DNA from: Candidatus Acetatifactor stercoripullorum
GTDB lineage: Bacteria > Bacillota > Clostridia > Lachnospirales > Lachnospiraceae
Direction: 5' to 3'
Assembly (NCBI GenBank): GCA_019114005.1
Contig: DXGH01000041.1
Span: 1-64,000 of the forward strand
Length of the DNA: 64,000 nucleotides
Numbering within the stretch: position 1 is the first letter of the stretch; each line of letters starts with the position of its first letter. The notes beneath the pieces were generated by a model that was not told where the DNA came from, did no database searches, and saw only the letters and a list, made by a program, of their open reading frames with translations. Made by a program: the position numbers and the translations under genes. Positions 1 through 64,000 of this stretch are shown in pieces.

Positions 1-208
1 CTGTTGGGAATCAGTCCCATGGCAGGGTAGCCAAGCCCGGACGGGATAAACGCTGAAGGCATCTAAGCGTGAAGCCCCCCTCAAGATGAGATATCCATGC
101 AGGAGAAATCCTGGAAAGACCCCTTGGAGAGTACGAGGTGGATAGGGCTGGGGTGCAAGTGCAGCAATGTACTGAGCTGACAGCTACTAATCGGTCGGGA
201 GCTTAACC
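1..208 (+). rRNA. 23S ribosomal RNA, 3' end (partial)
   Basis: The sequence matches the conserved 3' terminal part of bacterial 23S rRNA, including the GGATAAACGCTGAAGGCATC block near 43-63 and the closing stem that ends in GCTTAACC at about 208. The 5' part of the gene lies outside the window. It is on the same strand as the five tRNA genes that follow, so it is the end of an rRNA operon. The exact 3' end is set by analogy with other 23S genes. Confidence 0.95.
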
Positions 209-376
209 AGAGGGAAAAGCGGGACAGAGTCCCGCAGGGAAGTTCCGAAGGAAAGTTCCGAAGGAACGGAATTCCATAAGGTTCCGGGGCGAGAGGTTCC
301 GGAGTCCTGCGGGAAGCGTGGAAAGATCCAGTGTCCGGTTTTGAGGGTGCAGAAGAGGGAAGGCACAAGAGAATGA
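209..376 (+). other. 23S-tRNA spacer without a 5S gene
   Basis: These 168 bases separate the 23S end from tRNA-Asn. I looked for the 5S core (the CCGAACACGG-like block) and do not see it. The spacer contains a short tandem repeat of AAGTTCCGAAGGA around 240-266 and short hairpins built on GCGGGAC/GTCCCGC. No coding region is supported; an antisense open frame at 81-368 runs through the rRNA and is rejected. Confidence 0.6.
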
Positions 377-449
377 TCCTCCTTAGCTCAGTCGGTAGAG
401 CATGCGGCTGTTAACCGCAGTGTCGTTGGTTCGAGTCCAACAGGGGGAG
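377..449 (+). tRNA. tRNA-Asn (GTT)
   Basis: A full cloverleaf can be drawn: the acceptor arm pairs TCCTCCT with AGGGGGA, the anticodon loop reads CTGTTAAC with anticodon GTT, and the T arm is GTTGG-TTCGAGT-CCAAC. The discriminator base is G and CCA is not encoded. First tRNA after the 23S gene. Confidence 0.97.
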
Positions 450-479
450 CTTTGAGAGGGAAAAGGCGGGAAAAGAGAC

Positions 480-551
480 GGCTCCATGGTCAAGCGGTTA
501 AGACATCGCCCTTTCACGGCGGTAACACGGGTTCGATTCCCGTTGGAGTCA
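480..551 (+). tRNA. tRNA-Glu (TTC)
   Basis: The acceptor arm pairs GGCTCCA with TGGAGTC, the anticodon loop is CTTTCAC with anticodon TTC, and the T loop is TTCGATT. CCA is not encoded. It lies in the tRNA cluster behind the rRNA operon. Confidence 0.97.
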
Positions 552-559
552 TTTATTAT

Positions 560-633
560 GGACCTTTAGCTCAGTTGGTTAGAGCAACCGGCTCATAACC
601 GGTCGGTCCTGGGTTCGAGTCCCCGAAGGTCCA
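560..633 (+). tRNA. tRNA-Met (CAT)
   Basis: The acceptor arm pairs GGACCTT with AAGGTCC and the anticodon loop is CTCATAA, anticodon CAT. It lacks the GC-rich anticodon stem of an initiator tRNA, so it is an elongator Met tRNA or an Ile tRNA whose C34 is changed to lysidine; sequence reading alone does not separate these. Confidence 0.92.
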
Positions 634-665
634 TTGAGAGAAATCTCGCAAAAAAATATAGTTTT

Positions 666-739
666 GGCCCAGTGGCTCAGTTGGTTAGAGCGTCGCCCTG
701 TCACGGCGAAGGTCGTCGGTTCGAGTCCGATCTGGGTCG
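666..739 (+). tRNA. tRNA-Asp (GTC)
   Basis: The acceptor arm pairs GGCCCAG with CTGGGTC, the anticodon loop is CTGTCAC with anticodon GTC, and the discriminator base is G. CCA is not encoded. Confidence 0.97.
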
Positions 740-777
740 TAGCGAAGAGGTGCTTCGCAGGATAGATTTATCCTTAA

Positions 778-850
778 GGGGTCTTAGCTCAGCTGGGAGA
801 GCATCTGCCTTACAAGCAGAGGGTCATAGGTTCGAGCCCTATAGGCCCCA
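778..850 (+). tRNA. tRNA-Val (TAC)
   Basis: The acceptor arm pairs GGGGTCT with AGGCCCC, the anticodon loop is CTTACAA with anticodon TAC, and the T loop is TTCGAGC. It is followed directly by a run of seven T residues, which may help to end transcription of the cluster. CCA is not encoded. Confidence 0.97.
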
Positions 851-869
851 TTTTTTTGCCCATAGGTTA

Positions 870-901
870 TTGACAACTAATGATAGTTAGTATATACTAA
901 C
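870..901 (+). promoter_or_regulatory. Promoter with overlapping 16-bp palindromic operator
   Basis: TTGACA at 870-875 and TATACT at 893-898 are separated by 17 bases. The -10 box lies inside the perfect palindrome GTTAGTATATACTAAC at 886-901. A palindrome on the -10 is the usual position of a repressor site. Because the promoter drives a FeoB-associated peptide and a Fur-family gene, metal-dependent (Fur or DtxR-like) autorepression is inferred, not shown. Confidence 0.7.
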
Positions 902-946
902 TTCAGAAATGAAAATCAGTCTCATTAGTTGTAAAGGAGGCAGCAT

Positions 947-1087
947 ATGGGTACATTGATTGTTTTGGCGGTTTTGGCTGTGGCAGTAGCCCTGATTGTC
1001 AGGAGCATGGTAAAAGATAAAAAGAACGGCAAATCCATACAGTGCGGCGGTGACTGCAGGCACTGCGGAGGGCATTGTGGACGTTAG
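947..1087 (+). CDS. FeoB-associated Cys-rich membrane protein
   Basis: This 46-residue protein has one N-terminal hydrophobic helix (about residues 2-18, MGTLIVLAVLAVAVALIV) followed by a short basic stretch and a Cys/His-rich tail ending CGGDCRHCGGHCGR. That layout is the FeoB-associated Cys-rich membrane protein family, thought to assist ferrous iron uptake at the membrane. The ribosome site AAAGGAGG lies 6 bases before ATG. Family members usually sit next to feoB, but here feoB is about 34 kb away and the next gene is a Fur-family regulator whose start overlaps this stop. Confidence 0.85.
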   Translation: MGTLIVLAVLAVAVALIVRSMVKDKKNGKSIQCGGDCRHCGGHCGR

Positions 1088-1535
1088 GACAGAGTCAGGC
1101 CGCCGGGTAACACAAATGCAGAAGGACAGGATACTTTCCAGATTGAGAGAGAAGGGATGCAGGATCACAAGACAGCGCCTGCATCTGATTGACATCATAC
1201 TGGAAAACGAATGCTCCAGCTGTAAGGAGATTTTTTATAAGGCGCTGGAACAGGACAATACTCTGGGTGTGGCGACGGTTTACCGCATGGTAAATCTGCT
1301 GGAGGAGATCGGAGCCATCAGCCGGAAGAATATGTATAAGGTGGCCTGCTCTGAAAATTGTACGATGGAGAATGCGTGTACGATTGTGCTGGATGATGGC
1401 ACGGTTTACCAGCTCTCCGCAAGAAGCTGGAACAGCGTAATCAGGGAAGGACTGAGGTCTTGCGGCTATCTGGAGGGACAGAGGGTGGATTCCGTATCTA
1501 TAAGACCTTGTGAATGTGAAAAACAGGAATGCTGA
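1077..1535 (+). CDS. Fur-family transcriptional regulator, divergent
   Basis: A metal-responsive DNA-binding protein of the Fur family is indicated by the winged-helix region KGCRITRQRLHLIDII followed by LGVATVYRMVNLLEEIGAI, the standard Fur recognition helix. The usual His-rich metal motif (HHDHxxC-like) is missing; the C-terminal half carries scattered Cys instead and ends IRPCECEKQEC. I chose GTG at 1077 because GGAGGG stands just before it and it overlaps the FeoB-associated gene by 11 bases; ATG at 1050 or 1116 are alternatives. It probably senses iron or redox state and controls the shared promoter, which is inference. Confidence 0.8.
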   Translation: MDVRTESGRRVTQMQKDRILSRLREKGCRITRQRLHLIDIILENECSSCKEIFYKALEQDNTLGVATVYRMVNLLEEIGAISRKNMYKVACSENCTMENACTIVLDDGTVYQLSARSWNSVIREGLRSCGYLEGQRVDSVSIRPCECEKQEC

Positions 1536-1583
1536 CCGCGGCATAATTTTGTATCTGCCTGTGATGGAATCTCGCTTTTGCAC

Positions 1584-1613
1584 TTGTTCTTGGAAGTGAA
1601 GATGTGCTACAAT
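1584..1613 (+). promoter_or_regulatory. Promoter of the HD-domain gene
   Basis: TTGTTC at 1584-1589 and TACAAT at 1608-1613 are 18 bases apart. The -10 box covers the in-frame GTG at 1604, so that codon cannot be the translation start if this promoter is used; this moves the start to TTG at 1643 (or GTG at 1634). Confidence 0.55.
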
Positions 1614-1642
1614 ACAAAAAACGGACAGGTCAGGTGCGGAAA

Positions 1643-2302
1643 TTGAAGATAACTTTTGATGAGATACAAAATAATGAAGCGGTAAAAACTTATATTCGGA
1701 GAGCGGATGAATCGTTGATTGCACTGGGATATACGGAGCACAGCTTTCCTCATGTGAAGAAGGTGGCCCAGCTTGCCAGTGAAATTCTGCTGACGCTGGG
1801 ATATGATGAGCGTCAGGCAGAGCTTGCCAGGATTGCAGGCTATCTCCATGATATCGGCAATGTGGTGAACCGGATTGATCATGCCCAGTCGGGAGCAGTC
1901 ATGGCCTTTCGTATTCTGGACAAAATGGGAGCGGACCCGGAGGACATCGCCACCATAATAACTGCCATTGGAAATCATGACGAATCTACGGCTTTTCCTG
2001 TCAATCCCGTTGCGGCGGCGCTGATTCTGGCGGATAAGACGGATGTGCGCTATACCCGGGTGCGGAATCGGGATTTTGCCAGCTTTGATATTCATGACAG
2101 GGTAAATTATTCTGTAAAGAAAAGCGAAGTCCACATAGAGAAGGATTCTCATATTGAACTTCGCCTGGAGATAGACACAGAAATGTGTGCAGTCATGGAC
2201 TATTTTGAAATTTTTTTGAACCGCATGATTCTGTGCAGAAAGGCGGCAGAGCGGCTGGGGCTGGAATTCTGGCTGTGGATTAACGGACAACGCCTGATAT
2301 AG
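1643..2302 (+). CDS. HD-domain metal-dependent phosphohydrolase
   Basis: This protein of about 219 residues has the HD superfamily metal-ligand pattern: an early His in HSFPHVKKVAQLA, the HD pair in AGYLHDIGN, a further His in RIDHAQSG and the late IGNHDES. Such proteins hydrolyse phosphoester bonds in nucleotides or related molecules; the substrate here cannot be told. The TTG start at 1643 is preferred because the likely -10 box overlaps the upstream GTG. The 3' end runs 23 bases into the 3' end of the PFOR gene on the opposite strand, with no terminator between them. Confidence 0.75.
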   Translation: MKITFDEIQNNEAVKTYIRRADESLIALGYTEHSFPHVKKVAQLASEILLTLGYDERQAELARIAGYLHDIGNVVNRIDHAQSGAVMAFRILDKMGADPEDIATIITAIGNHDESTAFPVNPVAAALILADKTDVRYTRVRNRDFASFDIHDRVNYSVKKSEVHIEKDSHIELRLEIDTEMCAVMDYFEIFLNRMILCRKAAERLGLEFWLWINGQRLI

Positions 2303-5300
2303 TTCTGGGAGCCATCAGGGCCTCCAGCTTTTTCAGGTATTGGAATTGTTCCTTTGCCTGACGGGAGGCTTCTGCAAAGAGTTTCTGGGCCTGCTTAGGA
2401 TGCTGGCGTTTCAGCACGTCATAGCGGATTTCTCCCTCCAGAAAGGTCTCATAGTCCAGCACGGGCTCCTTACTGTCCAGCATAAAAGGATTTTTTCCCT
2501 GTTCTTTCAGGGAGGGATTATAGCGGAAGAGGTGGAAGTAACCTGCCTCTACCGCTTTTTTTTCTTCCTGCTGAGAGCTTCCCATACCGGCGCGGATGCC
2601 GTGGGCGATGCAGGTTGCGTAGGCGATGACCAGAGAGGGACCGGGATAGGCTGCGGCCTCGCAGATGGTTTTTACTGTATGGCTGTAATCTGCGCCCATG
2701 GCGGTCTGGGCCACATACACGTTGCCGTAGGTCATAGCCATGGCGGCCAGATTCTTTTTGCGGGTGGATTTGCCTCCTGATGCGAATTTTGCGGTGGAGC
2801 CGGTAGGGGTGGCTTTGGAGGCCTGGCCGCCGGTGTTGGAATACACCTCCGTGTTCAGCACCAGAATATTGATATTCTTGCCGCTTGCAAGGATGTGGTC
2901 CAGACCGCCAAAGCCAATATCATAAGCCCAGCCGTCGCCGCCGATGACCCACTGTACCAGATTCTCGTCTGTCTGGTCATAGCGGGAAAGAACCTCCTTT
3001 GCTAAGAGCATGCCGTAGCCAAATTCCGCTGCGTCCTCAAACAGAGAGTTGGACCAGGCAGGGCCAAAACCTTCCTGATTTACCGTATAGGCGGTGGAGG
3101 GAGAGGAATTTCCCCAGATGGAGGTGCAGCCTGTGGCATTGGCAATATACATTTTAGGTCCAAAAAGCTGTGTCAGAAGCTTTACATAGGGGGTCTCTCC
3201 GCAGCCTGCGCAAGCTCCGGAAAATTCCAGAAGGGGACGTAAAAACTGGCTTCCCTTTACGGTATTCGTCTTAAATTTCTCAGCGGCATCCCTTTTTTCG
3301 GGGAGGGATTTGCCGTAATCAAAATACTGCTGGGTTTCCTGGTGCTGATGGACTGGGCACATCTCCAGAGCCTTTTGTCCTTGCTTTCCAGGGCATGTGC
3401 CGGTGCAGGAGCCGCATCCGGTGCAGTCTGTCTGGGATATGGTGATGGAAAAGGAATAGTCCGTCATGCCTGTCATGGGAAGGCTCTGCATTCCCTGAGG
3501 CGCTTTGGCTTTTTCAGCGGCTGTCATTACCGCCGGACGAATGACTGCGTGGGGACAGACGAAGGAGCAGCGGTTGCACTGGATGCAGTTTTCAGGCTTC
3601 CACACGGGAACCTCAGTGGCTACGTTTCTGCGCTCGTGGGCAGAGCTGCCGGAGGGGAAGGAGCCGTCCGCGTAGGGGCCAAAGGCGGACACCGGAAGAG
3701 AATTGCCCCTCTGGTCTGTAACAGGCTGCTGGATATTTTTTACATAGGATAAAACCTCCGGGCGGTCCGGCAGAAGAGGATTGTCAACCCTTAAAGGGGA
3801 ATTTGAGAAACGCTTCCAGCCCTCGGGCACTGTAATCTGCTGCACCTGGTCAAATCCGCGCTCAATGGCCTGGTCATTCATTTTTATGATTTTTTCTCCC
3901 TTGCTGCCATAGCTTTTGCGGGCGGCTTTTTTCATGAAATCGATAGCCTGCTCTCTTGGAAGGATGCCCGAAGCCCCAAAAAAGGCGGCCTGAAGGAGCG
4001 TGCTGATTTTGTTGTTCAGTCCGATTTCCTTTCCGATACCGATGGCGTCGATTAAAAACAGACGGATGTGCTTTGCGGCAAGCTGTCCCTTTACGCTGTC
4101 GGGCAGAAACTGCTCCAGCTCATTCTCTTTGTAAGGGCAGTTGATGAGAAAAGCGCCCCCTTCTTTTATCTCCGACGTCATATCGTACTTGTGCAGATAA
4201 ACAGGATTACAGCAGGCTGTGAAATCGGACTGGTGAACCAGATAGGCGCTGCGGATAGGGCTTTTCCCAAACCTGAGATGGGAGATCGTAAGGCCTCTGG
4301 ACTTTTTGGAGTCATATTCAAAATATCCCTGTACCTTTAACGGCGTGTGATCCCCCACAATTTTTACAATATTTTTGGTGGCGCTTACGGTTCCATCGCC
4401 TCCAAGCCCCCAGAATTTGCAGGAAATCATATCCTCTGGTGCAGTGGAGGGAAGAGAGGGGATGTCCAGGGAGAGATGGGTCACATCATCTGTGATGCCC
4501 AGTGTAAATCTTTTTTTTGTATGGTTCTCATAGACGGCAGCAATCTGGCCGGGTGTAGTGTCTTTAGAGCTTAAACCGTATCTGCCGGAGAATAAAGCAA
4601 TATTTTCCCGGCCTCCTTCCTTTAGGGCGGCAAGCACATCCAGATACAAAGGCTCTCCGGGGGAACCGGGCTCCTTGGTGCGGTCCAAAACGGAAATCTG
4701 CTCTACGGAGGAAGGAATCGCATCCAAAAGGTGGCGGGCGCTGAATGGACGGTACAGATGCACACAGATCAGGCCGTATTTCTTTTCGGGGAAGGCGTCC
4801 AGATATTCCCGTATGGTTTCGCATACGCTTCCCATGGCGATGATCACATGCACGGCATCCTCCGCTCCATAGTAATCAAAGAGACCGTAGGAGGTGCCAA
4901 GTCTTTCATTGATTTTTGCAAGGGCACGTTCCACGATTTCCGGAAGCGCGTCATAGAAGGGATTGGCGGCTTCCCTTGCCTGGAAAAAAATATCCGGATT
5001 CTGGGCGGAGCCCATCATTTTACCGTGGCGGGGGTGCAGGGCGTTTTCTCGAAACCGTTCCACAAGCTTCCTGTCCAACATTTCGTTCAAGGTATCGTAA
5101 TCCCATACCTTGATTTTGTGCAGCTCGTGGGAGGTGCGGAAGCCGTCAAAGAAATTTAAAAAGGGAAGTCTGCCCTCGATGGCGCTTAAGTGGACGGCGG
5201 GGGAAAGGTCCATGACCTCCTGGACGCTGCTTTCCGCAAAAATAGCAGCGCCGGTCTGACGGCAGGCATAGATGTCGGAGTGATCGCCGAAGATGGACAG

Positions 5301-5660
5301 CGCATGGGCAGCGATAGTTCGGGAGGCAATATGAAATACGCCTGGCAGCAGTTCTCCGGCAATGCGGTAGAGATTGGGGAGCATGAGCAGCAGTCCCTGG
5401 GAAGCAGTAAAGGTGACCGCAAGGGTTCCGGCGATCAGCGCTCCGTGTACTGCTCCGGCAGCTCCGGCCTCAGACTGCATTTCTGAGATGGAAAGGGGGT
5501 GCCCGAAAATATTTTTCCGGCCCTGTAAGGCCCACTCGTCGGCATATTCCGCCATGGGAGAGGATGGAGTGATGGGGTAAATTGCAGCAATTTCACTGTA
5601 TGCGTAAGCCACATGGGCAGCAGCCTGGTTGCCGTCCATTGTTCTTTCTTGTCTGAGCAT
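2280..5660 (-). CDS. nifJ: Pyruvate:ferredoxin (flavodoxin) oxidoreductase
   Basis: This single-chain enzyme of 1126 residues converts pyruvate and CoA to acetyl-CoA, CO2 and reduced ferredoxin or flavodoxin in the cytoplasm. Domains in order: N-terminal pyruvate-binding part (AAIYPITPSSPMAEY near residue 30), transketolase-type domain II, the EKR linker domain (GLGGDGTVSATKN near 420), two ferredoxin-type 4Fe-4S motifs (CIQCNRCSFVCP and CTGCGSCTGTCP near 690 and 745), and the C-terminal thiamine pyrophosphate domain with GCTSIWGNSSPSTAY and GGDGWAYDIGFGG. Length and order are normal for the family. The ribosome site AGGAGG precedes ATG. It is a central energy gene of anaerobic Clostridia. 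Confidence 0.97.
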   Translation of the reverse strand: MLRQERTMDGNQAAAHVAYAYSEIAAIYPITPSSPMAEYADEWALQGRKNIFGHPLSISEMQSEAGAAGAVHGALIAGTLAVTFTASQGLLLMLPNLYRIAGELLPGVFHIASRTIAAHALSIFGDHSDIYACRQTGAAIFAESSVQEVMDLSPAVHLSAIEGRLPFLNFFDGFRTSHELHKIKVWDYDTLNEMLDRKLVERFRENALHPRHGKMMGSAQNPDIFFQAREAANPFYDALPEIVERALAKINERLGTSYGLFDYYGAEDAVHVIIAMGSVCETIREYLDAFPEKKYGLICVHLYRPFSARHLLDAIPSSVEQISVLDRTKEPGSPGEPLYLDVLAALKEGGRENIALFSGRYGLSSKDTTPGQIAAVYENHTKKRFTLGITDDVTHLSLDIPSLPSTAPEDMISCKFWGLGGDGTVSATKNIVKIVGDHTPLKVQGYFEYDSKKSRGLTISHLRFGKSPIRSAYLVHQSDFTACCNPVYLHKYDMTSEIKEGGAFLINCPYKENELEQFLPDSVKGQLAAKHIRLFLIDAIGIGKEIGLNNKISTLLQAAFFGASGILPREQAIDFMKKAARKSYGSKGEKIIKMNDQAIERGFDQVQQITVPEGWKRFSNSPLRVDNPLLPDRPEVLSYVKNIQQPVTDQRGNSLPVSAFGPYADGSFPSGSSAHERRNVATEVPVWKPENCIQCNRCSFVCPHAVIRPAVMTAAEKAKAPQGMQSLPMTGMTDYSFSITISQTDCTGCGSCTGTCPGKQGQKALEMCPVHQHQETQQYFDYGKSLPEKRDAAEKFKTNTVKGSQFLRPLLEFSGACAGCGETPYVKLLTQLFGPKMYIANATGCTSIWGNSSPSTAYTVNQEGFGPAWSNSLFEDAAEFGYGMLLAKEVLSRYDQTDENLVQWVIGGDGWAYDIGFGGLDHILASGKNINILVLNTEVYSNTGGQASKATPTGSTAKFASGGKSTRKKNLAAMAMTYGNVYVAQTAMGADYSHTVKTICEAAAYPGPSLVIAYATCIAHGIRAGMGSSQQEEKKAVEAGYFHLFRYNPSLKEQGKNPFMLDSKEPVLDYETFLEGEIRYDVLKRQHPKQAQKLFAEASRQAKEQFQYLKKLEALMAPRTISGVVR

Positions 5661-5738
5661 GAGTAGCCACCTCCTGAAGTTGATATACTATTAGAATGAC
5701 GGCTCTTGTAAAAAATATGTATAGAATCTGGTATTTCG

Positions 5739-5767
5739 TTGACATGTTTTTTTGGTGGGAATATACT
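5739..5767 (+). promoter_or_regulatory. Consensus promoter of the HPr-like gene
   Basis: TTGACA at 5739-5744 and TATACT at 5762-5767 are exactly 17 bases apart, close to the sigma-A consensus, about 39 bases before the start codon at 5806. Confidence 0.75.
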
Positions 5768-5805
5768 GATAGCAGTCCAAAAAACAGATGGAAAGGGGCA
5801 AAAAA

Positions 5806-6093
5806 ATGGAGAAGCTTTTTATTACCTTCCGTTCGGAGGAGGACATCATCGCATTTGTGGAAGTGTGCTGCGAGTATGATGATGCTATCGATATAAGGGC
5901 AGGTAAAATGATCACGGATGCTAAGTCAATTCTGGGAATGCTGCTTCTGAAAACGGGAGAGACCTTTGAAATAGAGTATGGCTGTTATGACAACGAAGAT
6001 AATTACAGGCAGTTTCGGGAGGAAATCCTTAAAAAGTTCCAGGTTACCGTGAAGGAGGAGCTGGATAAAAGGACAAGCATGGCTAATTTATAA
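5806..6093 (+). CDS. HPr-like protein lacking the phosphorylatable His
   Basis: This 95-residue protein resembles the PTS phosphocarrier HPr. The segment GKMITDAKSILGMLLL aligns with the HPr region around Ser-46 (GKxVNxKSIMGVM) and keeps that Ser. The GLHARPA motif with the catalytic His-15 is absent; the corresponding stretch reads FRSEEDIIAFVEVC. By analogy with Crh of Bacillus it could be a regulatory HPr that cannot pass phosphate to sugar transporters; this is inference. ATG at 5806 follows AAAGGGG by 8 bases and a strong promoter is present. The gene stands alone, divergent from PFOR and convergent with sufB. Confidence 0.65.
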   Translation: MEKLFITFRSEEDIIAFVEVCCEYDDAIDIRAGKMITDAKSILGMLLLKTGETFEIEYGCYDNEDNYRQFREEILKKFQVTVKEELDKRTSMANL

Positions 6094-6098
6094 GAAAT

Positions 6099-6127
6099 AC
6101 GGCTTCCTGATTATTTCAGGAAGCCGT
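6099..6127. terminator. Bidirectional hairpin inside the sufB 3' end
   Basis: ACGGCTTCCTGA and its exact complement TCAGGAAGCCGT form a 12-bp stem with a 5-base loop. It lies after the HPr-like gene on the + strand and contains the last codons and stop of sufB on the - strand; the - strand continues with an A/T-rich tail. It can serve both convergent genes. Confidence 0.65.
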
Positions 6128-7028
6128 TTACAATTTGTGCCTCAGCTTCGGCCTCAGTGAGTCCCAGAGTCATAAGCTTAATGATCTGATCTCCTGCAAT
6201 TTTTCCGATGGCTGCTTCGTGGATTAAGGCAGCATCCAGATTATTTGCAGTAATTTCCGGTATGGCGCTGATTTTTGCGTTATCCATAATAATGGCGTCG
6301 CATTCGGAATGACCGGCACAGCGGTTGTTGCCGTTGATCTTTGCCAAAAACAGCTGCCTGGAGTCGTCTCTGGCAACGGCGCGGGAAATCAGATTTGCAC
6401 TGGAATCCACCCCGTCTAAGTCCACCTCAAAGGAGGACTCTGCGTTCTGGCTGCCGTGGGTCATGAGACGCTCGGTGATAACGATCTTCGCGTGGTCTGC
6501 AAGCTTTGCACGGGTGGTGCGCCTGGTGGAGTCCACACCCTTTATCTGTACGGTTTCCATCTCCAAAAAGCTGTTTTCTCCCAGGGAAACCACGGTTTCC
6601 GGATTCATAATCCGTCCGCCTCTGCCATCCCCGCTTCCGTAATGCTTTTCCACATATTTCACATGGGAGTTTTTTCCTATGTAGAAGGTGTGAATGCCGT
6701 CATGGCGGCTGTCCTGCTGGCCGCAGTTGTGGATGCCGCAGCCGGCTACAATGGTAACATCACAGTCATCCCCCACATAAAAATCGTTGTAAACCATTTC
6801 GGTCAGGCCGCTTTGGCTTAAAACCACGGGAATGTGAACGCTTTCCCGCTTGGTTCCCGGCTTGATAATAATGTCGATGCCCTGTTTGTCCTCCTTGGTA
6901 ACGATGTCAATATGTGCAGTGGTACTGCGCTCTACGCTTTTTCCGTTGGCCCGGATGTTGTAGGCTCCTTCCGGGAGCTCGTGAAGACCGGCTACCTGTT
7001 CCAATAATGTTTTTTGTATCTCGTCCAT
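6111..7028 (-). CDS. SufB/SufD-type Fe-S cluster scaffold protein, short form
   Basis: This protein of about 305 residues carries the SufB/SufD beta-helix core, seen in the C-terminal part as MDNAKISAIPEITANNLDAALIHEAAIGKI and TLGLTEAEAEAQIVNGF. Classical SufB is above 450 residues, so this is a short form of the kind found in minimal SufBC (SMS) systems of anaerobes and archaea. With the SufC ATPase encoded just upstream it would assemble Fe-S clusters in the cytoplasm. The start at 7028 is preferred because TGAGG lies 6 bases before that ATG; an ATG 12 bases upstream overlaps this site. No sufS or sufU is seen nearby. Confidence 0.88.
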   Translation of the reverse strand: MDEIQKTLLEQVAGLHELPEGAYNIRANGKSVERSTTAHIDIVTKEDKQGIDIIIKPGTKRESVHIPVVLSQSGLTEMVYNDFYVGDDCDVTIVAGCGIHNCGQQDSRHDGIHTFYIGKNSHVKYVEKHYGSGDGRGGRIMNPETVVSLGENSFLEMETVQIKGVDSTRRTTRAKLADHAKIVITERLMTHGSQNAESSFEVDLDGVDSSANLISRAVARDDSRQLFLAKINGNNRCAGHSECDAIIMDNAKISAIPEITANNLDAALIHEAAIGKIAGDQIIKLMTLGLTEAEAEAQIVNGFLK

Positions 7029-7064
7029 AAAAATCCTCATTTCTGTATATATATTTGTGTGGTT

Positions 7065-7787
7065 TTATTGTTGATAATATTTGCAGCTTTCCGTACCCCT
7101 TAACAGCTCCGGGAGAATAGTATCCCTGTGCCCTCTGGCCGAAACGGCGCCGTCGGCAATGACCACGATCTCATCCGCAATGTTCAGGATGCGCTCCTGA
7201 TGGGAAATGATAATGAGAGAATTGCTGCTTGTCTCGTGGAGCTCCTCAAAGACCTTGATCAGATTGCTGAAGCTCCACAGATCAATTCCGGCCTCCGGCT
7301 CATCGAACACGGAAAGGGGCGTGTTGCGGGCGATGATGGTAGCGATCTCAATACGCTTAAGCTCGCCGCCGGAAAGACTGGCATCCACCTCCCGGTTAAT
7401 GTAGTCCCTGGCGCACAAGCCAACCTTTGAGAGATACTCGCAGGCCCCTGAGGTGCTGAGACTGCTGCCCGCAGCTAAGGTGATTAAATCCTTTACCCGG
7501 ATGCCCTTAAAACGCACCGGCTGCTGGAAAGCAAAGCTGATGCCCAGCTTTGCCCGCTGCGTTATGCTCATTTCCGTGATATCCGTGCCCTGAAACAGAA
7601 TCTTTCCCGAAGTGGGCTTTTCTATACCCATAATAAGCTTGGCCAGGGTGGATTTTCCGCCGCCGTTGGGCCCTGTGATGGCTGTAAAGGTGTGATCCTG
7701 AAACTTCAGGTTTATGCTTTTAATGATCTCTTTCTGGCCGGAGGCATCCCCCGGAACCTGAAAAGAGACATTCTGTAATTCTAACAT
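7065..7787 (-). CDS. sufC: SufC Fe-S assembly ATPase
   Basis: The 240-residue protein is an ABC-type ATPase with Walker A GPNGGGKSTLAKL, Q-loop AFQQPVRFKG, signature ASLSGGELKRIEIA and Walker B LSVFDEPEAGID. The PEAGID variant and the short length are typical of SufC rather than transport ATPases. It powers the SufB scaffold. ATG at 7787 is chosen because AGGAGGAAGATT directly precedes it; the open frame extends 40 codons further upstream without such a site. sufC and sufB are 36 bases apart on the - strand and form an operon. Confidence 0.93.
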   Translation of the reverse strand: MLELQNVSFQVPGDASGQKEIIKSINLKFQDHTFTAITGPNGGGKSTLAKLIMGIEKPTSGKILFQGTDITEMSITQRAKLGISFAFQQPVRFKGIRVKDLITLAAGSSLSTSGACEYLSKVGLCARDYINREVDASLSGGELKRIEIATIIARNTPLSVFDEPEAGIDLWSFSNLIKVFEELHETSSNSLIIISHQERILNIADEIVVIADGAVSARGHRDTILPELLRGTESCKYYQQ

Positions 7788-7995
7788 AATCTTCCTCCTT
7801 ACTATTGCAGAACACTGTGCGCATTGCAGAGTATTTTCTGCAGGCTTTATTTTAGATGATGGGAGACCTTTTGCCCCTGACATCATCATTTTTACAGTAT
7901 AGCACAAAATGGGAAAAATCTATACCATTTTTGTAAGAAATATGATATAATACCTCTGAAAATGAAGCAAGGGATTTTAACAGGAGGTGGCAGAT

Positions 7996-9465
7996 GTGAA
8001 ATTTTCCGAAAAGGCTTATGCAAATAAGGCAGCGATTACGGGACATACCGTGATTGATGTTGTTTTGCTGGCCGCATATGTGATCGAGTGGGTAAAAGGG
8101 GCCAGATCAGGGGGATATTTGTTAATCATTGCCTGTTTTATGATTCTACCGTTGATAGCGGAATGGATTCTCTATGCCAGGGACAGGGAGTCAAAAGTGG
8201 TGCGTCACATTATGGGCACTACCTACAGCTTGTTTTACATATTTGCCATATTTACCACAAGCAGTCCGGTGGCTTTTGCATATGCCCTTCCTATGTATAT
8301 GGTGATCACACTGTATATGGATACGGCATATTGTGCGGCCATAGCTTCGGGAGGTTTTCTGGCCAATGTTGCCTGCGTGATTTATCAGGCGGTGACGGCA
8401 GGCTATGGGGCGGATGAAATTAAAAATGCGGAAATCCAGCTGGCCTGTATGGCGCTTACCGGAATCTACATGGTGACAGCTACAGTGGGAATCCGGAAAT
8501 CCCATAGGGCTAATATACAGGAAATACAAATGCAGCAGGCAAAAACGGATCAGCTGCTCCAGAATGTACTGCAGGTATCCGATCGCATGAGCGAAGGCGT
8601 TGCTGCTGCCGCAGATAAGATGGTTCTGGTAAAGGAATCGGTGGAGCATATCAGAAGCTCTATGCAGGAGGTGTCTGCAGGAAGCAATGAATCCGCGCAG
8701 TCCATACAGAATCAGATGCAGAAAACGGAGCAGATACAGAATTATATTGGAAAGGTGCAGGATACGGCGGATTTTATCCGGCAGAATGTTTCGGACACTG
8801 CCAGGAAGGCGGAGGAGGGAAAAAACCAGATGGATAGTCTGGCCCTGCAGGTAGAAAAGGCCATGAATGCCAACAGGCAGGTGCAGGATAAGATGCAGGA
8901 GCTGAGAGACTATACAGAACGGATGAACACGATTATTGAGACCATCACAAGTATTGCGGGCAGCACCGGCATGCTTGCCTTAAACGCCAGCATTGAGGCA
9001 GCCAGAGCAGGGGAAGCGGGCCGCGGCTTTGCGGTAGTTGCAGGACAGATATCAGGGCTTGCCAATCAAACCAAAACAGCAACGGTAGATATTACGGAAT
9101 TGATTGAAAATATCCACAAGGAGCTGGAGGATGTGTTTGGGGCTGTGAATGTGGTGATGGAGAGCAACCGGGCAAATGCGGACAGCGCCCGGGTGGTACA
9201 GGAGAATTTCGGAAATATCGCTCAGGGCACCCAGGATATTGCACAGCAGACAGGAGAGCTGACAGGCGTAGTAAAGGAGCTTGGAGCGGCAAATGGACAG
9301 ATTGTGGAGAGCATTCAGACCTTGTCGGCTATTACCGAGGAGGTATCCGCCCATGCCAATGAAACCTATGAGGCATGTGAGGAGAATGGAAAGCTGGTGG
9401 AAAAGGCAGTGGATATCGTGCAGGAATTAAGCCGGGACGCGGAGCTGCTAAGGAGCAGCAGATAA
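7996..9465 (+). CDS. Methyl-accepting chemotaxis protein
   Basis: This receptor of about 489 residues has four to six hydrophobic helices in its first 165 residues and no large extracellular sensor domain, followed by a long coiled coil. The signalling tip is clear: IETITSIAGSTGMLALNASIEAARAGEAGRGFAVVA (split here across residues about 320-355), the CheA/CheW contact region. GTG at 7996 is preferred because AGGAGG at 7982-7987 is 8 bases upstream; the GTG at 7987 lies within that site. A TATAAT box is at 7946-7951. No other chemotaxis gene is in the window, so the input signal is unknown. Confidence 0.9.
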   Translation: MKFSEKAYANKAAITGHTVIDVVLLAAYVIEWVKGARSGGYLLIIACFMILPLIAEWILYARDRESKVVRHIMGTTYSLFYIFAIFTTSSPVAFAYALPMYMVITLYMDTAYCAAIASGGFLANVACVIYQAVTAGYGADEIKNAEIQLACMALTGIYMVTATVGIRKSHRANIQEIQMQQAKTDQLLQNVLQVSDRMSEGVAAAADKMVLVKESVEHIRSSMQEVSAGSNESAQSIQNQMQKTEQIQNYIGKVQDTADFIRQNVSDTARKAEEGKNQMDSLALQVEKAMNANRQVQDKMQELRDYTERMNTIIETITSIAGSTGMLALNASIEAARAGEAGRGFAVVAGQISGLANQTKTATVDITELIENIHKELEDVFGAVNVVMESNRANADSARVVQENFGNIAQGTQDIAQQTGELTGVVKELGAANGQIVESIQTLSAITEEVSAHANETYEACEENGKLVEKAVDIVQELSRDAELLRSSR

Positions 9466-9502
9466 ATTGTAACAGAAAGTTTGAAAAAGTGTAAAAATAC
9501 CC

Positions 9503-9531
9503 TTGACTTTTAGACATAAAAAAGTTAGAAT
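9503..9531 (+). promoter_or_regulatory. Promoter of tRNA-Arg
   Basis: TTGACT at 9503-9508 and TAGAAT at 9526-9531 with a 17-base spacer, about 39 bases before the tRNA. Confidence 0.6.
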
Positions 9532-9569
9532 ACCTTATGTTGCAGGTGATGATACCTGAACATAAGTCA

Positions 9570-9643
9570 GTGCGTTTAGCTCAGCTGGATAGAGCGTTTG
9601 GCTACGGACCAAAAGGTCGGGGGTTCGAATCCTCTAACGCACG
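9570..9643 (+). tRNA. tRNA-Arg (ACG)
   Basis: The acceptor arm pairs GTGCGTT with AACGCAC, the anticodon loop is CTACGGA with anticodon ACG (A34 is normally changed to inosine), and the T loop is TTCGAAT. It has its own promoter and terminator. CCA is not encoded. Confidence 0.97.
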
Positions 9644-9649
9644 TTAAAA

Positions 9650-9677
9650 AGCCATCGGCGAAGCCGATGGCTTTTTT
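9650..9677 (+). terminator. Rho-independent terminator of tRNA-Arg
   Basis: AGCCATCGGC and GCCGATGGCT form a perfect 10-bp stem with a GAA loop, followed by a T run. Confidence 0.93.
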
Positions 9678-9804
9678 GTGCAAAAAAAGACCGTACCACA
9701 GGAAGAAAGCCGTTTGAATAGCAATATGTTCTGAATTTAATCAATATGGAGGGAAATTCGGTGTATTTGCGCGGCGGATAAGCCGGTTTGGAAGGATAAA
9801 TAAA

Positions 9805-9839
9805 CAGGGGACTGCTGTGAGCTTTGCAGCAGTCCCCTG
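9805..9839 (-). terminator. Terminator of the oadB/oadG-like operon
   Basis: CAGGGGACTGCTG and its complement form a 13-bp stem; on the - strand it is followed by TTTATTTAT. It lies about 30 bases beyond the stop of the small OadG-like gene. The 127 bases between this and the tRNA-Arg terminator show no supported gene. Confidence 0.8.
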
Positions 9840-9868
9840 AAAAATTGCCAGAATTACCGGCGGCTATT

Positions 9869-10018
9869 TTACTTGGAAGCCTTGTCCGCAGATTTCTTTG
9901 CGGAGGAGGCGTCCGCCTTGGCCAGAATAAATGTCATAATCATAATGATAATCATGGCTGTGAAAATTCCCAGCATACCCATGCCCATCATTTCCAATGC
10001 GACGATAATGTTATTCAT
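9869..10018 (-). CDS. Small OadG/MmdD-like sodium pump subunit
   Basis: This 49-residue protein has one membrane helix (about residues 12-33, GMGMLGIFTAMIIIMIMTF) followed by a short charged Ala/Lys/Ser tail ending KKSADKASK. That is the layout of the gamma subunit of Na+-translocating decarboxylases (OadG family), which stabilises the membrane complex. GGAGATCAC lies just before ATG. It is 45 bases downstream of the beta-subunit gene and inside its operon. It was found by reading the reverse strand because it is too short for usual ORF cut-offs. Confidence 0.78.
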   Translation of the reverse strand: MNNIIVALEMMGMGMLGIFTAMIIIMIMTFILAKADASSAKKSADKASK

Positions 10019-10063
10019 ATGTGATCTCCTTTCCCTGAACTGCAGATTCTGCTAACCTGTCTG

Positions 10064-11200
10064 TCAGCTCATGCTTGTTACCAGCTGAATCAGCAGACCG
10101 CCGGCTACGGCAGATGCAATCTGGCCTGCAACGTTAGCGCCTGCTGCGTGCATAATTACGATATTTCCGGGAGATTCCTCCTGGGCGATCTTCTGTACCA
10201 CTCTGGAAGCCATGGGGAATGCGGAAATTCCGGCTGCGCCTATCATGGGGTTGATTTTCTTTTTCAGGAACAGATTCATAATTTTGGCAAGAAGCACGCC
10301 GCCAAAGGTATCAAATACAAATGCGGCAAGACCGATGGCCATAATGAAAAGGGTGTCGGGCTTTACAAAGGAATCTGCCTGCATGCTGAAGGAGATAGTG
10401 ATACCCAAAAGCAGAGTGATCAGGTTTGTCAGTGTGGTCTGTGCTGTCTGGCTTAAGGACTCGAGCACTCCGCACTCGCGGATCAGGTTTCCGAACATCA
10501 AAAAGCCCACCAGAGAAGCGGAGGAAGGAGCGATAAAGCCTACAATGATCGTGGTAAAAATAGGGAACAGAATACGGGTACGCTTGGAAACGGATTTGTT
10601 GTCGTAATCCATGCGGATGGAACGTTCCTTTTTCGTCGTGATCAGCTTGATGGCAAAGGGCTGTACAATAGGAACCAGCGCCATGTAGGAGTATGCGGCC
10701 ACAGCAATGGCGCCCACATATTGGGAATTGAGCACCTGGGACACTAAAAGGGAGGTGGGACCGTCCGCAGCGCCGATGATACCGATGGAAGCGGCATCAT
10801 TCAAAGAAAATCCCAGAGCGGAAGCCAGAAGCAGTGCGGCAAAAATACCGAACTGAGCGGCAGCTCCGAAGAGGAACATGGAGGGCTTGGCCAAAAGAGG
10901 ACCAAAGTCGATCATAGCTCCGATACCGATAAACAATAACAGGGGCATTGCCTCCGAAGCGGCAATTCCAACGTCATAAAGCCAGGAAACAATACCGTGG
11001 GTTTCGCCTACCCCCTGGAGAACCTGATCCACCGCATTGCTGCCGGGCAGGTTTACCAAAATGGCGCCGAAGCCCATTGGCAGCAGCAGAGCAGGCTCAT
11101 ACTCCTTTTTGATTGCCACCCAGATTAAGGCGGCTCCTACTACATACATTACGATTTGCTGCCAGGTGACGGCAGCGAGACCTTCCCATAAAAATGACAT
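10064..11200 (-). CDS. Na+-translocating decarboxylase beta subunit (OadB/MmdB-like)
   Basis: The 378-residue protein has about nine to eleven hydrophobic segments and family motifs such as LLLFIGIGAMIDFGPLL, IGIIGAADGPTSLLVS and ISAFPMASRVVQK. The beta subunit couples decarboxylation of an acyl carrier to Na+ export across the membrane. Only the gamma-like peptide accompanies it here; no alpha carboxyltransferase or biotin carrier is in the operon, so either these are encoded elsewhere or the pair works alone. The leader upstream contains a candidate Mn2+-type riboswitch and a terminator that would control the whole operon. AAAGGTG precedes ATG. Confidence 0.92.
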   Translation of the reverse strand: MSFLWEGLAAVTWQQIVMYVVGAALIWVAIKKEYEPALLLPMGFGAILVNLPGSNAVDQVLQGVGETHGIVSWLYDVGIAASEAMPLLLFIGIGAMIDFGPLLAKPSMFLFGAAAQFGIFAALLLASALGFSLNDAASIGIIGAADGPTSLLVSQVLNSQYVGAIAVAAYSYMALVPIVQPFAIKLITTKKERSIRMDYDNKSVSKRTRILFPIFTTIIVGFIAPSSASLVGFLMFGNLIRECGVLESLSQTAQTTLTNLITLLLGITISFSMQADSFVKPDTLFIMAIGLAAFVFDTFGGVLLAKIMNLFLKKKINPMIGAAGISAFPMASRVVQKIAQEESPGNIVIMHAAGANVAGQIASAVAGGLLIQLVTSMS

Positions 11201-11230
11201 TTTTCTTACACCTTTCTTTGTTTTTTGAGA

Positions 11231-11284
11231 ATAAAAAAGACCTTTACCATGCGGGGAAGGAAACCCTTGCGTGATAAAAGTCTT
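11231..11284 (-). terminator. Leader terminator competing with riboswitch P1
   Basis: On the - strand AAGACTTTTATC pairs with GGTAAAGGTCTT and is followed by TTTTTT. The 5' arm contains the CTTTT that also forms the 3' side of riboswitch P1, so ligand-stabilised P1 would prevent the terminator from forming. It lies 31 bases before the oadB-like start. Confidence 0.8.
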
Positions 11285-11378
11285 GCCGTTTCAATTACAG
11301 GCGGGCAGTTTCCCAAGATGCCGAAATGTCGCCTGCAATCCATAATTCGTAAAGAACATGGCGGCTACTCCCTTTTGT
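11273..11378 (-). ncRNA. yybP-ykoY-type (Mn2+) riboswitch candidate
   Basis: The leader RNA reads AAAAGGGAGTAGCCG near its 5' end and CGGCAAGACTTTT at its 3' end, the two hallmark blocks of the yybP-ykoY manganese riboswitch. P1 is AAAAG/CTTTT, P2 is GCCG/CGGC, and a distal arm CAGGCG/CGCCTG encloses GGCATC, as expected for the L3 contact. The overlapping terminator predicts that ligand binding switches transcription on. The class is known to control Mn2+ and cation exporters; control of an OadB-like gene is the unusual part. Assignment is from memory of the consensus, not from a covariance search. Confidence 0.75.
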
Positions 11379-11384
11379 CGATTA

Positions 11385-11413
11385 ATTATATAAAATATGT
11401 AGAAAAAAAGCAA
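11385..11413 (-). promoter_or_regulatory. Promoter of the riboswitch-oadB operon
   Basis: On the - strand TTGCTT (11413-11408) and TATAAT (11390-11385) are 17 bases apart; transcription would begin just ahead of the riboswitch P1. Confidence 0.8.
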
Positions 11414-11446
11414 GTGGAAAGGAAGAAAAATTGCCGCAACATCAGA

Positions 11447-11475
11447 TTGCTTTTTTGTACGAATGCACGTATAAT
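11447..11475 (+). promoter_or_regulatory. Promoter of rubrerythrin
   Basis: TTGCTT at 11447-11452 and TATAAT at 11470-11475 are 17 bases apart, 37 bases before ATG. It is back to back with the riboswitch promoter. The -10 lies within the open frame upstream of ATG 11512, which supports that start. Confidence 0.8.
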
Positions 11476-11511
11476 GAAAATAACTGGTTGGCAGCAGAAA
11501 GGAAGGATATT

Positions 11512-12051
11512 ATGGCGGAATTAAAAGGAAGCAGGACAGAGAAGAACCTTATGGAGGCGTTTGCGGGAGAGTCTATGGCTCACACCAAATACAAGTATTA
11601 TGCTTCCAAGGCAAAAAAGGACGGCTATGTGCAGATTGGAGAGCTGTTTGAGGAAACGGCTGCAAATGAGAAGGAGCACGCAAAGATATGGTTTAAGCTT
11701 CTTCATGACGGTATCGGCTCTACTCCGGACAATTTAAGGGACGCTGCAGAGGGCGAGAATTACGAGTGGACGGATATGTATGACAGATTCGCAAAGGAAG
11801 CGAAGGAAGAGGGCTTTGAGGAAATTGCAGCCCTGTTTGCAGGCGTTGCGGCCATTGAAAAGGAGCATGAGGAAAGATATAGAAAGCTGCTTCAAAATAT
11901 TGAAGAGGGCATTGTATTTTCCAGGGATGGGGATACCATCTGGAAGTGCAGAAACTGCGGACATATTGTGATCGGGCCAAAGGCGCCTGAGGTATGCCCG
12001 GTGTGCAGCCATCCCCAGTCTTACTTTGAAATCAAGGCGGAAAACTATTAA
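11512..12051 (+). CDS. rbr: Rubrerythrin
   Basis: The 179-residue protein reduces hydrogen peroxide in anaerobes using a diiron site and a rubredoxin-type iron. The N-terminal ferritin-like four-helix domain shows paired ExxH motifs ([14 protein letters not shown] and [14 protein letters not shown]), and the C-terminal rubredoxin-like domain has CRNCGH and [11 protein letters not shown] at 11512 follows GAAAGGAAGGATATT, and the promoter position rules out the longer frame. It is probably co-transcribed with the small DUF6171 gene 9 bases downstream. Confidence 0.95.
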
Positions 12052-12060
12052 TAGAAATTA

Positions 12061-12351
12061 ATGGAAATAGAAAAGGGAATGGAAGCAAAAGAAACAGCTG
12101 TCAACAAAAGAGCCTGTAAAAGATGTCTCACCAGGGAAATGGCGGGTTCAGAGGCATACTTTGAAAATCTGTACGCTTATATTGCCGGTCTGGATGACGG
12201 CATAAAGGCGGATGAAACGCTTTATGAAAAGCGGCTTGAAGTGTGTAGGGAATGCGATCTGCTTTTTCAGGGGATGTGCAGGGCCTGCGGATGCTATGTG
12301 GAGCTTCGGGCGGCAGTGGCCAGAAATGAGTGCCCATACCAAAAATGGTGA
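12061..12351 (+). CDS. DUF6171 family Cys-rich protein
   Basis: This protein of up to 96 residues has two Cys clusters, CKRCLTREM near residue 19 and CRECDLLFQGMCRACGCYVELRAAV near 63, followed by a last Cys in NECP. The pattern fits a metal (zinc or iron) binding mini-protein of the DUF6171 family of Clostridia; the function is unknown. It lies directly behind rubrerythrin with no clear ribosome site at ATG 12061, so translation may be coupled or may start at ATG 12079. A role in oxidative or metal stress is only suggested by position. Confidence 0.7.
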   Translation: MEIEKGMEAKETAVNKRACKRCLTREMAGSEAYFENLYAYIAGLDDGIKADETLYEKRLEVCRECDLLFQGMCRACGCYVELRAAVARNECPYQKW

Positions 12352-12352
12352 G

Positions 12353-12380
12353 AAAAAAGGGAGCCAAAGCTCCCTTTTTT
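12353..12380. terminator. Bidirectional terminator between rbr operon and GH94 gene
   Basis: AAAAAAGGGAGC and GCTCCCTTTTTT form a 12-bp stem with a CAAA loop. T runs are present on both strands, so it can end both the rubrerythrin operon and the convergent phosphorylase gene. Confidence 0.9.
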
Positions 12381-12443
12381 CATGCTTCCCAAACGGCATC
12401 CGGCAGGATGAACGCGTCTTGGCGCACCTGGCACAGAGCAGGA

Positions 12444-14879
12444 TTATCCCATGATGACCTCCACCTGCACCTGCTTTTTTCCGTCCTGCCAGGGGATTAC
12501 ATTCCCTGGTATTTCTTTGCCGTCCACCAGAAGCTTTGCCACACCCTTCTGCACATTTTGAGGATTTTTTACCTGAATGTGATAGGAGGCGCCTCGGAAT
12601 TTCCTTGTGACCTGGAAATCTCCAAAATGCTCGGGTACACAGGGGGCGATCTGAAGGCCTTCATAGGTGGGATAAATCCCCAGAATATATTGGGAAATAT
12701 TCACAAAAGTCCAGGCTGCGGTTCCCGTCAGCCAGCTGTTCTTGGCTTCACCGTGCCTGGGAGCGTCCTTCCCTGCGATCATCTGCGCATATACATAAGG
12801 TTCTGTACGGTGAACTTCGCTGATCTCCTCCACATAGGCCGGACAGGTTTTTTTGTAAATTTCGAAAGCCCGGCTGCCTCTGCCCAAGACGGTCTCCGCG
12901 ATGGACACCCAGGGATTGTTGTGGCAGAAAATACCGGCGTTTTCCTTATATCCAGGGGGATAGGAGGAAATTTCCCCAAGCTCCAGGTGATAGCGCGTGT
13001 AAGGGGGCTGCAGGATCATAATGCCATAATCGGTGTCCAGGCGGTTTTTTACGGAATCCAGGGCTTTCTGGGCCAGACCTTCTTTTACGCCAATGCCGGC
13101 AAGGACGCAGAAGCCCTGAGGCTCTATGTAAATCTGGCCTTCTTCGCATTGAGCGGAGCCCACCTTGTTTCCCATTGCGTCGTAGGCCCGAAGAAACCAT
13201 TGCCCGTCCCAGCCGCTTTTTAATACGGCATCGTACATTTCCTTTACCTGGCTTCTGGCGTATTGGGCCTCCTTGTCATCTCCAAGCAGCGCAGCCAGTT
13301 TTGCGTATTCCTCCCCATACTTTACGAACATGCCGGCGATAAACACAGATTCCGCCACAGGGCCTTCGCTCGGCCCAAAGGTCTGGAAGGATTCTCCCGG
13401 ATGCTCGGAAAAGCAGTTTAAGTTCAGACAGTCATTCCAGTCGGCCCGGCCGATGAGCGGCAGGCCGTGCGGGCCTTTATGGTTTACAATATAGTCAAAG
13501 GAGCGCTTTAAATGCTCCAAAAGGGGTGCGGCCTTAGCGGGATCATGGTCAAAGGGAACAGGCTCAGACAAAATGGATAGATCCCCTGTCTCTCTCACAT
13601 ATGCGCCCACCCCGGCAATCAGCCACAAGGGATCGTCGTTAAAACCGCTTCCGATGTCGGAATTCCCCTTTTTTGTGAGAGGCTGGTATTGATGATAGGC
13701 GCTGCCGTCCTCAAACTGGGTGGAGGCGATGTCGATGATCCGCTGCCTTGCCCGGTCAGGAATCAGATGAACGAACCCTAACAAATCCTGGCAGGAATCC
13801 CGAAACCCCATGCCTCGTCCGATACCGGACTCATAATAGGAGGCGGAGCGGGACATATTGAAGGTTACCATGCACTGATACTGATTCCAGATATTTACCA
13901 TCCGATTTACTTTTTCATCCTGTGTGTGAACCTGATAGCTGTCAAGCAGTGTGCGCCAATAGAGGCACAGCTCGTCGAATGCTTTTTCGGCATCCTTTTC
14001 GGAGGCATATTTCTCCAGCATGGCATAGGCGGGCTTTTTGTTGATTACTCCGGGGCTTTCCCATTTGTCCTGGGGAGGATTTTCCACGTACCCCAGCACG
14101 AAAAGGAAGGTTTTGCTCTCTCCCGGATCCAGGGTGAGATTGATCTGGTGAGAGGCGATGGGAGACCAGCCGCTGGCTATGGAGTTTGTGCAGGCGCCCT
14201 GCTCCACCGCTTCGGGACAGTCGGCGCCCCGGTAAGGGCCTAAAAAGGCGTCTCTGCTGGTATCAAAGCCCGCAATGTCCGTATTAACGGAATAAAAGGC
14301 ATAATGATTGCGCCGTTCTCTGTATTCGGTTTTGTGGAAAATAGCAGAACCTGCTGTCTCCACCTCGCCAATGCTTAGATTTCTCTGGAAATTTTTCATG
14401 TCGTCATCTGCATTCCAAAGACACCATTCCACATAAGAAAAAACAGAAAAGGTTTTCGGACAGGTGGTATTGTTGGTGAGCGTCAGTCTGGTGAGTTCAC
14501 AGTTGTCCTTTACCGGGATAAAGGTGAGCACATCTGCCCTGAGGCCTCCCTTGGAGGCCAGAAAGCGGCTGTAACCAAGCCCGTGGCGGCACTCGTAAAA
14601 ATCAAGCTCGGTCTTGGAGGGCTGCCAGCCGGGATTCCAGATCACGGAGCCGTCCTTTATATAGAAATATTTACCGTTTACATCCCAGGGTACATTATTG
14701 TACCGGTAACGGGTCAGACGCAGCAGCTTTGCATCCTTGTAAAAGGTGTAGCCGCCACAGGTATTGGAGATCAGGCTGAAAAAATCATTGCAGCCCAGAT
14801 AATTGATCCAGGGAAGCGGCGTTGCAGGAGCAGTGATTACATACTCCCGGTGTTTGTCGTCATAATACCCAAATTTCAT
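12444..14879 (-). CDS. GH94 glycoside phosphorylase, cellobiose-phosphorylase type
   Basis: This 811-residue cytoplasmic enzyme would split a beta-linked disaccharide with phosphate into a sugar 1-phosphate and glucose. The start [15 protein letters not shown], the N-terminal beta-sandwich, the (alpha/alpha)6 barrel, the catalytic acid region [13 protein letters not shown] and the phosphate-site region near [13 protein letters not shown] are those of cellobiose phosphorylase, whose normal length is about 811. ATG at 14879 follows AAAGGAGAAAC; the open frame extends 20 codons further without support. It is divergent from a LacI/ABC sugar-uptake operon and shares LacI-like operators with it, so the pair probably imports and phosphorolyses cello-oligosaccharides. 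Confidence 0.92.
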
Positions 14880-14910
14880 ATGGCAAGTTTCTCCTTTTTT
14901 AGGTTTAAGA

Positions 14911-14970
14911 AAACGTTTAAGTTGTTGTAATCTTAACATGGATTATATAGAACAAAGTCGGAAAAATCAA
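14911..14970 (-). promoter_or_regulatory. GH94 promoter with LacI-like operator
   Basis: On the - strand TTGATT (14970-14965) and TATAAT (14947-14942) are 17 bases apart. The palindrome AAACGTTT at 14911-14918, within AGAAAACGTTTAAG, lies just downstream of the -10, the usual place for a LacI-family roadblock operator. Confidence 0.65.
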
Positions 14971-15310
14971 TAGAAATCGCAGAAAAATTGAAAGAAAAAA
15001 CAAATATGGAGGGAGGGGAATAAAAAGGCCAGGTAATAAAATAAAAAGAAAACGTTATACGATAAAGGTATATTATTATAGAAGAAGAAAATTTAAAAAT
15101 GAGCTTAATACACAAAAAATGGTATTTAAAATTGTAAATAGCATACAAAGTGATTATAAAATTCAAAAAAGGCATTGCAAAATTATAAAATGTGTTGTAT
15201 ATTGAAATTACGAAAACGATTAAGTCAAGTGTAAATCGGAACTGTCAGAGAAGGAAGCTTTTGGAAACAGTTTTTCCGTCAACCTTCTGCCAGTGGACGG
15301 GGAGAGAGCT
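14940..15310. other. Divergent control region with three GAAAACG operators
   Basis: No gene is supported in this AT-rich stretch. It holds the GH94 promoter, the lacI-ABC promoter and three similar sites: AGAAAACGTTTAAG near 14909, AGAAAACGTTATAC at 15047-15060 and CGAAAACGATTAAG at 15211-15224. Their common GAAAACG core with LacI-type symmetry suggests one regulator, the adjacent LacI protein, controls both directions. Confidence 0.6.
15175..15224 (+). promoter_or_regulatory. Promoter and operator of the lacI-ABC operon
   Basis: TTGCAA at 15175-15180 and TATATT at 15198-15203 are 17 bases apart, followed by the operator-like CGAAAACGATTAAG at 15211-15224. Confidence 0.6.
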
Positions 15311-16429
15311 ATGGCATCATTAAAGGATATTTCCGCCCGGTGCGGTGTGTCTGTTGCAACGGTCAGCAAGGCGTTGAACAATCACAAGGACATTGGAGAG
15401 GACACAAAGGAGCGTATCAGGAAGGCAGCCAAGGAATTGGGGTATCTGCCAAATCTTTCGGCAAGAGCCTTAAAGACGAATAGGACGTATGCAATCGGGG
15501 TCCTGTTTGCGGATGAAGCCAGAAGCGGACTTACCCATGATTATTTTGCCAGTGTGCTTGACAGCTTTAAGCGGACGGCCGAAAAAAGCGGCTATGATAT
15601 CACCTTTATCAACAGCTGCCGCAACAGAGAGGGAAGGATGTCCTATTTGGAGCACAGCCGGTACAGAGGCTTTGACGGCGTGGTGCTTGCCTGCATTGAT
15701 TTCAACGACCCTGAGGTGATAGAGCTTGTACAGAGCGACATTCCGGTTGTGACCATTGACTATCTTTTCAACAACAGAATTGCTGTTTTGTCGGACAACG
15801 TAAATGGCATGAAGGATCTGCTCGAATACGTGTACAGCAAGGGACATCGCAAGATTGCTTATATTCACGGTGCAGAGTCAGCAGTTACCAGCAGCAGGCT
15901 GTCCAGCTTTTACAGAACGGCGGAGCGGCTGGGGCTTAAGGTTCCGGATGAATACATCAGAGAGGCGGCATACAGGGATACCGTGACTACATATGAGGTA
16001 ACCAATGAACTGCTTGACCTGAAGGAGCCGCCCACCTGTATTTTGTATCCGGACGATTTTGCGGCCTTTGGGGGGATCAGTGCCATCAGGCAGAGGGGGT
16101 TAAGAATACCGGAGGACATATCCGTTGCGGGCTACGATGGCATACAGTCGGCCAGAAATCTGGAACCGCAGCTTGCCACAGTCAGGCAGGATACAGAGCA
16201 GATTGGATGCGTGGCGGCCAGAGAGCTGATTAGTCTGATTGAAAGGCCGAAGACGACTCTGATAGAACAGCTTATCATTTCCGGATGGGTGGAGGAGGGG
16301 AAATCCGTGGCCTCCATACCAGGAGAAAAACAACAGGCATTTATGCCGGACGGAACAGGATACCCGGGCGGCGTAAAAATAAATGCAACAGCAAAAAACA
16401 GCACAAAAAAAGGGAGGAAAAAAGAATGA
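15311..16429 (+). CDS. LacI-family transcriptional regulator of the sugar operon
   Basis: The 372-residue protein begins with a LacI helix-turn-helix (LKDISARCGVSVATVSKALN) and the hinge GYLPNLSARALKT, followed by a periplasmic-binding-protein-like sugar domain (RGFDGVVLACIDF, GHRKIAYIHG, PEDISVAGYDG). It most likely represses its own operon and the divergent GH94 gene through the GAAAACG sites. ATG at 15311 is preferred because GGGGAGAG lies 6 bases upstream. Its stop overlaps the ATG of the next gene (ATGA), which couples regulator and transporter translation. The C-terminal tail is Lys-rich and slightly long. Confidence 0.92.
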   Translation: MASLKDISARCGVSVATVSKALNNHKDIGEDTKERIRKAAKELGYLPNLSARALKTNRTYAIGVLFADEARSGLTHDYFASVLDSFKRTAEKSGYDITFINSCRNREGRMSYLEHSRYRGFDGVVLACIDFNDPEVIELVQSDIPVVTIDYLFNNRIAVLSDNVNGMKDLLEYVYSKGHRKIAYIHGAESAVTSSRLSSFYRTAERLGLKVPDEYIREAAYRDTVTTYEVTNELLDLKEPPTCILYPDDFAAFGGISAIRQRGLRIPEDISVAGYDGIQSARNLEPQLATVRQDTEQIGCVAARELISLIERPKTTLIEQLIISGWVEEGKSVASIPGEKQQAFMPDGTGYPGGVKINATAKNSTKKGRKKE

Positions 16430-17844
16430 AGAAAAAAGTACTCAGTGCTTTACTTGCAACAGCCATGATCACTACCATGCTGGCAGGATGCGGCAGCGAG
16501 CCTGCAGCCAGCGAAAGTCAGACCTCTTCGGAGGCTCCGGTTTCGGAAAGCAGCTCTTCTGAGCCATCCTCGGAGGCAGCGGATACGGAATCTGCGGAAG
16601 CGGCTGACGAAGGAAAAATTTTGAACATCTACTGCTGGAACGAAGAATTCAAGACCAGACTTACAGATCATTATCCGGGATATACGGAGGTTGACGGAAC
16701 CACCGGCACAATTGGGGATGTGACGGTAAAGTGGAATATTACACCCAGCGATGATAATGCGTACCAGAATAATCTGGATGCTACCCTTCTGGGTCAGGCG
16801 GATGCAGCTGCAGATGACAAGATCGACATTTTTCTGATTGAGGCGGATTATGCGCTGAAGTATGTGGATACGGAGTACACCATGCCCATAGCTGATCTGG
16901 GGATTACGGATGCGGATCTGGCGAACCAGTACCAGTATACCAAGGATATTGTTACAGATTCCAACGGTGTATTGAAGGGGCTTTCCTGGCAGGGCTGTCC
17001 CGGTGTCATGGTTTACAGCCGCGATGTGGCTACGGAGGTTTTCGGAACTGATGATCCGGCTGTGATTCAGGAAAAGGTAGCAGACTGGGATACCTTTAAG
17101 GCAACAGCTGCGGAGCTTGCGGCTGCAGGCTATCATATGACATCTTCCGTAAATGATACCTATCGTGTATACTCCAACAATGTATCCACAAAGTGGGTTG
17201 TGGACGGCAAGATTGTGATCGACGACAACCTGATGAAGTGGGTGCAGGATTCCAAGGAAATGGTAGACGCAGGCGAGACTACTACCTATGAGTTGTGGAG
17301 CGATGACTGGAGCAAGGGCTTTTATCCGGAAGGAAAGGTATTTTCCTATTTTGGACCTGCATGGTTTGTTGATTTCAGCATGGCGGCAGATGCTGAGGGA
17401 AGCATCGCAAATCTCGGAAAATGGGCGGCAACTGAGGGACCTCAGGGCTTCTTCTGGGGAGGAACCTGGATCTGTGCAGCAACCGGAACGGACAATGCAA
17501 CCCTGGTAAAGGATATCATGCTTCAGCTGACCACAAATGAAGAGATCATGACCGGAATCGTAGAGGCTGACAATGATTTCGTAAACAACAAGCCGGCAAT
17601 GGAAGCAATGGCGGCAGATCCTGATTACCAGAGCGCGGTGCTGGGAGGCCAGAACCCTCTGCCTATGTACTGTGCAGGTGCAGAGAAGATCGATTTGAGC
17701 AACCTTTCCGCATATGATCAGGGATGTAACGAAGAATTCCAGAGCGCTATGAAGAACTACTTTGACGGAAACGCAACGTTAGATGAAGCGCTTGATCTGT
17801 TCTACACGGCTGTGGAAGAGAAGTATCCTGAATTGACGCATTAA
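16426..17844 (+). CDS. ABC sugar transporter substrate-binding lipoprotein
   Basis: This 472-residue protein has a signal peptide with lipobox TMLAGCG near residue 23, then a Ser/Glu-rich linker and a family 1 (MalE/UgpB-like) solute-binding fold. It is anchored outside the membrane and delivers an oligosaccharide to the two permeases downstream. The start is fixed by the ATGA overlap with lacI and by GGGAGGAAAAAAGA. A strong hairpin after the gene probably keeps its mRNA level higher than that of the permeases. The neighbouring GH94 enzyme suggests cello-oligosaccharides as cargo, which is inference. Confidence 0.93.
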   Translation: MKKKVLSALLATAMITTMLAGCGSEPAASESQTSSEAPVSESSSSEPSSEAADTESAEAADEGKILNIYCWNEEFKTRLTDHYPGYTEVDGTTGTIGDVTVKWNITPSDDNAYQNNLDATLLGQADAAADDKIDIFLIEADYALKYVDTEYTMPIADLGITDADLANQYQYTKDIVTDSNGVLKGLSWQGCPGVMVYSRDVATEVFGTDDPAVIQEKVADWDTFKATAAELAAAGYHMTSSVNDTYRVYSNNVSTKWVVDGKIVIDDNLMKWVQDSKEMVDAGETTTYELWSDDWSKGFYPEGKVFSYFGPAWFVDFSMAADAEGSIANLGKWAATEGPQGFFWGGTWICAATGTDNATLVKDIMLQLTTNEEIMTGIVEADNDFVNNKPAMEAMAADPDYQSAVLGGQNPLPMYCAGAEKIDLSNLSAYDQGCNEEFQSAMKNYFDGNATLDEALDLFYTAVEEKYPELTH

Positions 17845-17881
17845 TACACAGATTAATGTAAGATATTTGAATCATTGGGGG

Positions 17882-17913
17882 AGTCATGCCTGCCTGGCCG
17901 GGCAGGCATGACT
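17882..17913 (+). terminator. Intra-operon hairpin after the binding-protein gene
   Basis: AGTCATGCCTGCC and GGCAGGCATGACT form a perfect 13-bp stem with a 6-base loop. No T run follows, so it is more likely an mRNA-stabilising or attenuating element than a full terminator. Confidence 0.7.
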
Positions 17914-17956
17914 TGATTTATGAAGACAGGAATTATGAGAAAACGGAGGACGTATT

Positions 17957-18868
17957 ATGAAAGGCAGACGTCGGGGAAAGGTGGTAAGCTATAACAAATG
18001 GGGCTACATATTTTTGATTCCCTTTGTGGCAGTATACCTTGTGTTTCAGCTGGTTCCGCTGGTAAGTACCGTTTATAACAGCTTTTTTGAAAATTACCGT
18101 TCGGGACTGACACAGGTAGGGCCTAATTTTGTGGGGCTGGAAAATTACAGGACGATTTTGGAAAATCAGGATATCTGGATTTATGCAAAGAATACGCTGA
18201 TTATGTGGCTTATGGGATTCATTCCCCAGATTTTGGTTTCCCTTCTTTTGGGAGCATGGTTTTCCAATCCCAGTCTCAGGCTGAAGGGGCAGAGATTTTT
18301 CAAGACGGTGATTTACCTGCCGAATCTGATTATGGCATCCGCGTTTGCCATGCTGTTTTTTACTCTGTTTTCCGATGGGGGACCGATCAATTCCATTTTA
18401 ATGCAGATAGGCATTTTGGATTCGCCATACCGGTTTTTATCCAACGTCTGGAGCACCAGAGCACTGGTGGCGTTTATGAATTTCATTATGTGGTTTGGAA
18501 ATACGACCATCCTTCTGATGGCTGGCATGATGGGCATTGACACCTCACTGTTTGAAGCTGCTTCGGTGGATGGGGCAACCTCCACGCAGGTGTTCTTTAA
18601 GATAACGCTGCCGCTTCTTCGGCCTATCCTCATCTATGTGGTTATAACCTCTTTGATCGGCGGACTGCAGATGTTTGACGTGCCGCAGGTTTTGACAAAT
18701 GGAACGGGAGAACCCATGAGATCCTCCATGACGCTGATTATGTATTTGAACAAGCATCTGTTCAGCAAAAATTATGGCATAGGCGGTGCGCTTTCGGTAT
18801 TTTTATTTATCATTACTGGTGTATTGAGTCTGATTGTCTATAAATTTTCAAATGAAAGGAACAGGTAG
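17957..18868 (+). CDS. ABC sugar permease (MalF/UgpA type)
   Basis: The 303-residue protein has six predicted membrane helices and the EAA loop EAASVDGATSTQVFFKITLP that contacts the ATPase. It forms half of the membrane channel for the binding protein upstream. AAAACGGAGGAC precedes ATG. The second permease starts 8 bases after its stop. No ATPase is encoded in the operon, so a shared MsmX-type ATPase from elsewhere must be used. Confidence 0.94.
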   Translation: MKGRRRGKVVSYNKWGYIFLIPFVAVYLVFQLVPLVSTVYNSFFENYRSGLTQVGPNFVGLENYRTILENQDIWIYAKNTLIMWLMGFIPQILVSLLLGAWFSNPSLRLKGQRFFKTVIYLPNLIMASAFAMLFFTLFSDGGPINSILMQIGILDSPYRFLSNVWSTRALVAFMNFIMWFGNTTILLMAGMMGIDTSLFEAASVDGATSTQVFFKITLPLLRPILIYVVITSLIGGLQMFDVPQVLTNGTGEPMRSSMTLIMYLNKHLFSKNYGIGGALSVFLFIITGVLSLIVYKFSNERNR

Positions 18869-18875
18869 GAAGGGC

Positions 18876-19742
18876 ATGAAAAAGAAGGAAAGCTATGAAA
18901 TTCAAAAGGGACTTGGCATAAGGACAAGAAGGATCATTGCTTATATAGCGCTTGTGCTGGTATCCTTCCTTTGCCTGTTTTGGTTTTATGTGCTCTTTAT
19001 CAATGCCACTAGATCCCATGCGGATCTGACAAAGGGATTTTCGCCGGTTCCCGGCACACAGCTTTTGGAAAACTGGAAAAATCTGCTGGCTGGAACCCTT
19101 CCTGTGTGGAACGGTCTGCTTAACAGCTTTATTGTGGCAGCCTTGAGCGCGGCGCTGAGCACCTATTTTTCTACTATGACGGCTTACGCAATTCATACAT
19201 ATGAATTTAAACTGAAAAAATTTATGTTTACCTTCATTATGATGATTATGATGATTCCCTCACAGGTAACGGCTCTGGGCTTTCTGCAGCTGGTGGGAAA
19301 GATGAAGCTGGAGGATTCCTTTATTCCGCTGATTGTTCCTACGATTGCTGCGCCCATCACCTTTTTTTACATGAAGCAGTACATGGAAAGCACACTGCCC
19401 CTGTCTTTGGTGGAAGCAGCCAGAATCGATGGCTCCGGTGAATTTCGGACCTTTAATACCATTGTTTTGCCGTTAATGAAGCCGGCCATTGCGGTACAGG
19501 CAATTTTTACTTTTGTCACCAGCTGGAACAATTACTTTACGCCCGCCCTGATTCTGCATGATGATAAGAAGAAAACGCTGCCTATTTTGATCGCGCAGCT
19601 GCGTGCGGCGGACTGGCTGAAATTTGACATGGGTCAGGTTTATGTCATGATTGCATTTTCCATCTTTCCGGTTATTTTAGTGTATCTTTTCCTGTCGAAG
19701 CATATCGTTCAGGGAGTTGCTCTGGGAAGTGTGAAGGGCTAG
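18876..19742 (+). CDS. ABC sugar permease (MalG/UgpE type)
   Basis: This 288-residue permease has six predicted helices and the EAA motif EAARIDGSGEFRTFNTIVLP. It pairs with the MalF-type permease. ATG at 18876 is chosen because GGAAGGGC stands directly upstream and the first helix then starts at a normal distance; an in-frame ATG at 18834 would overlap the previous gene. It is the last gene of the operon. Confidence 0.94.
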   Translation: MKKKESYEIQKGLGIRTRRIIAYIALVLVSFLCLFWFYVLFINATRSHADLTKGFSPVPGTQLLENWKNLLAGTLPVWNGLLNSFIVAALSAALSTYFSTMTAYAIHTYEFKLKKFMFTFIMMIMMIPSQVTALGFLQLVGKMKLEDSFIPLIVPTIAAPITFFYMKQYMESTLPLSLVEAARIDGSGEFRTFNTIVLPLMKPAIAVQAIFTFVTSWNNYFTPALILHDDKKKTLPILIAQLRAADWLKFDMGQVYVMIAFSIFPVILVYLFLSKHIVQGVALGSVKG

Positions 19743-19788
19743 CGGCTTCTTTTTATAAAAACTTTAGAAAACCTTTCTTTTACTTATA

Positions 19789-19846
19789 TTTACGTGCAAA
19801 AAGAGACATGATACAATGTTAAAAAGTATATGTCTCTTTATTTATG
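19789..19846 (+). promoter_or_regulatory. Operon terminator overlapping the next promoter
   Basis: TTTACG at 19789-19794 and TACAAT at 19812-19817 (17 bases apart) form a promoter for the DUF1700 gene. The same stretch holds the 9-bp stem AAGAGACAT/ATGTCTCTT (19801-19838) with a T-rich tail, which can end the permease operon. The two signals occupy the same bases. Confidence 0.45.
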
Positions 19847-19877
19847 GGATAATCTCCGGCCGTAAAGGAAGGAAAGT

Positions 19878-20333
19878 ATGACAAAACAGGAATTTATAAG
19901 CAGGCTCAGGGCTGCTTTGAGCGGGAAGCTGTCTCCGGGGCTTGTGGAGGATCATATAAATTATTATGAGGATTATATCAATACGGAAATACGCAAGGGG
20001 AGAACAGAGGAAGAGGTGCTTGCCTCTCTGGGTGATCCGCGGCTGATTGCAAGAACCATCGTGGAAACCAATGGCAGAGGACAGAATGCAGGCGGCCAGA
20101 GCATGGACACAGAAGGTTTTTTCCGGGAATACAGAGAGCCTTATACGGAGGAGGAAAGGCGTGAAAAAAGGGTATTCCGTTTTCCGGTGTGGGCGTGGAT
20201 TCTTTTGGTAATTTTGGTTTTAGCTGTGGCAGCTGGTCTGGCGTTTTCCCTTCTTGCCTTTCTGGCGCCTGTCATACTGCCCATTTTGCTGGTGGTGTTT
20301 TTGGTGAAGCTGTTTCGGGACTGGCTTAATTAG
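19878..20333 (+). CDS. DUF1700 family membrane protein
   Basis: The 151-residue protein starts with the DUF1700 pattern MTKQEFISRLRAALSG and YYEDYINTEIRKGRTEEEVLASLGDP, a helical soluble part, followed by a charged linker and a C-terminal hydrophobic region with one or two membrane helices (about residues 103-146). Such proteins are often partners of PadR regulators and membrane-stress adhesin genes; no partner is present here. AAGGAAGGAAAGT precedes ATG. The function is unknown. Confidence 0.8.
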   Translation: MTKQEFISRLRAALSGKLSPGLVEDHINYYEDYINTEIRKGRTEEEVLASLGDPRLIARTIVETNGRGQNAGGQSMDTEGFFREYREPYTEEERREKRVFRFPVWAWILLVILVLAVAAGLAFSLLAFLAPVILPILLVVFLVKLFRDWLN

Positions 20334-20343
20334 AGCATAGGAA

Positions 20344-20373
20344 ATGAGCCGCTGGAGGGGACCAGCGGCTCAT
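20344..20373 (+). terminator. Hairpin after the DUF1700 gene
   Basis: ATGAGCCGCTGG and CCAGCGGCTCAT form a perfect 12-bp stem with a 6-base loop. There is no T run after it, so termination efficiency is uncertain. The rest of the region to 20510 shows no supported gene. Confidence 0.6.
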
Positions 20374-20510
20374 ATGAGGGGAGTATAAATAAATTAAATA
20401 TAAGGGTGTAAATAGAAATGATGAAGGGTTATCTATTTACAAATTCATTATAGTACTTAAGTCATAAAAAATCAATATCGCAACAGTACCAAAGTACCAT
20501 GCTTGTTTCC

Positions 20511-20540
20511 GCATATTTTTTGTGCGTTTTTTCCATACTA
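20511..20540 (+). promoter_or_regulatory. Forespore (sigma-G/F-like) promoter
   Basis: GCATA at 20511-20515 and CATACTA at 20534-20540 are separated by 18 bases. This matches the sigma-G consensus of Bacillus (gmATR, N17-18, CATnMTA) and no sigma-A type promoter is visible near the gene. Transcription would start about 28 bases before the ATG at 20576. Confidence 0.65.
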
Positions 20541-20575
20541 CTCCTGTAACCAAAAAGAAACAGGAGGAATTTGAA

Positions 20576-20755
20576 ATGTCTAACAACAATCAGAACTTCG
20601 ACAATAACAAGTTTAACAATGGCATGGGCAATTCTGAGAACAGCCAGAACGGACAGAACTGCAAAAACAGCCAGAACAGTCAGAACAGTCAGAACAGCCA
20701 GAACAGCCAGAACAGCCAGAAAAACAGTCAGAAGAACAACGAAAAGAATTTCTAA
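20576..20755 (+). CDS. Asn/Gln/Ser-rich tandem-repeat peptide, probable spore protein
   Basis: This 59-residue protein is almost entirely Asn, Gln, Ser and Lys. Its middle is a run of NSQ triplets and it ends QKNSQKNNEKNF. CAGGAGG lies 9 bases before ATG at 20576. It has no signal peptide or membrane helix and one Cys. The forespore-type promoter suggests it is made in the developing spore, in the way of small acid-soluble or gamma-type storage proteins that are rich in Asn and Gln; no sequence match to those families is claimed. A terminator follows at once. Confidence 0.75.
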   Translation: MSNNNQNFDNNKFNNGMGNSENSQNGQNCKNSQNSQNSQNSQNSQNSQKNSQKNNEKNF

Positions 20756-20768
20756 GATTTCTGCGAAA

Positions 20769-20796
20769 ATAGGAACACCGAAGGGTGTTCCTATTT
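20769..20796 (+). terminator. Terminator of the NSQ-repeat gene
   Basis: ATAGGAACACC and GGTGTTCCTAT form an 11-bp stem with a 4-base loop, followed by TTTAC. Confidence 0.8.
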
Positions 20797-20869
20797 ACAT
20801 GTATGAAAAAAAATTGTATACTAAGGAACAGAATATCAAACAGTCTGAGGAATCCAGGGGACGAAAAAC

Positions 20870-22036
20870 ATGAGAAAATTTGAGTTGATTGCGCCTTGTT
20901 ACTTTGGTACGGAATCTGTTTTAAAGCGGGAAATCATTGATTTGGGCTATGATGTCACCGAGGTTTCGGACGGAAGGGTAACCTTTTTGGGAGATGAGGA
21001 GGCGTTGTGCAGAGCTAATGTTTTTCTGCGTACAGCAAAGCGCATTTTAATAAAGATCGGAAGCTTTCAGGCAGAAAGCTTTGAAGAGCTTTTTCAGGGA
21101 ACCAGAGGGCTTCCCTGGGAGGAATATATTCCAAGAGATGGGAAATTCTGGGTGGCCAAGGCTTCCAGTGTAAAGTCAAGGCTGTATAGTGTATCTGACA
21201 TCCAGTCGGTGATGAAGAAGGCCATGGTGGAACGTCTTAAGGATGTGTATCATACGGGCTGGTTTGAGGAGAGCGGTGAAAGCTTTCCTGTGCGGGTATT
21301 TTTGATGAAGGATCAGGTTACGGTGGGACTTGACAGTACAGGAGAGCCTTTACATAAAAGAGGGTATCGGAAACTTGCTTCTAAGGCGCCCATTGCGGAA
21401 AATCTTGCAGCTGCTTTGATTTTGATGACGCCCTGGAAGGGGGACCGGATTCTTGTGGATCCCTTCTGCGGCAGCGGCACCATTCCCATAGAAGCAGCAA
21501 TGATGGCGGCGGGAATGGCCCCGGGAAGAAACAGAAGCTTTACGGCATGGAATTGGTCTCATATCATTCCCAAAAAGGATTGGCAGGATGTGCTGGAGGA
21601 AGCGGAGGAGATGATAGATCTAAGCGTGGAGACGGACATTCAGGGGTACGACATTGATGAGGATATGATAGCCATTTCCAGAGAAAATGCAAGGCTTGCA
21701 GGAGTGGATAAGCTGATTCATTTTCAAAGGAGGGGGATTGAGCAGCTGAGCCATTCCAAAAAGTATGGGTTTTTGATTACCAATCCGCCCTATGGCCAGC
21801 GCCTCCAGGACAAAGAGAGTATGCAGACGCTCTATCGGATGATTGGGGAGAAATACCGGTCCCTTGATGACTGGAGCATGTATCTGATCACAGCCTATGA
21901 GCAGGCTCAGCGGGATATCGGGCGAAAGGCTGATAAAAACAGAAAGATTTACAATGGAATGATAAAAACTTATTATTATCAGTTTTTGGGGCCCAAGCCA
22001 CCAAAGAAGAATGAGAGGAAAGCATCCTTCACATGA
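20870..22036 (+). CDS. THUMP-domain class I SAM-dependent RNA methyltransferase (RlmL/YpsC type)
   Basis: The 388-residue protein has a ferredoxin-like/THUMP RNA-binding part (about residues 1-160) and a Rossmann methyltransferase part with motif I DPFCGSGTIPIEAA and catalytic motif IV NPPYGQR. This arrangement is that of the YpsC/RlmL group that methylates guanine N2 in 23S rRNA. It is the first gene of a four-gene operon joined by short overlaps; its stop overlaps the next ATG as ATGA. Confidence 0.92.
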   Translation: MRKFELIAPCYFGTESVLKREIIDLGYDVTEVSDGRVTFLGDEEALCRANVFLRTAKRILIKIGSFQAESFEELFQGTRGLPWEEYIPRDGKFWVAKASSVKSRLYSVSDIQSVMKKAMVERLKDVYHTGWFEESGESFPVRVFLMKDQVTVGLDSTGEPLHKRGYRKLASKAPIAENLAAALILMTPWKGDRILVDPFCGSGTIPIEAAMMAAGMAPGRNRSFTAWNWSHIIPKKDWQDVLEEAEEMIDLSVETDIQGYDIDEDMIAISRENARLAGVDKLIHFQRRGIEQLSHSKKYGFLITNPPYGQRLQDKESMQTLYRMIGEKYRSLDDWSMYLITAYEQAQRDIGRKADKNRKIYNGMIKTYYYQFLGPKPPKKNERKASFT

Positions 22037-23109
22037 AAGATCCGGCAAAGGTAAATATGAAATTTACGCTGCTTTTCTGGGTGCTCCTGTTTGCGGCGGC
22101 CATGCCTATTTTGCTGAAGCTTGCATGGGAGAAGGACATTGTGATTGCCGATGTGACCAGAGAGCAGACGGGGAGTGGCAGTGCAAATGCCTCCTGGCAT
22201 TCCGGCCAGAATAAAGACTTGGGAATGCGGCTTTTGCTGCAGGAGAGTGAGACCCGCAGTAAAAGCTTCAAGGTGCCTCTTTCGGAGGGAACCAGGGCGG
22301 AAGATGTGGTAATGGAAAAACGTTACATGGAAGGCCAGCTGTGGATTTACATAGAGGGAGTGCAGGAGGATTTTTATCGGGAGAAGATACTGGACGGGGA
22401 TGTTTCCGTTGTGACGGAGGCGTACTGCGAGCCCTGGAAAAATGGTGTTATTTTAAAACTGCATATGAGTGAAGTGCTGGAATATCATAGTACTATGGAG
22501 GAGAATGCGCTGACAGTGGCCTATAAAAGCCCGCAGGAGCTTTATGATACCATTATTGTGATTGATCCCGCAGGCGGCGGAAGCGAAAGCGGCATTACAT
22601 ATGGGAGCTTTTCGGAAAAGGATCTTGCTCTCCGGGTGGCAGAGCTTTTGCAGCAGGAGACGGTTCCGTCCAATGTAAAGCTTTATTTTACGCGGCTGGA
22701 GGACGTTGATGTGACCAGGGAGCAGAGGCTTTCTCTGATAGAGAATGCGGAGGCGGATTTCTTTCTGCGTATCGGCGCATGGGAGGATGCAGAAAACCCA
22801 CAAAGCTATGGTATCCAGAGCTTTTATAATGAAAGCTATTATATTCCAGGGTTCGGAAATCTTGAGCTGGCAGACACCGTTACAAGGCAGGTGACGATCT
22901 CTGCCAGCAACCGGGCAGCAGGAGTCTTTGCATCTCCCCAGGGAAGCATATTAGACGAGATTACCATTCCTGCCGCACAGCTGAGTCTGGGGTATCTGAG
23001 CAATCCTGAGGAAAACAGGCTCCTGCAGCAGGAGAGCTATCAGCAGAGGCTGGCGGAGGGCATTGCGGACGCTATTTCAAAGATCTGCGAGGAAAGGGAT
23101 AAGGAATGA
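22033..23109 (+). CDS. Amidase_3-like membrane-anchored protein with lost zinc ligands
   Basis: The 358-residue protein has an N-terminal signal anchor (about residues 9-28), a beta-rich middle domain resembling an AMIN-type module, and a C-terminal domain similar to N-acetylmuramoyl-L-alanine amidase (Amidase_3): IIVIDPAGGG, SEKDLALRVAELLQ, KLYFTRLEDVDVTREQR, LSLGYLSNPEEN. Active amidases have IDPGHGG and SIHAN with two zinc-binding His; here these are IDPAGGG and FLRIGAW, so both ligands are gone. It is probably a non-catalytic wall-associated regulator. ATGA overlaps exist at both ends of the gene. Confidence 0.78.
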   Translation: MKDPAKVNMKFTLLFWVLLFAAAMPILLKLAWEKDIVIADVTREQTGSGSANASWHSGQNKDLGMRLLLQESETRSKSFKVPLSEGTRAEDVVMEKRYMEGQLWIYIEGVQEDFYREKILDGDVSVVTEAYCEPWKNGVILKLHMSEVLEYHSTMEENALTVAYKSPQELYDTIIVIDPAGGGSESGITYGSFSEKDLALRVAELLQQETVPSNVKLYFTRLEDVDVTREQRLSLIENAEADFFLRIGAWEDAENPQSYGIQSFYNESYYIPGFGNLELADTVTRQVTISASNRAAGVFASPQGSILDEITIPAAQLSLGYLSNPEENRLLQQESYQQRLAEGIADAISKICEERDKE

Positions 23110-23717
23110 ATGAGACGATTATATTTGCAACAGGAAATCAGGGAAAGGTAAAAGAGATTCAGATGATCCTGGCAGACATGGGGAAAAAGGTGCTGTCTAT
23201 GAAGGAGGCTGGGATTTTTGTTGATATAGAGGAGAACGGTTCCACCTATGAGGAGAATGCACTGGCAAAAGCCAGGGCGGTGGCCGCCTGCACGGACTGT
23301 CTTGTGATGGCGGATGATTCGGGGCTGGAAATCGACTATCTGCACGGGGAACCGGGCATTTATTCCGCAAGGTATCTGGGAGAGGATACGCCTTACAGCA
23401 TTAAAAACGCTGTGATTCTGGAACGGCTTGCGGGAGTGCCGGAGGAAAAGCGGACAGCCCGCTTTGTCTGTGCAATCGCTGCGGTGCTGCCGGATAAAAC
23501 GTATCTTACGGTCAGGGCGGTGATAGAGGGGCGCATCGCACAGGAGGAAAAAGGCAGCCATGGTTTCGGATATGATCCCATTTTCTTCGTGCCGGAATTT
23601 GGCAGGACAACAGCAGAGCTGACGGAGGAAGAAAAAAACAAGGTGAGCCATAGAGGGAAGGCCTTGGAGCAAATGAAAGAGGAATTGAGGAGATATGAAG
23701 GTAATCATTGTCAGTGA
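23106..23717 (+). CDS. rdgB: XTP/dITP diphosphatase (RdgB/HAM1)
   Basis: This 203-residue cytoplasmic enzyme hydrolyses non-canonical purine triphosphates such as XTP and dITP. Family motifs are IIFATGNQGKVKEI at the start, ENALAKARAVA, MADDSGLEIDYLHGEPGIYSARY (read in two parts) and GFGYDPIFF. Length is normal. It overlaps the amidase-like gene by ATGA and the phosphodiesterase gene by 23 bases. Confidence 0.96.
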   Translation: MNETIIFATGNQGKVKEIQMILADMGKKVLSMKEAGIFVDIEENGSTYEENALAKARAVAACTDCLVMADDSGLEIDYLHGEPGIYSARYLGEDTPYSIKNAVILERLAGVPEEKRTARFVCAIAAVLPDKTYLTVRAVIEGRIAQEEKGSHGFGYDPIFFVPEFGRTTAELTEEEKNKVSHRGKALEQMKEELRRYEGNHCQ

Positions 23718-24198
23718 CACCCACAGAAAAAATGAAAATTATTTTGAGGTTCTTAAAATGCACAAGCCGGACCTGGTGATCCACTGCGGAGATGCAGAGG
23801 GAAGCGAGTATGCCTTGACAGAGGCGGCGGACTGTCCTGTGTGGATTGTGCTGGGCAATAATGACTTTTTTTCTCAGCTGCCCAAGGAGCTTGAATTTAA
23901 TATTGGCCGCTATAAGGTCTGGGTGACTCATGGACATAATTATTGTGTTTCCATGGGAAATGAGACGATCAAGAAAGAGGCGCAGCTGAAGGGGGTGGAT
24001 ATTGTTATGTACGGGCATACCCACCGCCCGGTCATAGACATAGATAAGGAGGTAATTGCCCTGAATCCTGGGAGCTTGTCTTATCCCAGACAGGAGGGAC
24101 ATATTCCTTCCTATATCATTATGGAGCTTGACGCTGCCGGAGAAGCGCATTTCACGATAGCGTATTTAAAGAAGCCGGACTGCCTAAAAAATCATTGA
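23695..24198 (+). CDS. YfcE/MJ0936-type metallophosphoesterase
   Basis: The 167-residue calcineurin-like phosphodiesterase has all metal motifs: VSDTHRK, HCGDAEG, LGNND, THGH and YGHTHRP, plus NPGSLS. It probably hydrolyses phosphodiesters; the natural substrate is not known. GAGGAGATAT precedes the start, which overlaps rdgB. Its stop codon is part of the -35 box of the tRNA promoter downstream. Confidence 0.92.
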   Translation: MKVIIVSDTHRKNENYFEVLKMHKPDLVIHCGDAEGSEYALTEAADCPVWIVLGNNDFFSQLPKELEFNIGRYKVWVTHGHNYCVSMGNETIKKEAQLKGVDIVMYGHTHRPVIDIDKEVIALNPGSLSYPRQEGHIPSYIIMELDAAGEAHFTIAYLKKPDCLKNH

Positions 24199-24224
24199 CA
24201 GATATGGAAACGGTAGTATATAAT
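24195..24224 (+). promoter_or_regulatory. Promoter of tRNA-Pro/tRNA-Gly
   Basis: TTGACA at 24195-24200 and TATAAT at 24219-24224 with an 18-base spacer. The -35 box includes the TGA stop of the phosphoesterase gene. Confidence 0.8.
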
Positions 24225-24258
24225 AGCTTTTGCGTTGAAAATGCAGCAATCTGTGTTT

Positions 24259-24333
24259 CGGGGTGTGGCTCAGCTTGGCTAGAGCGCCTGGTTTGGGACC
24301 AGGAGGCCGCAGGTTCGAATCCTGTCACCCCGA
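24259..24333 (+). tRNA. tRNA-Pro (TGG)
   Basis: The acceptor arm pairs CGGGGTG with CACCCCG, the anticodon loop is TTTGGGA with anticodon TGG, and the T loop is TTCGAAT. Confidence 0.97.
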
Positions 24334-24356
24334 TGAATTTCATATTTCCTTTGTAC

Positions 24357-24427
24357 GCGGGTGTAGTTCAATGGTAGAACACCAGCCTTCCAAGCTGGAT
24401 ACGTGGGTTCGATTCCCATCACCCGCT
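24357..24427 (+). tRNA. tRNA-Gly (TCC)
   Basis: The acceptor arm pairs GCGGGTG with CACCCGC, the anticodon loop is CTTCCAA with anticodon TCC, and the T loop is TTCGATT. It ends in a T run shared with the convergent membrane-protein gene. Confidence 0.97.
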
Positions 24428-24430
24428 TTT

Positions 24431-25099
24431 TTATTCCATGTTTTTCAGCCTGGGCAGATTCCAGTGGAAGATCATAGCAAGTATGCGGATTGCTATCACA
24501 GAGAAGGCGCCAAGCCACATGGCGGGGATGCTGCCAAGAGGCCATAAGAGAGCACACACCAGCGCCCCTGACAAAGAGGCGCAGGCATAAACGTGTTTTA
24601 CAAGAATATAAGGCTTTTGGGCAGCGAGAATGTCCCGCAGCACACCGCCTCCCACGCCGGTGATGACCCCAAGAAAGACCACCAGAAAGAGGTTTGCGCT
24701 GTAAGGGGTGTCCATGCCTGTGCTGATGCCTGTCACGGTGAAAATGCCAAGCCCTATGGCGTCTAAAAGCTGCATAAGCTTTTCATAGACTGTCATGAGA
24801 TGAGTGGTAGTGGTGAGCAGATTCCGTTTTATGTATAAAAGAATGAAAATCACATTACAGGTGACGAGTGCCGTCAGCGCATATATGGGGCGGATGAACA
24901 TGACAGGCGGCGTGCGGCCGATAATCAAATCCCTGATGCAGCCACCGCCCACTGCGGTGATAATGCCCAGCACATTGACGCCGAAGATATCCATACGCTG
25001 CCGCACTGCGGTGAGAGCACCGGAGGATGCAAATGCAATCGTTCCGATGATCTCCATGATAAATATGATGGTGTCTGTGTTTTCTATCAAAAAATTCAT
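24431..25099 (-). CDS. TRIC-type trimeric cation channel family protein (YicG-like)
   Basis: The 222-residue membrane protein has about seven helices made of two repeats, each with the family glycine motif: GTIAFASSGALTAVRQ, GGGCIRDLI, then GVITGVGGGVLRDILAA. Bacterial members form K+-type cation channels. The ATG at 25099 is preferred over GTG 9 bases upstream because GGGAG is then 8 bases away. It is convergent with the tRNA-Gly gene. Confidence 0.9.
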   Translation of the reverse strand: MNFLIENTDTIIFIMEIIGTIAFASSGALTAVRQRMDIFGVNVLGIITAVGGGCIRDLIIGRTPPVMFIRPIYALTALVTCNVIFILLYIKRNLLTTTTHLMTVYEKLMQLLDAIGLGIFTVTGISTGMDTPYSANLFLVVFLGVITGVGGGVLRDILAAQKPYILVKHVYACASLSGALVCALLWPLGSIPAMWLGAFSVIAIRILAMIFHWNLPRLKNME

Positions 25100-25194
25100 A
25101 AGTGTCACTCCCAGATTTTTATTTTACTGTATCGGATGGAAATGCACAATAAGAAAATAGAATCGGCGAAAAACGATTTGGAATGGAGGAAAAA

Positions 25195-25764
25195 ATGAAG
25201 TCATTGGAAGAATTTGTGGAATTGCTTTCAGGAAAATTTGACAATTCCCGTCAGTTTCAGGAAATGTGCAGAAGCGGAAAAGAGGACTTTCCTTTTGCCC
25301 GGCATATAAATACAGTCTGTAATGAGAAAATCAAAAACCTGCCCCAGCCCTTTGAAGGGATTTTTCTCGTAGAAGAGAGCTATTATACGGTAAAAGAAAA
25401 GACCCATGGCTCCGCCCATTTATTTTTATTTACACAGGAGCAGGAGACAATTAAGCTGACCTCCTATGAGCTGCCGGAGGGCTGTGAGAAAAGCACCTTT
25501 ACATTTGACAGCATGGAAGAGGTGGACTATATGCAGCTGCAGGTGAGCCGGAAATTTACGCCTGCAATCTACCGGAAAAAGGATGGCGTCTGGGAAGGTG
25601 GGAGCGTCAGCATGTTTTCTCCGGTGCTGCGCTTTACATTGTTTGAGAGATTTTCAGCGGATAAGCTTGAAGTGACGGAGACAATGGAGGTCAACGGGAA
25701 AAGAACCTTCGGATATGACGAGCCCATTTTATATGAAAGGATTCCGGGAAACGCAGACAGATAA
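25195..25764 (+). CDS. CpeT/CpcT-like lipocalin-fold protein
   Basis: The 189-residue protein resembles the CpeT/CpcT family: MKSLEEFVELLSGKFDNSRQF at the start, PFEGIFLVEESYYT in the middle, and the later KDGVWEGGSVSMF. In cyanobacteria CpcT attaches bilins to phycobiliproteins, but non-photosynthetic Clostridia also carry members with unknown roles. There are no phycobiliprotein genes here, so a general ligand-binding role is more likely. ATG at 25195 follows GGAGG by 6 bases. It stands alone between the channel gene and a tRNA cluster. Confidence 0.6.
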   Translation: MKSLEEFVELLSGKFDNSRQFQEMCRSGKEDFPFARHINTVCNEKIKNLPQPFEGIFLVEESYYTVKEKTHGSAHLFLFTQEQETIKLTSYELPEGCEKSTFTFDSMEEVDYMQLQVSRKFTPAIYRKKDGVWEGGSVSMFSPVLRFTLFERFSADKLEVTETMEVNGKRTFGYDEPILYERIPGNADR

Positions 25765-25827
25765 AAGAGCCCAGGCTTATCTGCAAAACAGATTTTCAGG
25801 GGATTTTCAAAAAAATCTATAAAACTG

Positions 25828-25856
25828 TTGACAAACATAAAATTATAGGATAAAAT
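25828..25856 (+). promoter_or_regulatory. Promoter of the four-tRNA cluster
   Basis: TTGACA at 25828-25833 and TAAAAT at 25851-25856 are 17 bases apart, about 42 bases before tRNA-Arg. Confidence 0.85.
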
Positions 25857-25897
25857 ATCCTTCGTCAGTTTGGTTGCTTTTAAACGATTGACAAAAT

Positions 25898-25971
<74 letters not shown>

Positions 25972-25979
25972 TTGTTATG

Positions 25980-26053
25980 GTGGGTATAGCGCAGTTGGTT
26001 AGCGCGCCAGATTGTGGCTCTGGAGGCCAAGGGTTCGAATCCCTTTATCCACC
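25980..26053 (+). tRNA. tRNA-His (GTG)
   Basis: The acceptor arm pairs GTGGGTA with TATCCAC and the anticodon loop is TTGTGGC with anticodon GTG. The extra G-1 of tRNA-His is encoded at 25979 opposite discriminator C. Confidence 0.96.
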
Positions 26054-26101
26054 CTTTTGTACTTTTGATGTGTCCTTGTGACACGCTTGGTGTCATATTA
26101 T

Positions 26102-26173
26102 AGGGCTATCGCCAAGCGGTAAGGCACAGCACTTTGACTGCTGCATTCGCTGGTTCGAATCCAGCTAGCCCTG
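26102..26173 (+). tRNA. tRNA-Gln (TTG)
   Basis: The acceptor arm pairs AGGGCTA with TAGCCCT, the anticodon loop is CTTTGAC with anticodon TTG, and the T loop is TTCGAAT. Confidence 0.96.
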
Positions 26174-26191
26174 TTCGTTTATTTGGGATAT

Positions 26192-26264
26192 GGGATATTA
26201 GCTCAGTAGGTAGAGCACTTGACTTTTAATCAAGTTGTCCGGGGTTCGAATCCCCGATGTCTCA
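26192..26264 (+). tRNA. tRNA-Lys (TTT)
   Basis: The acceptor arm pairs GGGATAT with ATGTCTC through several G-U pairs, the anticodon loop is CTTTTAA with anticodon TTT, and the T arm is CGGGG-TTCGAAT-CCCCG. Its 3' end is duplicated twice downstream. Confidence 0.96.
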
Positions 26265-26377
26265 TTCATCAAGGAAGGAAATGATTCGAACCCCGTGGGT
26301 TCAGAATCCCCGATGTCTCATTCATCAAGGAAGGAAACGATTCGAACCCCGTGGGTTCAGAATCCCCGATGTCTCGT
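26249..26377 (+). repeat. 56-bp tandem repeat of the tRNA-Lys 3' end
   Basis: The unit begins AATCCCCGATGTCTCATTCA and recurs with starts at 26249, 26305 and 26361, an exact 56-bp period; the third copy is partial and diverges after GATGTCTCG. The first copy is the real 3' end of tRNA-Lys. Each unit also contains ATTCGAACCCC, the reverse complement of the T arm, so strong alternative hairpins can form. The stretch 26378-26500 before the next gene holds no other supported feature. Confidence 0.92.
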
Positions 26378-26500
26378 TCGGTAAGAGAGTGGAAGTGTTG
26401 AAAATCAGCGCTTCTTTTTTTATGTCTTAAATTGAATGAATTGCCGCCCGCTATACGCAGGTATGAAGTTCAGAAAAAATTTTGTGGGGGATAAGAAACA

Positions 26501-27358
26501 ATGAATATAGCGGTATTGTCGGATATACATGGTAACTACGTGGCCCTGCAGGCAGTTATAGATTACGCAATAAACCAGGGAGCGGACACCTTTGTTTTTC
26601 TGGGAGATTATGTTGGTGAATTGGCATACCCGCAAAAAACAATGGAGATGTTATATTCGCTGCGGGAAAAATATAAATGTTTCTTTATCAGAGGGAATAA
26701 AGAAGATTACTGGTTAAAGTATAAGGCAAAAGGGGAAAGGGGCTGGAAGGAATTCAATTCGACAACAGGCGCTTTGTATTATACATATCACAATTTGAAA
26801 CCCAGAGATTTGGACTTTTTCATGTCACTCTCTTATAAAGAGGAAATTGAATTTGACGGCCTGCCTCAGATCACCATATGTCATGGATCGCCGCAAAAGG
26901 TAAATGAAAAATTGTTGCCTGACAGTGAAAATACCTTTGTGGTAATGGATAATAATGTTAGTGATTATATCCTATGCGGACATACCCATGTACAAGGGAA
27001 AATAGAGCATAATGGGAAAAAAGTGCTCAATCCCGGTGCGGTTGGCATTTCCCATCACTGCAAAGGGAAGGCTCAGTTCATGATGCTGCGAGGGGCCTCG
27101 GAAACGTGGGTTTATGAATTTGTCAGCTTAGAATATGATACAGAAAAAGTTATTTTGGATTTGTATTCTTCAGGATTAAGCGAAAAGGCTCCGTATTGGT
27201 GTAAGGTATCTGAAAATTTATTGAGAACAGGTGAAATAGCGCACGGTGAGGTTTTGGAAAGGGCTATGACGCTGTGTAAGAAAAAATATGGAGAATGCAG
27301 CTGGCCCAATATACCGGAGGAATGCTGGCAAGGTGCGGTAAGTGAAATGCTCCGATAA
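26501..27358 (+). CDS. Calcineurin-like metallophosphoesterase
   Basis: This 285-residue protein has the metal-binding motifs SDIHGNYVALQ, FLGDYVG, RGNKED, CHGSPQ and CGHTHVQG, followed by NPGAVG. The C-terminal extension of about 90 residues is longer than in YfcE-type enzymes and resembles the YmdB/ApaH-like group seen in Firmicutes; the substrate is unknown. A GTGGGGGATAAG stretch precedes ATG. It is convergent with the MATE gene with only 3 bases between the stops. Confidence 0.88.
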   Translation: MNIAVLSDIHGNYVALQAVIDYAINQGADTFVFLGDYVGELAYPQKTMEMLYSLREKYKCFFIRGNKEDYWLKYKAKGERGWKEFNSTTGALYYTYHNLKPRDLDFFMSLSYKEEIEFDGLPQITICHGSPQKVNEKLLPDSENTFVVMDNNVSDYILCGHTHVQGKIEHNGKKVLNPGAVGISHHCKGKAQFMMLRGASETWVYEFVSLEYDTEKVILDLYSSGLSEKAPYWCKVSENLLRTGEIAHGEVLERAMTLCKKKYGECSWPNIPEECWQGAVSEMLR

Positions 27359-27361
27359 AAA

Positions 27362-28699
27362 CTAAGCGGAAAGCTGCCTTCTCTGCCTGATGAAATAATA
27401 TCCCACACCCAAAAGATCTGCCAAAAACCAGCCGATGGGTACGGACCACCAGATTCCTGCAACGCCGAAAAAGGGGATTGCAGAGAGTGTGTAAGCCAGC
27501 CCTACCCTGGTGCCCAGCGATACAATGGTGAGAATCACGGACATACCGGGCCTGCCCAGAGCCCGGTATAAACCGTAGAGCAGAAACAGGCCGCCGATCA
27601 GAAAATAGAAGGAACCCTCAATACGAAGGTAACGGACTCCCTCTGCGATGACGGCTGTTTCTTCCCGGCTGATAAAAAGCGACATGAGGGGCTCTGCAAA
27701 CAGAAAGACACACAGGGAAATGCAAAGGCTGAAGGACAGAGAGATAACCACAGCCCCGCGGATTCCTTTTTTGATGCGGTCCATCTGGTTCGCACCGAAG
27801 TTTTGCGCCACGAAAATGGAAAAGGCATTGCCGAAATCCTGTACGGGAAGGTAGGCAAAGGCGTCGATTTTTACGGCGGCGGCAAAGGCGGCCATGATGG
27901 TGGGGCCAAAGCTGTTCACCAGACCCTGTACGGCCAGGATTCCAAGATTCATAATGGACTGCTGCAGACAGGTGAGCATGGAAAAGCTGGTGATTTCCCT
28001 GACGCGGCTTAATCGGAGCCGGACATTTTTATCCTTTTTCAAAAATTCAGGAAATTTTATTTTTGTGTAGACAGCAATTCCGATTCCGGAAACATACTGT
28101 GAGATAACGGTTGCATCTGCGGCGCCTGCCACTCCTCTATTTAAGCCTGCCACAAACCATAAATCCAGAACGATGTTTAATACGGCTGAGATGGCAAGAA
28201 AAACAAGGGGAGTGGTTGAATTGCCCAGGGAACGCAGCAGAGAGGCAAAAAAGTTATAGAGAAAAATGCCTATCATGCCTGCAAAAATCACGATGAGATA
28301 TTCCCGCATCAAAGCCTTCAGACTCACCGGGGTGCGCAGCGCCCATATAATCCAGTCGATTCCCAGGAAAATGAGCAGATTTATGATTACGGTGACAACG
28401 CCCAGAAGCGTAAAGGACGCCAGGATGCCCTCCTTGAGTCCCGGAATGTCCCTTCTGCCCAGACGGATAGAAAAGACGGTTCCGCTTCCCATGGCAAGTC
28501 CCAGCAGAATAGAGGTCAGAAAGGTCATCAGGGAGAATGCGCTTCCTACAGCAGCCAGCGCATCAGCGCCCAGAAACCGTCCCACAATCAAGGTATCGGC
28601 AATATTATAGCACTGCTGCAGAAGATCCCCGAGAATCATGGGAATGGCAAAACGCAGCATGGTTTTCATAACAGGTCCCTTGGTCAGTTCAGCTTCCAT
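27362..28699 (-). CDS. MATE family multidrug/Na+ antiporter
   Basis: The protein of about 445 residues has twelve predicted membrane helices in two pseudo-repeats. The start MEAELTKGPVMKTMLRFAIP and the early PMILGDLLQQCYNIADTLIVG are typical of MATE exporters, which use Na+ or H+ gradients to expel drugs or metabolites. An ATG 21 bases upstream (28720) is also possible; neither has a strong ribosome site. A good promoter lies upstream on this strand, divergent from an Lrp-family regulator that could control it. Confidence 0.9.
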   Translation of the reverse strand: MEAELTKGPVMKTMLRFAIPMILGDLLQQCYNIADTLIVGRFLGADALAAVGSAFSLMTFLTSILLGLAMGSGTVFSIRLGRRDIPGLKEGILASFTLLGVVTVIINLLIFLGIDWIIWALRTPVSLKALMREYLIVIFAGMIGIFLYNFFASLLRSLGNSTTPLVFLAISAVLNIVLDLWFVAGLNRGVAGAADATVISQYVSGIGIAVYTKIKFPEFLKKDKNVRLRLSRVREITSFSMLTCLQQSIMNLGILAVQGLVNSFGPTIMAAFAAAVKIDAFAYLPVQDFGNAFSIFVAQNFGANQMDRIKKGIRGAVVISLSFSLCISLCVFLFAEPLMSLFISREETAVIAEGVRYLRIEGSFYFLIGGLFLLYGLYRALGRPGMSVILTIVSLGTRVGLAYTLSAIPFFGVAGIWWSVPIGWFLADLLGVGYYFIRQRRQLSA

Positions 28700-28751
28700 T
28701 TTCCACACCACAGCTTTCATTACGTATTATTTAAATTAACATTCGTAACTT

Positions 28752-28780
28752 ATTTTATTCTAAAAGAAATACAATGTCAA
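28752..28780 (-). promoter_or_regulatory. Promoter of the MATE gene
   Basis: On the - strand TTGACA (28780-28775) and TAAAAT (28757-28752) are 17 bases apart. Confidence 0.75.
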
Positions 28781-28799
28781 TAATATAGTTGCGATTTGC

Positions 28800-28829
28800 T
28801 TGACTTCCTGAAAAGGCAGATTGTATAAT
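28800..28829 (+). promoter_or_regulatory. Promoter of the Lrp-family gene
   Basis: TTGACT at 28800-28805 and TATAAT at 28824-28829 with an 18-base spacer; back to back with the MATE promoter. Confidence 0.75.
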
Positions 28830-28870
28830 GGTGGAAAATGAGATGCAGGATGGAAGGGAGATGGCCTTTT

Positions 28871-29329
28871 ATGTTTTTGGACGGTCTTGATGAGCTGGAT
28901 CAGAAAATTGTCCGGCTGCTGATACAGAATGCCAGAATGTCTTATTCTGAAATAGGGCAGCAGATTGGCATTTCGCGTGTGGCTGTAAAAATGCGGGTGC
29001 AGGCCCTTGAGAAAAAAGGGATTATCGAGGAATATACAACGATTATCAATCCCCAGAAAATCAACGGAGCCGTTTCCTGCTATTTTGAAATCGAAACTAT
29101 GCCGGACCGGCTGATGGAGGTTGCAAGGCTGTTGAAAGAGCAGGATACCATTACGCAGATTTACCGTGTCACGGGAAAGAGCAGGCTGCATGTGCATGCG
29201 GTGGCCTCCTGCGGGGAGGAAATGGAGGAGTTAATCTATAACACCATGGACAAGCTTCCGGGGGTTTTGGAATGTAACTGCAATATGATTTTTTCCCGAA
29301 TCAAGGATATCAAGGGACTGCGGCTGTAG
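28871..29329 (+). CDS. Lrp/AsnC-family transcriptional regulator
   Basis: The 152-residue protein has an N-terminal helix-turn-helix (LDQKIVRLLIQNARMSYSEI and GISRVAVKMRVQALEKKGII) and a C-terminal RAM ligand-binding domain of the alpha-beta sandwich type (SCYFEIETMP, ITQIYRVTGKSRLHVHAVA). Such proteins bind amino acids and form octamers. ATG at 28871 follows GGAAGGGAGATGG; the longer frame lacks support. It is divergent from the MATE pump, a common regulator-target arrangement, but the target is inferred. Confidence 0.92.
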   Translation: MFLDGLDELDQKIVRLLIQNARMSYSEIGQQIGISRVAVKMRVQALEKKGIIEEYTTIINPQKINGAVSCYFEIETMPDRLMEVARLLKEQDTITQIYRVTGKSRLHVHAVASCGEEMEELIYNTMDKLPGVLECNCNMIFSRIKDIKGLRL

Positions 29330-29481
29330 AAAAAAACTGCAGCTGCTGAAAAATGGCAGCTGCAGATAAAAGACGACGATTTTTAGCAGCGTCAGCCGCC
29401 GAGTGTTCTACGGGATAATCTATGAGTGTGAACCTAGACACTGGCGATACGGCAAGCCGTACTCCTCCCAGAACTGACGCC
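29330..29481 (-). ncRNA. Candidate structured small RNA, about 150 nt
   Basis: On the - strand a promoter (TTGTGT, 17 bases, TATAAT) is followed by a G start at about 29481 and a stable terminator at 29366-29330 ending in TTTTTTT. The RNA can fold into a closed junction: GCGTCAG with CTGACGC, GTTCT and GGGA with TCCC and AGAAC, hairpin TACGGC-TT-GCCGTA, and hairpin AGTGT-(8 nt)-ACACT. There is no supported open frame. It lies directly downstream of tRNA-Leu. I do not recognise the family; it does not show the SRP, tmRNA or RNase P signatures. Confidence 0.55.
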
Positions 29482-29487
29482 AAGCTT

Positions 29488-29516
29488 ATTATACCTCTGC
29501 CCGGACCAAAACACAA
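29488..29516 (-). promoter_or_regulatory. Promoter of the candidate small RNA
   Basis: On the - strand TTGTGT (29516-29511) and TATAAT (29493-29488) are 17 bases apart, between tRNA-Leu and the RNA. Confidence 0.65.
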
Positions 29517-29530
29517 GGAGCAGAATGAAA

Positions 29531-29612
29531 TGCGGATAACAGGACTTGAACCTGCACGTCTGCTGACAATAGAACCTAAATCTATCGCGTCTGCCAATTC
29601 CGCCATATCCGC
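29531..29612 (-). tRNA. tRNA-Leu (TAG)
   Basis: Read on the - strand, the acceptor arm pairs GCGGATA with TATCCGC-like bases (TTATCCGC), the anticodon loop is TTTAGGT with anticodon TAG, there is a short variable arm typical of class II tRNA, and the T loop is TTCAAGT. Overlapping short open frames on both strands are rejected. Confidence 0.95.
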
Positions 29613-29626
29613 GTAACACGTTATTG

Positions 29627-29656
29627 ATTATAACTGCTAAGCCTTCTCCTTGTCAA
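29627..29656 (-). promoter_or_regulatory. Promoter of tRNA-Leu
   Basis: On the - strand TTGACA (29656-29651) and TATAAT (29632-29627) with an 18-base spacer. Confidence 0.8.
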
Positions 29657-29659
29657 GAA

Positions 29660-29705
29660 ATTCTGAAGCTTGGGCGGCGGGGATTCTGAAGCTTGGGCGG
29701 CGGGG
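29660..29705. repeat. 23-bp direct repeat, two copies
   Basis: ATTCTGAAGCTTGGGCGGCG plus GGG occurs at 29660-29682 and again at 29683-29705 without a gap. It lies upstream of the tRNA-Leu promoter and downstream of the AraC gene. Confidence 0.85.
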
Positions 29706-29728
29706 AGCGTATGGAGAAACGGTTCTTT

Positions 29729-30619
29729 CTAAGACCTTAAAAGACTGCGGTACTCAGATGGGGAAAGCTTTTCCTGCTGGCGGAAGCATTTTGAGAAATA
29801 AAAAGGGTTTTGGAACCCTGTTCTTTCTGCAATCTCCTTTATCTTCATATCCGTGCCCAAAAGCATTTCCTTTGCAGCGAAGAGCCGAAGCCTCAGAACA
29901 TACTCGCTGACACTGACACCGGCTGCGCCCTTGAACAGGGCTCCGAAATATTTGGAAGACAGGCAGTATTTCTCTGCAAGCTGAGGCACGGAGATGCTCT
30001 GGGTATAATTGGCCCGCAGATACTCCATGGCATAGAGAATCTTAGGGTGTATGGGGGAAGCTGTTTTGGCGCAAAAGCAGTCTGTGAGCTCTGAGAGGAT
30101 TGCCCAAAAGGCAGATTTCAGCTTTATCTGGGAGACCGCATCTTTTCCGCAGAAGGCGTGATAGCATTTGGCAAACAGTGCGGAAAGCCTCTCGTAGGGT
30201 ACGTTCCCCATAAAATTAGGCAGAGAAAAATCCTGGGGCACGTAAATGGGGCGTTCTTTGATTTTTTCCAGACGATTGTGGTAATCGGAGGACAGAACCG
30301 AGTGCATATAAAATTCCTCCGCCGTAAAGTCATATTCCGGCAAAGGGGCAAGCCAGTCAAAATGTATGCAGTGGGTGCGGAAATGCCATTCCTCCTTCAC
30401 TACAATATAATTTTCAACCCCTGGTTCCAGGTAAAACACATCTCCCTTTTTTAAAGGATATATTTTTTCTCCGTAGTGCATTTCCACCGAGCCGTTCATG
30501 ACGTACATCATCTCGTGGTCGTATAAAACCCGTTTCTGCTCCACATAGGAATAGTTGGGCCTGTAATTGTTGACAAACCGGATATAGGGCTCGGGATTCT
30601 TAAGAGGAAGCTTCTGCAT
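29729..30619 (-). CDS. AraC-family transcriptional regulator
   Basis: The 296-residue protein has an N-terminal cupin sensor domain (YDHEMMYVMNGSVEMHYGEK, LKKGDVFYLEPGVENYI) and a C-terminal AraC DNA-binding domain with two helix-turn-helix units (SVPQLAEKYCLSSKYFGALF and IKEIAERTGFQNPFYFSKCF). It probably senses a sugar. It is divergent from the GH78 rhamnosidase gene, so rhamnoside use is the likely target. The start at 30619 agrees with the family N-terminus. Confidence 0.92.
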   Translation of the reverse strand: MQKLPLKNPEPYIRFVNNYRPNYSYVEQKRVLYDHEMMYVMNGSVEMHYGEKIYPLKKGDVFYLEPGVENYIVVKEEWHFRTHCIHFDWLAPLPEYDFTAEEFYMHSVLSSDYHNRLEKIKERPIYVPQDFSLPNFMGNVPYERLSALFAKCYHAFCGKDAVSQIKLKSAFWAILSELTDCFCAKTASPIHPKILYAMEYLRANYTQSISVPQLAEKYCLSSKYFGALFKGAAGVSVSEYVLRLRLFAAKEMLLGTDMKIKEIAERTGFQNPFYFSKCFRQQEKLSPSEYRSLLRS

Positions 30620-30733
30620 TGCAAACTCCTGTACAATCGTTTATTTTATCGTACCAATTTATAAATATAATACCCTATTTTATGGACAATGTCACTGGCT
30701 TTTATATAATCAGAGTATACATAAATACAGGCA

Positions 30734-30871
30734 GGTAATTGCGGAACTCGCTGACAAAGTCACGAACCTGGTCATAATAACCAAAAACGGGTTCCGAAGC
30801 AGTGGCTAGTCACCCTTATTTTGGTTATTACGCCCAGTTTCTGAGACCAGGAAGCGAGTTTCGCAATTACC
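30734..30871. repeat. 138-bp imperfect inverted repeat (MITE-like)
   Basis: The outer 19 bases GGTAATTGCGGAACTCGCT (30734-30752) are mirrored by AGCGAGTTTCGCAATTACC (30853-30871); inner arms CCTGGTC/GACCAGG and TAATAACCAAAA/TTTTGGTTATTA also pair. The element fills most of the space between the AraC and GH78 genes. It could be a small mobile palindromic element or a large hairpin in the GH78 leader. No clear target-site duplication was seen. The remaining 30620-30733 holds the AraC promoter region without a convincing box. Confidence 0.7.
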
Positions 30872-30915
30872 CGATAAAATGGGCGCTAAAAGGAGAAAGG
30901 TAAGGAGGAAAAGGG

Positions 30916-33075
30916 ATGTTGGAACAGGCTTTGTGGATAGGCTGCAAGGAGGACATGGGTGATGTATGTCCGCAGTTTTGCAGAAAATTTCAGGTGGAAA
31001 GGGAAGTAAAGGCAGCACAGCTTGAGATCACCGCTGTGGGAGTTTATGAGGCCTGCCTGAACGGCAAAAGAGTGGGGGAGTTTATTCTGGCCCCGGGCTG
31101 TACAGCTTATAAGGAACGTCTGCAGTGTCAGACCTATCAGCTGGAGGGGGTGAGAATGGGGGAAAACATTCTCACCGTGACGGTAGGAAAAGGCTGGCAC
31201 AGGGGACGAATCAGCGAAAAGGATACTGAGGTCAATGGCATGCCCTGTGCTCTGATTGCCCAGCTGACGCTGGAATATGTGGATGGAAGCAGGGAAACCA
31301 TTGTCACCGACGAGAGCTGGTCTGTGGGAGAAAGTCCCATTCGGTTTTCTGATATTTATGACGGTGAGGTTTATGATGCCGGATTTTCGGGAGGAGAATG
31401 GGAGCCTGTGAAGATAGAAGCGCTTTCCAGGGACAGACTGATTGCCCAGGAGGGGGAAGAAATCCGGGAACAGGAAAGAATCAGGCCCGTACGGCTGTTT
31501 ACCTCTCCCAAGGGAGAGAGGATTGTGGATTTTGGTCAAAATTTTGCGGGATACCTGGAGCTGTCCGTAAACGCTCCTGCAGGCACCAGGATCGTGATTT
31601 CCCACGGGGAAATTCTGGACAGCCAGGGGAATTTTTATACCGAAAATTATCGTACGGCCAAAGCGGTGCTTACCTATATCTGCAAGGAGGGGCAGCAGAC
31701 CTATAAGCCTCATTTTACCTTTTTCGGATTCCGCTATATCCGGCTGGATGAATTTCCCATGGAGGTGGATTTGGATTGCTTTAGAGGAATTGCAATTTAT
31801 TCCAGCATGGAGCGGACGGGCCATATCCAGTGTTCCCACGCTGGACTGAACCGCTTTTTTGAAAATGTGCTGTGGTCCCAGCGGGCTAATTTTATCGACA
31901 TTCCCACAGACTGTCCTCAGAGGGATGAAAGAATGGGCTGGCTTGGAGATGCGCAGGTATTTGCCAAAACGGCCTGCTACAATTACGATTCGGAGAAATT
32001 TTTTGAAAAATGGCTTCGGGATGTAAGATGCGAACAGCTGGAAAATGGTGCGGTGCCGGATATTGTCCCTAATTTCTGGAAAACTCCAAAAGCCAGCACG
32101 GCCTGGGGGGATGCCATCACTGTAATTCCCTGGCAGATATATCAAATGTATGGAAATACCCGGGTGCTTGAAGAGAATTTTGAGGCAATGAAAAGGTGGG
32201 TGGACTATATAACGAAAGACAGTCTGGAACCGTATCTGTGGACCTCCGGCCAAGGGGCAAAAAAGCTGTGGGAAAAGCACTATGGGGACTGGCTGGCGCT
32301 GGACGCCCCCTACGGAAGCTATAGAGGGGCTACAGATCCTGATTTTATTGCAAGCGCCTTTTATGCCCATTCCACCCTGCTGCTTGTGAAAGCGGGAAAG
32401 GTGCTGGGAAAGGATGTAAGCAGCTATGAAACCCTGTATGAAAACATTGTAAAAACCTTCCGGGAGCGTTTTGGGGAATACAGCACTCAGACTCAGCATG
32501 TGCTTGCGCTGCAGTTTCACCTGACCCAGGACAGACAAAAGACGGCAGATGCTCTGGCGCAGATGATCCGGGAAAACAAAAACAGACTGAAAACAGGCTT
32601 TGTAGGAACCCCCTATCTTTTGTATGCCCTCAGCGAAAACGGATATGTGCAAAGCGCCTATGATCTGCTTTTGCAGGAGGAATATCCCTCCTGGCTCTAT
32701 GAGGTGAACCACGGGGCAACCACCATCTGGGAGCATTGGGATGGCATCCGGGATGACGGGGTGCTCTGGAGCAGCGACATGAATTCCTACAACCATTATG
32801 CCTACGGCTCCGTTATGGACTGGGTATATACCGTTGCTGCGGGAATCAGGACGGACGAGGATGCGCCGGGATTTGAGCGGGCTGTGATCGCTCCCATGCC
32901 GGATAGGCGGTTAAAGTGGCTGGAGGTCTCCGTCAAAACCCGTCACGGTGAAATCTGTTCCAAGTGGGTTTGTGAGGAGGAAAAAATCCGCTATGAGATC
33001 ACAACCCCTGTGCCCGCAGCCATTATAATAGAAGGAAAAGAATACCAGGTGGAGCCAGGCAGCTATATTTTTTAG
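30916..33075 (+). CDS. Alpha-L-rhamnosidase (GH78)
   Basis: This 719-residue enzyme removes terminal alpha-L-rhamnose from plant or microbial glycosides. It has two N-terminal beta domains (Bac_rhamnosid_N-like: VGVYEACLNGKRVGEFIL, APGCTAYKERLQCQTY), a concanavalin-like part with VDFGQNFAGYLEL, and the (alpha/alpha)6 catalytic barrel with the acidic motif DIPTDCPQRDERMGWLGD-like stretch (near residue 333) and WEHWDGI. There is no signal peptide, so it acts in the cytoplasm. AGGAGGAAAAGGG precedes ATG. It is divergent from the AraC regulator. Confidence 0.93.
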   Translation: MLEQALWIGCKEDMGDVCPQFCRKFQVEREVKAAQLEITAVGVYEACLNGKRVGEFILAPGCTAYKERLQCQTYQLEGVRMGENILTVTVGKGWHRGRISEKDTEVNGMPCALIAQLTLEYVDGSRETIVTDESWSVGESPIRFSDIYDGEVYDAGFSGGEWEPVKIEALSRDRLIAQEGEEIREQERIRPVRLFTSPKGERIVDFGQNFAGYLELSVNAPAGTRIVISHGEILDSQGNFYTENYRTAKAVLTYICKEGQQTYKPHFTFFGFRYIRLDEFPMEVDLDCFRGIAIYSSMERTGHIQCSHAGLNRFFENVLWSQRANFIDIPTDCPQRDERMGWLGDAQVFAKTACYNYDSEKFFEKWLRDVRCEQLENGAVPDIVPNFWKTPKASTAWGDAITVIPWQIYQMYGNTRVLEENFEAMKRWVDYITKDSLEPYLWTSGQGAKKLWEKHYGDWLALDAPYGSYRGATDPDFIASAFYAHSTLLLVKAGKVLGKDVSSYETLYENIVKTFRERFGEYSTQTQHVLALQFHLTQDRQKTADALAQMIRENKNRLKTGFVGTPYLLYALSENGYVQSAYDLLLQEEYPSWLYEVNHGATTIWEHWDGIRDDGVLWSSDMNSYNHYAYGSVMDWVYTVAAGIRTDEDAPGFERAVIAPMPDRRLKWLEVSVKTRHGEICSKWVCEEEKIRYEITTPVPAAIIIEGKEYQVEPGSYIF

Positions 33076-33114
33076 AGACTCTCTGCTAAAAAGCCATCTT
33101 TGGAAAATCTTTAT

Positions 33115-33143
33115 TTGTCAAAACTTAAGTTTCGCGATACAAT
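33115..33143 (+). promoter_or_regulatory. Promoter of the DegV gene
   Basis: TTGTCA at 33115-33120 and TACAAT at 33138-33143 are 17 bases apart. Confidence 0.7.
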
Positions 33144-33176
33144 AAAGAAAACAATCAGAAGATGGAGAAATAATAT

Positions 33177-34061
33177 ATGGCTTTTTGTATCATTACAGAT
33201 TCGGCCTCGGATATACCGGAGTGCGTGAAAAAGGAATATGGTCTTTATGTGATGCCCACCCCTGTGACCATAGAGGGTACGGATTACTTTGACGGAGAAA
33301 CGATTTTTCCGGACAAATTTTATGATATTCAGGCGTCGGGCAAGGATATCAAGACATATCACATCAGCCAGTATATGTTTGAGGAACATTTCCGCCCTTT
33401 TGCCGAGCGGGGAGATGAGGTGCTTTACATCTGCTTTTCCACTGGGATTGCGGGAACCTTCAATGCCGCCAATCTGGCGTATCAGGCGCTGAAGGAGGAG
33501 TTCCCTGAGTTTACCATGACGATCATCGACTCCAAATGCGCCTCTATTGGCTATGGTCTGGTGACGGAACGCCTGCTTCGGATGCAGAGAAACAAAGCGC
33601 CAAAGGAGCTTCTCATAGAGGCGGCTCATTTCTTCTGTGAGCACATGGAGCATGCGGTGACGGTATTCGGACTGGAATATTTGTTCAAGGGAGGACGGCT
33701 CAGCCGCACCTCCTTTCTGGCCGGAACCGTGCTGGACATCAAACCCATCATCATCGTGGATGAAAACGGTTCTCTGAAGGCTGTGGAAAAGGTGCGCGGC
33801 TGGAAGAAGGCCCAGAAGAGAATCCTGGATATGGTAGGTGAAAAGGGAAAGAATCTGGAAAATCAGGTAGTAGGAGCCTGCTTTGGCACAGACAAGGAGG
33901 CATTTGCCTTTTTGAAGGAGCAGCTTCGGGAGAGATACCATGTAAAGGATATTCTGGAGACCCAGGTAGGATGTGCTATCGGGGCGCATACGGGCCCCGG
34001 CATTCTGGGTATTGTGTTTTTAAACGACACAAGGGAGGCCTATGAGCCGTATCTGAAATAG
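33177..34061 (+). CDS. DegV family fatty-acid-binding protein
   Basis: The 294-residue protein begins IITDSASDIPE, the DegV hallmark, and has FSTGIAGTFNAANLA and the GGRLSRT motif in the middle. DegV/FakB proteins bind a fatty acid and present it to the FakA kinase; many paralogues exist in Clostridia. No fakA is seen here. It has its own promoter and is convergent with the feo operon. Confidence 0.93.
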   Translation: MAFCIITDSASDIPECVKKEYGLYVMPTPVTIEGTDYFDGETIFPDKFYDIQASGKDIKTYHISQYMFEEHFRPFAERGDEVLYICFSTGIAGTFNAANLAYQALKEEFPEFTMTIIDSKCASIGYGLVTERLLRMQRNKAPKELLIEAAHFFCEHMEHAVTVFGLEYLFKGGRLSRTSFLAGTVLDIKPIIIVDENGSLKAVEKVRGWKKAQKRILDMVGEKGKNLENQVVGACFGTDKEAFAFLKEQLRERYHVKDILETQVGCAIGAHTGPGILGIVFLNDTREAYEPYLK

Positions 34062-34077
34062 CAGATAAGGCCGGACG

Positions 34078-34470
34078 CTATCTCTCAAAGGGCTGCTTTT
34101 GAAAAGCGGCATGCTCCTTTTGCAGTTCGCCGTAAAGCTGTCTTGGATTCCAGAATATATTGTTGGGCGTCAGGACGGCCTTTAAGGCGATGGGGGCAAT
34201 CTGCAGTTCCCTGTATTTCTTTAAAAAGCGGTCCAGGGCCTGGGAATCCATACCGGAGAAAACCATCATTTCCGCAGGAAATTCCGCTCCTGTATCAGGC
34301 GTGTTGGACAGAGGGATTCCCTGTATTTTCGCCAGAGCGCCCAGTGTTTCGCCGTACTGCTTTTTTTCTATGAAAATCATTTGGATTCCCATTGACAGGC
34401 ACAGCTTTGAAAGCTGGGCCTGTTTTTCTCTATCTACATGGAACAATAATATTTTCTGCTGGTTTTTCAT
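34078..34470 (-). CDS. DUF3783 family protein in the feo operon
   Basis: The 130-residue cytoplasmic protein starts MKNQQKILLFHVDREKQAQL and ends with a conserved helical part (LTPNNIFWNPRQLYGELQKEH). It resembles the DUF3783 family, whose function is unknown. ATG at 34470 is chosen because GGAAGCAGTC lies just upstream; the open frame continues far into feoB but without support. It is the third gene after feoA and feoB with a 44-base gap, which hints at a role in iron handling. Confidence 0.7.
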   Translation of the reverse strand: MKNQQKILLFHVDREKQAQLSKLCLSMGIQMIFIEKKQYGETLGALAKIQGIPLSNTPDTGAEFPAEMMVFSGMDSQALDRFLKKYRELQIAPIALKAVLTPNNIFWNPRQLYGELQKEHAAFQKQPFER

Positions 34471-34514
34471 GACTGCTTCCTTTCGCTGCATCTTTTCTAT
34501 AGTATAGCACATTT

Positions 34515-36374
34515 TTACGGTGCGGGGAGAAAAAAAGCGGCAGTCTGTGCAAAGAGGATGCAGAGGAGAACGCCGAAGAGGGTGGGCAGCAGAAAGGCAG
34601 CGGCGGTCCATTTCAGGCTTCCGGTTTCCCTTTTTATGGAGAGGAGGGTTGTAAGGCAGGGCCAGTGAAACAGGGTAAAAAGGCAGGTACATACAGCCGT
34701 GCCAAGGCTCCATCCGTTTTCCGAGAGAATGGCCCTTAACAGATTGGGGTCGTTTATTTCCTGAAGGCTTCCCTGCTCTAAATAGGTCATCAGCATGATG
34801 GGAATTACAATTTCATTGGCAGGCATTCCCAACAGGAAGGACAAAAGGATTACCCCATCCAGACCCATCAGACGGGCAAAGGGGTCCAGAAAGGAGGCAG
34901 CAATGGACAAAAGAGAGCGGGAATCCACCGTAAGGTTTGCCATGCACCATAAAAGAGCGCCTGCAGGAACGGCGGCGCATAGGGCCCGCCGCAGGGTAGA
35001 AAGGGTTCTGTCCAAAAGAGAACGCAGGATGACCTTCAGAATCTGGGGACGTCTGTAGGGAGGCAGCTCCAGTACAAAGGAGGAGGGCATTCCCTTTAAC
35101 AGGGTGGCGGAAAGCAGTCTTGAGGCCAGAAAGGTCATGAGCACCCCGAGCAAAAGGAAGCCGGTAAGACAGAGCGCCGCAAGGAGGGAGGAGGCTGCTT
35201 TGCCAAAGAAGGAGGAGCCGCCTGGGCCTGTAAAGTATAGGGCGATCAAGGTGACCAGGATGGGAAAACGGCCGTTGCAGGGCACAAAGCTGTTGGTGAG
35301 CAGGGCAATGAGCCGTTCTCTGGGAGAGTCGATAATTCTGCAGCCTAAAACCCCCACGCAGTTGCAGCCAAAGCCCATGGCCATGGTAAGGGCCTGTTTG
35401 CCGCAGGCACGGCATTTCTGAAAGTAATAATCCAGATTGTAGGCAATTCTCGGCAGGTATCCGGAATCCTCCAACAGGGTAAAGAGAGGAAAAAAAATGA
35501 CCATAGGAGGAAGCATGACGGAAACCACCCAGGACAGCACCCGAAAGACTCCTTCCAGCAGAAAATCCGAAAGGAGGGGGGAAACCTGAAGCTTTGATAA
35601 CAGATGGGACAGGCCTTCTTCCAGCATCAGGAAAAGCTGTGAGAGCAGGCTTGAGGGATAATTGGCTCCGGTCACGGTAATCCAGAAAATGAGAGACAAA
35701 AGAAGCAGCATTGCAAGAAAGCCTGTATATCTGCCTGTAAGGATTTTGTCCAGCTTCCGATCCTTTTTCCGATAGTCCGCATTTTCGAGGAAGGTGACCT
35801 GGGAGGCGATGGAGGAGGCGGCTGTGGCAAGCTGATCCGGGGAGGGAAGGGGAGTTTTTTGCAATGAGTCCTTTTCCCTCTGCTTTTTTTCCAGCAGCAG
35901 ATGATCCAGACGTCCGCTCAGCTCCGCAAGCCCTTGACGCTGTCTGGCGGCCGTGCCTGAAACCGGAAAGCCAAGCAGCTTTTCCAAAAGGGCCAGATCA
36001 ATATGAATCCCCTTTTTGGCCGCTTCGTCCATGAGATTGACGCAAAGCATCACCGAGGGACAGTGAAAAGAGACCTGGAGGGCAAGCAGGAGATTGCGTT
36101 CCAGGCAGGAGGCGTCGCAGACCACAATAACGGCGTCGGGGTTTTCCTCTAAAAGAAAATCCCTTGTGACCTCTTCCTCTGCGGAATGAGGGGTCAGGGA
36201 ATAGGCTCCGGGCAAATCCACCAGCTCACAGGAGAAATGCTTTGTTTCAAAGAAGCCTCTTGCGCTTGTGACGGTTTTTCCGGGCCAGTTTCCTGTATGC
36301 TGTTTCAGACCGGTGAGAGCGTTGAATACCGTACTTTTGCCTACGTTTGGATTACCGGCGAGAGCGATGATCAT
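34515..36374 (-). CDS. feoB: Ferrous iron transporter FeoB
   Basis: The 619-residue membrane protein has an N-terminal G domain (G1 GNPNVGKST, G3 DLPGAYSL, G4 NLMDEA), a helical GDI-like linker, and a membrane part with Gate and core motifs (MGFGCNCVGVLGCRIIDSP, VPCNGRFPILVTL). It takes up Fe2+. It is somewhat shorter than the 660-700 residues of many FeoB proteins. The ATG overlaps the feoA stop (ATGA), so the two are translated together. Confidence 0.97.
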   Translation of the reverse strand: MIIALAGNPNVGKSTVFNALTGLKQHTGNWPGKTVTSARGFFETKHFSCELVDLPGAYSLTPHSAEEEVTRDFLLEENPDAVIVVCDASCLERNLLLALQVSFHCPSVMLCVNLMDEAAKKGIHIDLALLEKLLGFPVSGTAARQRQGLAELSGRLDHLLLEKKQREKDSLQKTPLPSPDQLATAASSIASQVTFLENADYRKKDRKLDKILTGRYTGFLAMLLLLSLIFWITVTGANYPSSLLSQLFLMLEEGLSHLLSKLQVSPLLSDFLLEGVFRVLSWVVSVMLPPMVIFFPLFTLLEDSGYLPRIAYNLDYYFQKCRACGKQALTMAMGFGCNCVGVLGCRIIDSPRERLIALLTNSFVPCNGRFPILVTLIALYFTGPGGSSFFGKAASSLLAALCLTGFLLLGVLMTFLASRLLSATLLKGMPSSFVLELPPYRRPQILKVILRSLLDRTLSTLRRALCAAVPAGALLWCMANLTVDSRSLLSIAASFLDPFARLMGLDGVILLSFLLGMPANEIVIPIMLMTYLEQGSLQEINDPNLLRAILSENGWSLGTAVCTCLFTLFHWPCLTTLLSIKRETGSLKWTAAAFLLPTLFGVLLCILFAQTAAFFLPAP

Positions 36375-36625
36375 GACGTAACCTCCTGAATGAAAATATG
36401 GCGGCTGTCCGCGTTTCTCAGCGCAACGACGCAGCCCCGCAGAAGAAAGGCTTTTGGGTCCTTATGGGAGCTTTCTCCTTCGCAGGTGATAAGGGAATCC
36501 TTTACAAAGCCCATGTCAAGCAGGCGCTGTCTCATATGCTCTTCACATTGGATGGAAAGGATTCTGCCGGATTTCCCCGGCGCCAGGGTGTCCAGGGAAC
36601 AATAGGAATTTGTGTCTTTTTTCAT
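36371..36625 (-). CDS. feoA: FeoA domain protein
   Basis: The 84-residue protein has the SH3-like FeoA fold: LDTLAPGKSGRILSIQCEEH, MRQRLLDMGFVKDSLI and GCVVALRNADSRHIFI. FeoA binds FeoB and supports iron uptake. ATG at 36625 gives the usual length; the open frame extends 23 codons upstream. It is the first gene of feoA-feoB-DUF3783 and divergent from the phosphofructokinase gene. Confidence 0.92.
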   Translation of the reverse strand: MKKDTNSYCSLDTLAPGKSGRILSIQCEEHMRQRLLDMGFVKDSLITCEGESSHKDPKAFLLRGCVVALRNADSRHIFIQEVTS

Positions 36626-36707
36626 CTTAGCGCTGCCTTTGCACATTTTTCTCCGGAAAGCGGAGCAGTTATGGTATTCTATGCGCTGAAACAAGTAATT
36701 GATACGG

Positions 36708-36737
36708 TAGACAATTCCTTTTTGCCAATGCTATAAT
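36708..36737 (+). promoter_or_regulatory. Promoter of the phosphofructokinase gene
   Basis: TAGACA at 36708-36713 and TATAAT at 36732-36737 with an 18-base spacer. Confidence 0.6.
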
Positions 36738-36760
36738 GAACAAAAAAGGAGGACAGGAAA

Positions 36761-37996
36761 GTGAAGCGTATGGGGAATGTAGTGGTAGGGCAGTCCGGCG
36801 GGCCCACCGCTGTGATCAACGGGTCGGTTTTAGGAGTTTATCAGGCGGCAAAAGAGCTGGGAGCGGATCATGTCTATGGCATGGTGCATGGGATTCAGGG
36901 ATTTTTGGAGAAAAATCTCATCTGTCTGGAGGATTATCTGGAAAGCGGTATGGGAAGGGAGCTTTTGCGCAGGACGCCATCGGCCTTCCTGGGAACCTGC
37001 CGTTATAAGCTGCCGCAGATTGCAGGCAATGAAGCGGTCTATGAGCAGGTGTTTGCCGTAATGGAGGAATACCAGATTGAAGCCTTTTTTTACATTGGTG
37101 GAAACGACTCCATGGATACGGTGAAAATGCTGTCCGATTATGCAGCCTCCCATGGAAAGAGCCAGCGGTTTGTGGGGATTCCAAAGACGGTGGACAATGA
37201 TCTTCCGGTGACGGATCACTGTCCCGGCTACGGCTCTGCAGCCAAATATATCGCTGCATCCATGAAGGAGGTCATAAGGGATGTGCAGTCCACAGGTCTT
37301 ACAAAGCCCACGGTTTTGATTGTGGAGATCATGGGACGGCATGCGGGCTGGCTGGCGGCTGCGGCTGCCCTTGCAAAGGGGGAGGACTGCGATGGAGCGG
37401 ATGCGATTTATCTTCCCGAGAGAGTGTTTGACCCGGAGGATTTTCTTTCCCATATCCGTGCCGTGGCAGAGACAAAAAACACAGTGGTGATTGCGGTTTC
37501 AGAGGGGATCAGGCTTGGGGACGGAAGATTCGTCTGCGAGCTTTCCGGAGGTGCGGACAGCGTGGACGTGTTTGGACATAAGCAGCTTTCCGGCTGTGGG
37601 CTGACACTGGCGGAAATGGTAAAGAGCCAGACCGGATTTAAGGCCCGGGCGATAGAATTGTCAACACTGCAGCGCTCCGCTGCGCATCTTGCCTCCCTTA
37701 CGGATGCAGATGAGGCGAGAGAGGCGGGGTATCATGGGGTTATGGCGGCGGCAGAGGGCCGCACAGGCGTCATGACGGTGCTTCGCAGACTGCAGGACAG
37801 GCCTTATCTGTGCAGCGTGGATGTGCATGACATTCATACCATTGCAAATCAGGAAAAGACAGTGCCCAAAGAATGGATTACAGAGGATGGAAGGGGGCTT
37901 ACGGAGGAATTTATACAATATGCACGGCCCCTGATTATGGGAGAGCTCCAGCCCCTGTATATCGACGGACTGCCCGGTCATTTGGTGCGAAAATAA
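36761..37996 (+). CDS. Phosphofructokinase, PPi-dependent type
   Basis: The 411-residue enzyme phosphorylates fructose 6-phosphate. The nucleotide/PPi site reads IGGNDSMDTV with Asp where ATP enzymes have Gly-104, and the catalytic loop reads PKTVDNDLP with Lys where ATP enzymes have Gly-124. These two changes are the known signature of pyrophosphate-dependent enzymes. The start is GTG at 36761 with AAGGAGG 8 bases upstream. It probably works in glycolysis or the reversible PPi pathway of anaerobes. Confidence 0.9.
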   Translation: MKRMGNVVVGQSGGPTAVINGSVLGVYQAAKELGADHVYGMVHGIQGFLEKNLICLEDYLESGMGRELLRRTPSAFLGTCRYKLPQIAGNEAVYEQVFAVMEEYQIEAFFYIGGNDSMDTVKMLSDYAASHGKSQRFVGIPKTVDNDLPVTDHCPGYGSAAKYIAASMKEVIRDVQSTGLTKPTVLIVEIMGRHAGWLAAAAALAKGEDCDGADAIYLPERVFDPEDFLSHIRAVAETKNTVVIAVSEGIRLGDGRFVCELSGGADSVDVFGHKQLSGCGLTLAEMVKSQTGFKARAIELSTLQRSAAHLASLTDADEAREAGYHGVMAAAEGRTGVMTVLRRLQDRPYLCSVDVHDIHTIANQEKTVPKEWITEDGRGLTEEFIQYARPLIMGELQPLYIDGLPGHLVRK

Positions 37997-37997
37997 T

Positions 37998-38022
37998 ACG
38001 GAAGGCTGGAAAGCCTTCCGTA
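37998..38022. terminator. Terminator between pfk and the CYTH gene
   Basis: TACGGAAGGCT and AGCCTTCCGTA form an 11-bp stem with a short loop between two convergent genes. Confidence 0.75.
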
Positions 38023-38026
38023 TGAT

Positions 38027-38518
38027 TCAGGAAATCTGCAGCGCCATATAGGAATTGTGATACTCTTTGTCGTAGGTGACTTCTCTGTCGAACCAATCGG
38101 GAGGCACAAAGGATTCGGCGGCTTCTCTGCTGCCGAATTCCACCTCCGCCATAATAAGAGGGGCGAAGGGCGGATCGAACACGTCCAGCTCAATGGTAAG
38201 GCTGTAATCAGCGGGGGGCACGGGAAATCCTGGTTTAAAGCCGGGATGGTTTAAGGGAATCAGGTAGCGCTTTTTGGAAATAATGTTTCCATCGGCTTTT
38301 GCCCGCAGATGATAATAGGCTTCCTTATTTAAAGGAAGATTGCTCTCCTCCCTGGCCATCATGCCGTTTCCTTTGTAGGTCATATAATATTCGTCATCCT
38401 GTTTGCGCACGCGGACAACTGGGTTTACATTCAGATAGGCCTGCTCGATATGGTGGCAGGGATAGCTTTCCAGATTTTCGGGAAGCTTTTTGATTGTATA
38501 TTTACGTTCTATTTCCAT
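38027..38518 (-). CDS. CYTH domain protein (triphosphate tunnel metalloenzyme)
   Basis: The 163-residue protein opens with MEIERKYTI, the EXEXK motif of CYTH enzymes, and has VVRVRKQDDEYYMTYKG, LTIELDVF and MAEVEFGS with the alternating basic and acidic residues that line the triphosphate tunnel. Members hydrolyse inorganic or nucleoside triphosphates. TGGAGGTACA stands before ATG. It is divergent from the DJ-1 gene. Confidence 0.9.
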   Translation of the reverse strand: MEIERKYTIKKLPENLESYPCHHIEQAYLNVNPVVRVRKQDDEYYMTYKGNGMMAREESNLPLNKEAYYHLRAKADGNIISKKRYLIPLNHPGFKPGFPVPPADYSLTIELDVFDPPFAPLIMAEVEFGSREAAESFVPPDWFDREVTYDKEYHNSYMALQIS

Positions 38519-38573
38519 ATTGTACCTCCATGGATTTAGTATATCATATTTTTTATCAAATCAAAGTAAAGAA

Positions 38574-38602
38574 TTGAAAAAAAAGGAACAAGTGTGTATA
38601 CT
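38574..38602 (+). promoter_or_regulatory. Promoter of the DJ-1/PfpI gene
   Basis: TTGAAA at 38574-38579 and TATACT at 38597-38602 are 17 bases apart, 25 bases before ATG at 38628, which rules out the longer upstream frame. Confidence 0.7.
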
Positions 38603-38627
38603 GTTTTCAGAAATGGAGGTAGACGCA

Positions 38628-39197
38628 ATGAAACGAATTGCAATTTTTTTCGCAGAGGGCTATGAGGAGATAGAAGGGCTGACCGTTGTAGACATCTGCA
38701 GAAGATGCGGACTGGCCATCGATATGGTGTCCATTACGGAGCAAAAGCAGGTGAAGGGCTCCCACGGCATTCTGGTGGAAATGGATAAGACCTGGTCCCA
38801 GGCAGACTTTGCAGAGTATGATATGCTGGTGCTTCCTGGCGGCGGAGACGGGACGAAGAATCTGGAGGCCTGCCAGGCCCTTATGGAGCAGGTAGACGCC
38901 TTTTACGCTTCCGGCAAATATGTGGCGGCGATCTGCGCGGCCCCCAGCATTTTGGGACACAGAGGCATTCTGAAAGGAAGAAGGGCGTGCAGCTATCCGG
39001 GCTTTGAAAGCCATCTTGCTGGAGCTCTGGTGACCAAGGAACCGGTGGAGGTGGATGGGAATGTAATCACCTCCAGAGGCATGGGGACCTCAATTCCTTT
39101 TGCGCTGGCCATTGCCGGGGTGTTCTGCGGCAGACAAAAGGCTGAGCAGATGGCGGAAGCCATTGTGTACAGGGAGAGCGGGGAGGATAGACCCTAA
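38628..39197 (+). CDS. DJ-1/PfpI family protein
   Basis: The 189-residue protein has the DJ-1 layout: acid residue in [29 protein letters not shown], and the nucleophile Cys in [11 protein letters not shown]. Members act as deglycases, chaperones or peptidases; the exact activity is not known. ATG at 38628 follows GGAGGTAGACGC. It may begin an operon with the three genes that follow on the same strand. Confidence 0.93.
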
Positions 39198-39226
39198 GGG
39201 ATGTCCGCCCGGGGAAACAGGGAGTC

Positions 39227-40174
39227 ATGGCGATGGAAAAAGAAGCAAAAATATATGTGGCAGGTCATCGGGGAATGGTAGGAAGCGCCATCTGCCGGGC
39301 CCTGTCAAAAAACGGATATCAAAATCTGTTAACAAAAAGCCACAGTGAGCTGAATCTGTGCAGGCAGGAGGAGGTGGAGGCCTTCTTTGCAAAAGAGAGG
39401 CCGGACTATGTGTTTTTGGCCGCCGCAAAGGTGGGAGGCATTTTGGCAAACAGCCAGGCCCAGGCTGACTTTATGTATGAAAATATGATGCTGGAGATGA
39501 ATGTGATTCATGCGGCATGGCAGAATGGGTGCAAAAAGCTCTTATTTTTGGGGAGCAGCTGCATTTATCCCCGTATGGCCCCCCAGCCCATGAAGGAGGA
39601 TTGTCTGCTCACCTCGAAGCTGGAGGAAACAAACGAGGCCTATGCGCTGGCGAAGATTTCAGGCTTAAAATACTGTGAATATTTAAACCGCCAGTACGGC
39701 ACTGATTATATCAGCGTGATGCCTACCAATCTGTACGGTCCAAACGACAATTACCATCCCACCCACAGCCATGTGCTTCCTGCGCTGATACGCAGGTTTC
39801 ATGAGGCCAAGGAGGCGGGGGCTGACGAGGTGGTCTGCTGGGGAACCGGCACGCCTCTCAGGGAATTTATGTATGTGGACGATCTGGCGGACGCCTGTGT
39901 ATTTCTGATGAATACCTACAGCGGAAACGAGACGGTAAATCTGGGAACCGGAAAGGAGCTGACAATCAAGGAGCTGACTGAGCTGGTGGCCCGGGTGGTG
40001 GGATACACGGGAACGATCAAGTGGGATACCTCAAAGCCTGACGGCACACCCAGAAAGCTGTTGGATGTGAGCAAGCTGGAGCGTCTGGGCTACCATTATA
40101 CCACGGAGCTTGAGGAGGGAATCCGCCTGACCTATGAGGATTTTCTGAACAACCCCATGCGGGCGGAGCGTTAA
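39227..40174 (+). CDS. fcl: GDP-L-fucose synthase
   Basis: This 315-residue NADPH-dependent epimerase/reductase converts GDP-4-keto-6-deoxymannose to GDP-L-fucose. It has the Rossmann motif [21 protein letters not shown], catalytic SSCIYP with Ser, and [13 protein letters not shown] with the Tyr-x3-Lys pair. CAGGGAGTC precedes ATG; a second ATG two codons on is possible. The partner GDP-mannose dehydratase (gmd) is not adjacent, which is unusual. Confidence 0.94.
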
Positions 40175-40191
40175 GGCAGAGGCGAAGCCCA

Positions 40192-41517
40192 ATGGAGAAT
40201 GGGAAAGGGATAAAGCAGGCTATGAAGGAAAATCAAAGGTGTGCGAGGGAGCTGCTGGCTTTTATTGAGAAAAGTCCCAGCAGCTTCCATGTGGTGGAAA
40301 ATATCAGGGAGGCGCTCTCTAACCAGGGCTTTGAGGAGCTTTTGGAGACCCAGGAATGGCAGATTCAGCCCGGCGGCAATTATTACGTCATAAGAAACGG
40401 CTCCTCCATCATTGCCCTTCAGATTCCGGAAAATACCGGATGGAAAGGATTTCATATAACGGCCTCCCATAGTGACTCGCCCTCCTTTCGGGTGAAGGAG
40501 GAGCCGGAAATTTGTGTGGAAGGGCATTATGTGAAGCTGAACACGGAAAGGTACGGCGGCATGATTTTGTCCACATGGATGGACAGAGCCCTGTCCGTGG
40601 CGGGCCGCGTTGCTTTCTGGGACGAAGAAAAGGGGGAGGTATCCACCAGGCTGGTGAACATTGACAGAGACCTTTTCGTAATTCCCAGTGTGGCAATTCA
40701 CTTAAACCGTGACATAAACAAAGGGGTGGAATACAATCCCCAGAAGGATATGCTGCCCCTGTTTGCAGAAGGAGGCAGCGACGGGGGAAAGGGCCTTTTG
40801 CGAAAAGAGCTGGCCAGGGCTGCACAGGTAAAGGAGGAGGAAATTCTGGGACAGGATATCTTTCTTTACGTCAGGGAAAAGGGGAAAATCCTTGGGGCTA
40901 AGGAGGAATTTGTGCTTTCTCCCAGACTGGACGACCTACAGTGCGTGTACGCTTCTCTGAGGGCTTTTTTGGAGAGCAGGCCGAAAAATTACATTAATCT
41001 GTGTGTGGTGTTTGACAACGAGGAGGTAGGCAGCGGCACAAAGCAGGGGGCGGATTCCACCTTTTTGGAGGATACGCTGTTTCGTGCTGCAAAGGGGCTT
41101 GGCCTGGGAAGGGAGGGACTTCTTTCCATGATCGCCGGAAGCTTTTTCATTTCGGCGGATAACGCCCATGGGGTTCATCCCAATCATCCGGAGCTCTCCG
41201 ACCCTACCAGCCGCCCCTATTTAAACGGCGGAATTGTGATCAAATATCACGGAGGCCAAAAATATGCCACAGATGCGGTATCTGCCGCAAAAATGAAGCA
41301 TATCTGCAGTCAGGCAAAGGTTCCCTGGCAGACCTATGCAAACCGCTCCGATATACTGGGCGGCTCTACCCTGGGAAATCTGTCTGAGGCTCATGTGTCC
41401 TTATCCTGCGTGGATATCGGACTGCCCCAGCTTGCCATGCACTCTGCAGTGGAAACGGCAGGAGTGCGGGATACGGAATATGCGGTAAAGGCCCTGAAGC
41501 AGTTTTGGCAGGAATAG
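40192..41517 (+). CDS. M18 family aminopeptidase
   Basis: The 441-residue metallopeptidase shows the M18 motifs: ITASHSDSPSFRV (first zinc His), LDDLQCVYA, FDNEEVGSGTKQGADS (catalytic Glu) and SADNAHGVHPNHPE. It removes N-terminal, often acidic, amino acids in the cytoplasm as a large homo-oligomer. It lies 17 bases after fcl and may share its transcript. Confidence 0.94.
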   Translation: MENGKGIKQAMKENQRCARELLAFIEKSPSSFHVVENIREALSNQGFEELLETQEWQIQPGGNYYVIRNGSSIIALQIPENTGWKGFHITASHSDSPSFRVKEEPEICVEGHYVKLNTERYGGMILSTWMDRALSVAGRVAFWDEEKGEVSTRLVNIDRDLFVIPSVAIHLNRDINKGVEYNPQKDMLPLFAEGGSDGGKGLLRKELARAAQVKEEEILGQDIFLYVREKGKILGAKEEFVLSPRLDDLQCVYASLRAFLESRPKNYINLCVVFDNEEVGSGTKQGADSTFLEDTLFRAAKGLGLGREGLLSMIAGSFFISADNAHGVHPNHPELSDPTSRPYLNGGIVIKYHGGQKYATDAVSAAKMKHICSQAKVPWQTYANRSDILGGSTLGNLSEAHVSLSCVDIGLPQLAMHSAVETAGVRDTEYAVKALKQFWQE

Positions 41518-41595
41518 AAAAAACAAAGCACAGGGGAAGGAATAAAAGGGAAGCTGAATAAAAAAGAAGAAGGAAGAAAGCAGGAGGATGGCATT

Positions 41596-41991
41596 ATGTA
41601 TGAAATGAAACCGGAATACTTTATTGGAATTGACTTGATCGACGAGGAGCACAAGCAGATATTTGCCTATGCCAACGAGGCCTATGAGCTGCTCCATGAG
41701 GAATTTACGCCGGATAAATATGATAATATTTCCGATATTCTTGAAAAACTCAGGGAATATACGAAAAAGCATTTTGCCGATGAGGAGGCTTATATGGAGT
41801 CCATCCATTACAAGAGGCTTTTCACACAGAAGGTGCAGCACCAGGCTTTCATTGAAAAGCTGGAAGAATTTGACCTGGAGCACATGCAGGATGCGGAGGA
41901 TCAGGATCAGCAGATTATGAATATATTGAATTTTCTTACAGACTGGCTGATCAATCACATTCTCCATGTGGACGGCCTCATCGGAAAGTAA
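41596..41991 (+). CDS. Bacteriohemerythrin
   Basis: The 131-residue four-helix protein has the diiron ligands of hemerythrin: IDEEHKQI, the HFADEEAYM pair (His and Glu), HQAFIEKL and the final HILHVDGLIG (His and Asp). It binds oxygen or shuttles it to protective enzymes and is common in anaerobes. AGGAGGATGGCATT precedes ATG. A very long hairpin follows. Confidence 0.94.
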   Translation: MYEMKPEYFIGIDLIDEEHKQIFAYANEAYELLHEEFTPDKYDNISDILEKLREYTKKHFADEEAYMESIHYKRLFTQKVQHQAFIEKLEEFDLEHMQDAEDQDQQIMNILNFLTDWLINHILHVDGLIGK

Positions 41992-41997
41992 GCAAAA

Positions 41998-42066
41998 GGA
42001 ACGCCAAAAACCCCTTGTGCCAAGAGACCATGCCAGCCTCCCGGTACAAGGGGTTTTTGGCGTTCC
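41998..42066. terminator. Long hairpin terminator with 21-bp perfect stem
   Basis: The 21 bases at 41998-42018 (starting GGAACGCCAAAAACC) are exactly complementary to 42046-42066. The stem is much longer than a normal terminator and contains AAAAA/TTTTT inside. Confidence 0.8.
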
Positions 42067-42440
42067 TTTGACATTATTTTAAATTTATAGTTGACGAAAA
42101 CATGGTAAGAAGTTAAAATAAAAGGCAAGTTGTTAAATAATAGCCGAATAATTATACATTTGTATCTTGAGTGATTGTGTAGGGAATTATGGATTGGGGA
42201 ATAAGATATTGCTTTTGCTTTTTGGGATGAGCAAAACTGGCATAGTTCTAGCATCTATGTATATTTCTTCTACATATCTATTATCAAGTAAAGATTCTAA
42301 AAGTTGGGTGGTGGGGGCTATTTCTTGTAAATTCCAGAAAAATTTATTTTTGTCAAGGCCATGAAGGTTTATTCTGCGTGTATGAAAAGCTGGAGGACGC
42401 TAATAAGCCATTCTATTTTCTTTAATGTGGCAACGGGGAA
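42067..42440 (+). other. AT-rich gap with remains of a 5' coding end
   Basis: No complete gene is supported. The frame of the large gene that follows stays open from 42252 to a TAA at 42423-42425, and its last 20 codons read protein-like (GLFCVYEKLEDANKPFYFL) before the stop. This suggests a decayed or replaced 5' end. No promoter or ribosome site is convincing. Confidence 0.45.
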
Positions 42441-45400
42441 TTGTTCCAGGTGGCAAATGGCCAAAGGAAGAGTATTTCTGCCAGCTCCTGGGGAAGGAAC
42501 AAAAAGCTGGACGAAATAGAGGAGCATTTTGGCGAGGCGGAGGAAAGCGCCAAAACCATAGAGGCAGGAACCTTGCAGAAGCACAAGAATAAAGTGGCGC
42601 AATATGGGGCGTATTCTGAAATGACCATGGAAAACCCCTGGAATACGGCGTCCGGCACCAATCCTAAAAGGCTGGAAGCGGCCATAGGGGAGTATGAAGC
42701 CTTCGGAGAAAAGCTGCGGGAGATGAAGTCCTGCATTCTGGCCATCGACCAGGCCGCCATGGAGCCCTACGAATATCCCGACAGCGTATATGACACCTCA
42801 GACATCGACCCGGCGGACTATGAGACGGAGGAAGCCTATAACGAGGCGGTGCAATCCCAGATCGCCTCCCAGAAAAGCGGCTATGACAACGAGAAGAAAG
42901 AGGAATTTGAGGGTGCCAAGGACGCTTTGCGGGAGTCCCTGACAGGAAGAATCAAGGCATTCAGCGATACCAGCGCAAAGTACGCTTCCGCTATGGAAAC
43001 CTATGAAAATAATTATAAGAAATATGACAGACTGCTGCGGGAAACCCTGTGCAAGCTGAATAACCTTCTGTGCCCGGTGGCAGAAAGCGCCTCAGAGCTC
43101 ACCGATGGATGGCATTTTTCCTTTAACTGGCTGGATTCCCACAGCGGGACACTGGCGGAAAATGCCATAGATTCCATAAACGATGTCCAAGCTCAGATGG
43201 AGAAGCTCAAAGAAGCTACAGTAGCCGCAGAGAGGAAAATTAAGAACTATCAGGATAATTATCTGGAGAGTGCCGGACAGGATGAGTTTTCCGCCTCCAT
43301 GCAGGCTTCCATCGAAGAGATCGCAAATCAGTTTAATACTGAGGATCTGAAAGAAATCACTGAACAGATTCAGGCGGGAATCAACTATATGTCAAGCGAA
43401 GGAAATCCTGTGGGCGTCCTCAAGGCCATAGAATCCATAAAGCTCTCAGGCGTAAGCCTTGTAAAGGAATCCTATTACAAGGTGATGACCGTGGACAAAA
43501 CAGAGCGTCTTTTGGAACAGCTGACAAAGGCCTACAGAGGAAGCGGGACCTTTAACGCTTACAGCGCAGCCGATCCGGAGACAAGCTATCTGGGCCGGGA
43601 GGCCGCTGCGTTTGATACAGCCTATGAAAATCAGTTTGCCCAAAGCGTGCTGTTTAACGTATGCAGCGATCCGGGGAATTTATACAATAAATATAACACC
43701 ACAAGCACCTGCTATTTGAAAAAGGTGGGAGAAAAGGGAATGACCACTGCGGACGGCAATCATTATAATATTCCTGCGTTTTATTTTTATCTCATCACCG
43801 TATTCAGTGCCTCCGCTGACGTTGATCCCTCACAGCCTACGGAGGACAGCATCAAGGATTTTCAGGAGCAGGCCCAGGACAGCACAGAGGAGGACAATGT
43901 AAACAGCACAACCTTTTCTTATGATATGGGCCTCTTTACGGAGGTTCCCTCCGACGGCACAAGCGGAGAGGGAGCCATAGGCAAGAAGGACGACGACGGT
44001 CTGTTTGGCTTTTTCAACAATGCGGCCAGTACCTTTCAGCAAATCTTTCAGGCTCTGGGCAATCTGAATCCGGAAAACGCAGTGGATTCTCTGCTGGTGA
44101 CGGAATATGTGCTGAATGATTTTTCCTCCTATATGGACTGGGTGGCCTATACGGAGGGGACGGACAACTTCCCTGAAGGAAGCAAGGATTATCCCCGCCA
44201 GACCTACAGCAATGTGGAGATCAATGCGGAAAACAACGCCATGTTCGGCTGTGAGATCGAGTATATCCTTTACGGAAGCAAGGGCCAGAACGAAACAAAG
44301 TTTCTCTGGTTTACGGTAAAGGAAGGGGCGGGGCCGGAAATCAATGTAAATCAGGCCAAGGCCAATATCTTTGCCCTCCGCCTGATGTTTAACATGGTAT
44401 ATGCCCTGACGGACAGCGAGATCGACTACCAGACGCTGCCTCCGGCCATGTCCATTCAGGCCGCCACCGGGGGCGTGTTTCCCTACCAGGTGGCCCAGAC
44501 GGTGATGAAGCTCTGCCTGGCGCTTGCGGAATCCAACTATGATCTGGAGCGGATTATGGATGGGAAAAAGGTGGAGCTGGTCAAGAGCGATGAAACCTGG
44601 AAATTTAGTTTGGGCGGAATGGTGGACCTGGCCAAGGATTACGTGGCGGAGGAGGTGAAGAATGCCGGGGAAGAGGTGATTTCTGAATTAAACACATCCA
44701 TTCAGGAAGCATTGGATTATACGACGGAAAATGCAACTAATATTGTCAGAGGTTTAGAAGATAATATGATTTCTGTTGTGGATAATGTGGTAAACGGTAG
44801 TGTGGATGCAGTGACCCAGTGTTTCAACACTTCTCTGGAAATGTACTATCAGGAGATGCTTACAAAGGGGACGGAGTACAGCAGACAGGAGCTATTGGCT
44901 CGGTGCGAGGAGAGTGTATCGACGTATCTGGCTGAAAGCGGCATGGAGGGAGCGGCGGCAGAACTTTTGCAAAATGATTTGATGGGCCAACTTAGAGGAA
45001 TGCTTGCAGATGGAGGAAGCATTGATCTGCATTTTGAGGCATTGGAGGAGGAACTCCGGCGAATAGATTTGAACAAGGAAGCGCTAGCGCAAAACTATAC
45101 GGACTTTATGAGACAGGTATCGAAGTCTACGGAGGACGCCATTGGAGCTGTGGAGAATCAGATTAACGCGACCATTTCATTGGTTGCAGGGGAGATTGTA
45201 GCTGATCTGCAAGGCACTGTCAGCGAGGCCTTGGAGTCCCAGGTAGACAACGCCACGGAAAAGATTTCGGAGGCCATTAACAGCAAGCTGGACGCCTATT
45301 TCCCTTCGTCCTCCATAGGAAACCAGGCAAAGGGAGTGGGGAAAACCTCCTCCTCAGCACTTAGCAGCGCCTTTAATATGGGCTACGAGGACTATTTAAG

Positions 45401-45680
45401 GGTATTTCTGATTATCAAGCTGTTAAGCGACGAGTCCGATATGGCGGTAACCCGCATCGGGGATGTGATCCAGATCAATGTGAATGAAGGGCTGAATGCC
45501 TATGAGGTAGAACACCCTAAGAAGGGGAACTTCCGCATGGCAGAGGCCAACACCTATTTGGAGATCAATGCCAGGATTCAGGTGAAGCCGTTATTGATTT
45601 CCCAGGATTGGTTTGAGGGGTGGCTGGGAGAAAAAATAGAATATCTCTCGTATGATTACCATACGATTGCAGGATATTAA
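42441..45680 (+). CDS. Large DUF5702-like protein, N-terminus apparently lost
   Basis: The open frame encodes 1079 residues, rich in Glu, Ala, Ser and predicted coiled coil (for example near residues 260-310 and 770-960). The end (YEDYLRVFLIIKLLSDESD, then MAVTRIGDVIQIN) resembles the C-terminus of DUF5702 proteins, envelope-associated proteins of Lachnospiraceae that normally start with a membrane helix and follow Tad-pilus genes. Here there is no signal or helix, no ribosome site, and an in-frame TAA 16 bases before the TTG at 42441. The first ATG is at 42624. It may be a pseudogene with a long intact body or start internally. Two lipoprotein genes follow. Confidence 0.55.
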   Translation: MFQVANGQRKSISASSWGRNKKLDEIEEHFGEAEESAKTIEAGTLQKHKNKVAQYGAYSEMTMENPWNTASGTNPKRLEAAIGEYEAFGEKLREMKSCILAIDQAAMEPYEYPDSVYDTSDIDPADYETEEAYNEAVQSQIASQKSGYDNEKKEEFEGAKDALRESLTGRIKAFSDTSAKYASAMETYENNYKKYDRLLRETLCKLNNLLCPVAESASELTDGWHFSFNWLDSHSGTLAENAIDSINDVQAQMEKLKEATVAAERKIKNYQDNYLESAGQDEFSASMQASIEEIANQFNTEDLKEITEQIQAGINYMSSEGNPVGVLKAIESIKLSGVSLVKESYYKVMTVDKTERLLEQLTKAYRGSGTFNAYSAADPETSYLGREAAAFDTAYENQFAQSVLFNVCSDPGNLYNKYNTTSTCYLKKVGEKGMTTADGNHYNIPAFYFYLITVFSASADVDPSQPTEDSIKDFQEQAQDSTEEDNVNSTTFSYDMGLFTEVPSDGTSGEGAIGKKDDDGLFGFFNNAASTFQQIFQALGNLNPENAVDSLLVTEYVLNDFSSYMDWVAYTEGTDNFPEGSKDYPRQTYSNVEINAENNAMFGCEIEYILYGSKGQNETKFLWFTVKEGAGPEINVNQAKANIFALRLMFNMVYALTDSEIDYQTLPPAMSIQAATGGVFPYQVAQTVMKLCLALAESNYDLERIMDGKKVELVKSDETWKFSLGGMVDLAKDYVAEEVKNAGEEVISELNTSIQEALDYTTENATNIVRGLEDNMISVVDNVVNGSVDAVTQCFNTSLEMYYQEMLTKGTEYSRQELLARCEESVSTYLAESGMEGAAAELLQNDLMGQLRGMLADGGSIDLHFEALEEELRRIDLNKEALAQNYTDFMRQVSKSTEDAIGAVENQINATISLVAGEIVADLQGTVSEALESQVDNATEKISEAINSKLDAYFPSSSIGNQAKGVGKTSSSALSSAFNMGYEDYLRVFLIIKLLSDESDMAVTRIGDVIQINVNEGLNAYEVEHPKKGNFRMAEANTYLEINARIQVKPLLISQDWFEGWLGEKIEYLSYDYHTIAGY

Positions 45681-45702
45681 ATAAAAAATAAGGGAGAAAA
45701 AA

Positions 45703-46410
45703 ATGAAGAAAAAAGGATTATTGTTACTGGGAATGATGCTGCTGGCTGGGAGCCTGAGCGCCTGCCAGGGAACGGGGGAAGGCCAGGCCTCGGCTGTACA
45801 GGGAGGAAACGCCGTAACGGCGGAGACAGATGTGCAGACTTCCGGGGAGGCAGAAGAGGAAACAGATTACCCGGAGGGGCTGGATTATCTGTATACGGAG
45901 GAGCATTTTAATTTTTCGCTGAGACTGCCGGATGGAGAAAATAGTTCCAAAGGATTTGGGCACATAGCAAAAGAGGCCTATGGCAGCAGCTTTGACAGAG
46001 TGAACTGCGAACAAATTTTTGTGACCCAGTATTCTGGGGATGTGGGAGCAGAGGAGGAGCAGGAGCTGATTGACATGAGCCAGTACCATTCCTCGGCAGA
46101 TATTTTTCAAGTATTGAGCCCGCTAATTGAAGCACAATATTTTTCAGGACGTGCTTTTACAGAAATAAGTTATGATGTAGATATTTTAGAAACTACAACC
46201 ATAAATGGTTTTGAAATGACTAAATATGAGGGCCAAATATGTTATGTGGATAGTTTGGGAGAGATTATTTATCCTTTCGTAGCATATGGCATTGCGGGAA
46301 CCGAAACCCCGGTGCTGGTATGCTGTATAGATCGTACGGAAGATCAGAGCCGCCATGCAGACTGGGTGGACAAGATAGATGAGGTGGTGTCCACCTACAC
46401 GGAAAACTAG
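45703..46410 (+). CDS. Lipoprotein, tandem copy 1
   Basis: The 235-residue protein has a clear lipoprotein signal (MKKKGLLLLGMMLLAGSLSAC, split at the lipobox LSAC, Cys near residue 21), an acidic linker and a compact domain with ADIFQVLSPLIE and RHADWVDKIDEVVSTYTEN. I do not recognise the family. AGGGAGAAAAAA precedes ATG. The next gene is a close copy, with almost identical first 60 and last 35 residues but a diverged middle. Confidence 0.85.
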   Translation: MKKKGLLLLGMMLLAGSLSACQGTGEGQASAVQGGNAVTAETDVQTSGEAEEETDYPEGLDYLYTEEHFNFSLRLPDGENSSKGFGHIAKEAYGSSFDRVNCEQIFVTQYSGDVGAEEEQELIDMSQYHSSADIFQVLSPLIEAQYFSGRAFTEISYDVDILETTTINGFEMTKYEGQICYVDSLGEIIYPFVAYGIAGTETPVLVCCIDRTEDQSRHADWVDKIDEVVSTYTEN

Positions 46411-46421
46411 GCAAACTGACT

Positions 46422-46486
46422 GGCTGCCTGTCTGCATTTTCGGCTGCAGGAGCGCCGGAACCATACAGGAAGCAGGACAGGCAGCC
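46422..46486 (+). terminator. Hairpin after lipoprotein copy 1
   Basis: GGCTGCCTGTC at 46422-46432 pairs exactly with GACAGGCAGCC at 46476-46486. It lacks a T run. The whole spacer is part of the duplicated unit. Confidence 0.55.
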
Positions 46487-46534
46487 GGCAGGGAAAGGCT
46501 GGAACAGAGGGACAAGGGAGACAAAAGATAAAAA

Positions 46535-47242
46535 ATGAAGAAAAAAGGATTATTGTTACTGGGAATGATGCTGCTGGCTGGGAGCCTGAGCGCCTGCCAG
46601 GGAACGGAGGAAGGCCAGGCTTCGGCTGTACAGGGAGGAAACGCCGTAACGGCGGAGACAGATGTGCAGGTTTCCGGGGAGGCAGAGGAGGAAGCGGATT
46701 ATCCGGAGGGGCTGGACTATCTGTATACGGAAAACCACTTTGGATATTCCCTGAGACTGCCGGGTAGAGAAAACAGTACAGTGGGCTATGGGCATGTTGC
46801 AAAGGAGCAATATGAGGGAGGATTTAGGAGTGCAGCCTGCCTGAATGTGTTTGTAACCCAGTATTCCGGGGATGTGGGGGCAGAGGAGGAAAAGGAGCTG
46901 ATTGACATGAGCCAGTACCATTCCTCGGCGGACATTTTCCAGGTGCTGAGCCCATTGATTCAACACCAGTTTTTTTCGGGACTTAGTGTGAAAGAAATCA
47001 GTTATGATGTAGACATTCTGGAGACTACAACCATAAATGGTTTTGAGATGACAAAATTTGAAGGAGAAATGGATTATGTAGATGCCTGGGGAGAAATCAC
47101 TTATCCAATTGTAGCATACGGCATTGCAGGAACAGAGACCCCGGTGCTGGTTTGCTGTATAGACGAGACGGAAGAGCGGAGCCGCCATGCAGACTGGGTG
47201 GACAAAATAGACGAGGTGGTGTCCACCTACACGGAAAATTAG
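46535..47242 (+). CDS. Lipoprotein, tandem copy 2
   Basis: This 235-residue lipoprotein is a paralogue of the gene 832 bases upstream: identical signal peptide and lipobox LSAC, the same VTQYSGDVGAEEE and SQYHSSADIFQVLSPLI blocks, and the same C-terminus. The middle (about residues 68-110 and 140-190) differs most, as in surface proteins under diversifying selection. The downstream 125 bases are duplicated too. The function is unknown. Confidence 0.85.
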   Translation: MKKKGLLLLGMMLLAGSLSACQGTEEGQASAVQGGNAVTAETDVQVSGEAEEEADYPEGLDYLYTENHFGYSLRLPGRENSTVGYGHVAKEQYEGGFRSAACLNVFVTQYSGDVGAEEEKELIDMSQYHSSADIFQVLSPLIQHQFFSGLSVKEISYDVDILETTTINGFEMTKFEGEMDYVDAWGEITYPIVAYGIAGTETPVLVCCIDETEERSRHADWVDKIDEVVSTYTEN

Positions 47243-47253
47243 GTGAGCTGCCT

Positions 47254-47318
47254 GGCTGCCTGTCTGCATTTTTGGCTGCAGGAGCGCCGGAACCATACGG
47301 AAAGCAGGACAGGCAGCC
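47254..47318 (+). terminator. Hairpin after lipoprotein copy 2
   Basis: GGCTGCCTGTC at 47254-47264 pairs exactly with GACAGGCAGCC at 47308-47318, the second copy of the element behind lipoprotein copy 1. Confidence 0.55.
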
Positions 47319-47374
47319 GGCAAGGAAAGGCTGGAACAGAGGGACAAGGGAGACAAAATACAAGGAGAAAAGAC

Positions 47375-47743
47375 ATGGAAAATCAAGATAACAATAGCAC
47401 AATTTTGCTGAACAGTAATGAAAACCCTTATTATAACAATGCCATGTATGGTGCAGGTGCGTCATATGGACAAAATGTGCCGGGACAGCAGCCGGGTAAT
47501 GGATATGCGCAGACAGCTGTAAAAGAGGAGACGGTAACGGTGGGGGAATGGATTGCAGCTGGAATCATAATGCTGATTCCCATCGTAAATCTGGTCATGC
47601 TGTTTGTATGGGCCTTTTCAGGAAATGTTAAGAAAAGCAAATCCAATTATTTTAAAGCCCAGCTGATCTTGATACTAATTTATATTGCTTTGGCCATCCT
47701 GGGCGTTGTAATGTTTGCAGGCAGCTTCTTAAGCCTGATGTAG
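47375..47743 (+). CDS. Small membrane protein with Asn/Gln-rich head
   Basis: The 122-residue protein has a polar N-terminal part rich in Asn, Gln, Gly and Tyr (residues 1-50), then two membrane helices (about 57-80 and 92-118) joined by a short basic loop GNVKKSKSNYFKAQ. AAGGAGAAAAGAC precedes ATG at 47375; the open frame upstream belongs to the duplicated spacer. It is like other short two-helix proteins of unknown role in Lachnospiraceae and may form a unit with the lipoproteins. Confidence 0.75.
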   Translation: MENQDNNSTILLNSNENPYYNNAMYGAGASYGQNVPGQQPGNGYAQTAVKEETVTVGEWIAAGIIMLIPIVNLVMLFVWAFSGNVKKSKSNYFKAQLILILIYIALAILGVVMFAGSFLSLM

Positions 47744-47788
47744 AAAGAAAAATACGAAAGAAAAATACTGTTTTAGAACCATAGTTCC

Positions 47789-47817
47789 TTGTGCGTAAAG
47801 GGTCAGGATACTACAAT
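47789..47817 (+). promoter_or_regulatory. Promoter of the 73-residue gene
   Basis: TTGTGC at 47789-47794 and TACAAT at 47812-47817 are 17 bases apart. Confidence 0.55.
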
Positions 47818-47852
47818 ATATGACATTAGGGGATAAGACCGGAGGTTTCCAA

Positions 47853-48074
47853 ATGTCGCATTGCAGTACCTGGACTATGCGAGGCCAAGAAAGCTTTCTT
47901 TTTCAAAATGCAAATACCAAGGAGCTGACAGAAAGAAAATACGCAGAGGACTACAGAGCTGCCAAAACAGCTTTTGAGGGAATAGCAGGCATGGATGGAG
48001 TCACGGCAGCCGAAAAACCTTTCCAACTGTCCTGTTCCCGGGAGAGATACCGGGAAGCAGAGGTTCGCTTCTAG
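47853..48074 (+). CDS. Small protein of unknown function
   Basis: The 73-residue frame starts at ATG 47853, 7 bases after GGAGG, and is preceded by a plausible promoter. It is charged, with RKYAEDYRAAKTAF in the middle and a basic/acidic end SRERYREAEVRF, and has no membrane helix. I do not recognise it. The signals before it are the main support; no downstream partner is obvious. Confidence 0.45.
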   Translation: MSHCSTWTMRGQESFLFQNANTKELTERKYAEDYRAAKTAFEGIAGMDGVTAAEKPFQLSCSRERYREAEVRF

Positions 48075-48190
48075 CGGACTTTTTTCGTTCAGACATTCTT
48101 TTTACAATATAAGTCACAAATAGGTGCTGTACAGGGAAGAATAATGTCGTAAAATGGGTAAAAATGAATTGCGTATAAGGAAGATTACCC

Positions 48191-48904
48191 ATGAATATGG
48201 ATTATGAAAATGTTTTGCAAAGGCTGAAGGAAGAAAGGGTCAGAAATAATTTGTCCCAAAGGCAGATCAGCTATCAAATGCACATGATGCAAAGTCATTA
48301 CAGTAAGGCGGAGCTTGGAAAAAAGCGATTCACCTTCTATGAAATGCAGTGTCTGACGAATACGGAAATAGATATACAGTATATGTATACAGGCTTGCGG
48401 AGCACCAAAAAGTATAGAGAGTTTTTTGAGGGATGTACCTTTGAAGAAATCATCTGCTATATCAGCATCTTTTATTCCATGGCAGCCTGCCTGGGACGGG
48501 AGAATTCTGCAGGCAAATGGGGCAAGATATATAAGCGTATTGAATATATGAAATTTATTTTCATGACGGGAAGAGAGAACGACAATATTTTCTTCGCCAT
48601 CAGACAGCAGCTTGCGTATACACAGCATAAAATGGCAGAGCTTCTGGGTGTTGATATAAAGAAGCTCAGAGAGCTGGAAAATGGAAGAGTTCTTCCCGAC
48701 AGTGAGATGCTGTGGAAAATATATGATTTGTTTCATGTTCCTCCATCCATTATCCTGCGGGATGGCAAAGGACTGGCGCAGGAATTGTGTCTGCTTTTGG
48801 AAATATCTGGTGAAGAGGAAGGGGAAGCCATCTTCGCTTATTTGCAGGCAGGACAAAAGTGTTTAGGGGAAATTTGTGAAAAAGATTTTAATTTTAGAAG
48901 ATAA
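48191..48904 (+). CDS. Transcription regulator with two XRE-type HTH domains
   Basis: The 237-residue protein has an N-terminal helix-turn-helix of XRE type (LKEERVRNNLSQRQISYQMH) and a second one near residue 137 (IRQQLAYTQHKMAELLGV, IKKLRELENGRVLPDSEML). The middle is helical. Such a double arrangement is not common. Its 3' end overlaps the response-regulator gene by 29 bases, so it belongs to the same operon and may adjust the quorum-sensing response. Confidence 0.75.
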   Translation: MNMDYENVLQRLKEERVRNNLSQRQISYQMHMMQSHYSKAELGKKRFTFYEMQCLTNTEIDIQYMYTGLRSTKKYREFFEGCTFEEIICYISIFYSMAACLGRENSAGKWGKIYKRIEYMKFIFMTGRENDNIFFAIRQQLAYTQHKMAELLGVDIKKLRELENGRVLPDSEMLWKIYDLFHVPPSIILRDGKGLAQELCLLLEISGEEEGEAIFAYLQAGQKCLGEICEKDFNFRR

Positions 48905-49598
48905 TCAAAGTACGCTGCAGCATTTGGCCGGCATCGTGCAGAAAGCTGATACAAGGTGCGAGGTAATTGCACTGCATCGTATGAAGGATGCCTATCAATG
49001 TGCATTGGAAAGAGAGATTGATTTATTTATCATAGACATTATATTGGATACCAGAAGGCCGGGAGATTCTTCCGGTCTGCGGTTTGTGGACAGTATCCGG
49101 AAAATTGATAAATATGCCTTTACGCCAGTGCTGTTTGTCACCTCACTGGAGGACGCCAGATTTTATGCCTATGAAAAGCTGCATTGTTATCATTTTGTGG
49201 AAAAGCCCTTTGATGCGGAGAAGGTAAAGCGGATGGTGGAGCACTGCCTGAAATTTCCCGGACATCAGGAGAGCGATAAAACCCTGTACTTTCGAAAGGA
49301 CGGCATCGTCCTGGCCGTGGATAGAAGCGAAATTGTATATGCGGAATGCGAGAATCATACCATGTATATCCATACAAGCCGCAGTGATGTTTTGGCAATT
49401 CCTTATTTGACACTGAAAAGACTGCTGGATGAAGCAGACAGTCCGGATATGATTCAATGCAGCCGCAACACCATGATAAATAAGAAATTTATACATAATG
49501 TGGATATTACAAACAGAATGATACAGCTGCGCAATAACTATGGAAGAGTAGAGATTGGTTTGATGTATAAGAAATTATTGCGGGAAATTTTTAAGTAA
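48876..49598 (+). CDS. LytTR-family response regulator (AgrA-like)
   Basis: The 240-residue protein has a receiver domain (ILILEDNQ, phospho-acceptor Asp in LFIIDIILD, KPFDAEKV with the conserved Lys) and a C-terminal LytTR DNA-binding domain (IVYAECENHTMYIHT, MIQCSRNTMINKKFI). LytTR regulators of this size act in agr-type peptide signalling. It lies between the XRE regulator and the histidine kinase, and agrBD is about 3 kb downstream on the other strand. Confidence 0.93.
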   Translation: MKKILILEDNQSTLQHLAGIVQKADTRCEVIALHRMKDAYQCALEREIDLFIIDIILDTRRPGDSSGLRFVDSIRKIDKYAFTPVLFVTSLEDARFYAYEKLHCYHFVEKPFDAEKVKRMVEHCLKFPGHQESDKTLYFRKDGIVLAVDRSEIVYAECENHTMYIHTSRSDVLAIPYLTLKRLLDEADSPDMIQCSRNTMINKKFIHNVDITNRMIQLRNNYGRVEIGLMYKKLLREIFK

Positions 49599-50858
49599 AT
49601 GCTGCTGCGCCTTGTTCTAATAACAGAGATATTTTCGGTGATTATCTGCATTCACCGGATCTATGGAGTAAAGGTAAAATTTGATATGAAAACGGTCCTG
49701 TTATTTCTGGGACTTCTGATTGTTTTGGAAATAGTCAATACCTGTCAGGTGTCGAGACTGTTTTCACTGCTGGTCTATTTTCTTATTTTTCTCTATTGTG
49801 TGTTAAAATTTAAGAAATCCTTGTTTGAAACCATAATCAACAATGTGCTGTATCTTGTGGTGATGACACTGCTGCAGTTTGCCTGTCTTGTGCCTGCTGC
49901 AGTTGTTCTGCCTCAAAATGAGTATGGAAGAGGGCTTTTGGTGAATTGTGCGGTGCTGTTAATCTGTATTTTTGTGCTGCCGTCGTTGGGACTGTGCCGA
50001 TTTGCCGGATGGATAAGGAAAAAAGAGAAATTAATCTATCTATTATTAAGCGCAATTTTTATGGTTGTGATATTTATTTTGATGCAGGCAAAAATTTTTC
50101 ATGGTGTGCGGATAGATTCTTTTTTATTGCTAATTCCAATTATTGCAGTGACACTTGGATTGAAAAAATATTGGGACAAGAATTATAAGGGCAATACAGT
50201 GCCTGAAAAAGACGAATATCAAAATATAAATAGTGAAAATAAATACAACGAATTGCTTATTAAAATCAGAATGCGCCAGCATGAGATAAATAACCATATT
50301 ACGGCGGTGCTGTCCATGCATTATACGAATAAAACTTATGAAGAATTGGTCAGGGCTCAGGAAGAATATTTGGGCAAGGTGGCGGCAGAGAACAAATATA
50401 ACAAGCTCCTTATACTAGAAGACAGCATATTAACAGGATTCTTATATGGAAAGCTTACAGAATTGGAGGAGGAAGCGGAAATTACATATAAAATAGAAGT
50501 GGAATCTTTTCATACAGTAATACCGGCGTACTATATAATTCAGATGCTGGGAATTTTATTTGATAATGCAGTAGAGGCCGTGAAGGATAAGCAAGATACG
50601 ATCTCCAGGATACATTTTGAGATTAGAGAGGTAGGGACGGGATATGAGTATGAAGTGAGAAATCCCTTTCCCTATGTGCCTTATAATGAGATAGAAGAGT
50701 GGTTTGTCTTAGGACAAAGTACCAAAAGTATTGAAAGAGGAGTGGGATTATACCATTTGAAGTATTTATGTGAGGAATTGAAGTGTGATTTGATTTGCAG
50801 AAATATAATGGTGGAAAAAGATAATTGGATTTCTTTTGTCCTAAAAGTTAAAAAGTAA
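49599..50858 (+). CDS. AgrC-like sensor histidine kinase (GHKL type)
   Basis: The 419-residue protein has six to seven N-terminal membrane helices (residues 1-190), the receptor part of AgrC-like kinases, then a dimerisation helix with the phospho-acceptor His in IRMRQHEINNHITAV and a GHKL ATPase domain (LGILFDNAVEAV N box, GVGLYHLKYLCEEL G box). It would detect the Agr peptide and phosphorylate the LytTR regulator encoded directly upstream; ATG follows the previous stop at once. Confidence 0.92.
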   Translation: MLLRLVLITEIFSVIICIHRIYGVKVKFDMKTVLLFLGLLIVLEIVNTCQVSRLFSLLVYFLIFLYCVLKFKKSLFETIINNVLYLVVMTLLQFACLVPAAVVLPQNEYGRGLLVNCAVLLICIFVLPSLGLCRFAGWIRKKEKLIYLLLSAIFMVVIFILMQAKIFHGVRIDSFLLLIPIIAVTLGLKKYWDKNYKGNTVPEKDEYQNINSENKYNELLIKIRMRQHEINNHITAVLSMHYTNKTYEELVRAQEEYLGKVAAENKYNKLLILEDSILTGFLYGKLTELEEEAEITYKIEVESFHTVIPAYYIIQMLGILFDNAVEAVKDKQDTISRIHFEIREVGTGYEYEVRNPFPYVPYNEIEEWFVLGQSTKSIERGVGLYHLKYLCEELKCDLICRNIMVEKDNWISFVLKVKK

Positions 50859-50990
50859 TGTTTATAAAGGCTGAATTTTGTGAAAGGGGGAAATTTTGTT
50901 AGAGGTTGAAAAAAGTAGTTTCATGCGATATATTTAATATATGCTTCAGGAGCCGTAGGATGAAATGGAAGTGCAAGGGAGGCAGCGACA

Positions 50991-51932
50991 ATGGAAGCAA
51001 ACAATATCTTCATTGAGAGATCAGACAGGGAAGAAATTCAGGCAAAAAGATTTGATTTTGATAGTTTGTTTGTTGATAAAACAGAGATTATAGAAATGCA
51101 CAACGACAATTCTATGGCTATATTGGGAAATAGTCTTGAGGTACTTCACTATATAAAGGATGGTTCTGTCGATCTGATATTTGCGGATGCACCATATAAC
51201 ATAGGAAAGAATTTTGGCAATAACCAGGATAAATGGAGCACCATTGAACAATATATTAATTGGTGTAAATGCTGGATTGATGAATGCATGAGAGTGCTTT
51301 CTTGCAATGGTACAATGTATTTTATGACAGCTACACAGCATATGGCGTATCTGGATGTTTATGTTTCCCAAAAATATAATGTACTATGCCGTATCGTGTG
51401 GTCCTATGACAGTTCAGGTGTACAGTCTAAAAAAATATTTGGTTCATTATATGAGCCCATTTTGATGATAAATAAAAACAGCAAGGCAAAATACACATTT
51501 AATCAACAAGCTATTTTGGTTGAAGCTAAAACTGGAGCACAAAGAAAGTTAATTGATTATAGAAAAGATCCGCCTAAGCCATATAATGCAGAGAAAATCC
51601 CAGGTAATGTTTGGAATTTTAATCGTGTTCGCTTTAAAATGGATGAATACGAAAACCACCCAACGCAAAAGCCAGAAGCGTTGTTGGAACGCATTATTAA
51701 GGCTTCGTCTAATGTTGGCGATGTTATTTTAGATCCATTTTCAGGCTCTTTTACTACCTCTGCAGTTGCTGCTCGTTTAGGAAGAATTGGCATTGGCATA
51801 GACATAAATGAAGAATATTTTGAGATAGGGCTTCGTCGCACGGGGATAGCAACGGAATTTAATGGAAAATTACTTGTAAAAGAGAAGAGGCGCAAGACAA
51901 AAGCAAAGTCAAAACATGCAAGAAGTCAGTGA
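50991..51932 (+). CDS. Type II DNA methyltransferase (N6_N4 family)
   Basis: The 313-residue enzyme has the catalytic motif IV as FADAPYNIG near residue 65, then a target-recognition part, then HPTQKPEALLERII and the AdoMet motif I DPFSGSFTTSAVA near 245. This order is that of beta-class amino-methyltransferases acting on adenine N6 or cytosine N4. DAPY replaces the usual DPPY. The gene is clearly AT-rich against its neighbours. It overlaps a putative endonuclease gene by 17 bases, so it is half of a restriction-modification pair. The recognition site is unknown. Confidence 0.9.
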   Translation: MEANNIFIERSDREEIQAKRFDFDSLFVDKTEIIEMHNDNSMAILGNSLEVLHYIKDGSVDLIFADAPYNIGKNFGNNQDKWSTIEQYINWCKCWIDECMRVLSCNGTMYFMTATQHMAYLDVYVSQKYNVLCRIVWSYDSSGVQSKKIFGSLYEPILMINKNSKAKYTFNQQAILVEAKTGAQRKLIDYRKDPPKPYNAEKIPGNVWNFNRVRFKMDEYENHPTQKPEALLERIIKASSNVGDVILDPFSGSFTTSAVAARLGRIGIGIDINEEYFEIGLRRTGIATEFNGKLLVKEKRRKTKAKSKHARSQ

Positions 51933-53022
51933 GGTGAAGATAACGGAAAAATTTGTATTAGAAATCTTAAAAGAAGATTTCCAGGATCAATATGCAGACA
52001 TCTATGGAAGTAGTTATTTGCTGCAATATCTTGATAAGAAAATGAAAGCAGTACATAAGGGGAGTAAGACAAGGAAGAGTCTTGCTAATATTTATGCAAT
52101 ATATGCCATACTGCATTTTTATCAAAGCGATTATTATGATAAACCTGATGTATATAGGCAATTTGGTGGTTATGATTATATGCAGTTGTTTCACTTTTAC
52201 CAGGGACTGTATGGGGGCAGTAAATTGCAAAACCACGCATTAAATTCTCGGGTGAATGGAGAATTCAGAAATAAGTTTCCTGATCTAAAAAATGATTTGA
52301 TTATCGCGAATAACGGCAAATATTTAATACATATTGATTATTTGTATGTCGGCCAATGTGACATAAGCAGAACTTGCTGCAAGGTGATAGAAAAATATAT
52401 AGAGTTACTTGCTGCCAAGGACCATAAATTAATTACTTACTTACAGGAAATGCAGGATTTAACAGATTATAGTGAAAAGAAAGAACGTATTTGCCAGCTG
52501 CTTTCAGAAGACGCCGAAGCGAGAATATTTGAAATAATAAGCTATTCTATTTTAAAAAATCATTATAAAAACACTAAAGTTTATTTTGGATATTCCTTAA
52601 GCAGCCTGCAGGAGGAGAAACTGCAGCTTTACAAAACAGGTCGGACTAATGCGAATGATGGAGGTATTGATTTTGTAATGCGTCCGGTGGGCCGTTTTTT
52701 TCAAGTTACGGAAGTTGATAATTACGATAAATATCTTTTGGATATAGATAAAGTAATGCACTTTCCGATTACGTTTGTTATAAGAACAAAAACTTCAAGA
52801 GAGAAAGTTTTAAATGAGCTGGAAGCATACATAGATGAACGTGCAAACGGTATGGTTGTGATTAGGGAGCGTTACCATAATGCAATTGAAGAAATCATAA
52901 CCATAAATGAACTTAATGAGTGGACAAATGAATTGAGTAATGATGATGTGGACAGTATTTTAAGAGATATTGACATCTATTACAGATTAGAGATGAACAT
53001 GGATATAGTGGATGACGATTAG
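51916..53022 (+). CDS. Putative type II restriction endonuclease
   Basis: The 368-residue protein has no family I can name with certainty. A possible PD-(D/E)xK core is present near residue 240: GRTNANDGGIDFVMRP followed by GRFFQVTEVDNYDKY, where GGID supplies the Asp and the usual ExK is changed to QVTEV. Overlap with the methyltransferase gene, similar AT-rich composition and lack of other functions make the cognate endonuclease the best guess. ATG at 51916 is used; GTG at 51933 region, after GTGAGG, is an alternative. Confidence 0.6.
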   Translation: MQEVSEVKITEKFVLEILKEDFQDQYADIYGSSYLLQYLDKKMKAVHKGSKTRKSLANIYAIYAILHFYQSDYYDKPDVYRQFGGYDYMQLFHFYQGLYGGSKLQNHALNSRVNGEFRNKFPDLKNDLIIANNGKYLIHIDYLYVGQCDISRTCCKVIEKYIELLAAKDHKLITYLQEMQDLTDYSEKKERICQLLSEDAEARIFEIISYSILKNHYKNTKVYFGYSLSSLQEEKLQLYKTGRTNANDGGIDFVMRPVGRFFQVTEVDNYDKYLLDIDKVMHFPITFVIRTKTSREKVLNELEAYIDERANGMVVIRERYHNAIEEIITINELNEWTNELSNDDVDSILRDIDIYYRLEMNMDIVDDD

Positions 53023-53032
53023 GATCATGATC

Positions 53033-53056
53033 AAGGGGCTGTATATACAGCCCCTT
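53033..53056. terminator. Terminator between restriction gene and agrD
   Basis: AAGGGGCTGTA and TACAGCCCCTT form a near-perfect palindrome between the two convergent transcripts, with CCCCTTTG on the + strand side. Confidence 0.7.
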
Positions 53057-53072
53057 TGACATAAAGAGTGAA

Positions 53073-53189
53073 TCATTCTTCTTCATTTTTTTCAGGAAAC
53101 GGATACTCCCCAAACAAAACAATACTAGAAAGATTAGTTTCTACCCACCAAACGAATGTCTCGATACAGTTCAGAACTGTAGGAATCAT
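53073..53189 (-). CDS. agrD: AgrD-like autoinducing peptide precursor with Ser instead of Cys
   Basis: The 38-residue peptide starts MIPTVLNCIETFVWWVET, an amphipathic leader, then NLSSIVLF and the acidic tail GEYPFPEKNEEE. In AgrD proteins the ring residue (usually Cys) is five residues before the cut site, followed by a tail like DEVEVPKE. Here the matching residue is Ser-22, with Ile-Val-Leu-Phe after it, so the product would be a lactone and not a thiolactone. The ATG overlaps the agrB stop (ATGA) and GGGGG stands 8 bases before it. The only Cys (8) is in the leader. Confidence 0.82.
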   Translation of the reverse strand: MIPTVLNCIETFVWWVETNLSSIVLFGEYPFPEKNEEE

Positions 53190-53740
53190 TTTGCACGTCC
53201 CCCTTTCTTTCGTATTTTCGCGGCAGACAGCTGCAGCGAATGCAATATAATGACCCAGAAACCGGCAGCGGTAAAGCTGCTTTGCGGCATTATACATAAA
53301 AACAGTGCGTAAAAAAATATGGTAAGACAGGTAAAGTCCCGAAACCTTTTTGAGGCGGCTGGAAGCGGGTCCGGCCTGTATTTTGAGGTTACGGGGCCGA
53401 TTCGACAGCATATCAAAAGTGAGCCTGCAAGAAGAAGCAGCTGAAGATACTTGGGCAGAAGAAGCTGCGGCAGTACCACAACGCACAGGCCAAGATAAAT
53501 GGTGGAGCCCAGCAGGCAGGCGGGATAAGTGTAAAAATGCAGTCCCCCGGTGGAACAGCGCAGCAGCATCATAATAAACAGCGCTGTAAAATACAGGGGC
53601 AGCTGATTACGGAACAGGATTCCCATAATCAGCATTTTACTCAGCTCTGAGCCAAGGGTTTTTGCTAAAAAAACTATCAATGACATTTGATAGCTGGTGA
53701 GATGATATTTTTCCTTTATTTGTCTTTTGATCGATTCCAT
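53186..53740 (-). CDS. agrB: AgrB-like peptide-processing membrane protease
   Basis: The 184-residue membrane protein cuts and cyclises AgrD. The family motifs are present: the basic start MESIKRQIKEKYHLTSYQ, RCSTGGLHFYTYPACLL with the catalytic His and Cys, and about five membrane helices. ATG at 53740 with GGGAG upstream gives the standard length; the longer frame adds an unusual N-terminus. It is translationally coupled to agrD. Confidence 0.93.
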   Translation of the reverse strand: MESIKRQIKEKYHLTSYQMSLIVFLAKTLGSELSKMLIMGILFRNQLPLYFTALFIMMLLRCSTGGLHFYTYPACLLGSTIYLGLCVVVLPQLLLPKYLQLLLLAGSLLICCRIGPVTSKYRPDPLPAASKRFRDFTCLTIFFYALFLCIMPQSSFTAAGFWVIILHSLQLSAAKIRKKGGRAK

Positions 53741-54038
53741 AAACGACTCCCTTACTAGCATCAGGATATCAAAATGCGGGAAAAAATGAAAATATTTCAG
53801 TGAAGCGGGGATTTTTTGTGCTGACCTCCGTTCAAGCAATATAAATGAGGCCTGATAAAACAAAAATGTCAGGTTTGGTTAAAAAAATTTTCGATTCGGT
53901 AAAACAGACTGAGGAATAGTGGGAAAAAGAGATAAGATAGAATTGAAAAAGGAACTGTAGGTAAAATGCAATGGGTGCAACTGCTGGTTTATCATTGTTT
54001 GCCGAAGGATGTAAAATCTTGGCATATGGAGGAATAAT
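53741..54038. other. Divergent control region agrBD / XRE gene
   Basis: No gene is supported. The + strand holds two related 9-base sites, TTGGTTAAA at 53875 and TCGGTAAAA at 53896, spaced 21 bases start to start, which is the geometry of a LytTR binding site (9-bp repeats, 12-bp gap). On the - strand a TGACAT and an A/T-rich stretch could be the agrBD promoter, without a convincing full match. Confidence 0.35.
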
Positions 54039-54362
54039 ATGTCAGATATGTGCATAGGGGAAAGAATCAGAAAATTGCGTGAAAGCAGACATTACACAAG
54101 GGAGGTTCTTGCGGAAAAAGCGGATATTTCTGCAAAATTTTTGTATGAAATAGAAACAGGCAAGAAGGGCTTCTCGGCGGAAACACTGTGTAAGATATCC
54201 AGAGCGCTGTGTGTGAGCTGTGATTTTATTATGCGGGGTGAGAAAGGGGAGCAAAGCGAAAATCAGGAGATTATCTATGTATTAGAGACGCTGGAGCCAA
54301 GGCAGGTCGAAAAAATACGAGATATATTAAGTGTTTTGACACAAATATGCGACGCGATATAA
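54039..54362 (+). CDS. XRE-family regulator
   Basis: The 107-residue protein is one helix-turn-helix domain (IGERIRKLRESRHYTREVLA, DISAKFLYEIETGKKGFSAE) with a short helical tail. TGGAGGAATAAT precedes ATG. It is divergent from agrBD and may regulate it. A terminator follows directly, so it is a single-gene transcript. Confidence 0.9.
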   Translation: MSDMCIGERIRKLRESRHYTREVLAEKADISAKFLYEIETGKKGFSAETLCKISRALCVSCDFIMRGEKGEQSENQEIIYVLETLEPRQVEKIRDILSVLTQICDAI

Positions 54363-54371
54363 GGGTGATGC

Positions 54372-54406
54372 AAAAGGTGCGGTTTCCAACAGAAACCGCG
54401 CCTTTT
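54372..54406 (+). terminator. Terminator of the XRE gene
   Basis: AAAAGGTGCGGTTTC and GAAACCGCGCCTTTT form a 15-bp stem with one mismatch and a 5-base loop. Confidence 0.88.
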
Positions 54407-54490
54407 AAAATCTCAGACAACGCCGATAGAATAGGAAATGTCTCTTGCCGCATATAAATTAGGGAGCAAATGTGGCAAAGCGGGATTAAA

Positions 54491-56254
54491 ATGAATCAGA
54501 AGCTGGAGGACATACTGAATTTGGCGTTGGAAACGCCTCAGGAGATCAGGGAACAGACGGAAACGCTGAACGTTGGATTTGACGGCGAAAGCAGAACCTG
54601 GGAGCTGATAGTCAAATACCATGGCAGCCTGGAGCGGCTTGCCGGACTTGGCGTGAAAGTGGAATATTTGATCGCTGGCTATGCCATACTGACTGTGCCG
54701 GAGGGCCTGGTGGATATGGTAGCCGATGTGGAAGAAATAGAATATGTGGAAAAGCCTAAGCGGTATTTTTACGCTGTGTCTGCTCCCGCGGATGGTTCCT
54801 GTCTGCCTCGTGCCACGCTTCAGGAGCCCTTTTTAACGGGGCGGGGCGTGCTGATAGCTGTTTTGGATTCCGGCATTGCGTATGAACGCAAAGATTTCCG
54901 AAAGGAAAACGGAGATACCCGGATTCGGTTTCTCTGGGATCAGACGCTGATGCCGGGGGAGGCCGGGGCGCCGCCGGAGGGATTTTCCATGGGGGTTGAG
55001 TTTGACCAGGAGAGAATTAACCGGGCGCTGCGGGAAACTGGAGAAGGAGAACGGTATGCTCTGGTTCCCAGCAGGGACGTAAACGGACATGGGACGGCGG
55101 TGGCAGGAATTGCCGCAGGCAGCGCCATTTTGGAGCAGGCATATAAAGGGGTTTCGCCGGAAGCGGAGCTTTTGGTGGTAAAGCTTGGCGCGCCAAATGA
55201 GCTCGGCTTTCCCAGAACAACGGAAATTATGCGAGGCGTCACTTATGCTTTGAGAAAGGCGATTCTTTTGGGCATGCCGCTGGTAATTAATTTAAGCTTT
55301 GGAAACAGCTACGGGGCCCATGACGGAAGCTCTTTAATGGAACGTTTTTTAGACAATGCAGCAGAAATCGGACGTACGGTTATCTGTGTGGGAAGTGGAA
55401 ACGAGGGCAGCTCCAGAGGACACGTTTCGGGAAATGTGGAGCAGGAGACTGCTGTGGAGCTGGCGGTAGGGGCCTACGAAACAGCGCTGAATATACAGCT
55501 GTGGAAGCACTACAGCGACCGTTACCGTATCCGCCTGCGCTCTCCCGGAGGCCGGGAGCAGGAGCTGCCGGAGGTCGTGGAGGCCGGAAAATATACCTTG
55601 CAGATGGAACAGACCCGGATTCTTGTGTACATGGGAGAGCCAACCCCCTATGCGGTGGCCCAGGAAATTTATCTGGATATGATTCCCCTTGCGGGCCCTT
55701 ACATTAACAGCGGTATCTGGACCATCCTCATAGAGCCTGTCAAAGTGGTGACGGGACAGTATTATCTGTACTTGCCAAGCAGTGCCATTCGAAATGAAAG
55801 CACGGGCTTTTACAGAGCGGCGCCTCAGGTTACGCTGACCATTCCCTCCACGGCAGCCAAGGTGATTACTGTGGGGGCCTATGACAGCACCTATGATACC
55901 TATGCGGATTTCTCCGGCAGGGGCTACGTAGACAGGCGGCGTACCATCGGGGTGGTTACGGCCGGTCTTACGAAGCCGGACCTGGCGGCTCCCGGCGTTG
56001 GGATTTTAGCCCCGGACATCTATGGCGGCTACACACCCTTTACGGGAACCTCCTTTGCGGCGCCCATTGTCTCCGGCAGTGCAGCGCTTTTGATGGAATG
56101 GGGCATTGTCCGGGGGAACGACGCTTTCCTGTATGGAGAAAAGGTAAAGGCGTATCTGCGAAGCGGAGCAAGGCCTGTAAGAGGAGAGGCGGAGTACCCC
56201 AATGACAGGGTTGGTTTTGGCGCTCTCTGCCTGGCGGACAGCCTGCCAGTTTGA
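54491..56254 (+). CDS. Subtilisin-like S8 peptidase, Csp-like
   Basis: The protein of about 587 residues is a subtilase with Asp in AVLDSGIAY, His in DVNGHGTAVAGIAAGSA and Ser in FTGTSFAAPIVSGSAA, so the triad looks complete. The N-terminal part (MNQKLEDILNLALETPQEIR, then a prodomain ending near residue 100) and the large jelly-roll insert between His and Ser are those of the clostridial Csp proteases that process the germination lytic enzyme SleC. There is no signal peptide. The ATG at 54491 is chosen to match the family start; an ATG 21 bases upstream is also possible. Confidence 0.85.
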   Translation: MNQKLEDILNLALETPQEIREQTETLNVGFDGESRTWELIVKYHGSLERLAGLGVKVEYLIAGYAILTVPEGLVDMVADVEEIEYVEKPKRYFYAVSAPADGSCLPRATLQEPFLTGRGVLIAVLDSGIAYERKDFRKENGDTRIRFLWDQTLMPGEAGAPPEGFSMGVEFDQERINRALRETGEGERYALVPSRDVNGHGTAVAGIAAGSAILEQAYKGVSPEAELLVVKLGAPNELGFPRTTEIMRGVTYALRKAILLGMPLVINLSFGNSYGAHDGSSLMERFLDNAAEIGRTVICVGSGNEGSSRGHVSGNVEQETAVELAVGAYETALNIQLWKHYSDRYRIRLRSPGGREQELPEVVEAGKYTLQMEQTRILVYMGEPTPYAVAQEIYLDMIPLAGPYINSGIWTILIEPVKVVTGQYYLYLPSSAIRNESTGFYRAAPQVTLTIPSTAAKVITVGAYDSTYDTYADFSGRGYVDRRRTIGVVTAGLTKPDLAAPGVGILAPDIYGGYTPFTGTSFAAPIVSGSAALLMEWGIVRGNDAFLYGEKVKAYLRSGARPVRGEAEYPNDRVGFGALCLADSLPV

Positions 56255-56407
56255 ATTTATAAAACCAAGGAAAGCTGTTGAAAATGTAGTAAAAAGTGTT
56301 AATAGTAATTTACTTTTTAAATTAGTGACGGTATAATACATATAGAAAATAGCAATAAAATTTTAATTTTATCTGAATAGATAAAGCTTATACAAAAGGA
56401 TGGATGA

Positions 56408-57373
56408 ATGAGCGAAACATTAAAGCAGGTACTGGATGACTATTATAAGACGATAAAAGAGGGCCGGGCTAACTATCGGGCATGTTATAATAGTTTTTTA
56501 GAATACTGCGACAAGTATATAAATGTACCATTATTTGAAATGTCCAAAGCGCTTACCAAAATAGAAATCAAGTATGCCTGTAAATATTATTTTGAAAAAA
56601 GTAAAAAGGCAACAACTATTGAAGCGATTCAAAGATATTTGACAGCAATAGACCAATTTTATAAGTATATTAAAAAACAGGGTATTACATGGGAGCATTT
56701 GGAAGGTGGATGCAGAAACAAACAGATCGTGCATGATATATGTGTAAGCTTAAATGACGAATTAACGCAAAAAATATATTTACCATTTGATGAAGAAAAG
56801 GCAGTAAAGATTGCGGAAGAACAAATAGCGCTATTGAATAGAGATAACTTTTTTCAATTGGGACAATCGGTTATATACCGGATGCTCAGCACATATGGGT
56901 TTAAAGAAAAGGTCATTACTAATTTTAAAATGGAGGATTTTAGTAAACGGGAAGAAACGCTGCTGATAAGTGGCGAGGAAGAGCAGGAACTGCGTATAAA
57001 GCTTGATGAGGATATATTGGCTGATTTAGTAAGGTATTGTGAACTGCATAAGTATCCTGATAGAACATATTTGTTTACAAAAAGCAATGGAACACAACTG
57101 ACACCTAATAGCATATTTATAACCCTAAAAGAAAGAATGAAAAAATTAGATGTCTCTAATTTTACTCCTACGACAGTTGCATTACAAGGAGTTGTTAATT
57201 TGATTGAAAAGGGGTTAACGTTACAGGAAATAAAAATTTTGACAAAATTTGAAACACAAAAAATAGAGGATGTTTCGAAATATCTATTAACAGATGAAGA
57301 TGCTGAAAAAGTAATCAATGAAAAACTTCAAAAGGAAATTGTACAGACGCAGAAAAAACTTGAGCTGGGGTGA
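56408..57373 (+). CDS. Tyrosine-recombinase-like protein without catalytic residues
   Basis: The 321-residue protein has a SAM-like N-terminal domain (residues 1-100, with YLTAIDQFYKYIKKQGI) and a C-terminal part with the shape of a phage-integrase domain. The first box reads MLSTYGFKEKVITNFKMEDF where GLRxxEL is expected (Arg to Lys), and the HxLR box reads TPTTVALQ, so His and Arg are lost; only a Tyr in EDVSKYL may remain. It is therefore probably a DNA-binding protein and not a recombinase. It is AT-rich and lies 4 bases before a HipA-like kinase gene. Confidence 0.65.
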   Translation: MSETLKQVLDDYYKTIKEGRANYRACYNSFLEYCDKYINVPLFEMSKALTKIEIKYACKYYFEKSKKATTIEAIQRYLTAIDQFYKYIKKQGITWEHLEGGCRNKQIVHDICVSLNDELTQKIYLPFDEEKAVKIAEEQIALLNRDNFFQLGQSVIYRMLSTYGFKEKVITNFKMEDFSKREETLLISGEEEQELRIKLDEDILADLVRYCELHKYPDRTYLFTKSNGTQLTPNSIFITLKERMKKLDVSNFTPTTVALQGVVNLIEKGLTLQEIKILTKFETQKIEDVSKYLLTDEDAEKVINEKLQKEIVQTQKKLELG

Positions 57374-57377
57374 TATT

Positions 57378-58289
57378 TTGGAATTAATAAATTTTAATGA
57401 TTTTCAGCAAAATCAAAGAATGTATGGTGGAACAGCAGGCCGAAAAATGGGAATTACTTATAATGGGAAAGATTACCTTTTAAAATTTCCCGGCAATTTA
57501 AAAGAGCAGAAGATGAAAAATATTAATCTTAGTTATTCCAATAGTCCTATCTGCGAATATATTGGTTCAAAGATATATGAATTGGTTGAACTGCCTGTTC
57601 ACAATACGATTTTAGGAATAAGAAATGGGAAAATTGTAGTAGCCTGTGAAGATTTTTTGCAAGATGGAGACAGGCTCTATGAGTTTGATAAGATAAAAGT
57701 TACCTTTGAACCCCATTTTTTAGATTCTAATGGGAATGAAACAAATGGTGTCGGTGTAGATTTGTATGAAATCATGATGACGCTGCAAGAACATCCGTTT
57801 TTGCAGAATATTCCAGGAGTAAAGGAACATTTTTGGAATATGTTTGTAATGGATGCCCTAATTGGAAATACAGATCGCAATAATAGCAACTGGGGAATTA
57901 TTTTGCGTAAAGATGGTTCAAAGGAAATAGCTCCTGTTTATGATAATGGTAATTGTTTGAATAGTAAATGGGATGATGAAAAGATGCAGATAGTTATGGA
58001 TGATGATGGCAAAATGGAAGCGGAGGCATATAAGGCGCGCAGATGTATTTATGAATTACAAGGAAAGAGGGTTAATCCTTACCATATAATAGAAAGTATG
58101 GAATATCAGGAGTGTTCAGATGCGGTACGAAACCTGACCCCTAAAATAGAAAGTTGTATGAGCAGAATATGGCTGATAATAGAAGAAATTCCAGTTTTGT
58201 CAGAAATACAAAAGCGGTTCTTTACACGGATTATTCAATGGAGATATGAAAAAGTATTACTGCCGGTATACCAAGAACTGATGAAATAA
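57378..58289 (+). CDS. HipA/CtkA-like serine/threonine kinase
   Basis: The protein of about 303 residues has an N-terminal KDYLLKFPGN (likely ATP-binding Lys) and a catalytic region MDALIGNTDRNNSNWGII, matching the NxDRHxxN loop of HipA kinases, then APVYDNGNCL with the Mg-binding Asp. The compact size and lack of the HipA N-subdomain resemble CtkA. HipA kinases act as toxins that phosphorylate translation factors. TTG at 57378 is chosen because GGGG lies 7 bases before it; it starts 4 bases after the recombinase-like gene. Confidence 0.78.
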   Translation: MELINFNDFQQNQRMYGGTAGRKMGITYNGKDYLLKFPGNLKEQKMKNINLSYSNSPICEYIGSKIYELVELPVHNTILGIRNGKIVVACEDFLQDGDRLYEFDKIKVTFEPHFLDSNGNETNGVGVDLYEIMMTLQEHPFLQNIPGVKEHFWNMFVMDALIGNTDRNNSNWGIILRKDGSKEIAPVYDNGNCLNSKWDDEKMQIVMDDDGKMEAEAYKARRCIYELQGKRVNPYHIIESMEYQECSDAVRNLTPKIESCMSRIWLIIEEIPVLSEIQKRFFTRIIQWRYEKVLLPVYQELMK

Positions 58290-58328
58290 AAATGGCCTTT
58301 GAAGGTATAGGAAAGGAGTGTTTACATA

Positions 58329-58544
58329 ATGTACATTGATGAAAAAATTGACTTGCGAGATAATCTTCCAACTGCACTGCAGCACGATTTTGAAGAATTG
58401 CAGGAATACTATGAAGCGGGCGATTGGTTTATGTTTGACACTGTTTTTGAAGCGGTGGAAGCAAGCGTAAAAGCACATTACCTGGCGGGGGAAATTACCA
58501 AGGATGATTTGAATTGTATTTTCAAGAAATATGGTATTGCTTGA
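58329..58544 (+). CDS. Small acidic protein of the HipA-like module
   Basis: The 71-residue acidic, helical protein (DLRDNLPTALQHDFEELQEY, WFMFDTVFEAVEASVKAHYL) has no family I recognise. GGAAAGGAGTG precedes ATG at good distance and it lies 39 bases after the kinase gene. Small acidic proteins beside a toxin are often antidotes or adaptors; that role here is inference. Confidence 0.7.
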   Translation: MYIDEKIDLRDNLPTALQHDFEELQEYYEAGDWFMFDTVFEAVEASVKAHYLAGEITKDDLNCIFKKYGIA

Positions 58545-58597
58545 CCTTTTAGGAGAATTGAATAGAAAATTAAAATATTTTTGGTGAAATTGGCAGA

Positions 58598-58650
58598 TTG
58601 TTTCCCCTTCCCGAAAATGATACTATTATTTAAAACAATCGATTGCGCAG
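58598..58650 (+). promoter_or_regulatory. Promoter and operator of the galactan regulator gene
   Basis: TTGTTT at 58598-58603 and TACTAT at 58621-58626 are 17 bases apart. CAATCGATTGCGCAG follows at 58636-58650 and shares TTGCGCA with the operator before the binding-protein gene, suggesting autoregulation. Confidence 0.5.
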
Positions 58651-58688
58651 TTTGTGGCGGCGATATGGTTTGGGAATGGAGTGGAATT

Positions 58689-59699
58689 ATGGGCAGTGTA
58701 AATTTGGAAAAAGCAATGACGATTCATGATGTGGCCAGGGAGCTGGGTGTTTCTGCCAGCACGGTGTCCAGGGCCATATCCGGCAAGGGAAGGATCGGGA
58801 ATGCCACCAGAGACCGGGTGCTGCAGTACATAGAAGAGCATGGATTTTACCCCAATGCGGCCGCTCAGAGCCTGGCCCAGTCAAGAACCAACAACATTGC
58901 CATTATTCTGCCGGAGGTAAAAACTTTGGCCGATATGCCTTTTTTTCACACCTGCATGTATGGAGTGGAGGAAATGGCGCAAGCTAATGACTATGATATG
59001 CTGGTGGTGATTACAAACGGCAGGGAGCTAAGGCCGCTGGAGCGTCTCATCCAGAACCGCAAGGTGGACGGCATGATTCTGACAAGGACCTATGCGGATG
59101 ATTTTTTCGCCCGCTACCTGAAGAAGAAACAGATTCCCTTTGTGACGGTGGGGCAGGTGGAGGATCAGGACATTATCCAGGTGGACAATGACAATATCGG
59201 AGCCTGCAGGGAGCTGGTAAGCGTGCTTTTCTCCAAGGGAATCAAACAGATTGCCTATCTGGGCTGCAGCATGGAGCAGACGGTGAATAGATGCCGGTAC
59301 GAGGGGTACCTGGCCGGTTATGCAAAGGCAGGAAAGGCGGTGCAGAGTGAATTTATTTATACTGCCCTGAACAATGAGGCCATGGTGGAAATGGCTGTGG
59401 ACGAGCTTTTGAAAAATCAGGTGGATTGTATGCTCTGCCAGGATGATTATATCTGTGACGAGGTGATACGCTGTCTTGAAAAGGAGGGAGTAGACGTCCC
59501 AGGGCAGGTAAAGGTGGCATCCTGCCATTACAGCCGTCTGCTGGATCATTATCCGGTGACGGTCACATCCTTAAAGTTTGATATCATGGATTTAGGAAGG
59601 CGGGCCTGCCGGATACTTTTGGACAGCATAAACGGCAGAGAGGTTCCCATCAGAACGCTTTTGGATTATGAAGTGATTTTAAAGGAATCCACAAAATGA
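58689..59699 (+). CDS. LacI-family regulator of the galactan operon (GanR-like)
   Basis: The 336-residue protein has the LacI helix-turn-helix (TIHDVARELGVSASTVSRAI), the hinge GFYPNAAAQSLAQS and a sugar-binding domain (RKVDGMILTRTYADD, GIKQIAYLG). ATG at 58689 follows GGAGTGGAATT; the longer frame is not supported. The position before an ABC importer and a GH53 galactanase matches GanR of Bacillus. Sites with TTGCGCA lie before this gene and before the binding-protein gene. Confidence 0.9.
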   Translation: MGSVNLEKAMTIHDVARELGVSASTVSRAISGKGRIGNATRDRVLQYIEEHGFYPNAAAQSLAQSRTNNIAIILPEVKTLADMPFFHTCMYGVEEMAQANDYDMLVVITNGRELRPLERLIQNRKVDGMILTRTYADDFFARYLKKKQIPFVTVGQVEDQDIIQVDNDNIGACRELVSVLFSKGIKQIAYLGCSMEQTVNRCRYEGYLAGYAKAGKAVQSEFIYTALNNEAMVEMAVDELLKNQVDCMLCQDDYICDEVIRCLEKEGVDVPGQVKVASCHYSRLLDHYPVTVTSLKFDIMDLGRRACRILLDSINGREVPIRTLLDYEVILKESTK

Positions 59700-59765
59700 C
59701 AGTATCAGCAAGAACTTTAGTAAAAGTGCACAAAAAAAGAGCGCAATATCAGTAAATATGATAAA

Positions 59766-59834
59766 TTGACAATGGCAGCAAATCTTGTTAAACTATGGAC
59801 ATAGTCAAGCGGTTGCGCAATATTTGCGCATTTG
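59766..59834 (+). promoter_or_regulatory. Promoter and TTGCGCA operators of the gan-like operon
   Basis: TTGACA at 59766-59771 and TAAACT at 59789-59794 are 17 bases apart. Directly after it the sequence CGGTTGCGCAATATTTGCGC (59810-59829) holds two TTGCGCA-type half sites, in the position of a LacI-family operator. Confidence 0.65.
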
Positions 59835-59863
59835 CTTGTGCAAAATAAAAGGAGGAAACCAAA

Positions 59864-61207
59864 ATGAAAAAGTTAGTAGCATTACTAATGACAATGTCTA
59901 TGGCAGTTTCATTGGCAGCATGCGGCAATTCTGACACTCAGGAAAATACCGGAAACGTTGCCGAAACCAGCCAGGCACAGGAAAGCTCTTCCGCAGAGGC
60001 TTCCACATCCGTAGAAGCGCCTGCAGAGAAGCAGGATGTAAGCCTTACCATGTGGGGCGCAGAGGAGGAACAGGCAATGCTCCAGAGCATGATTGATTCC
60101 TTCAAGGAGCATTATGCAGACTATGCAAACTTTGATATCCAGCTGGGCGTGGAGTCCGAGTCCACCGCAAAGGATACCATTCTTACCGACGTTGAAGCTG
60201 CGGCAGATGTATACGCATTTGCTTCCGACCAGCTTATCGACCTTGTGAAGGCCGGCGCACTGCTTTCCATTGACTCTATGGATGAGGCGCTGCAGGCTTA
60301 TGCAGGCAAGAGCGTTGCAGATGTTGAAAGTGCAAACGCAACCGGTTCTGTGGAAGCGGCTACATACGAGGATACCTTGTATGCTTTCCCTATGAGCGCG
60401 GACAATGGATACTTCCTGTACTATGATTCCAGCGTTCTTACCGAGGAGGATGTTGCAAGCTGGGATAGTCTTCTGGCAGCGGCAGATGCTGCGGGCAAAA
60501 AGGTGGCTATGACCCTGGCCAGCGGCTGGTACAATGCTTCCTTCTTCTATGGAGCAGGCTTTACCACCGGTCTGAACGATGACGGCAGTACTTCTATAGA
60601 TTGGAACGGCACCGCAGACGTATCCGGTGTTGAGGTGGTTCAGGCTATGCTGGATATCACTGGAAACAGTGCATTTTTGGCAGTTGCAGACGGAGATATT
60701 TCCAACCAGATTGCATCCGGCACCCTTTGCGCAGCAGTGTCCGGTACCTGGGACGCAACAGCGGCACAGGAAGCCTTTGGCGACGGCTATGCGGCAACCA
60801 AGCTGCCTACTTTCACAGTAGGAGAACAGCAGATTCAGCAGGGGTCTGTGGCAGGCTTCAAACTTGTGGGTGTAAACGCATACTCTCAGAATGCAGGCTG
60901 GGCAGCACTTTTGGCAGATTGGATCACCAATGAGGAAAATCAGGCCATCCGTTTTGAGCAGAGAGAAATCGGACCTTCCAACAATAATGTTGCAGCTTCC
61001 GATGCAGTTATGAGCAACGTTGCCATTGCGGCTTTGTCCGAGCAGTCTGCTTATGGTGTGGTACAGGTTGTAGGAGGCAACTACTGGGATCCTACGGCAA
61101 CCTTCGGCGAGATGATCGCACAGGGAAGCCTCAACAGGGATGATGCGGCAGCAATTCAGGAAGCACTGGACACTTTGGTAGAAGGTGTTTCGGCGCCGAC
61201 CCAATAA
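59864..61207 (+). CDS. Galacto-oligosaccharide-binding lipoprotein (GanS/MalE-like)
   Basis: The 447-residue protein has a lipoprotein signal with lipobox SLAACG (Cys near 20), a Ser/Glu-rich linker and a family 1 solute-binding fold (SLTMWGAEEEQAMLQSMIDS, ENQAIRFEQREIGPSNN). It would capture beta-1,4-galacto-oligosaccharides outside the membrane for the two permeases that follow. AAAGGAGGAAACC precedes ATG. Cargo is inferred from the GH53 gene in the same operon. Confidence 0.92.
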   Translation: MKKLVALLMTMSMAVSLAACGNSDTQENTGNVAETSQAQESSSAEASTSVEAPAEKQDVSLTMWGAEEEQAMLQSMIDSFKEHYADYANFDIQLGVESESTAKDTILTDVEAAADVYAFASDQLIDLVKAGALLSIDSMDEALQAYAGKSVADVESANATGSVEAATYEDTLYAFPMSADNGYFLYYDSSVLTEEDVASWDSLLAAADAAGKKVAMTLASGWYNASFFYGAGFTTGLNDDGSTSIDWNGTADVSGVEVVQAMLDITGNSAFLAVADGDISNQIASGTLCAAVSGTWDATAAQEAFGDGYAATKLPTFTVGEQQIQQGSVAGFKLVGVNAYSQNAGWAALLADWITNEENQAIRFEQREIGPSNNNVAASDAVMSNVAIAALSEQSAYGVVQVVGGNYWDPTATFGEMIAQGSLNRDDAAAIQEALDTLVEGVSAPTQ

Positions 61208-61257
61208 ATATCAGTTAGTCAGCTGTTTCAGTGTATTTTTAACTGAAACGGAAGCAC

Positions 61258-61308
61258 AGGGCGTCCTGAAGCTATGAAGGAAATGACGTAGTGGAGGGAC
61301 GCCCTTTT
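61258..61308 (+). terminator. Intra-operon hairpin after the binding-protein gene
   Basis: AGGGCGTCC and GGACGCCCT form a 9-bp stem with a 30-base loop and a short TTTT, about 40 bases before the permease start; it probably lowers permease expression. Confidence 0.55.
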
Positions 61309-61348
61309 AAATGAAAAGGATATAGCAAAGGAAAGGAGTGGGCGGAAA

Positions 61349-62794
61349 ATGAGTCAGGTCAAAAAGGGTTTGCAAGCTTTCTTTGGCGCTGTGGGCAGTT
61401 TTTTCAAGGAATTCGGGCAGGCAGCAGCTAAAGGAGACCTTTTTGTGAAGCTGTCTTTGATCTGGATGGGCGCAGGCTACATTCGGAGAAAGCAGTTTGT
61501 GAAGGGTATATTGATGACGATCTTTGAGGTGGCAGTGATCTGGTATACCCTTGGATTTGCTATGGAGTATGTTCCCAAGTTCAGCACACTGGGAACGGTA
61601 CAGCAGGAGTCTGTTTTTAACATTGCCACCATGCAGACAGAATTTAATGATTACGATCATTCATTCATGATTTTGCTGTTTTCGCTGATAAGCTTTGTGG
61701 TTTGGGCAATTTTTGCCGTGGTGTATTTATATAACATTGTAGCTGTCTACAGGCTGCAGAAGCGTGCGGAGGCAGGCCTGCATATCAATACCTTCAAAGA
61801 AGACATGAAGGAATACATCAACAAAAAATTTTATGTAACGCTTTTGGCGCTGCCTGTGACTGGCATCGTAGTATTTACAGTAATTCCGCTTCTTGTGCTG
61901 ATTCTGGTAGCCTTTACCAATTATGACCAGCAGCATATGCCGCCCTCCTCCCTGTTTACCTGGGTGGGGTTTGAAAACTTTAAGAGTCTTTTCAGCAGCG
62001 GCGGTTTGACCATAACCTTTGGATATGCCTTTGGAAAGATATTAGTCTGGACCCTGGTGTGGGCAGTTTTTGCAACCATTACCACCTACATTGGCGGCAT
62101 CCTTCTTTCCATGTTGATTAATAGTAAAAAGACAAAGCTGCCCAAGCTGTGGCGTACTCTCTTTGTGATCACCATAGCAGTTCCCCAGTTTGTGTCTTTG
62201 CTTTTGGTGAGAAACTTTTTTGCAAATAATGGTATCTTCAATACCTTCTGCGCCAGCATAGGGCTGACAGACTGGTTTCGGGATATCGGACTGATCAGCA
62301 CCAGCTATATACCCTTCCTTTCCGCCAACGGCTGGGCGCATGTTATGATCATTTTGATCAATATCTGGATCGGCGTTCCCTACCAGATGCTGATTGCAAC
62401 CGGCGTGCTGATGAATATTCCCACGGAGCAGTTAGAGAGCGCAAGAATCGACGGTGCAACGCCCAGACAGACCTTTATCCATATTACCATGCCCTATGTG
62501 CTCTTTGTGACGGGCCCCACACTGGTGACGGATTTTGTAAAGAATATTAATAACTTTAATGTAATTTACCTTTTGACCGATGGTGTGTTTGTTACCACGG
62601 ATCAGCTGATGGCCAACTCCCAGGCAAAGGAGACGGATCTTTTGATTACCTGGCTGTTTAACCTCACACAGAATTATTACAATTTCAAGATGGCCTCCAC
62701 CATTGGCATTGTGGTGTTTGTGATCTGCGCGGTATTCACCCTCATTGCCTTCAGCAGGTTCCTGAAGGGAGATAGAGAGGAGGCGTTCCGTTGA
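61349..62794 (+). CDS. ABC sugar permease (MalF/GanP type)
   Basis: The 481-residue permease has eight predicted helices, including the long N-terminal extension of MalF/GanP proteins, and the EAA loop ESARIDGATPRQTFIHITMP. It is one half of the importer. GGAAAGGAGTGGGCGG precedes ATG. Its TGA stop shares a base with the next ATG. Confidence 0.94.
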   Translation: MSQVKKGLQAFFGAVGSFFKEFGQAAAKGDLFVKLSLIWMGAGYIRRKQFVKGILMTIFEVAVIWYTLGFAMEYVPKFSTLGTVQQESVFNIATMQTEFNDYDHSFMILLFSLISFVVWAIFAVVYLYNIVAVYRLQKRAEAGLHINTFKEDMKEYINKKFYVTLLALPVTGIVVFTVIPLLVLILVAFTNYDQQHMPPSSLFTWVGFENFKSLFSSGGLTITFGYAFGKILVWTLVWAVFATITTYIGGILLSMLINSKKTKLPKLWRTLFVITIAVPQFVSLLLVRNFFANNGIFNTFCASIGLTDWFRDIGLISTSYIPFLSANGWAHVMIILINIWIGVPYQMLIATGVLMNIPTEQLESARIDGATPRQTFIHITMPYVLFVTGPTLVTDFVKNINNFNVIYLLTDGVFVTTDQLMANSQAKETDLLITWLFNLTQNYYNFKMASTIGIVVFVICAVFTLIAFSRFLKGDREEAFR

Positions 62795-63636
62795 TGAAAA
62801 AAACGATTAATCTTATACTGAGACATGTGCTTCTGGCTTTTTTAGCCTTTATCTGGCTGATACCCATCGTATGGCTTTTGGTGACATCCTTCAGCGCCTA
62901 CACTGGAATGAACACGAGCACCTTTTTCCCCGAAGAGTGGAGTGCGGTCAATTATAAAAATCTGCTTTTTTCTGCAGACAGTGTGGCACAGTTTCCAAAC
63001 TGGTTTAAGAACACCTTCATCATCGCATGCTTTACCTGCGTGATTTCCACTATTTTTGTGCTGATGGTGGCCTATGCCACATCCTGTATGCGGTTTAAGA
63101 TGCGCAAGCCCTTGATGAATGTGGGCGTGATTCTGAATCTGTTTCCCGGCGTGCTGTCCATGATCGCAGTGTACTTTATTCTCCGTACACTGGATCTGAC
63201 TAACACCCATCTGGGACTGATTCTTGTTTATTCCGCAGGCGCCGGGCTTGGCTATCTGATTGCCAAGGGCTTCTTTGACACCATACCTACTTCTCTCCGG
63301 GAAGCCGCCTATCTGGACGGCGCCAGCGAGGCCACTATTTTCTGGAAGGTAGTGATTCCCATGAGCCGTCCCATTATTGTCTATACGGTAATCAGCTCCT
63401 TCCTGGTTCCCTGGATGGATTTCGTATATGCAAAGATGATGCTTAATTCCGGTATCTCTTCTCAGTGGACGGTAGCTATCGGTCTGTACAACATGCTGGA
63501 CAAGAGCCTGATCAACACCTACTTTACGCAATTCTGCGCGGGCGGCGTTTTGGTATCTATCCCCATTTCTGCGTTGTTCGTGATCATGCAGAAATTCTAT
63601 GTTGAGGGTGTTACCGGTGGTTCCGTAAAGGGATAA
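62794..63636 (+). CDS. ABC sugar permease (MalG/GanQ type)
   Basis: The 280-residue permease has six helices and the EAA loop EAAYLDGASEATIFWKVVIP. ATG at 62794 overlaps the previous stop (TGATG), and GAGAGGAGGCG is just upstream. It completes the importer; no ATPase gene is present in the operon. Confidence 0.95.
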   Translation: MKKTINLILRHVLLAFLAFIWLIPIVWLLVTSFSAYTGMNTSTFFPEEWSAVNYKNLLFSADSVAQFPNWFKNTFIIACFTCVISTIFVLMVAYATSCMRFKMRKPLMNVGVILNLFPGVLSMIAVYFILRTLDLTNTHLGLILVYSAGAGLGYLIAKGFFDTIPTSLREAAYLDGASEATIFWKVVIPMSRPIIVYTVISSFLVPWMDFVYAKMMLNSGISSQWTVAIGLYNMLDKSLINTYFTQFCAGGVLVSIPISALFVIMQKFYVEGVTGGSVKG

Positions 63637-63661
63637 TCTCAGATTGGAAATGGTTGAAGCT

Positions 63662-64000
63662 ATGAATCAATTTATCAAAGGAATGGATGTTTCCACCCTG
63701 CCCGAGCTCCTCGGGCTGGGTGCGAAATATTATGACCAGGGGAAGGAGGAAGCGCCTCTTTCCATTTTAAAAAAATATGGCGCGGATTCTCTGCGCGTCA
63801 GACTTTGGAACGATCCCTACAGTCCCCAGGGAAAACCTTATGGTGCGGGCACCAATGACTTCGACAAGCTGGTATGGATTGCTCAGGAAGGCAAAAAGCT
63901 TGGCTTTACGTATCTTCTGGATTTTCATTACAGTGATTTTTGGACGGATCCGGGCAAGCAGATTGTGCCAAAGGCCTGGCAGGGGATGGATGCGGATGGG
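63662..64000 (+). CDS. GH53 endo-beta-1,4-galactanase (partial, cut by window end)
   Basis: The visible 113 residues match GH53 enzymes: FIKGMDVSTLPEL at the start, SLRVRLWNDPYSPQGKPYG, and YLLDFHYSDFWTDPGKQ followed by PKAWQG. The catalytic Glu residues lie beyond the window. No signal peptide is seen, so this enzyme acts inside the cell on imported galacto-oligosaccharides. The start may also be ATG at 63650. It is the fourth gene of the operon after the regulator. Confidence 0.9.
   Translation, partial: MNQFIKGMDVSTLPELLGLGAKYYDQGKEEAPLSILKKYGADSLRVRLWNDPYSPQGKPYGAGTNDFDKLVWIAQEGKKLGFTYLLDFHYSDFWTDPGKQIVPKAWQGMDADG

Follow-up and report, generated by a model that had tools for sequence, protein, structure and literature searches.

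The window analysed here, a stretch of 64,000 nucleotides from Candidatus Acetatifactor stercoripullorum (contig DXGH01000041.1, positions 1 to 64,000), contains what we read, with a probability of about 0.8, as a complete agr-type quorum-sensing locus whose predicted signal is closed through a serine. Textbook agr signals are thiolactones; AgrB cleaves its precursor, AgrD, at the C-terminal residue of the future ring and holds the peptide as an acyl-enzyme at the catalytic Cys, which the ring nucleophile then attacks. Because a Ser stands at the place of the ring Cys in the window, and is kept in the closest relatives, the signal is probably a lactone and not a thiolactone. Genes, catalytic and ring residues, their conservation and the synteny of the locus are the observations that carry this reading.

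The agrB gene (53186..53740, minus strand; ATG at 53740, stop codon at 53186-53188) encodes a protein of 184 residues that matches the Pfam profile PF04647 at 59.5-59.7 bits, above the curated cut-off of 23, while the other AgrB of this genome scores 104.5 bits. The catalytic His and Cys named in the original prediction were located as His68 (codon 53537-53539) and Cys75 (codon 53516-53518; both on the minus strand) within the motif GGLHFYTYPAC, that is GGLHx6C, and both residues are unchanged across 7 aligned AgrBs as well as across 17. An AlphaFold model of the protein has seven helices and a mean pLDDT of 91.3; no relative was returned by a PDB sequence search at E <= 1, nor any match by a fold search with the model at E <= 0.001.

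The start codon of agrD (53073..53189, minus strand) overlaps the agrB stop by 4 nt (ATGA), and the gene encodes a 38-residue precursor, MIPTVLNCIETFVWWVETNLSSIVLFGEYPFPEKNEEE. The codons of the predicted ring, Ser22-Ile-Val-Leu-Phe26, occupy positions 53112..53126 (minus strand), Ser22 being encoded by AGT. The protein conforms to the AgrD-type pattern of an amphipathic leader, a five-residue ring and a tail in which [QE] occupies +6 and Pro +10; its leader has a hydrophobic moment of 0.37 vs 0.16 for shuffled sequences (p 0.012), a value that was weaker in 2 of the 4 AgrDs to which this test was applied (p 0.08 and 0.21). The 38 residues matched no model in Pfam or NCBIfam, and the ORF is assigned as an AgrD-like precursor from its position, motif and homologues. 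We rejected a chance ORF, because the six closest AgrB relatives, at the same place, and 13 database proteins carry homologues. The overlap and these homologues bear out the agrB-coupled AgrD that had been proposed, whereas its description as Cys-less holds for the predicted signal part only, the whole precursor having a Cys-8 in the leader that is not conserved among the aligned relatives. Since the ring nucleophile would be Ser-22, and not Cys, we did not file this AgrD among the thiolactone autoinducing peptides (AIPs); a conserved Ser at the ring start and a ring devoid of Cys, the sequence marks of a Ser-lactone AIP, are both present. Between the stop codons of agrD and of a restriction endonuclease gene lies a perfect inverted repeat, GGGGCTGTATATACAGCCCC (53035..53054), which looks terminator-like by eye.

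Searching 101 genomes of the genus for the window-type AgrB revealed a patchy distribution, with the protein in only 7 (the genome itself and six others at E <= 2e-15). These six AgrBs are 34-55% identical to that of the window, and all six are accompanied, at the same place, by a homologous small ORF with Ser-22. The six AgrDs are 32-53% identical to the window AgrD, and Ser-22, Gly-27, Glu-28 and Pro-32 are invariant in all seven. This alignment with relatives, which had been put forward as a check, thus found the Ser at the ring start conserved in close relatives, and the placing of Ser-22 where a ring Cys is expected stands. A profile of the seven AgrDs retrieved 13 database proteins, 13/13 with Ser, which are not all independent, because P0001 is identical to one row of the query and P0003 differs from the window AgrD by one tail residue. 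Among 26 AgrB-related loci in named genomes, retrieved with patterns from Ser-type AgrBs, the ring starts with Ser in 24 and with Cys in 1 (L038, Tissierellia), the last (L032, at a contig end) being uncalled.

In the AgrB tree, the window belongs to a clade (SH-aLRT 99 and 96) in which 18/18 callable AgrDs carry this Ser amid varying neighbours, loci lacking an AgrD call having been left out of the tree and hence of this count. The system of Parablautia muri D42-62 (L033) falls into the same clade, and L129, near to it, has Cys at the ring start. The Ser codon is AGY, one base away from the Cys codon TGY, in 15/15 members read (the window and 14 others of the 18), and TCT in Clostridium intestinale (L043), which lies outside the clade. 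In two loci (L037, 871-1434; L041, 5001-5576) the AgrD just downstream of agrB has only 27 residues, 11 of which form the leader (MFNWGCRFDFV-SIVFF-GEPKHPFLEKK); no longer leader fits, because a stop codon lies two codons ahead of the Met.

On the plus strand, convergent with agrBD, the window encodes an agrC-like GHKL sensor kinase (49599..50858; 419 residues; HATPase_c_5; H-box MRQHEINNH) and an agrA-like response regulator (48876..49598; Response_reg and LytTR DNA-binding domain). The N-terminal ~190 residues of the kinase are hydrophobic by hydropathy, and its only two PDB matches are both S. aureus AgrC (4bxi and 6e52), at weak E values of 0.0015 and 0.0033. An XRE-family regulator (48191..48904, plus strand; HTH_19/HTH_3) lies upstream of agrA and overlaps it, and a small XRE-family regulator (54039..54362, plus strand; HTH_3) is divergent from agrB. 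When the window proteins were compared by tblastn with the 26 related loci, (i) the kinase and the LytTR regulator were found a short way downstream of agrBD, on the opposite strand, in 25, the exception (L032) stopping at its contig end, (ii) the 54039-54362 XRE gene was found divergent upstream of agrB in 17, two of the other 9 having only ~210 bases upstream, and (iii) the 48191-48904 XRE gene was found beyond the LytTR regulator in 16. From this synteny we derive a recurring unit, xre and agrB-agrD converging on agrC-agrA-xre; an agr system is recognised by a linked AgrC-type kinase and LytTR regulator, and the window has both. The original prediction, confined to 53073..53740, covers agrBD and omits agrC, agrA and the two recurrent XRE genes of the locus.

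Between agrD and agrC the window holds a type II restriction-modification (R-M) pair (50991..53022, plus strand; methyltransferase 50991-51932, endonuclease 51916-53022, the latter with a PADLOC E of 4e-81). None of the 26 related loci gave a tblastn match to this pair at E <= 1e-4, and the pair is an insertion that does not belong to the signal system; the gap between agrD and agrC is ~60 bases in the nearest locus (L018, uncultured Acetatifactor, 75% AgrB identity). A scan for AgrA-type direct repeats (9-mers, at least 8 matches, spacing 20-23) found none ahead of the window agrB; of 17 relatives (300 bases upstream being taken for L022, L023 and L025), 7 had scattered ones, with no common motif. 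Further out, a CspB-like S8 protease of the germination-protease family (54470-56254), present in L018 too, lies beside the divergent XRE gene; at 56408-58289 a Xer-like recombinase ORF precedes a HipA-like ORF that matches the PADLOC candidate PDC-M03A. At 42441-47242, a gene for a DUF5702 protein precedes two similar tandem lipoprotein-like genes of 235 residues, for which a Pfam search gave no match.

The cleavage site, the lactone bond, export, sensing and the target genes all belong to a model that we infer as follows. AgrB (Cys75/His68) would cleave AgrD after Phe26, removing the acidic tail GEYPFPEKNEEE, and would hold the cleaved peptide as a thioester, on which attack by the Ser-22 hydroxyl would yield the five-residue lactone Ser-Ile-Val-Leu-Phe. 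Once exported, the peptide would lose its leader, either completely or down to a short exocyclic tail, and the convergent AgrC-like kinase would sense the peptide and phosphorylate the LytTR regulator.

Several described systems resemble the one predicted here. For the C. thermocellum AgrD Clo1313_2818, a cyclic Ser-lactone pentapeptide is reported from targeted LC-MS/MS against a synthetic standard (PMC5322536). As in that account, a Ser would close a five-residue ring ending in Phe, and the limits predicted for the window ring fit because the spacing S0, F+4, P+10 equals that of S25, F29 and P35 in C. thermocellum; this agreement, and the Ser kept in close relatives, support the lactone ring Ser22-Phe26 of the original prediction. 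Unlike the window, C. thermocellum has, according to its authors, no agr operon nearby, and Tyr, not Gly, follows its ring. The AIP of Staphylococcus intermedius/pseudintermedius, RIPT[STGFF], is described as a Ser lactone (PMC12312760, PMC3673130, PMC10482373) and would share with the window signal both its production by AgrB and its five-residue ring, but it is encoded in an agrBDCA operon, whereas agrBD and agrAC are convergent in the window and accompanied by XRE genes. Enterococcus faecalis FsrD/GBAP, given as QN[SPNIFGQWM], is likewise described as a Ser lactone with an AgrB-type maturase and AgrC/AgrA homologues, and differs in its nine-residue ring and in the position of fsrD inside fsrB. 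The Clostridioides difficile agr2 AgrD has Ser at the ring start, as in the window, so far as its listing as NSA[SSWVA] goes (PMC12312760, Table 1); by eye, the AgrDs of L056 and L061 resemble it, with QP tails and AgrBs in another part of the tree than that of the window. Ser-lactone AIPs are thus already known, and the window adds a putative one, in a group of AgrDs that is without a curated Pfam or NCBIfam model. The second agrBD pair of the same genome (L001, contig C3) is of the Cys type, DCAIILYQPKRP; like that of the window it has an adjoining kinase-like ORF, with a LytTR match 1.6 kb away, and it differs in its Cys ring, its QPKRP tail and its distant AgrB. The genome therefore offers a natural comparison, one Cys-type beside one Ser-type pair, of what AgrB needs for ring closure by Ser.

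The strongest competitor of an exported lactone, possible though rather doubtful, starts from the same AgrB-made Ser lactone and has the leader cut right before Ser-22, an O-to-N acyl shift then giving a stable head-to-tail cyclo(SIVLF). Such a form could arise from the window because exotail-free lactones can rearrange: within 22 h at pH 7.0, a Listeria AIP lactone analogue without exotail is reported to have undergone 48% O-to-N rearrangement and 36% hydrolysis (PMC11297923), and the C. thermocellum Ser pentapeptide is itself reported without an exotail (PMC5322536). However, the exotail is retained in the staphylococcal Ser AIP as described, and the residue before the Ser is not random, being Pro in 7/18 AgrDs of the clade, which would suit an exotail. 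We consider it improbable that AgrD is not cyclised at all, AgrB serving only as protease and exporter of a linear signal. Ser is indeed a weaker nucleophile than Cys, and S. aureus AgrB1 and AgrB2 are reported to be unable to process a Ser-AgrD (PMC10482373), for which reason the AgrB clade of the window is presumably adapted to Ser; yet C or S begins the ring in 167/183 AgrDs, which would be needless for a linear peptide, and the linear control peptide of C. thermocellum is described as inactive (PMC5322536).

Closure of a six-residue ring by Ser-21 instead of Ser-22 has still less in its favour: serines are adjacent in the AgrDs of the window and of L018, and rings of six residues have been mentioned in other clostridia, but position 21 reads S, I, V, P, P, P and I in the seven aligned AgrDs, in which Ser-22 is invariant, and for want of conservation Ser-21 was rejected as the ring residue. 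The least probable reading, to our mind, is that the locus lost its ring Cys and is now in decay. The low PF04647 score of its AgrB (59.5 bits) beside that of the second AgrB of the genome, the occurrence in 7 of the 101 genus genomes and the R-M insertion between agrD and agrC would all agree with decay; against it, the frames of agrA, agrC, agrB and agrD are open, the catalytic residues are kept, the Ser is conserved over the clade, and the near-identity of database cluster P0003 leaves a single tail residue changed. C and S predominate in the ring-start column, whereas drift would be less restricted, and this too makes decay of a ring Cys unlikely. With these alternatives weighed, we regard the observed agrBD pair as real and as probably part of a working lactone quorum-sensing system. 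Points that weigh against a lactone signal system are the reported failure of S. aureus AgrB with a Ser-AgrD, the scan that found no AgrA-type repeat in the window, the weaker leader moment of two AgrDs, the patchy distribution, the negative search for a curated AgrD model and the Cys at the ring start of L038 and L129.

To survey the ring start more widely, AgrDs were sought beside 252 AgrBs (some of them the same gene twice) with a motif matrix that ignored the ring-start column; its training set of 105 AgrDs overlaps in part with the sequences tested, the ring column did not enter the score, and a threshold of 12 was applied, the best antisense score being 10.6. Rows missed by the filters were set by eye (L003, L007, L020, L026, L031, L077, L085, L089, L108, L133 and L181), and 55 of the 252 loci are without an AgrD label. 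In 183 unique AgrDs the ring-start column holds C (n = 92), S (n = 75), K (n = 4), T (n = 3) or another residue (n = 9), which is not an unbiased frequency because the deliberately collected Ser clade is included; the entropy of this column is 1.6 bits, and that of the remaining ring positions 3.1-3.7 bits. That a masked column is mostly C or S argues that Ser replaces Cys as the nucleophile, and not at random. The GGxHx6C motif is kept in the AgrB of 75/75 Ser-type systems, and in 66/75 Ser-type AgrDs the stretch from -5 to +4 around the ring start is free of Cys. In several of the 9 rows with another residue, a C, S or T lies one or two positions to either side, so that their ring start may be shifted.

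The share of Ser was read in three samples. That of the phylum, taken outside the window's class, consisted of 90 loci from 90 genomes (the 30 best-scoring loci and 60 picked by hand from the matches listed, drawn from the 119 genomes, of 299 searched, in which PF04647 had a match), none scoring below 105 bits, low-scoring AgrBs such as the window's own (59.7 bits) being left out; the 80 called AgrDs have Cys (n = 44), Ser (n = 30), Thr (n = 3) or another residue (n = 3). The family sample (90 loci with scores of at least 86 bits, some sharing a genome; 28 uncalled) gave Cys in 41, Ser in 12, Ser with an adjacent Cys in 4 and another residue in 5 of 62 called, and the class sample (29 loci found with the Ser-type alignment A4; 13 uncalled) gave Ser in 8, Cys in 3 and another residue in 5 of 16. 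Ser precursors thus look common, as far as primary structure tells, in the sample taken. The view set out at first, of thiolactones as the rule and Ser lactones in a few species, does not fit the 30/80 of the phylum sample, although few Ser lactones have been verified chemically; thiolactones are described as more commonly reported in Clostridia (PMC5322536). Our literature search, a weak one mostly without subscription papers, met single Ser cases only and no census of AgrD ring residues. Lactones would escape methods based on trapping the thioester; if about 3 in 8 precursors are of the Ser type, as in the phylum sample, such methods would overlook part of peptide signalling in these bacteria.

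The AgrB trees, quick ones with SH-aLRT support only, comprised 177 rows labelled C, S, Ser-Cys or T, and changes were counted on the 170 rows with C or S. At least 21 Cys/Ser changes are needed on the tree, vs a mean of 55.4 and a minimum of 46 in 200 label shuffles, and 23 with a mixture model; independent Cys/Ser pairs on well-supported branches number 7 in the first tree and 9 in the mixture-model tree. Many deep branches are weak. From these counts and the all-Ser clade, the Cys/Ser state appears heritable yet repeatedly switched. A comparison of 1241 column/residue features over independent pairs pinpointed, among the features listed, no AgrB residue that tracks Ser, the 7 supported pairs being too few for a decisive test. 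Tentatively, and at slightly less than even odds, we would see in AgrB a nucleophile-tolerant family of macrocyclases, in which the Ser lactones of the phylum are not much fewer than the Cys thiolactones, switches have been many, Thr or a conserved Lys (the latter giving a lactam ring) is rarer, and the clade of the window is a long-lived Ser specialist.

The wider count of Ser precursors, together with AgrDs that have Lys in the ring-start column, is more surprising than the window system itself, and the literature searched, again mostly without subscription papers, held no report of either the Ser-precursor share or Lys-type AgrDs. Thr stands at the ring start in L198, L220 and L237 (AAAT-GFWS/GSNG/GNWS-YQPEVP), two of which fall next to a Ser-type AgrB in the tree. 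In the AgrDs of L064, L076, L096 and L115 the ring-start Ser is followed by Cys (e.g. NSA-SCIIS-YQPKAP), and either residue may close the ring. Lys was found in L157, L158, L161, L254, L255 and L257-L263, all from one genus of the window's class, and in L217, from another family. All 11 genomes of that genus have an AgrB, and the AgrDs called in 10 of the 11 all have Lys, none having been found at L256. The Lys-type AgrD is a candidate for a lactam signal or for a non-cyclised peptide; its motifs (GAASK-IFWL-YQPEN, GVLK-LIYF-YEPKE, GAAK-FWFY-FEPNE and GTTK-IVLF-YEPEE) vary in the residue before the Lys, which is S, A, L or T.
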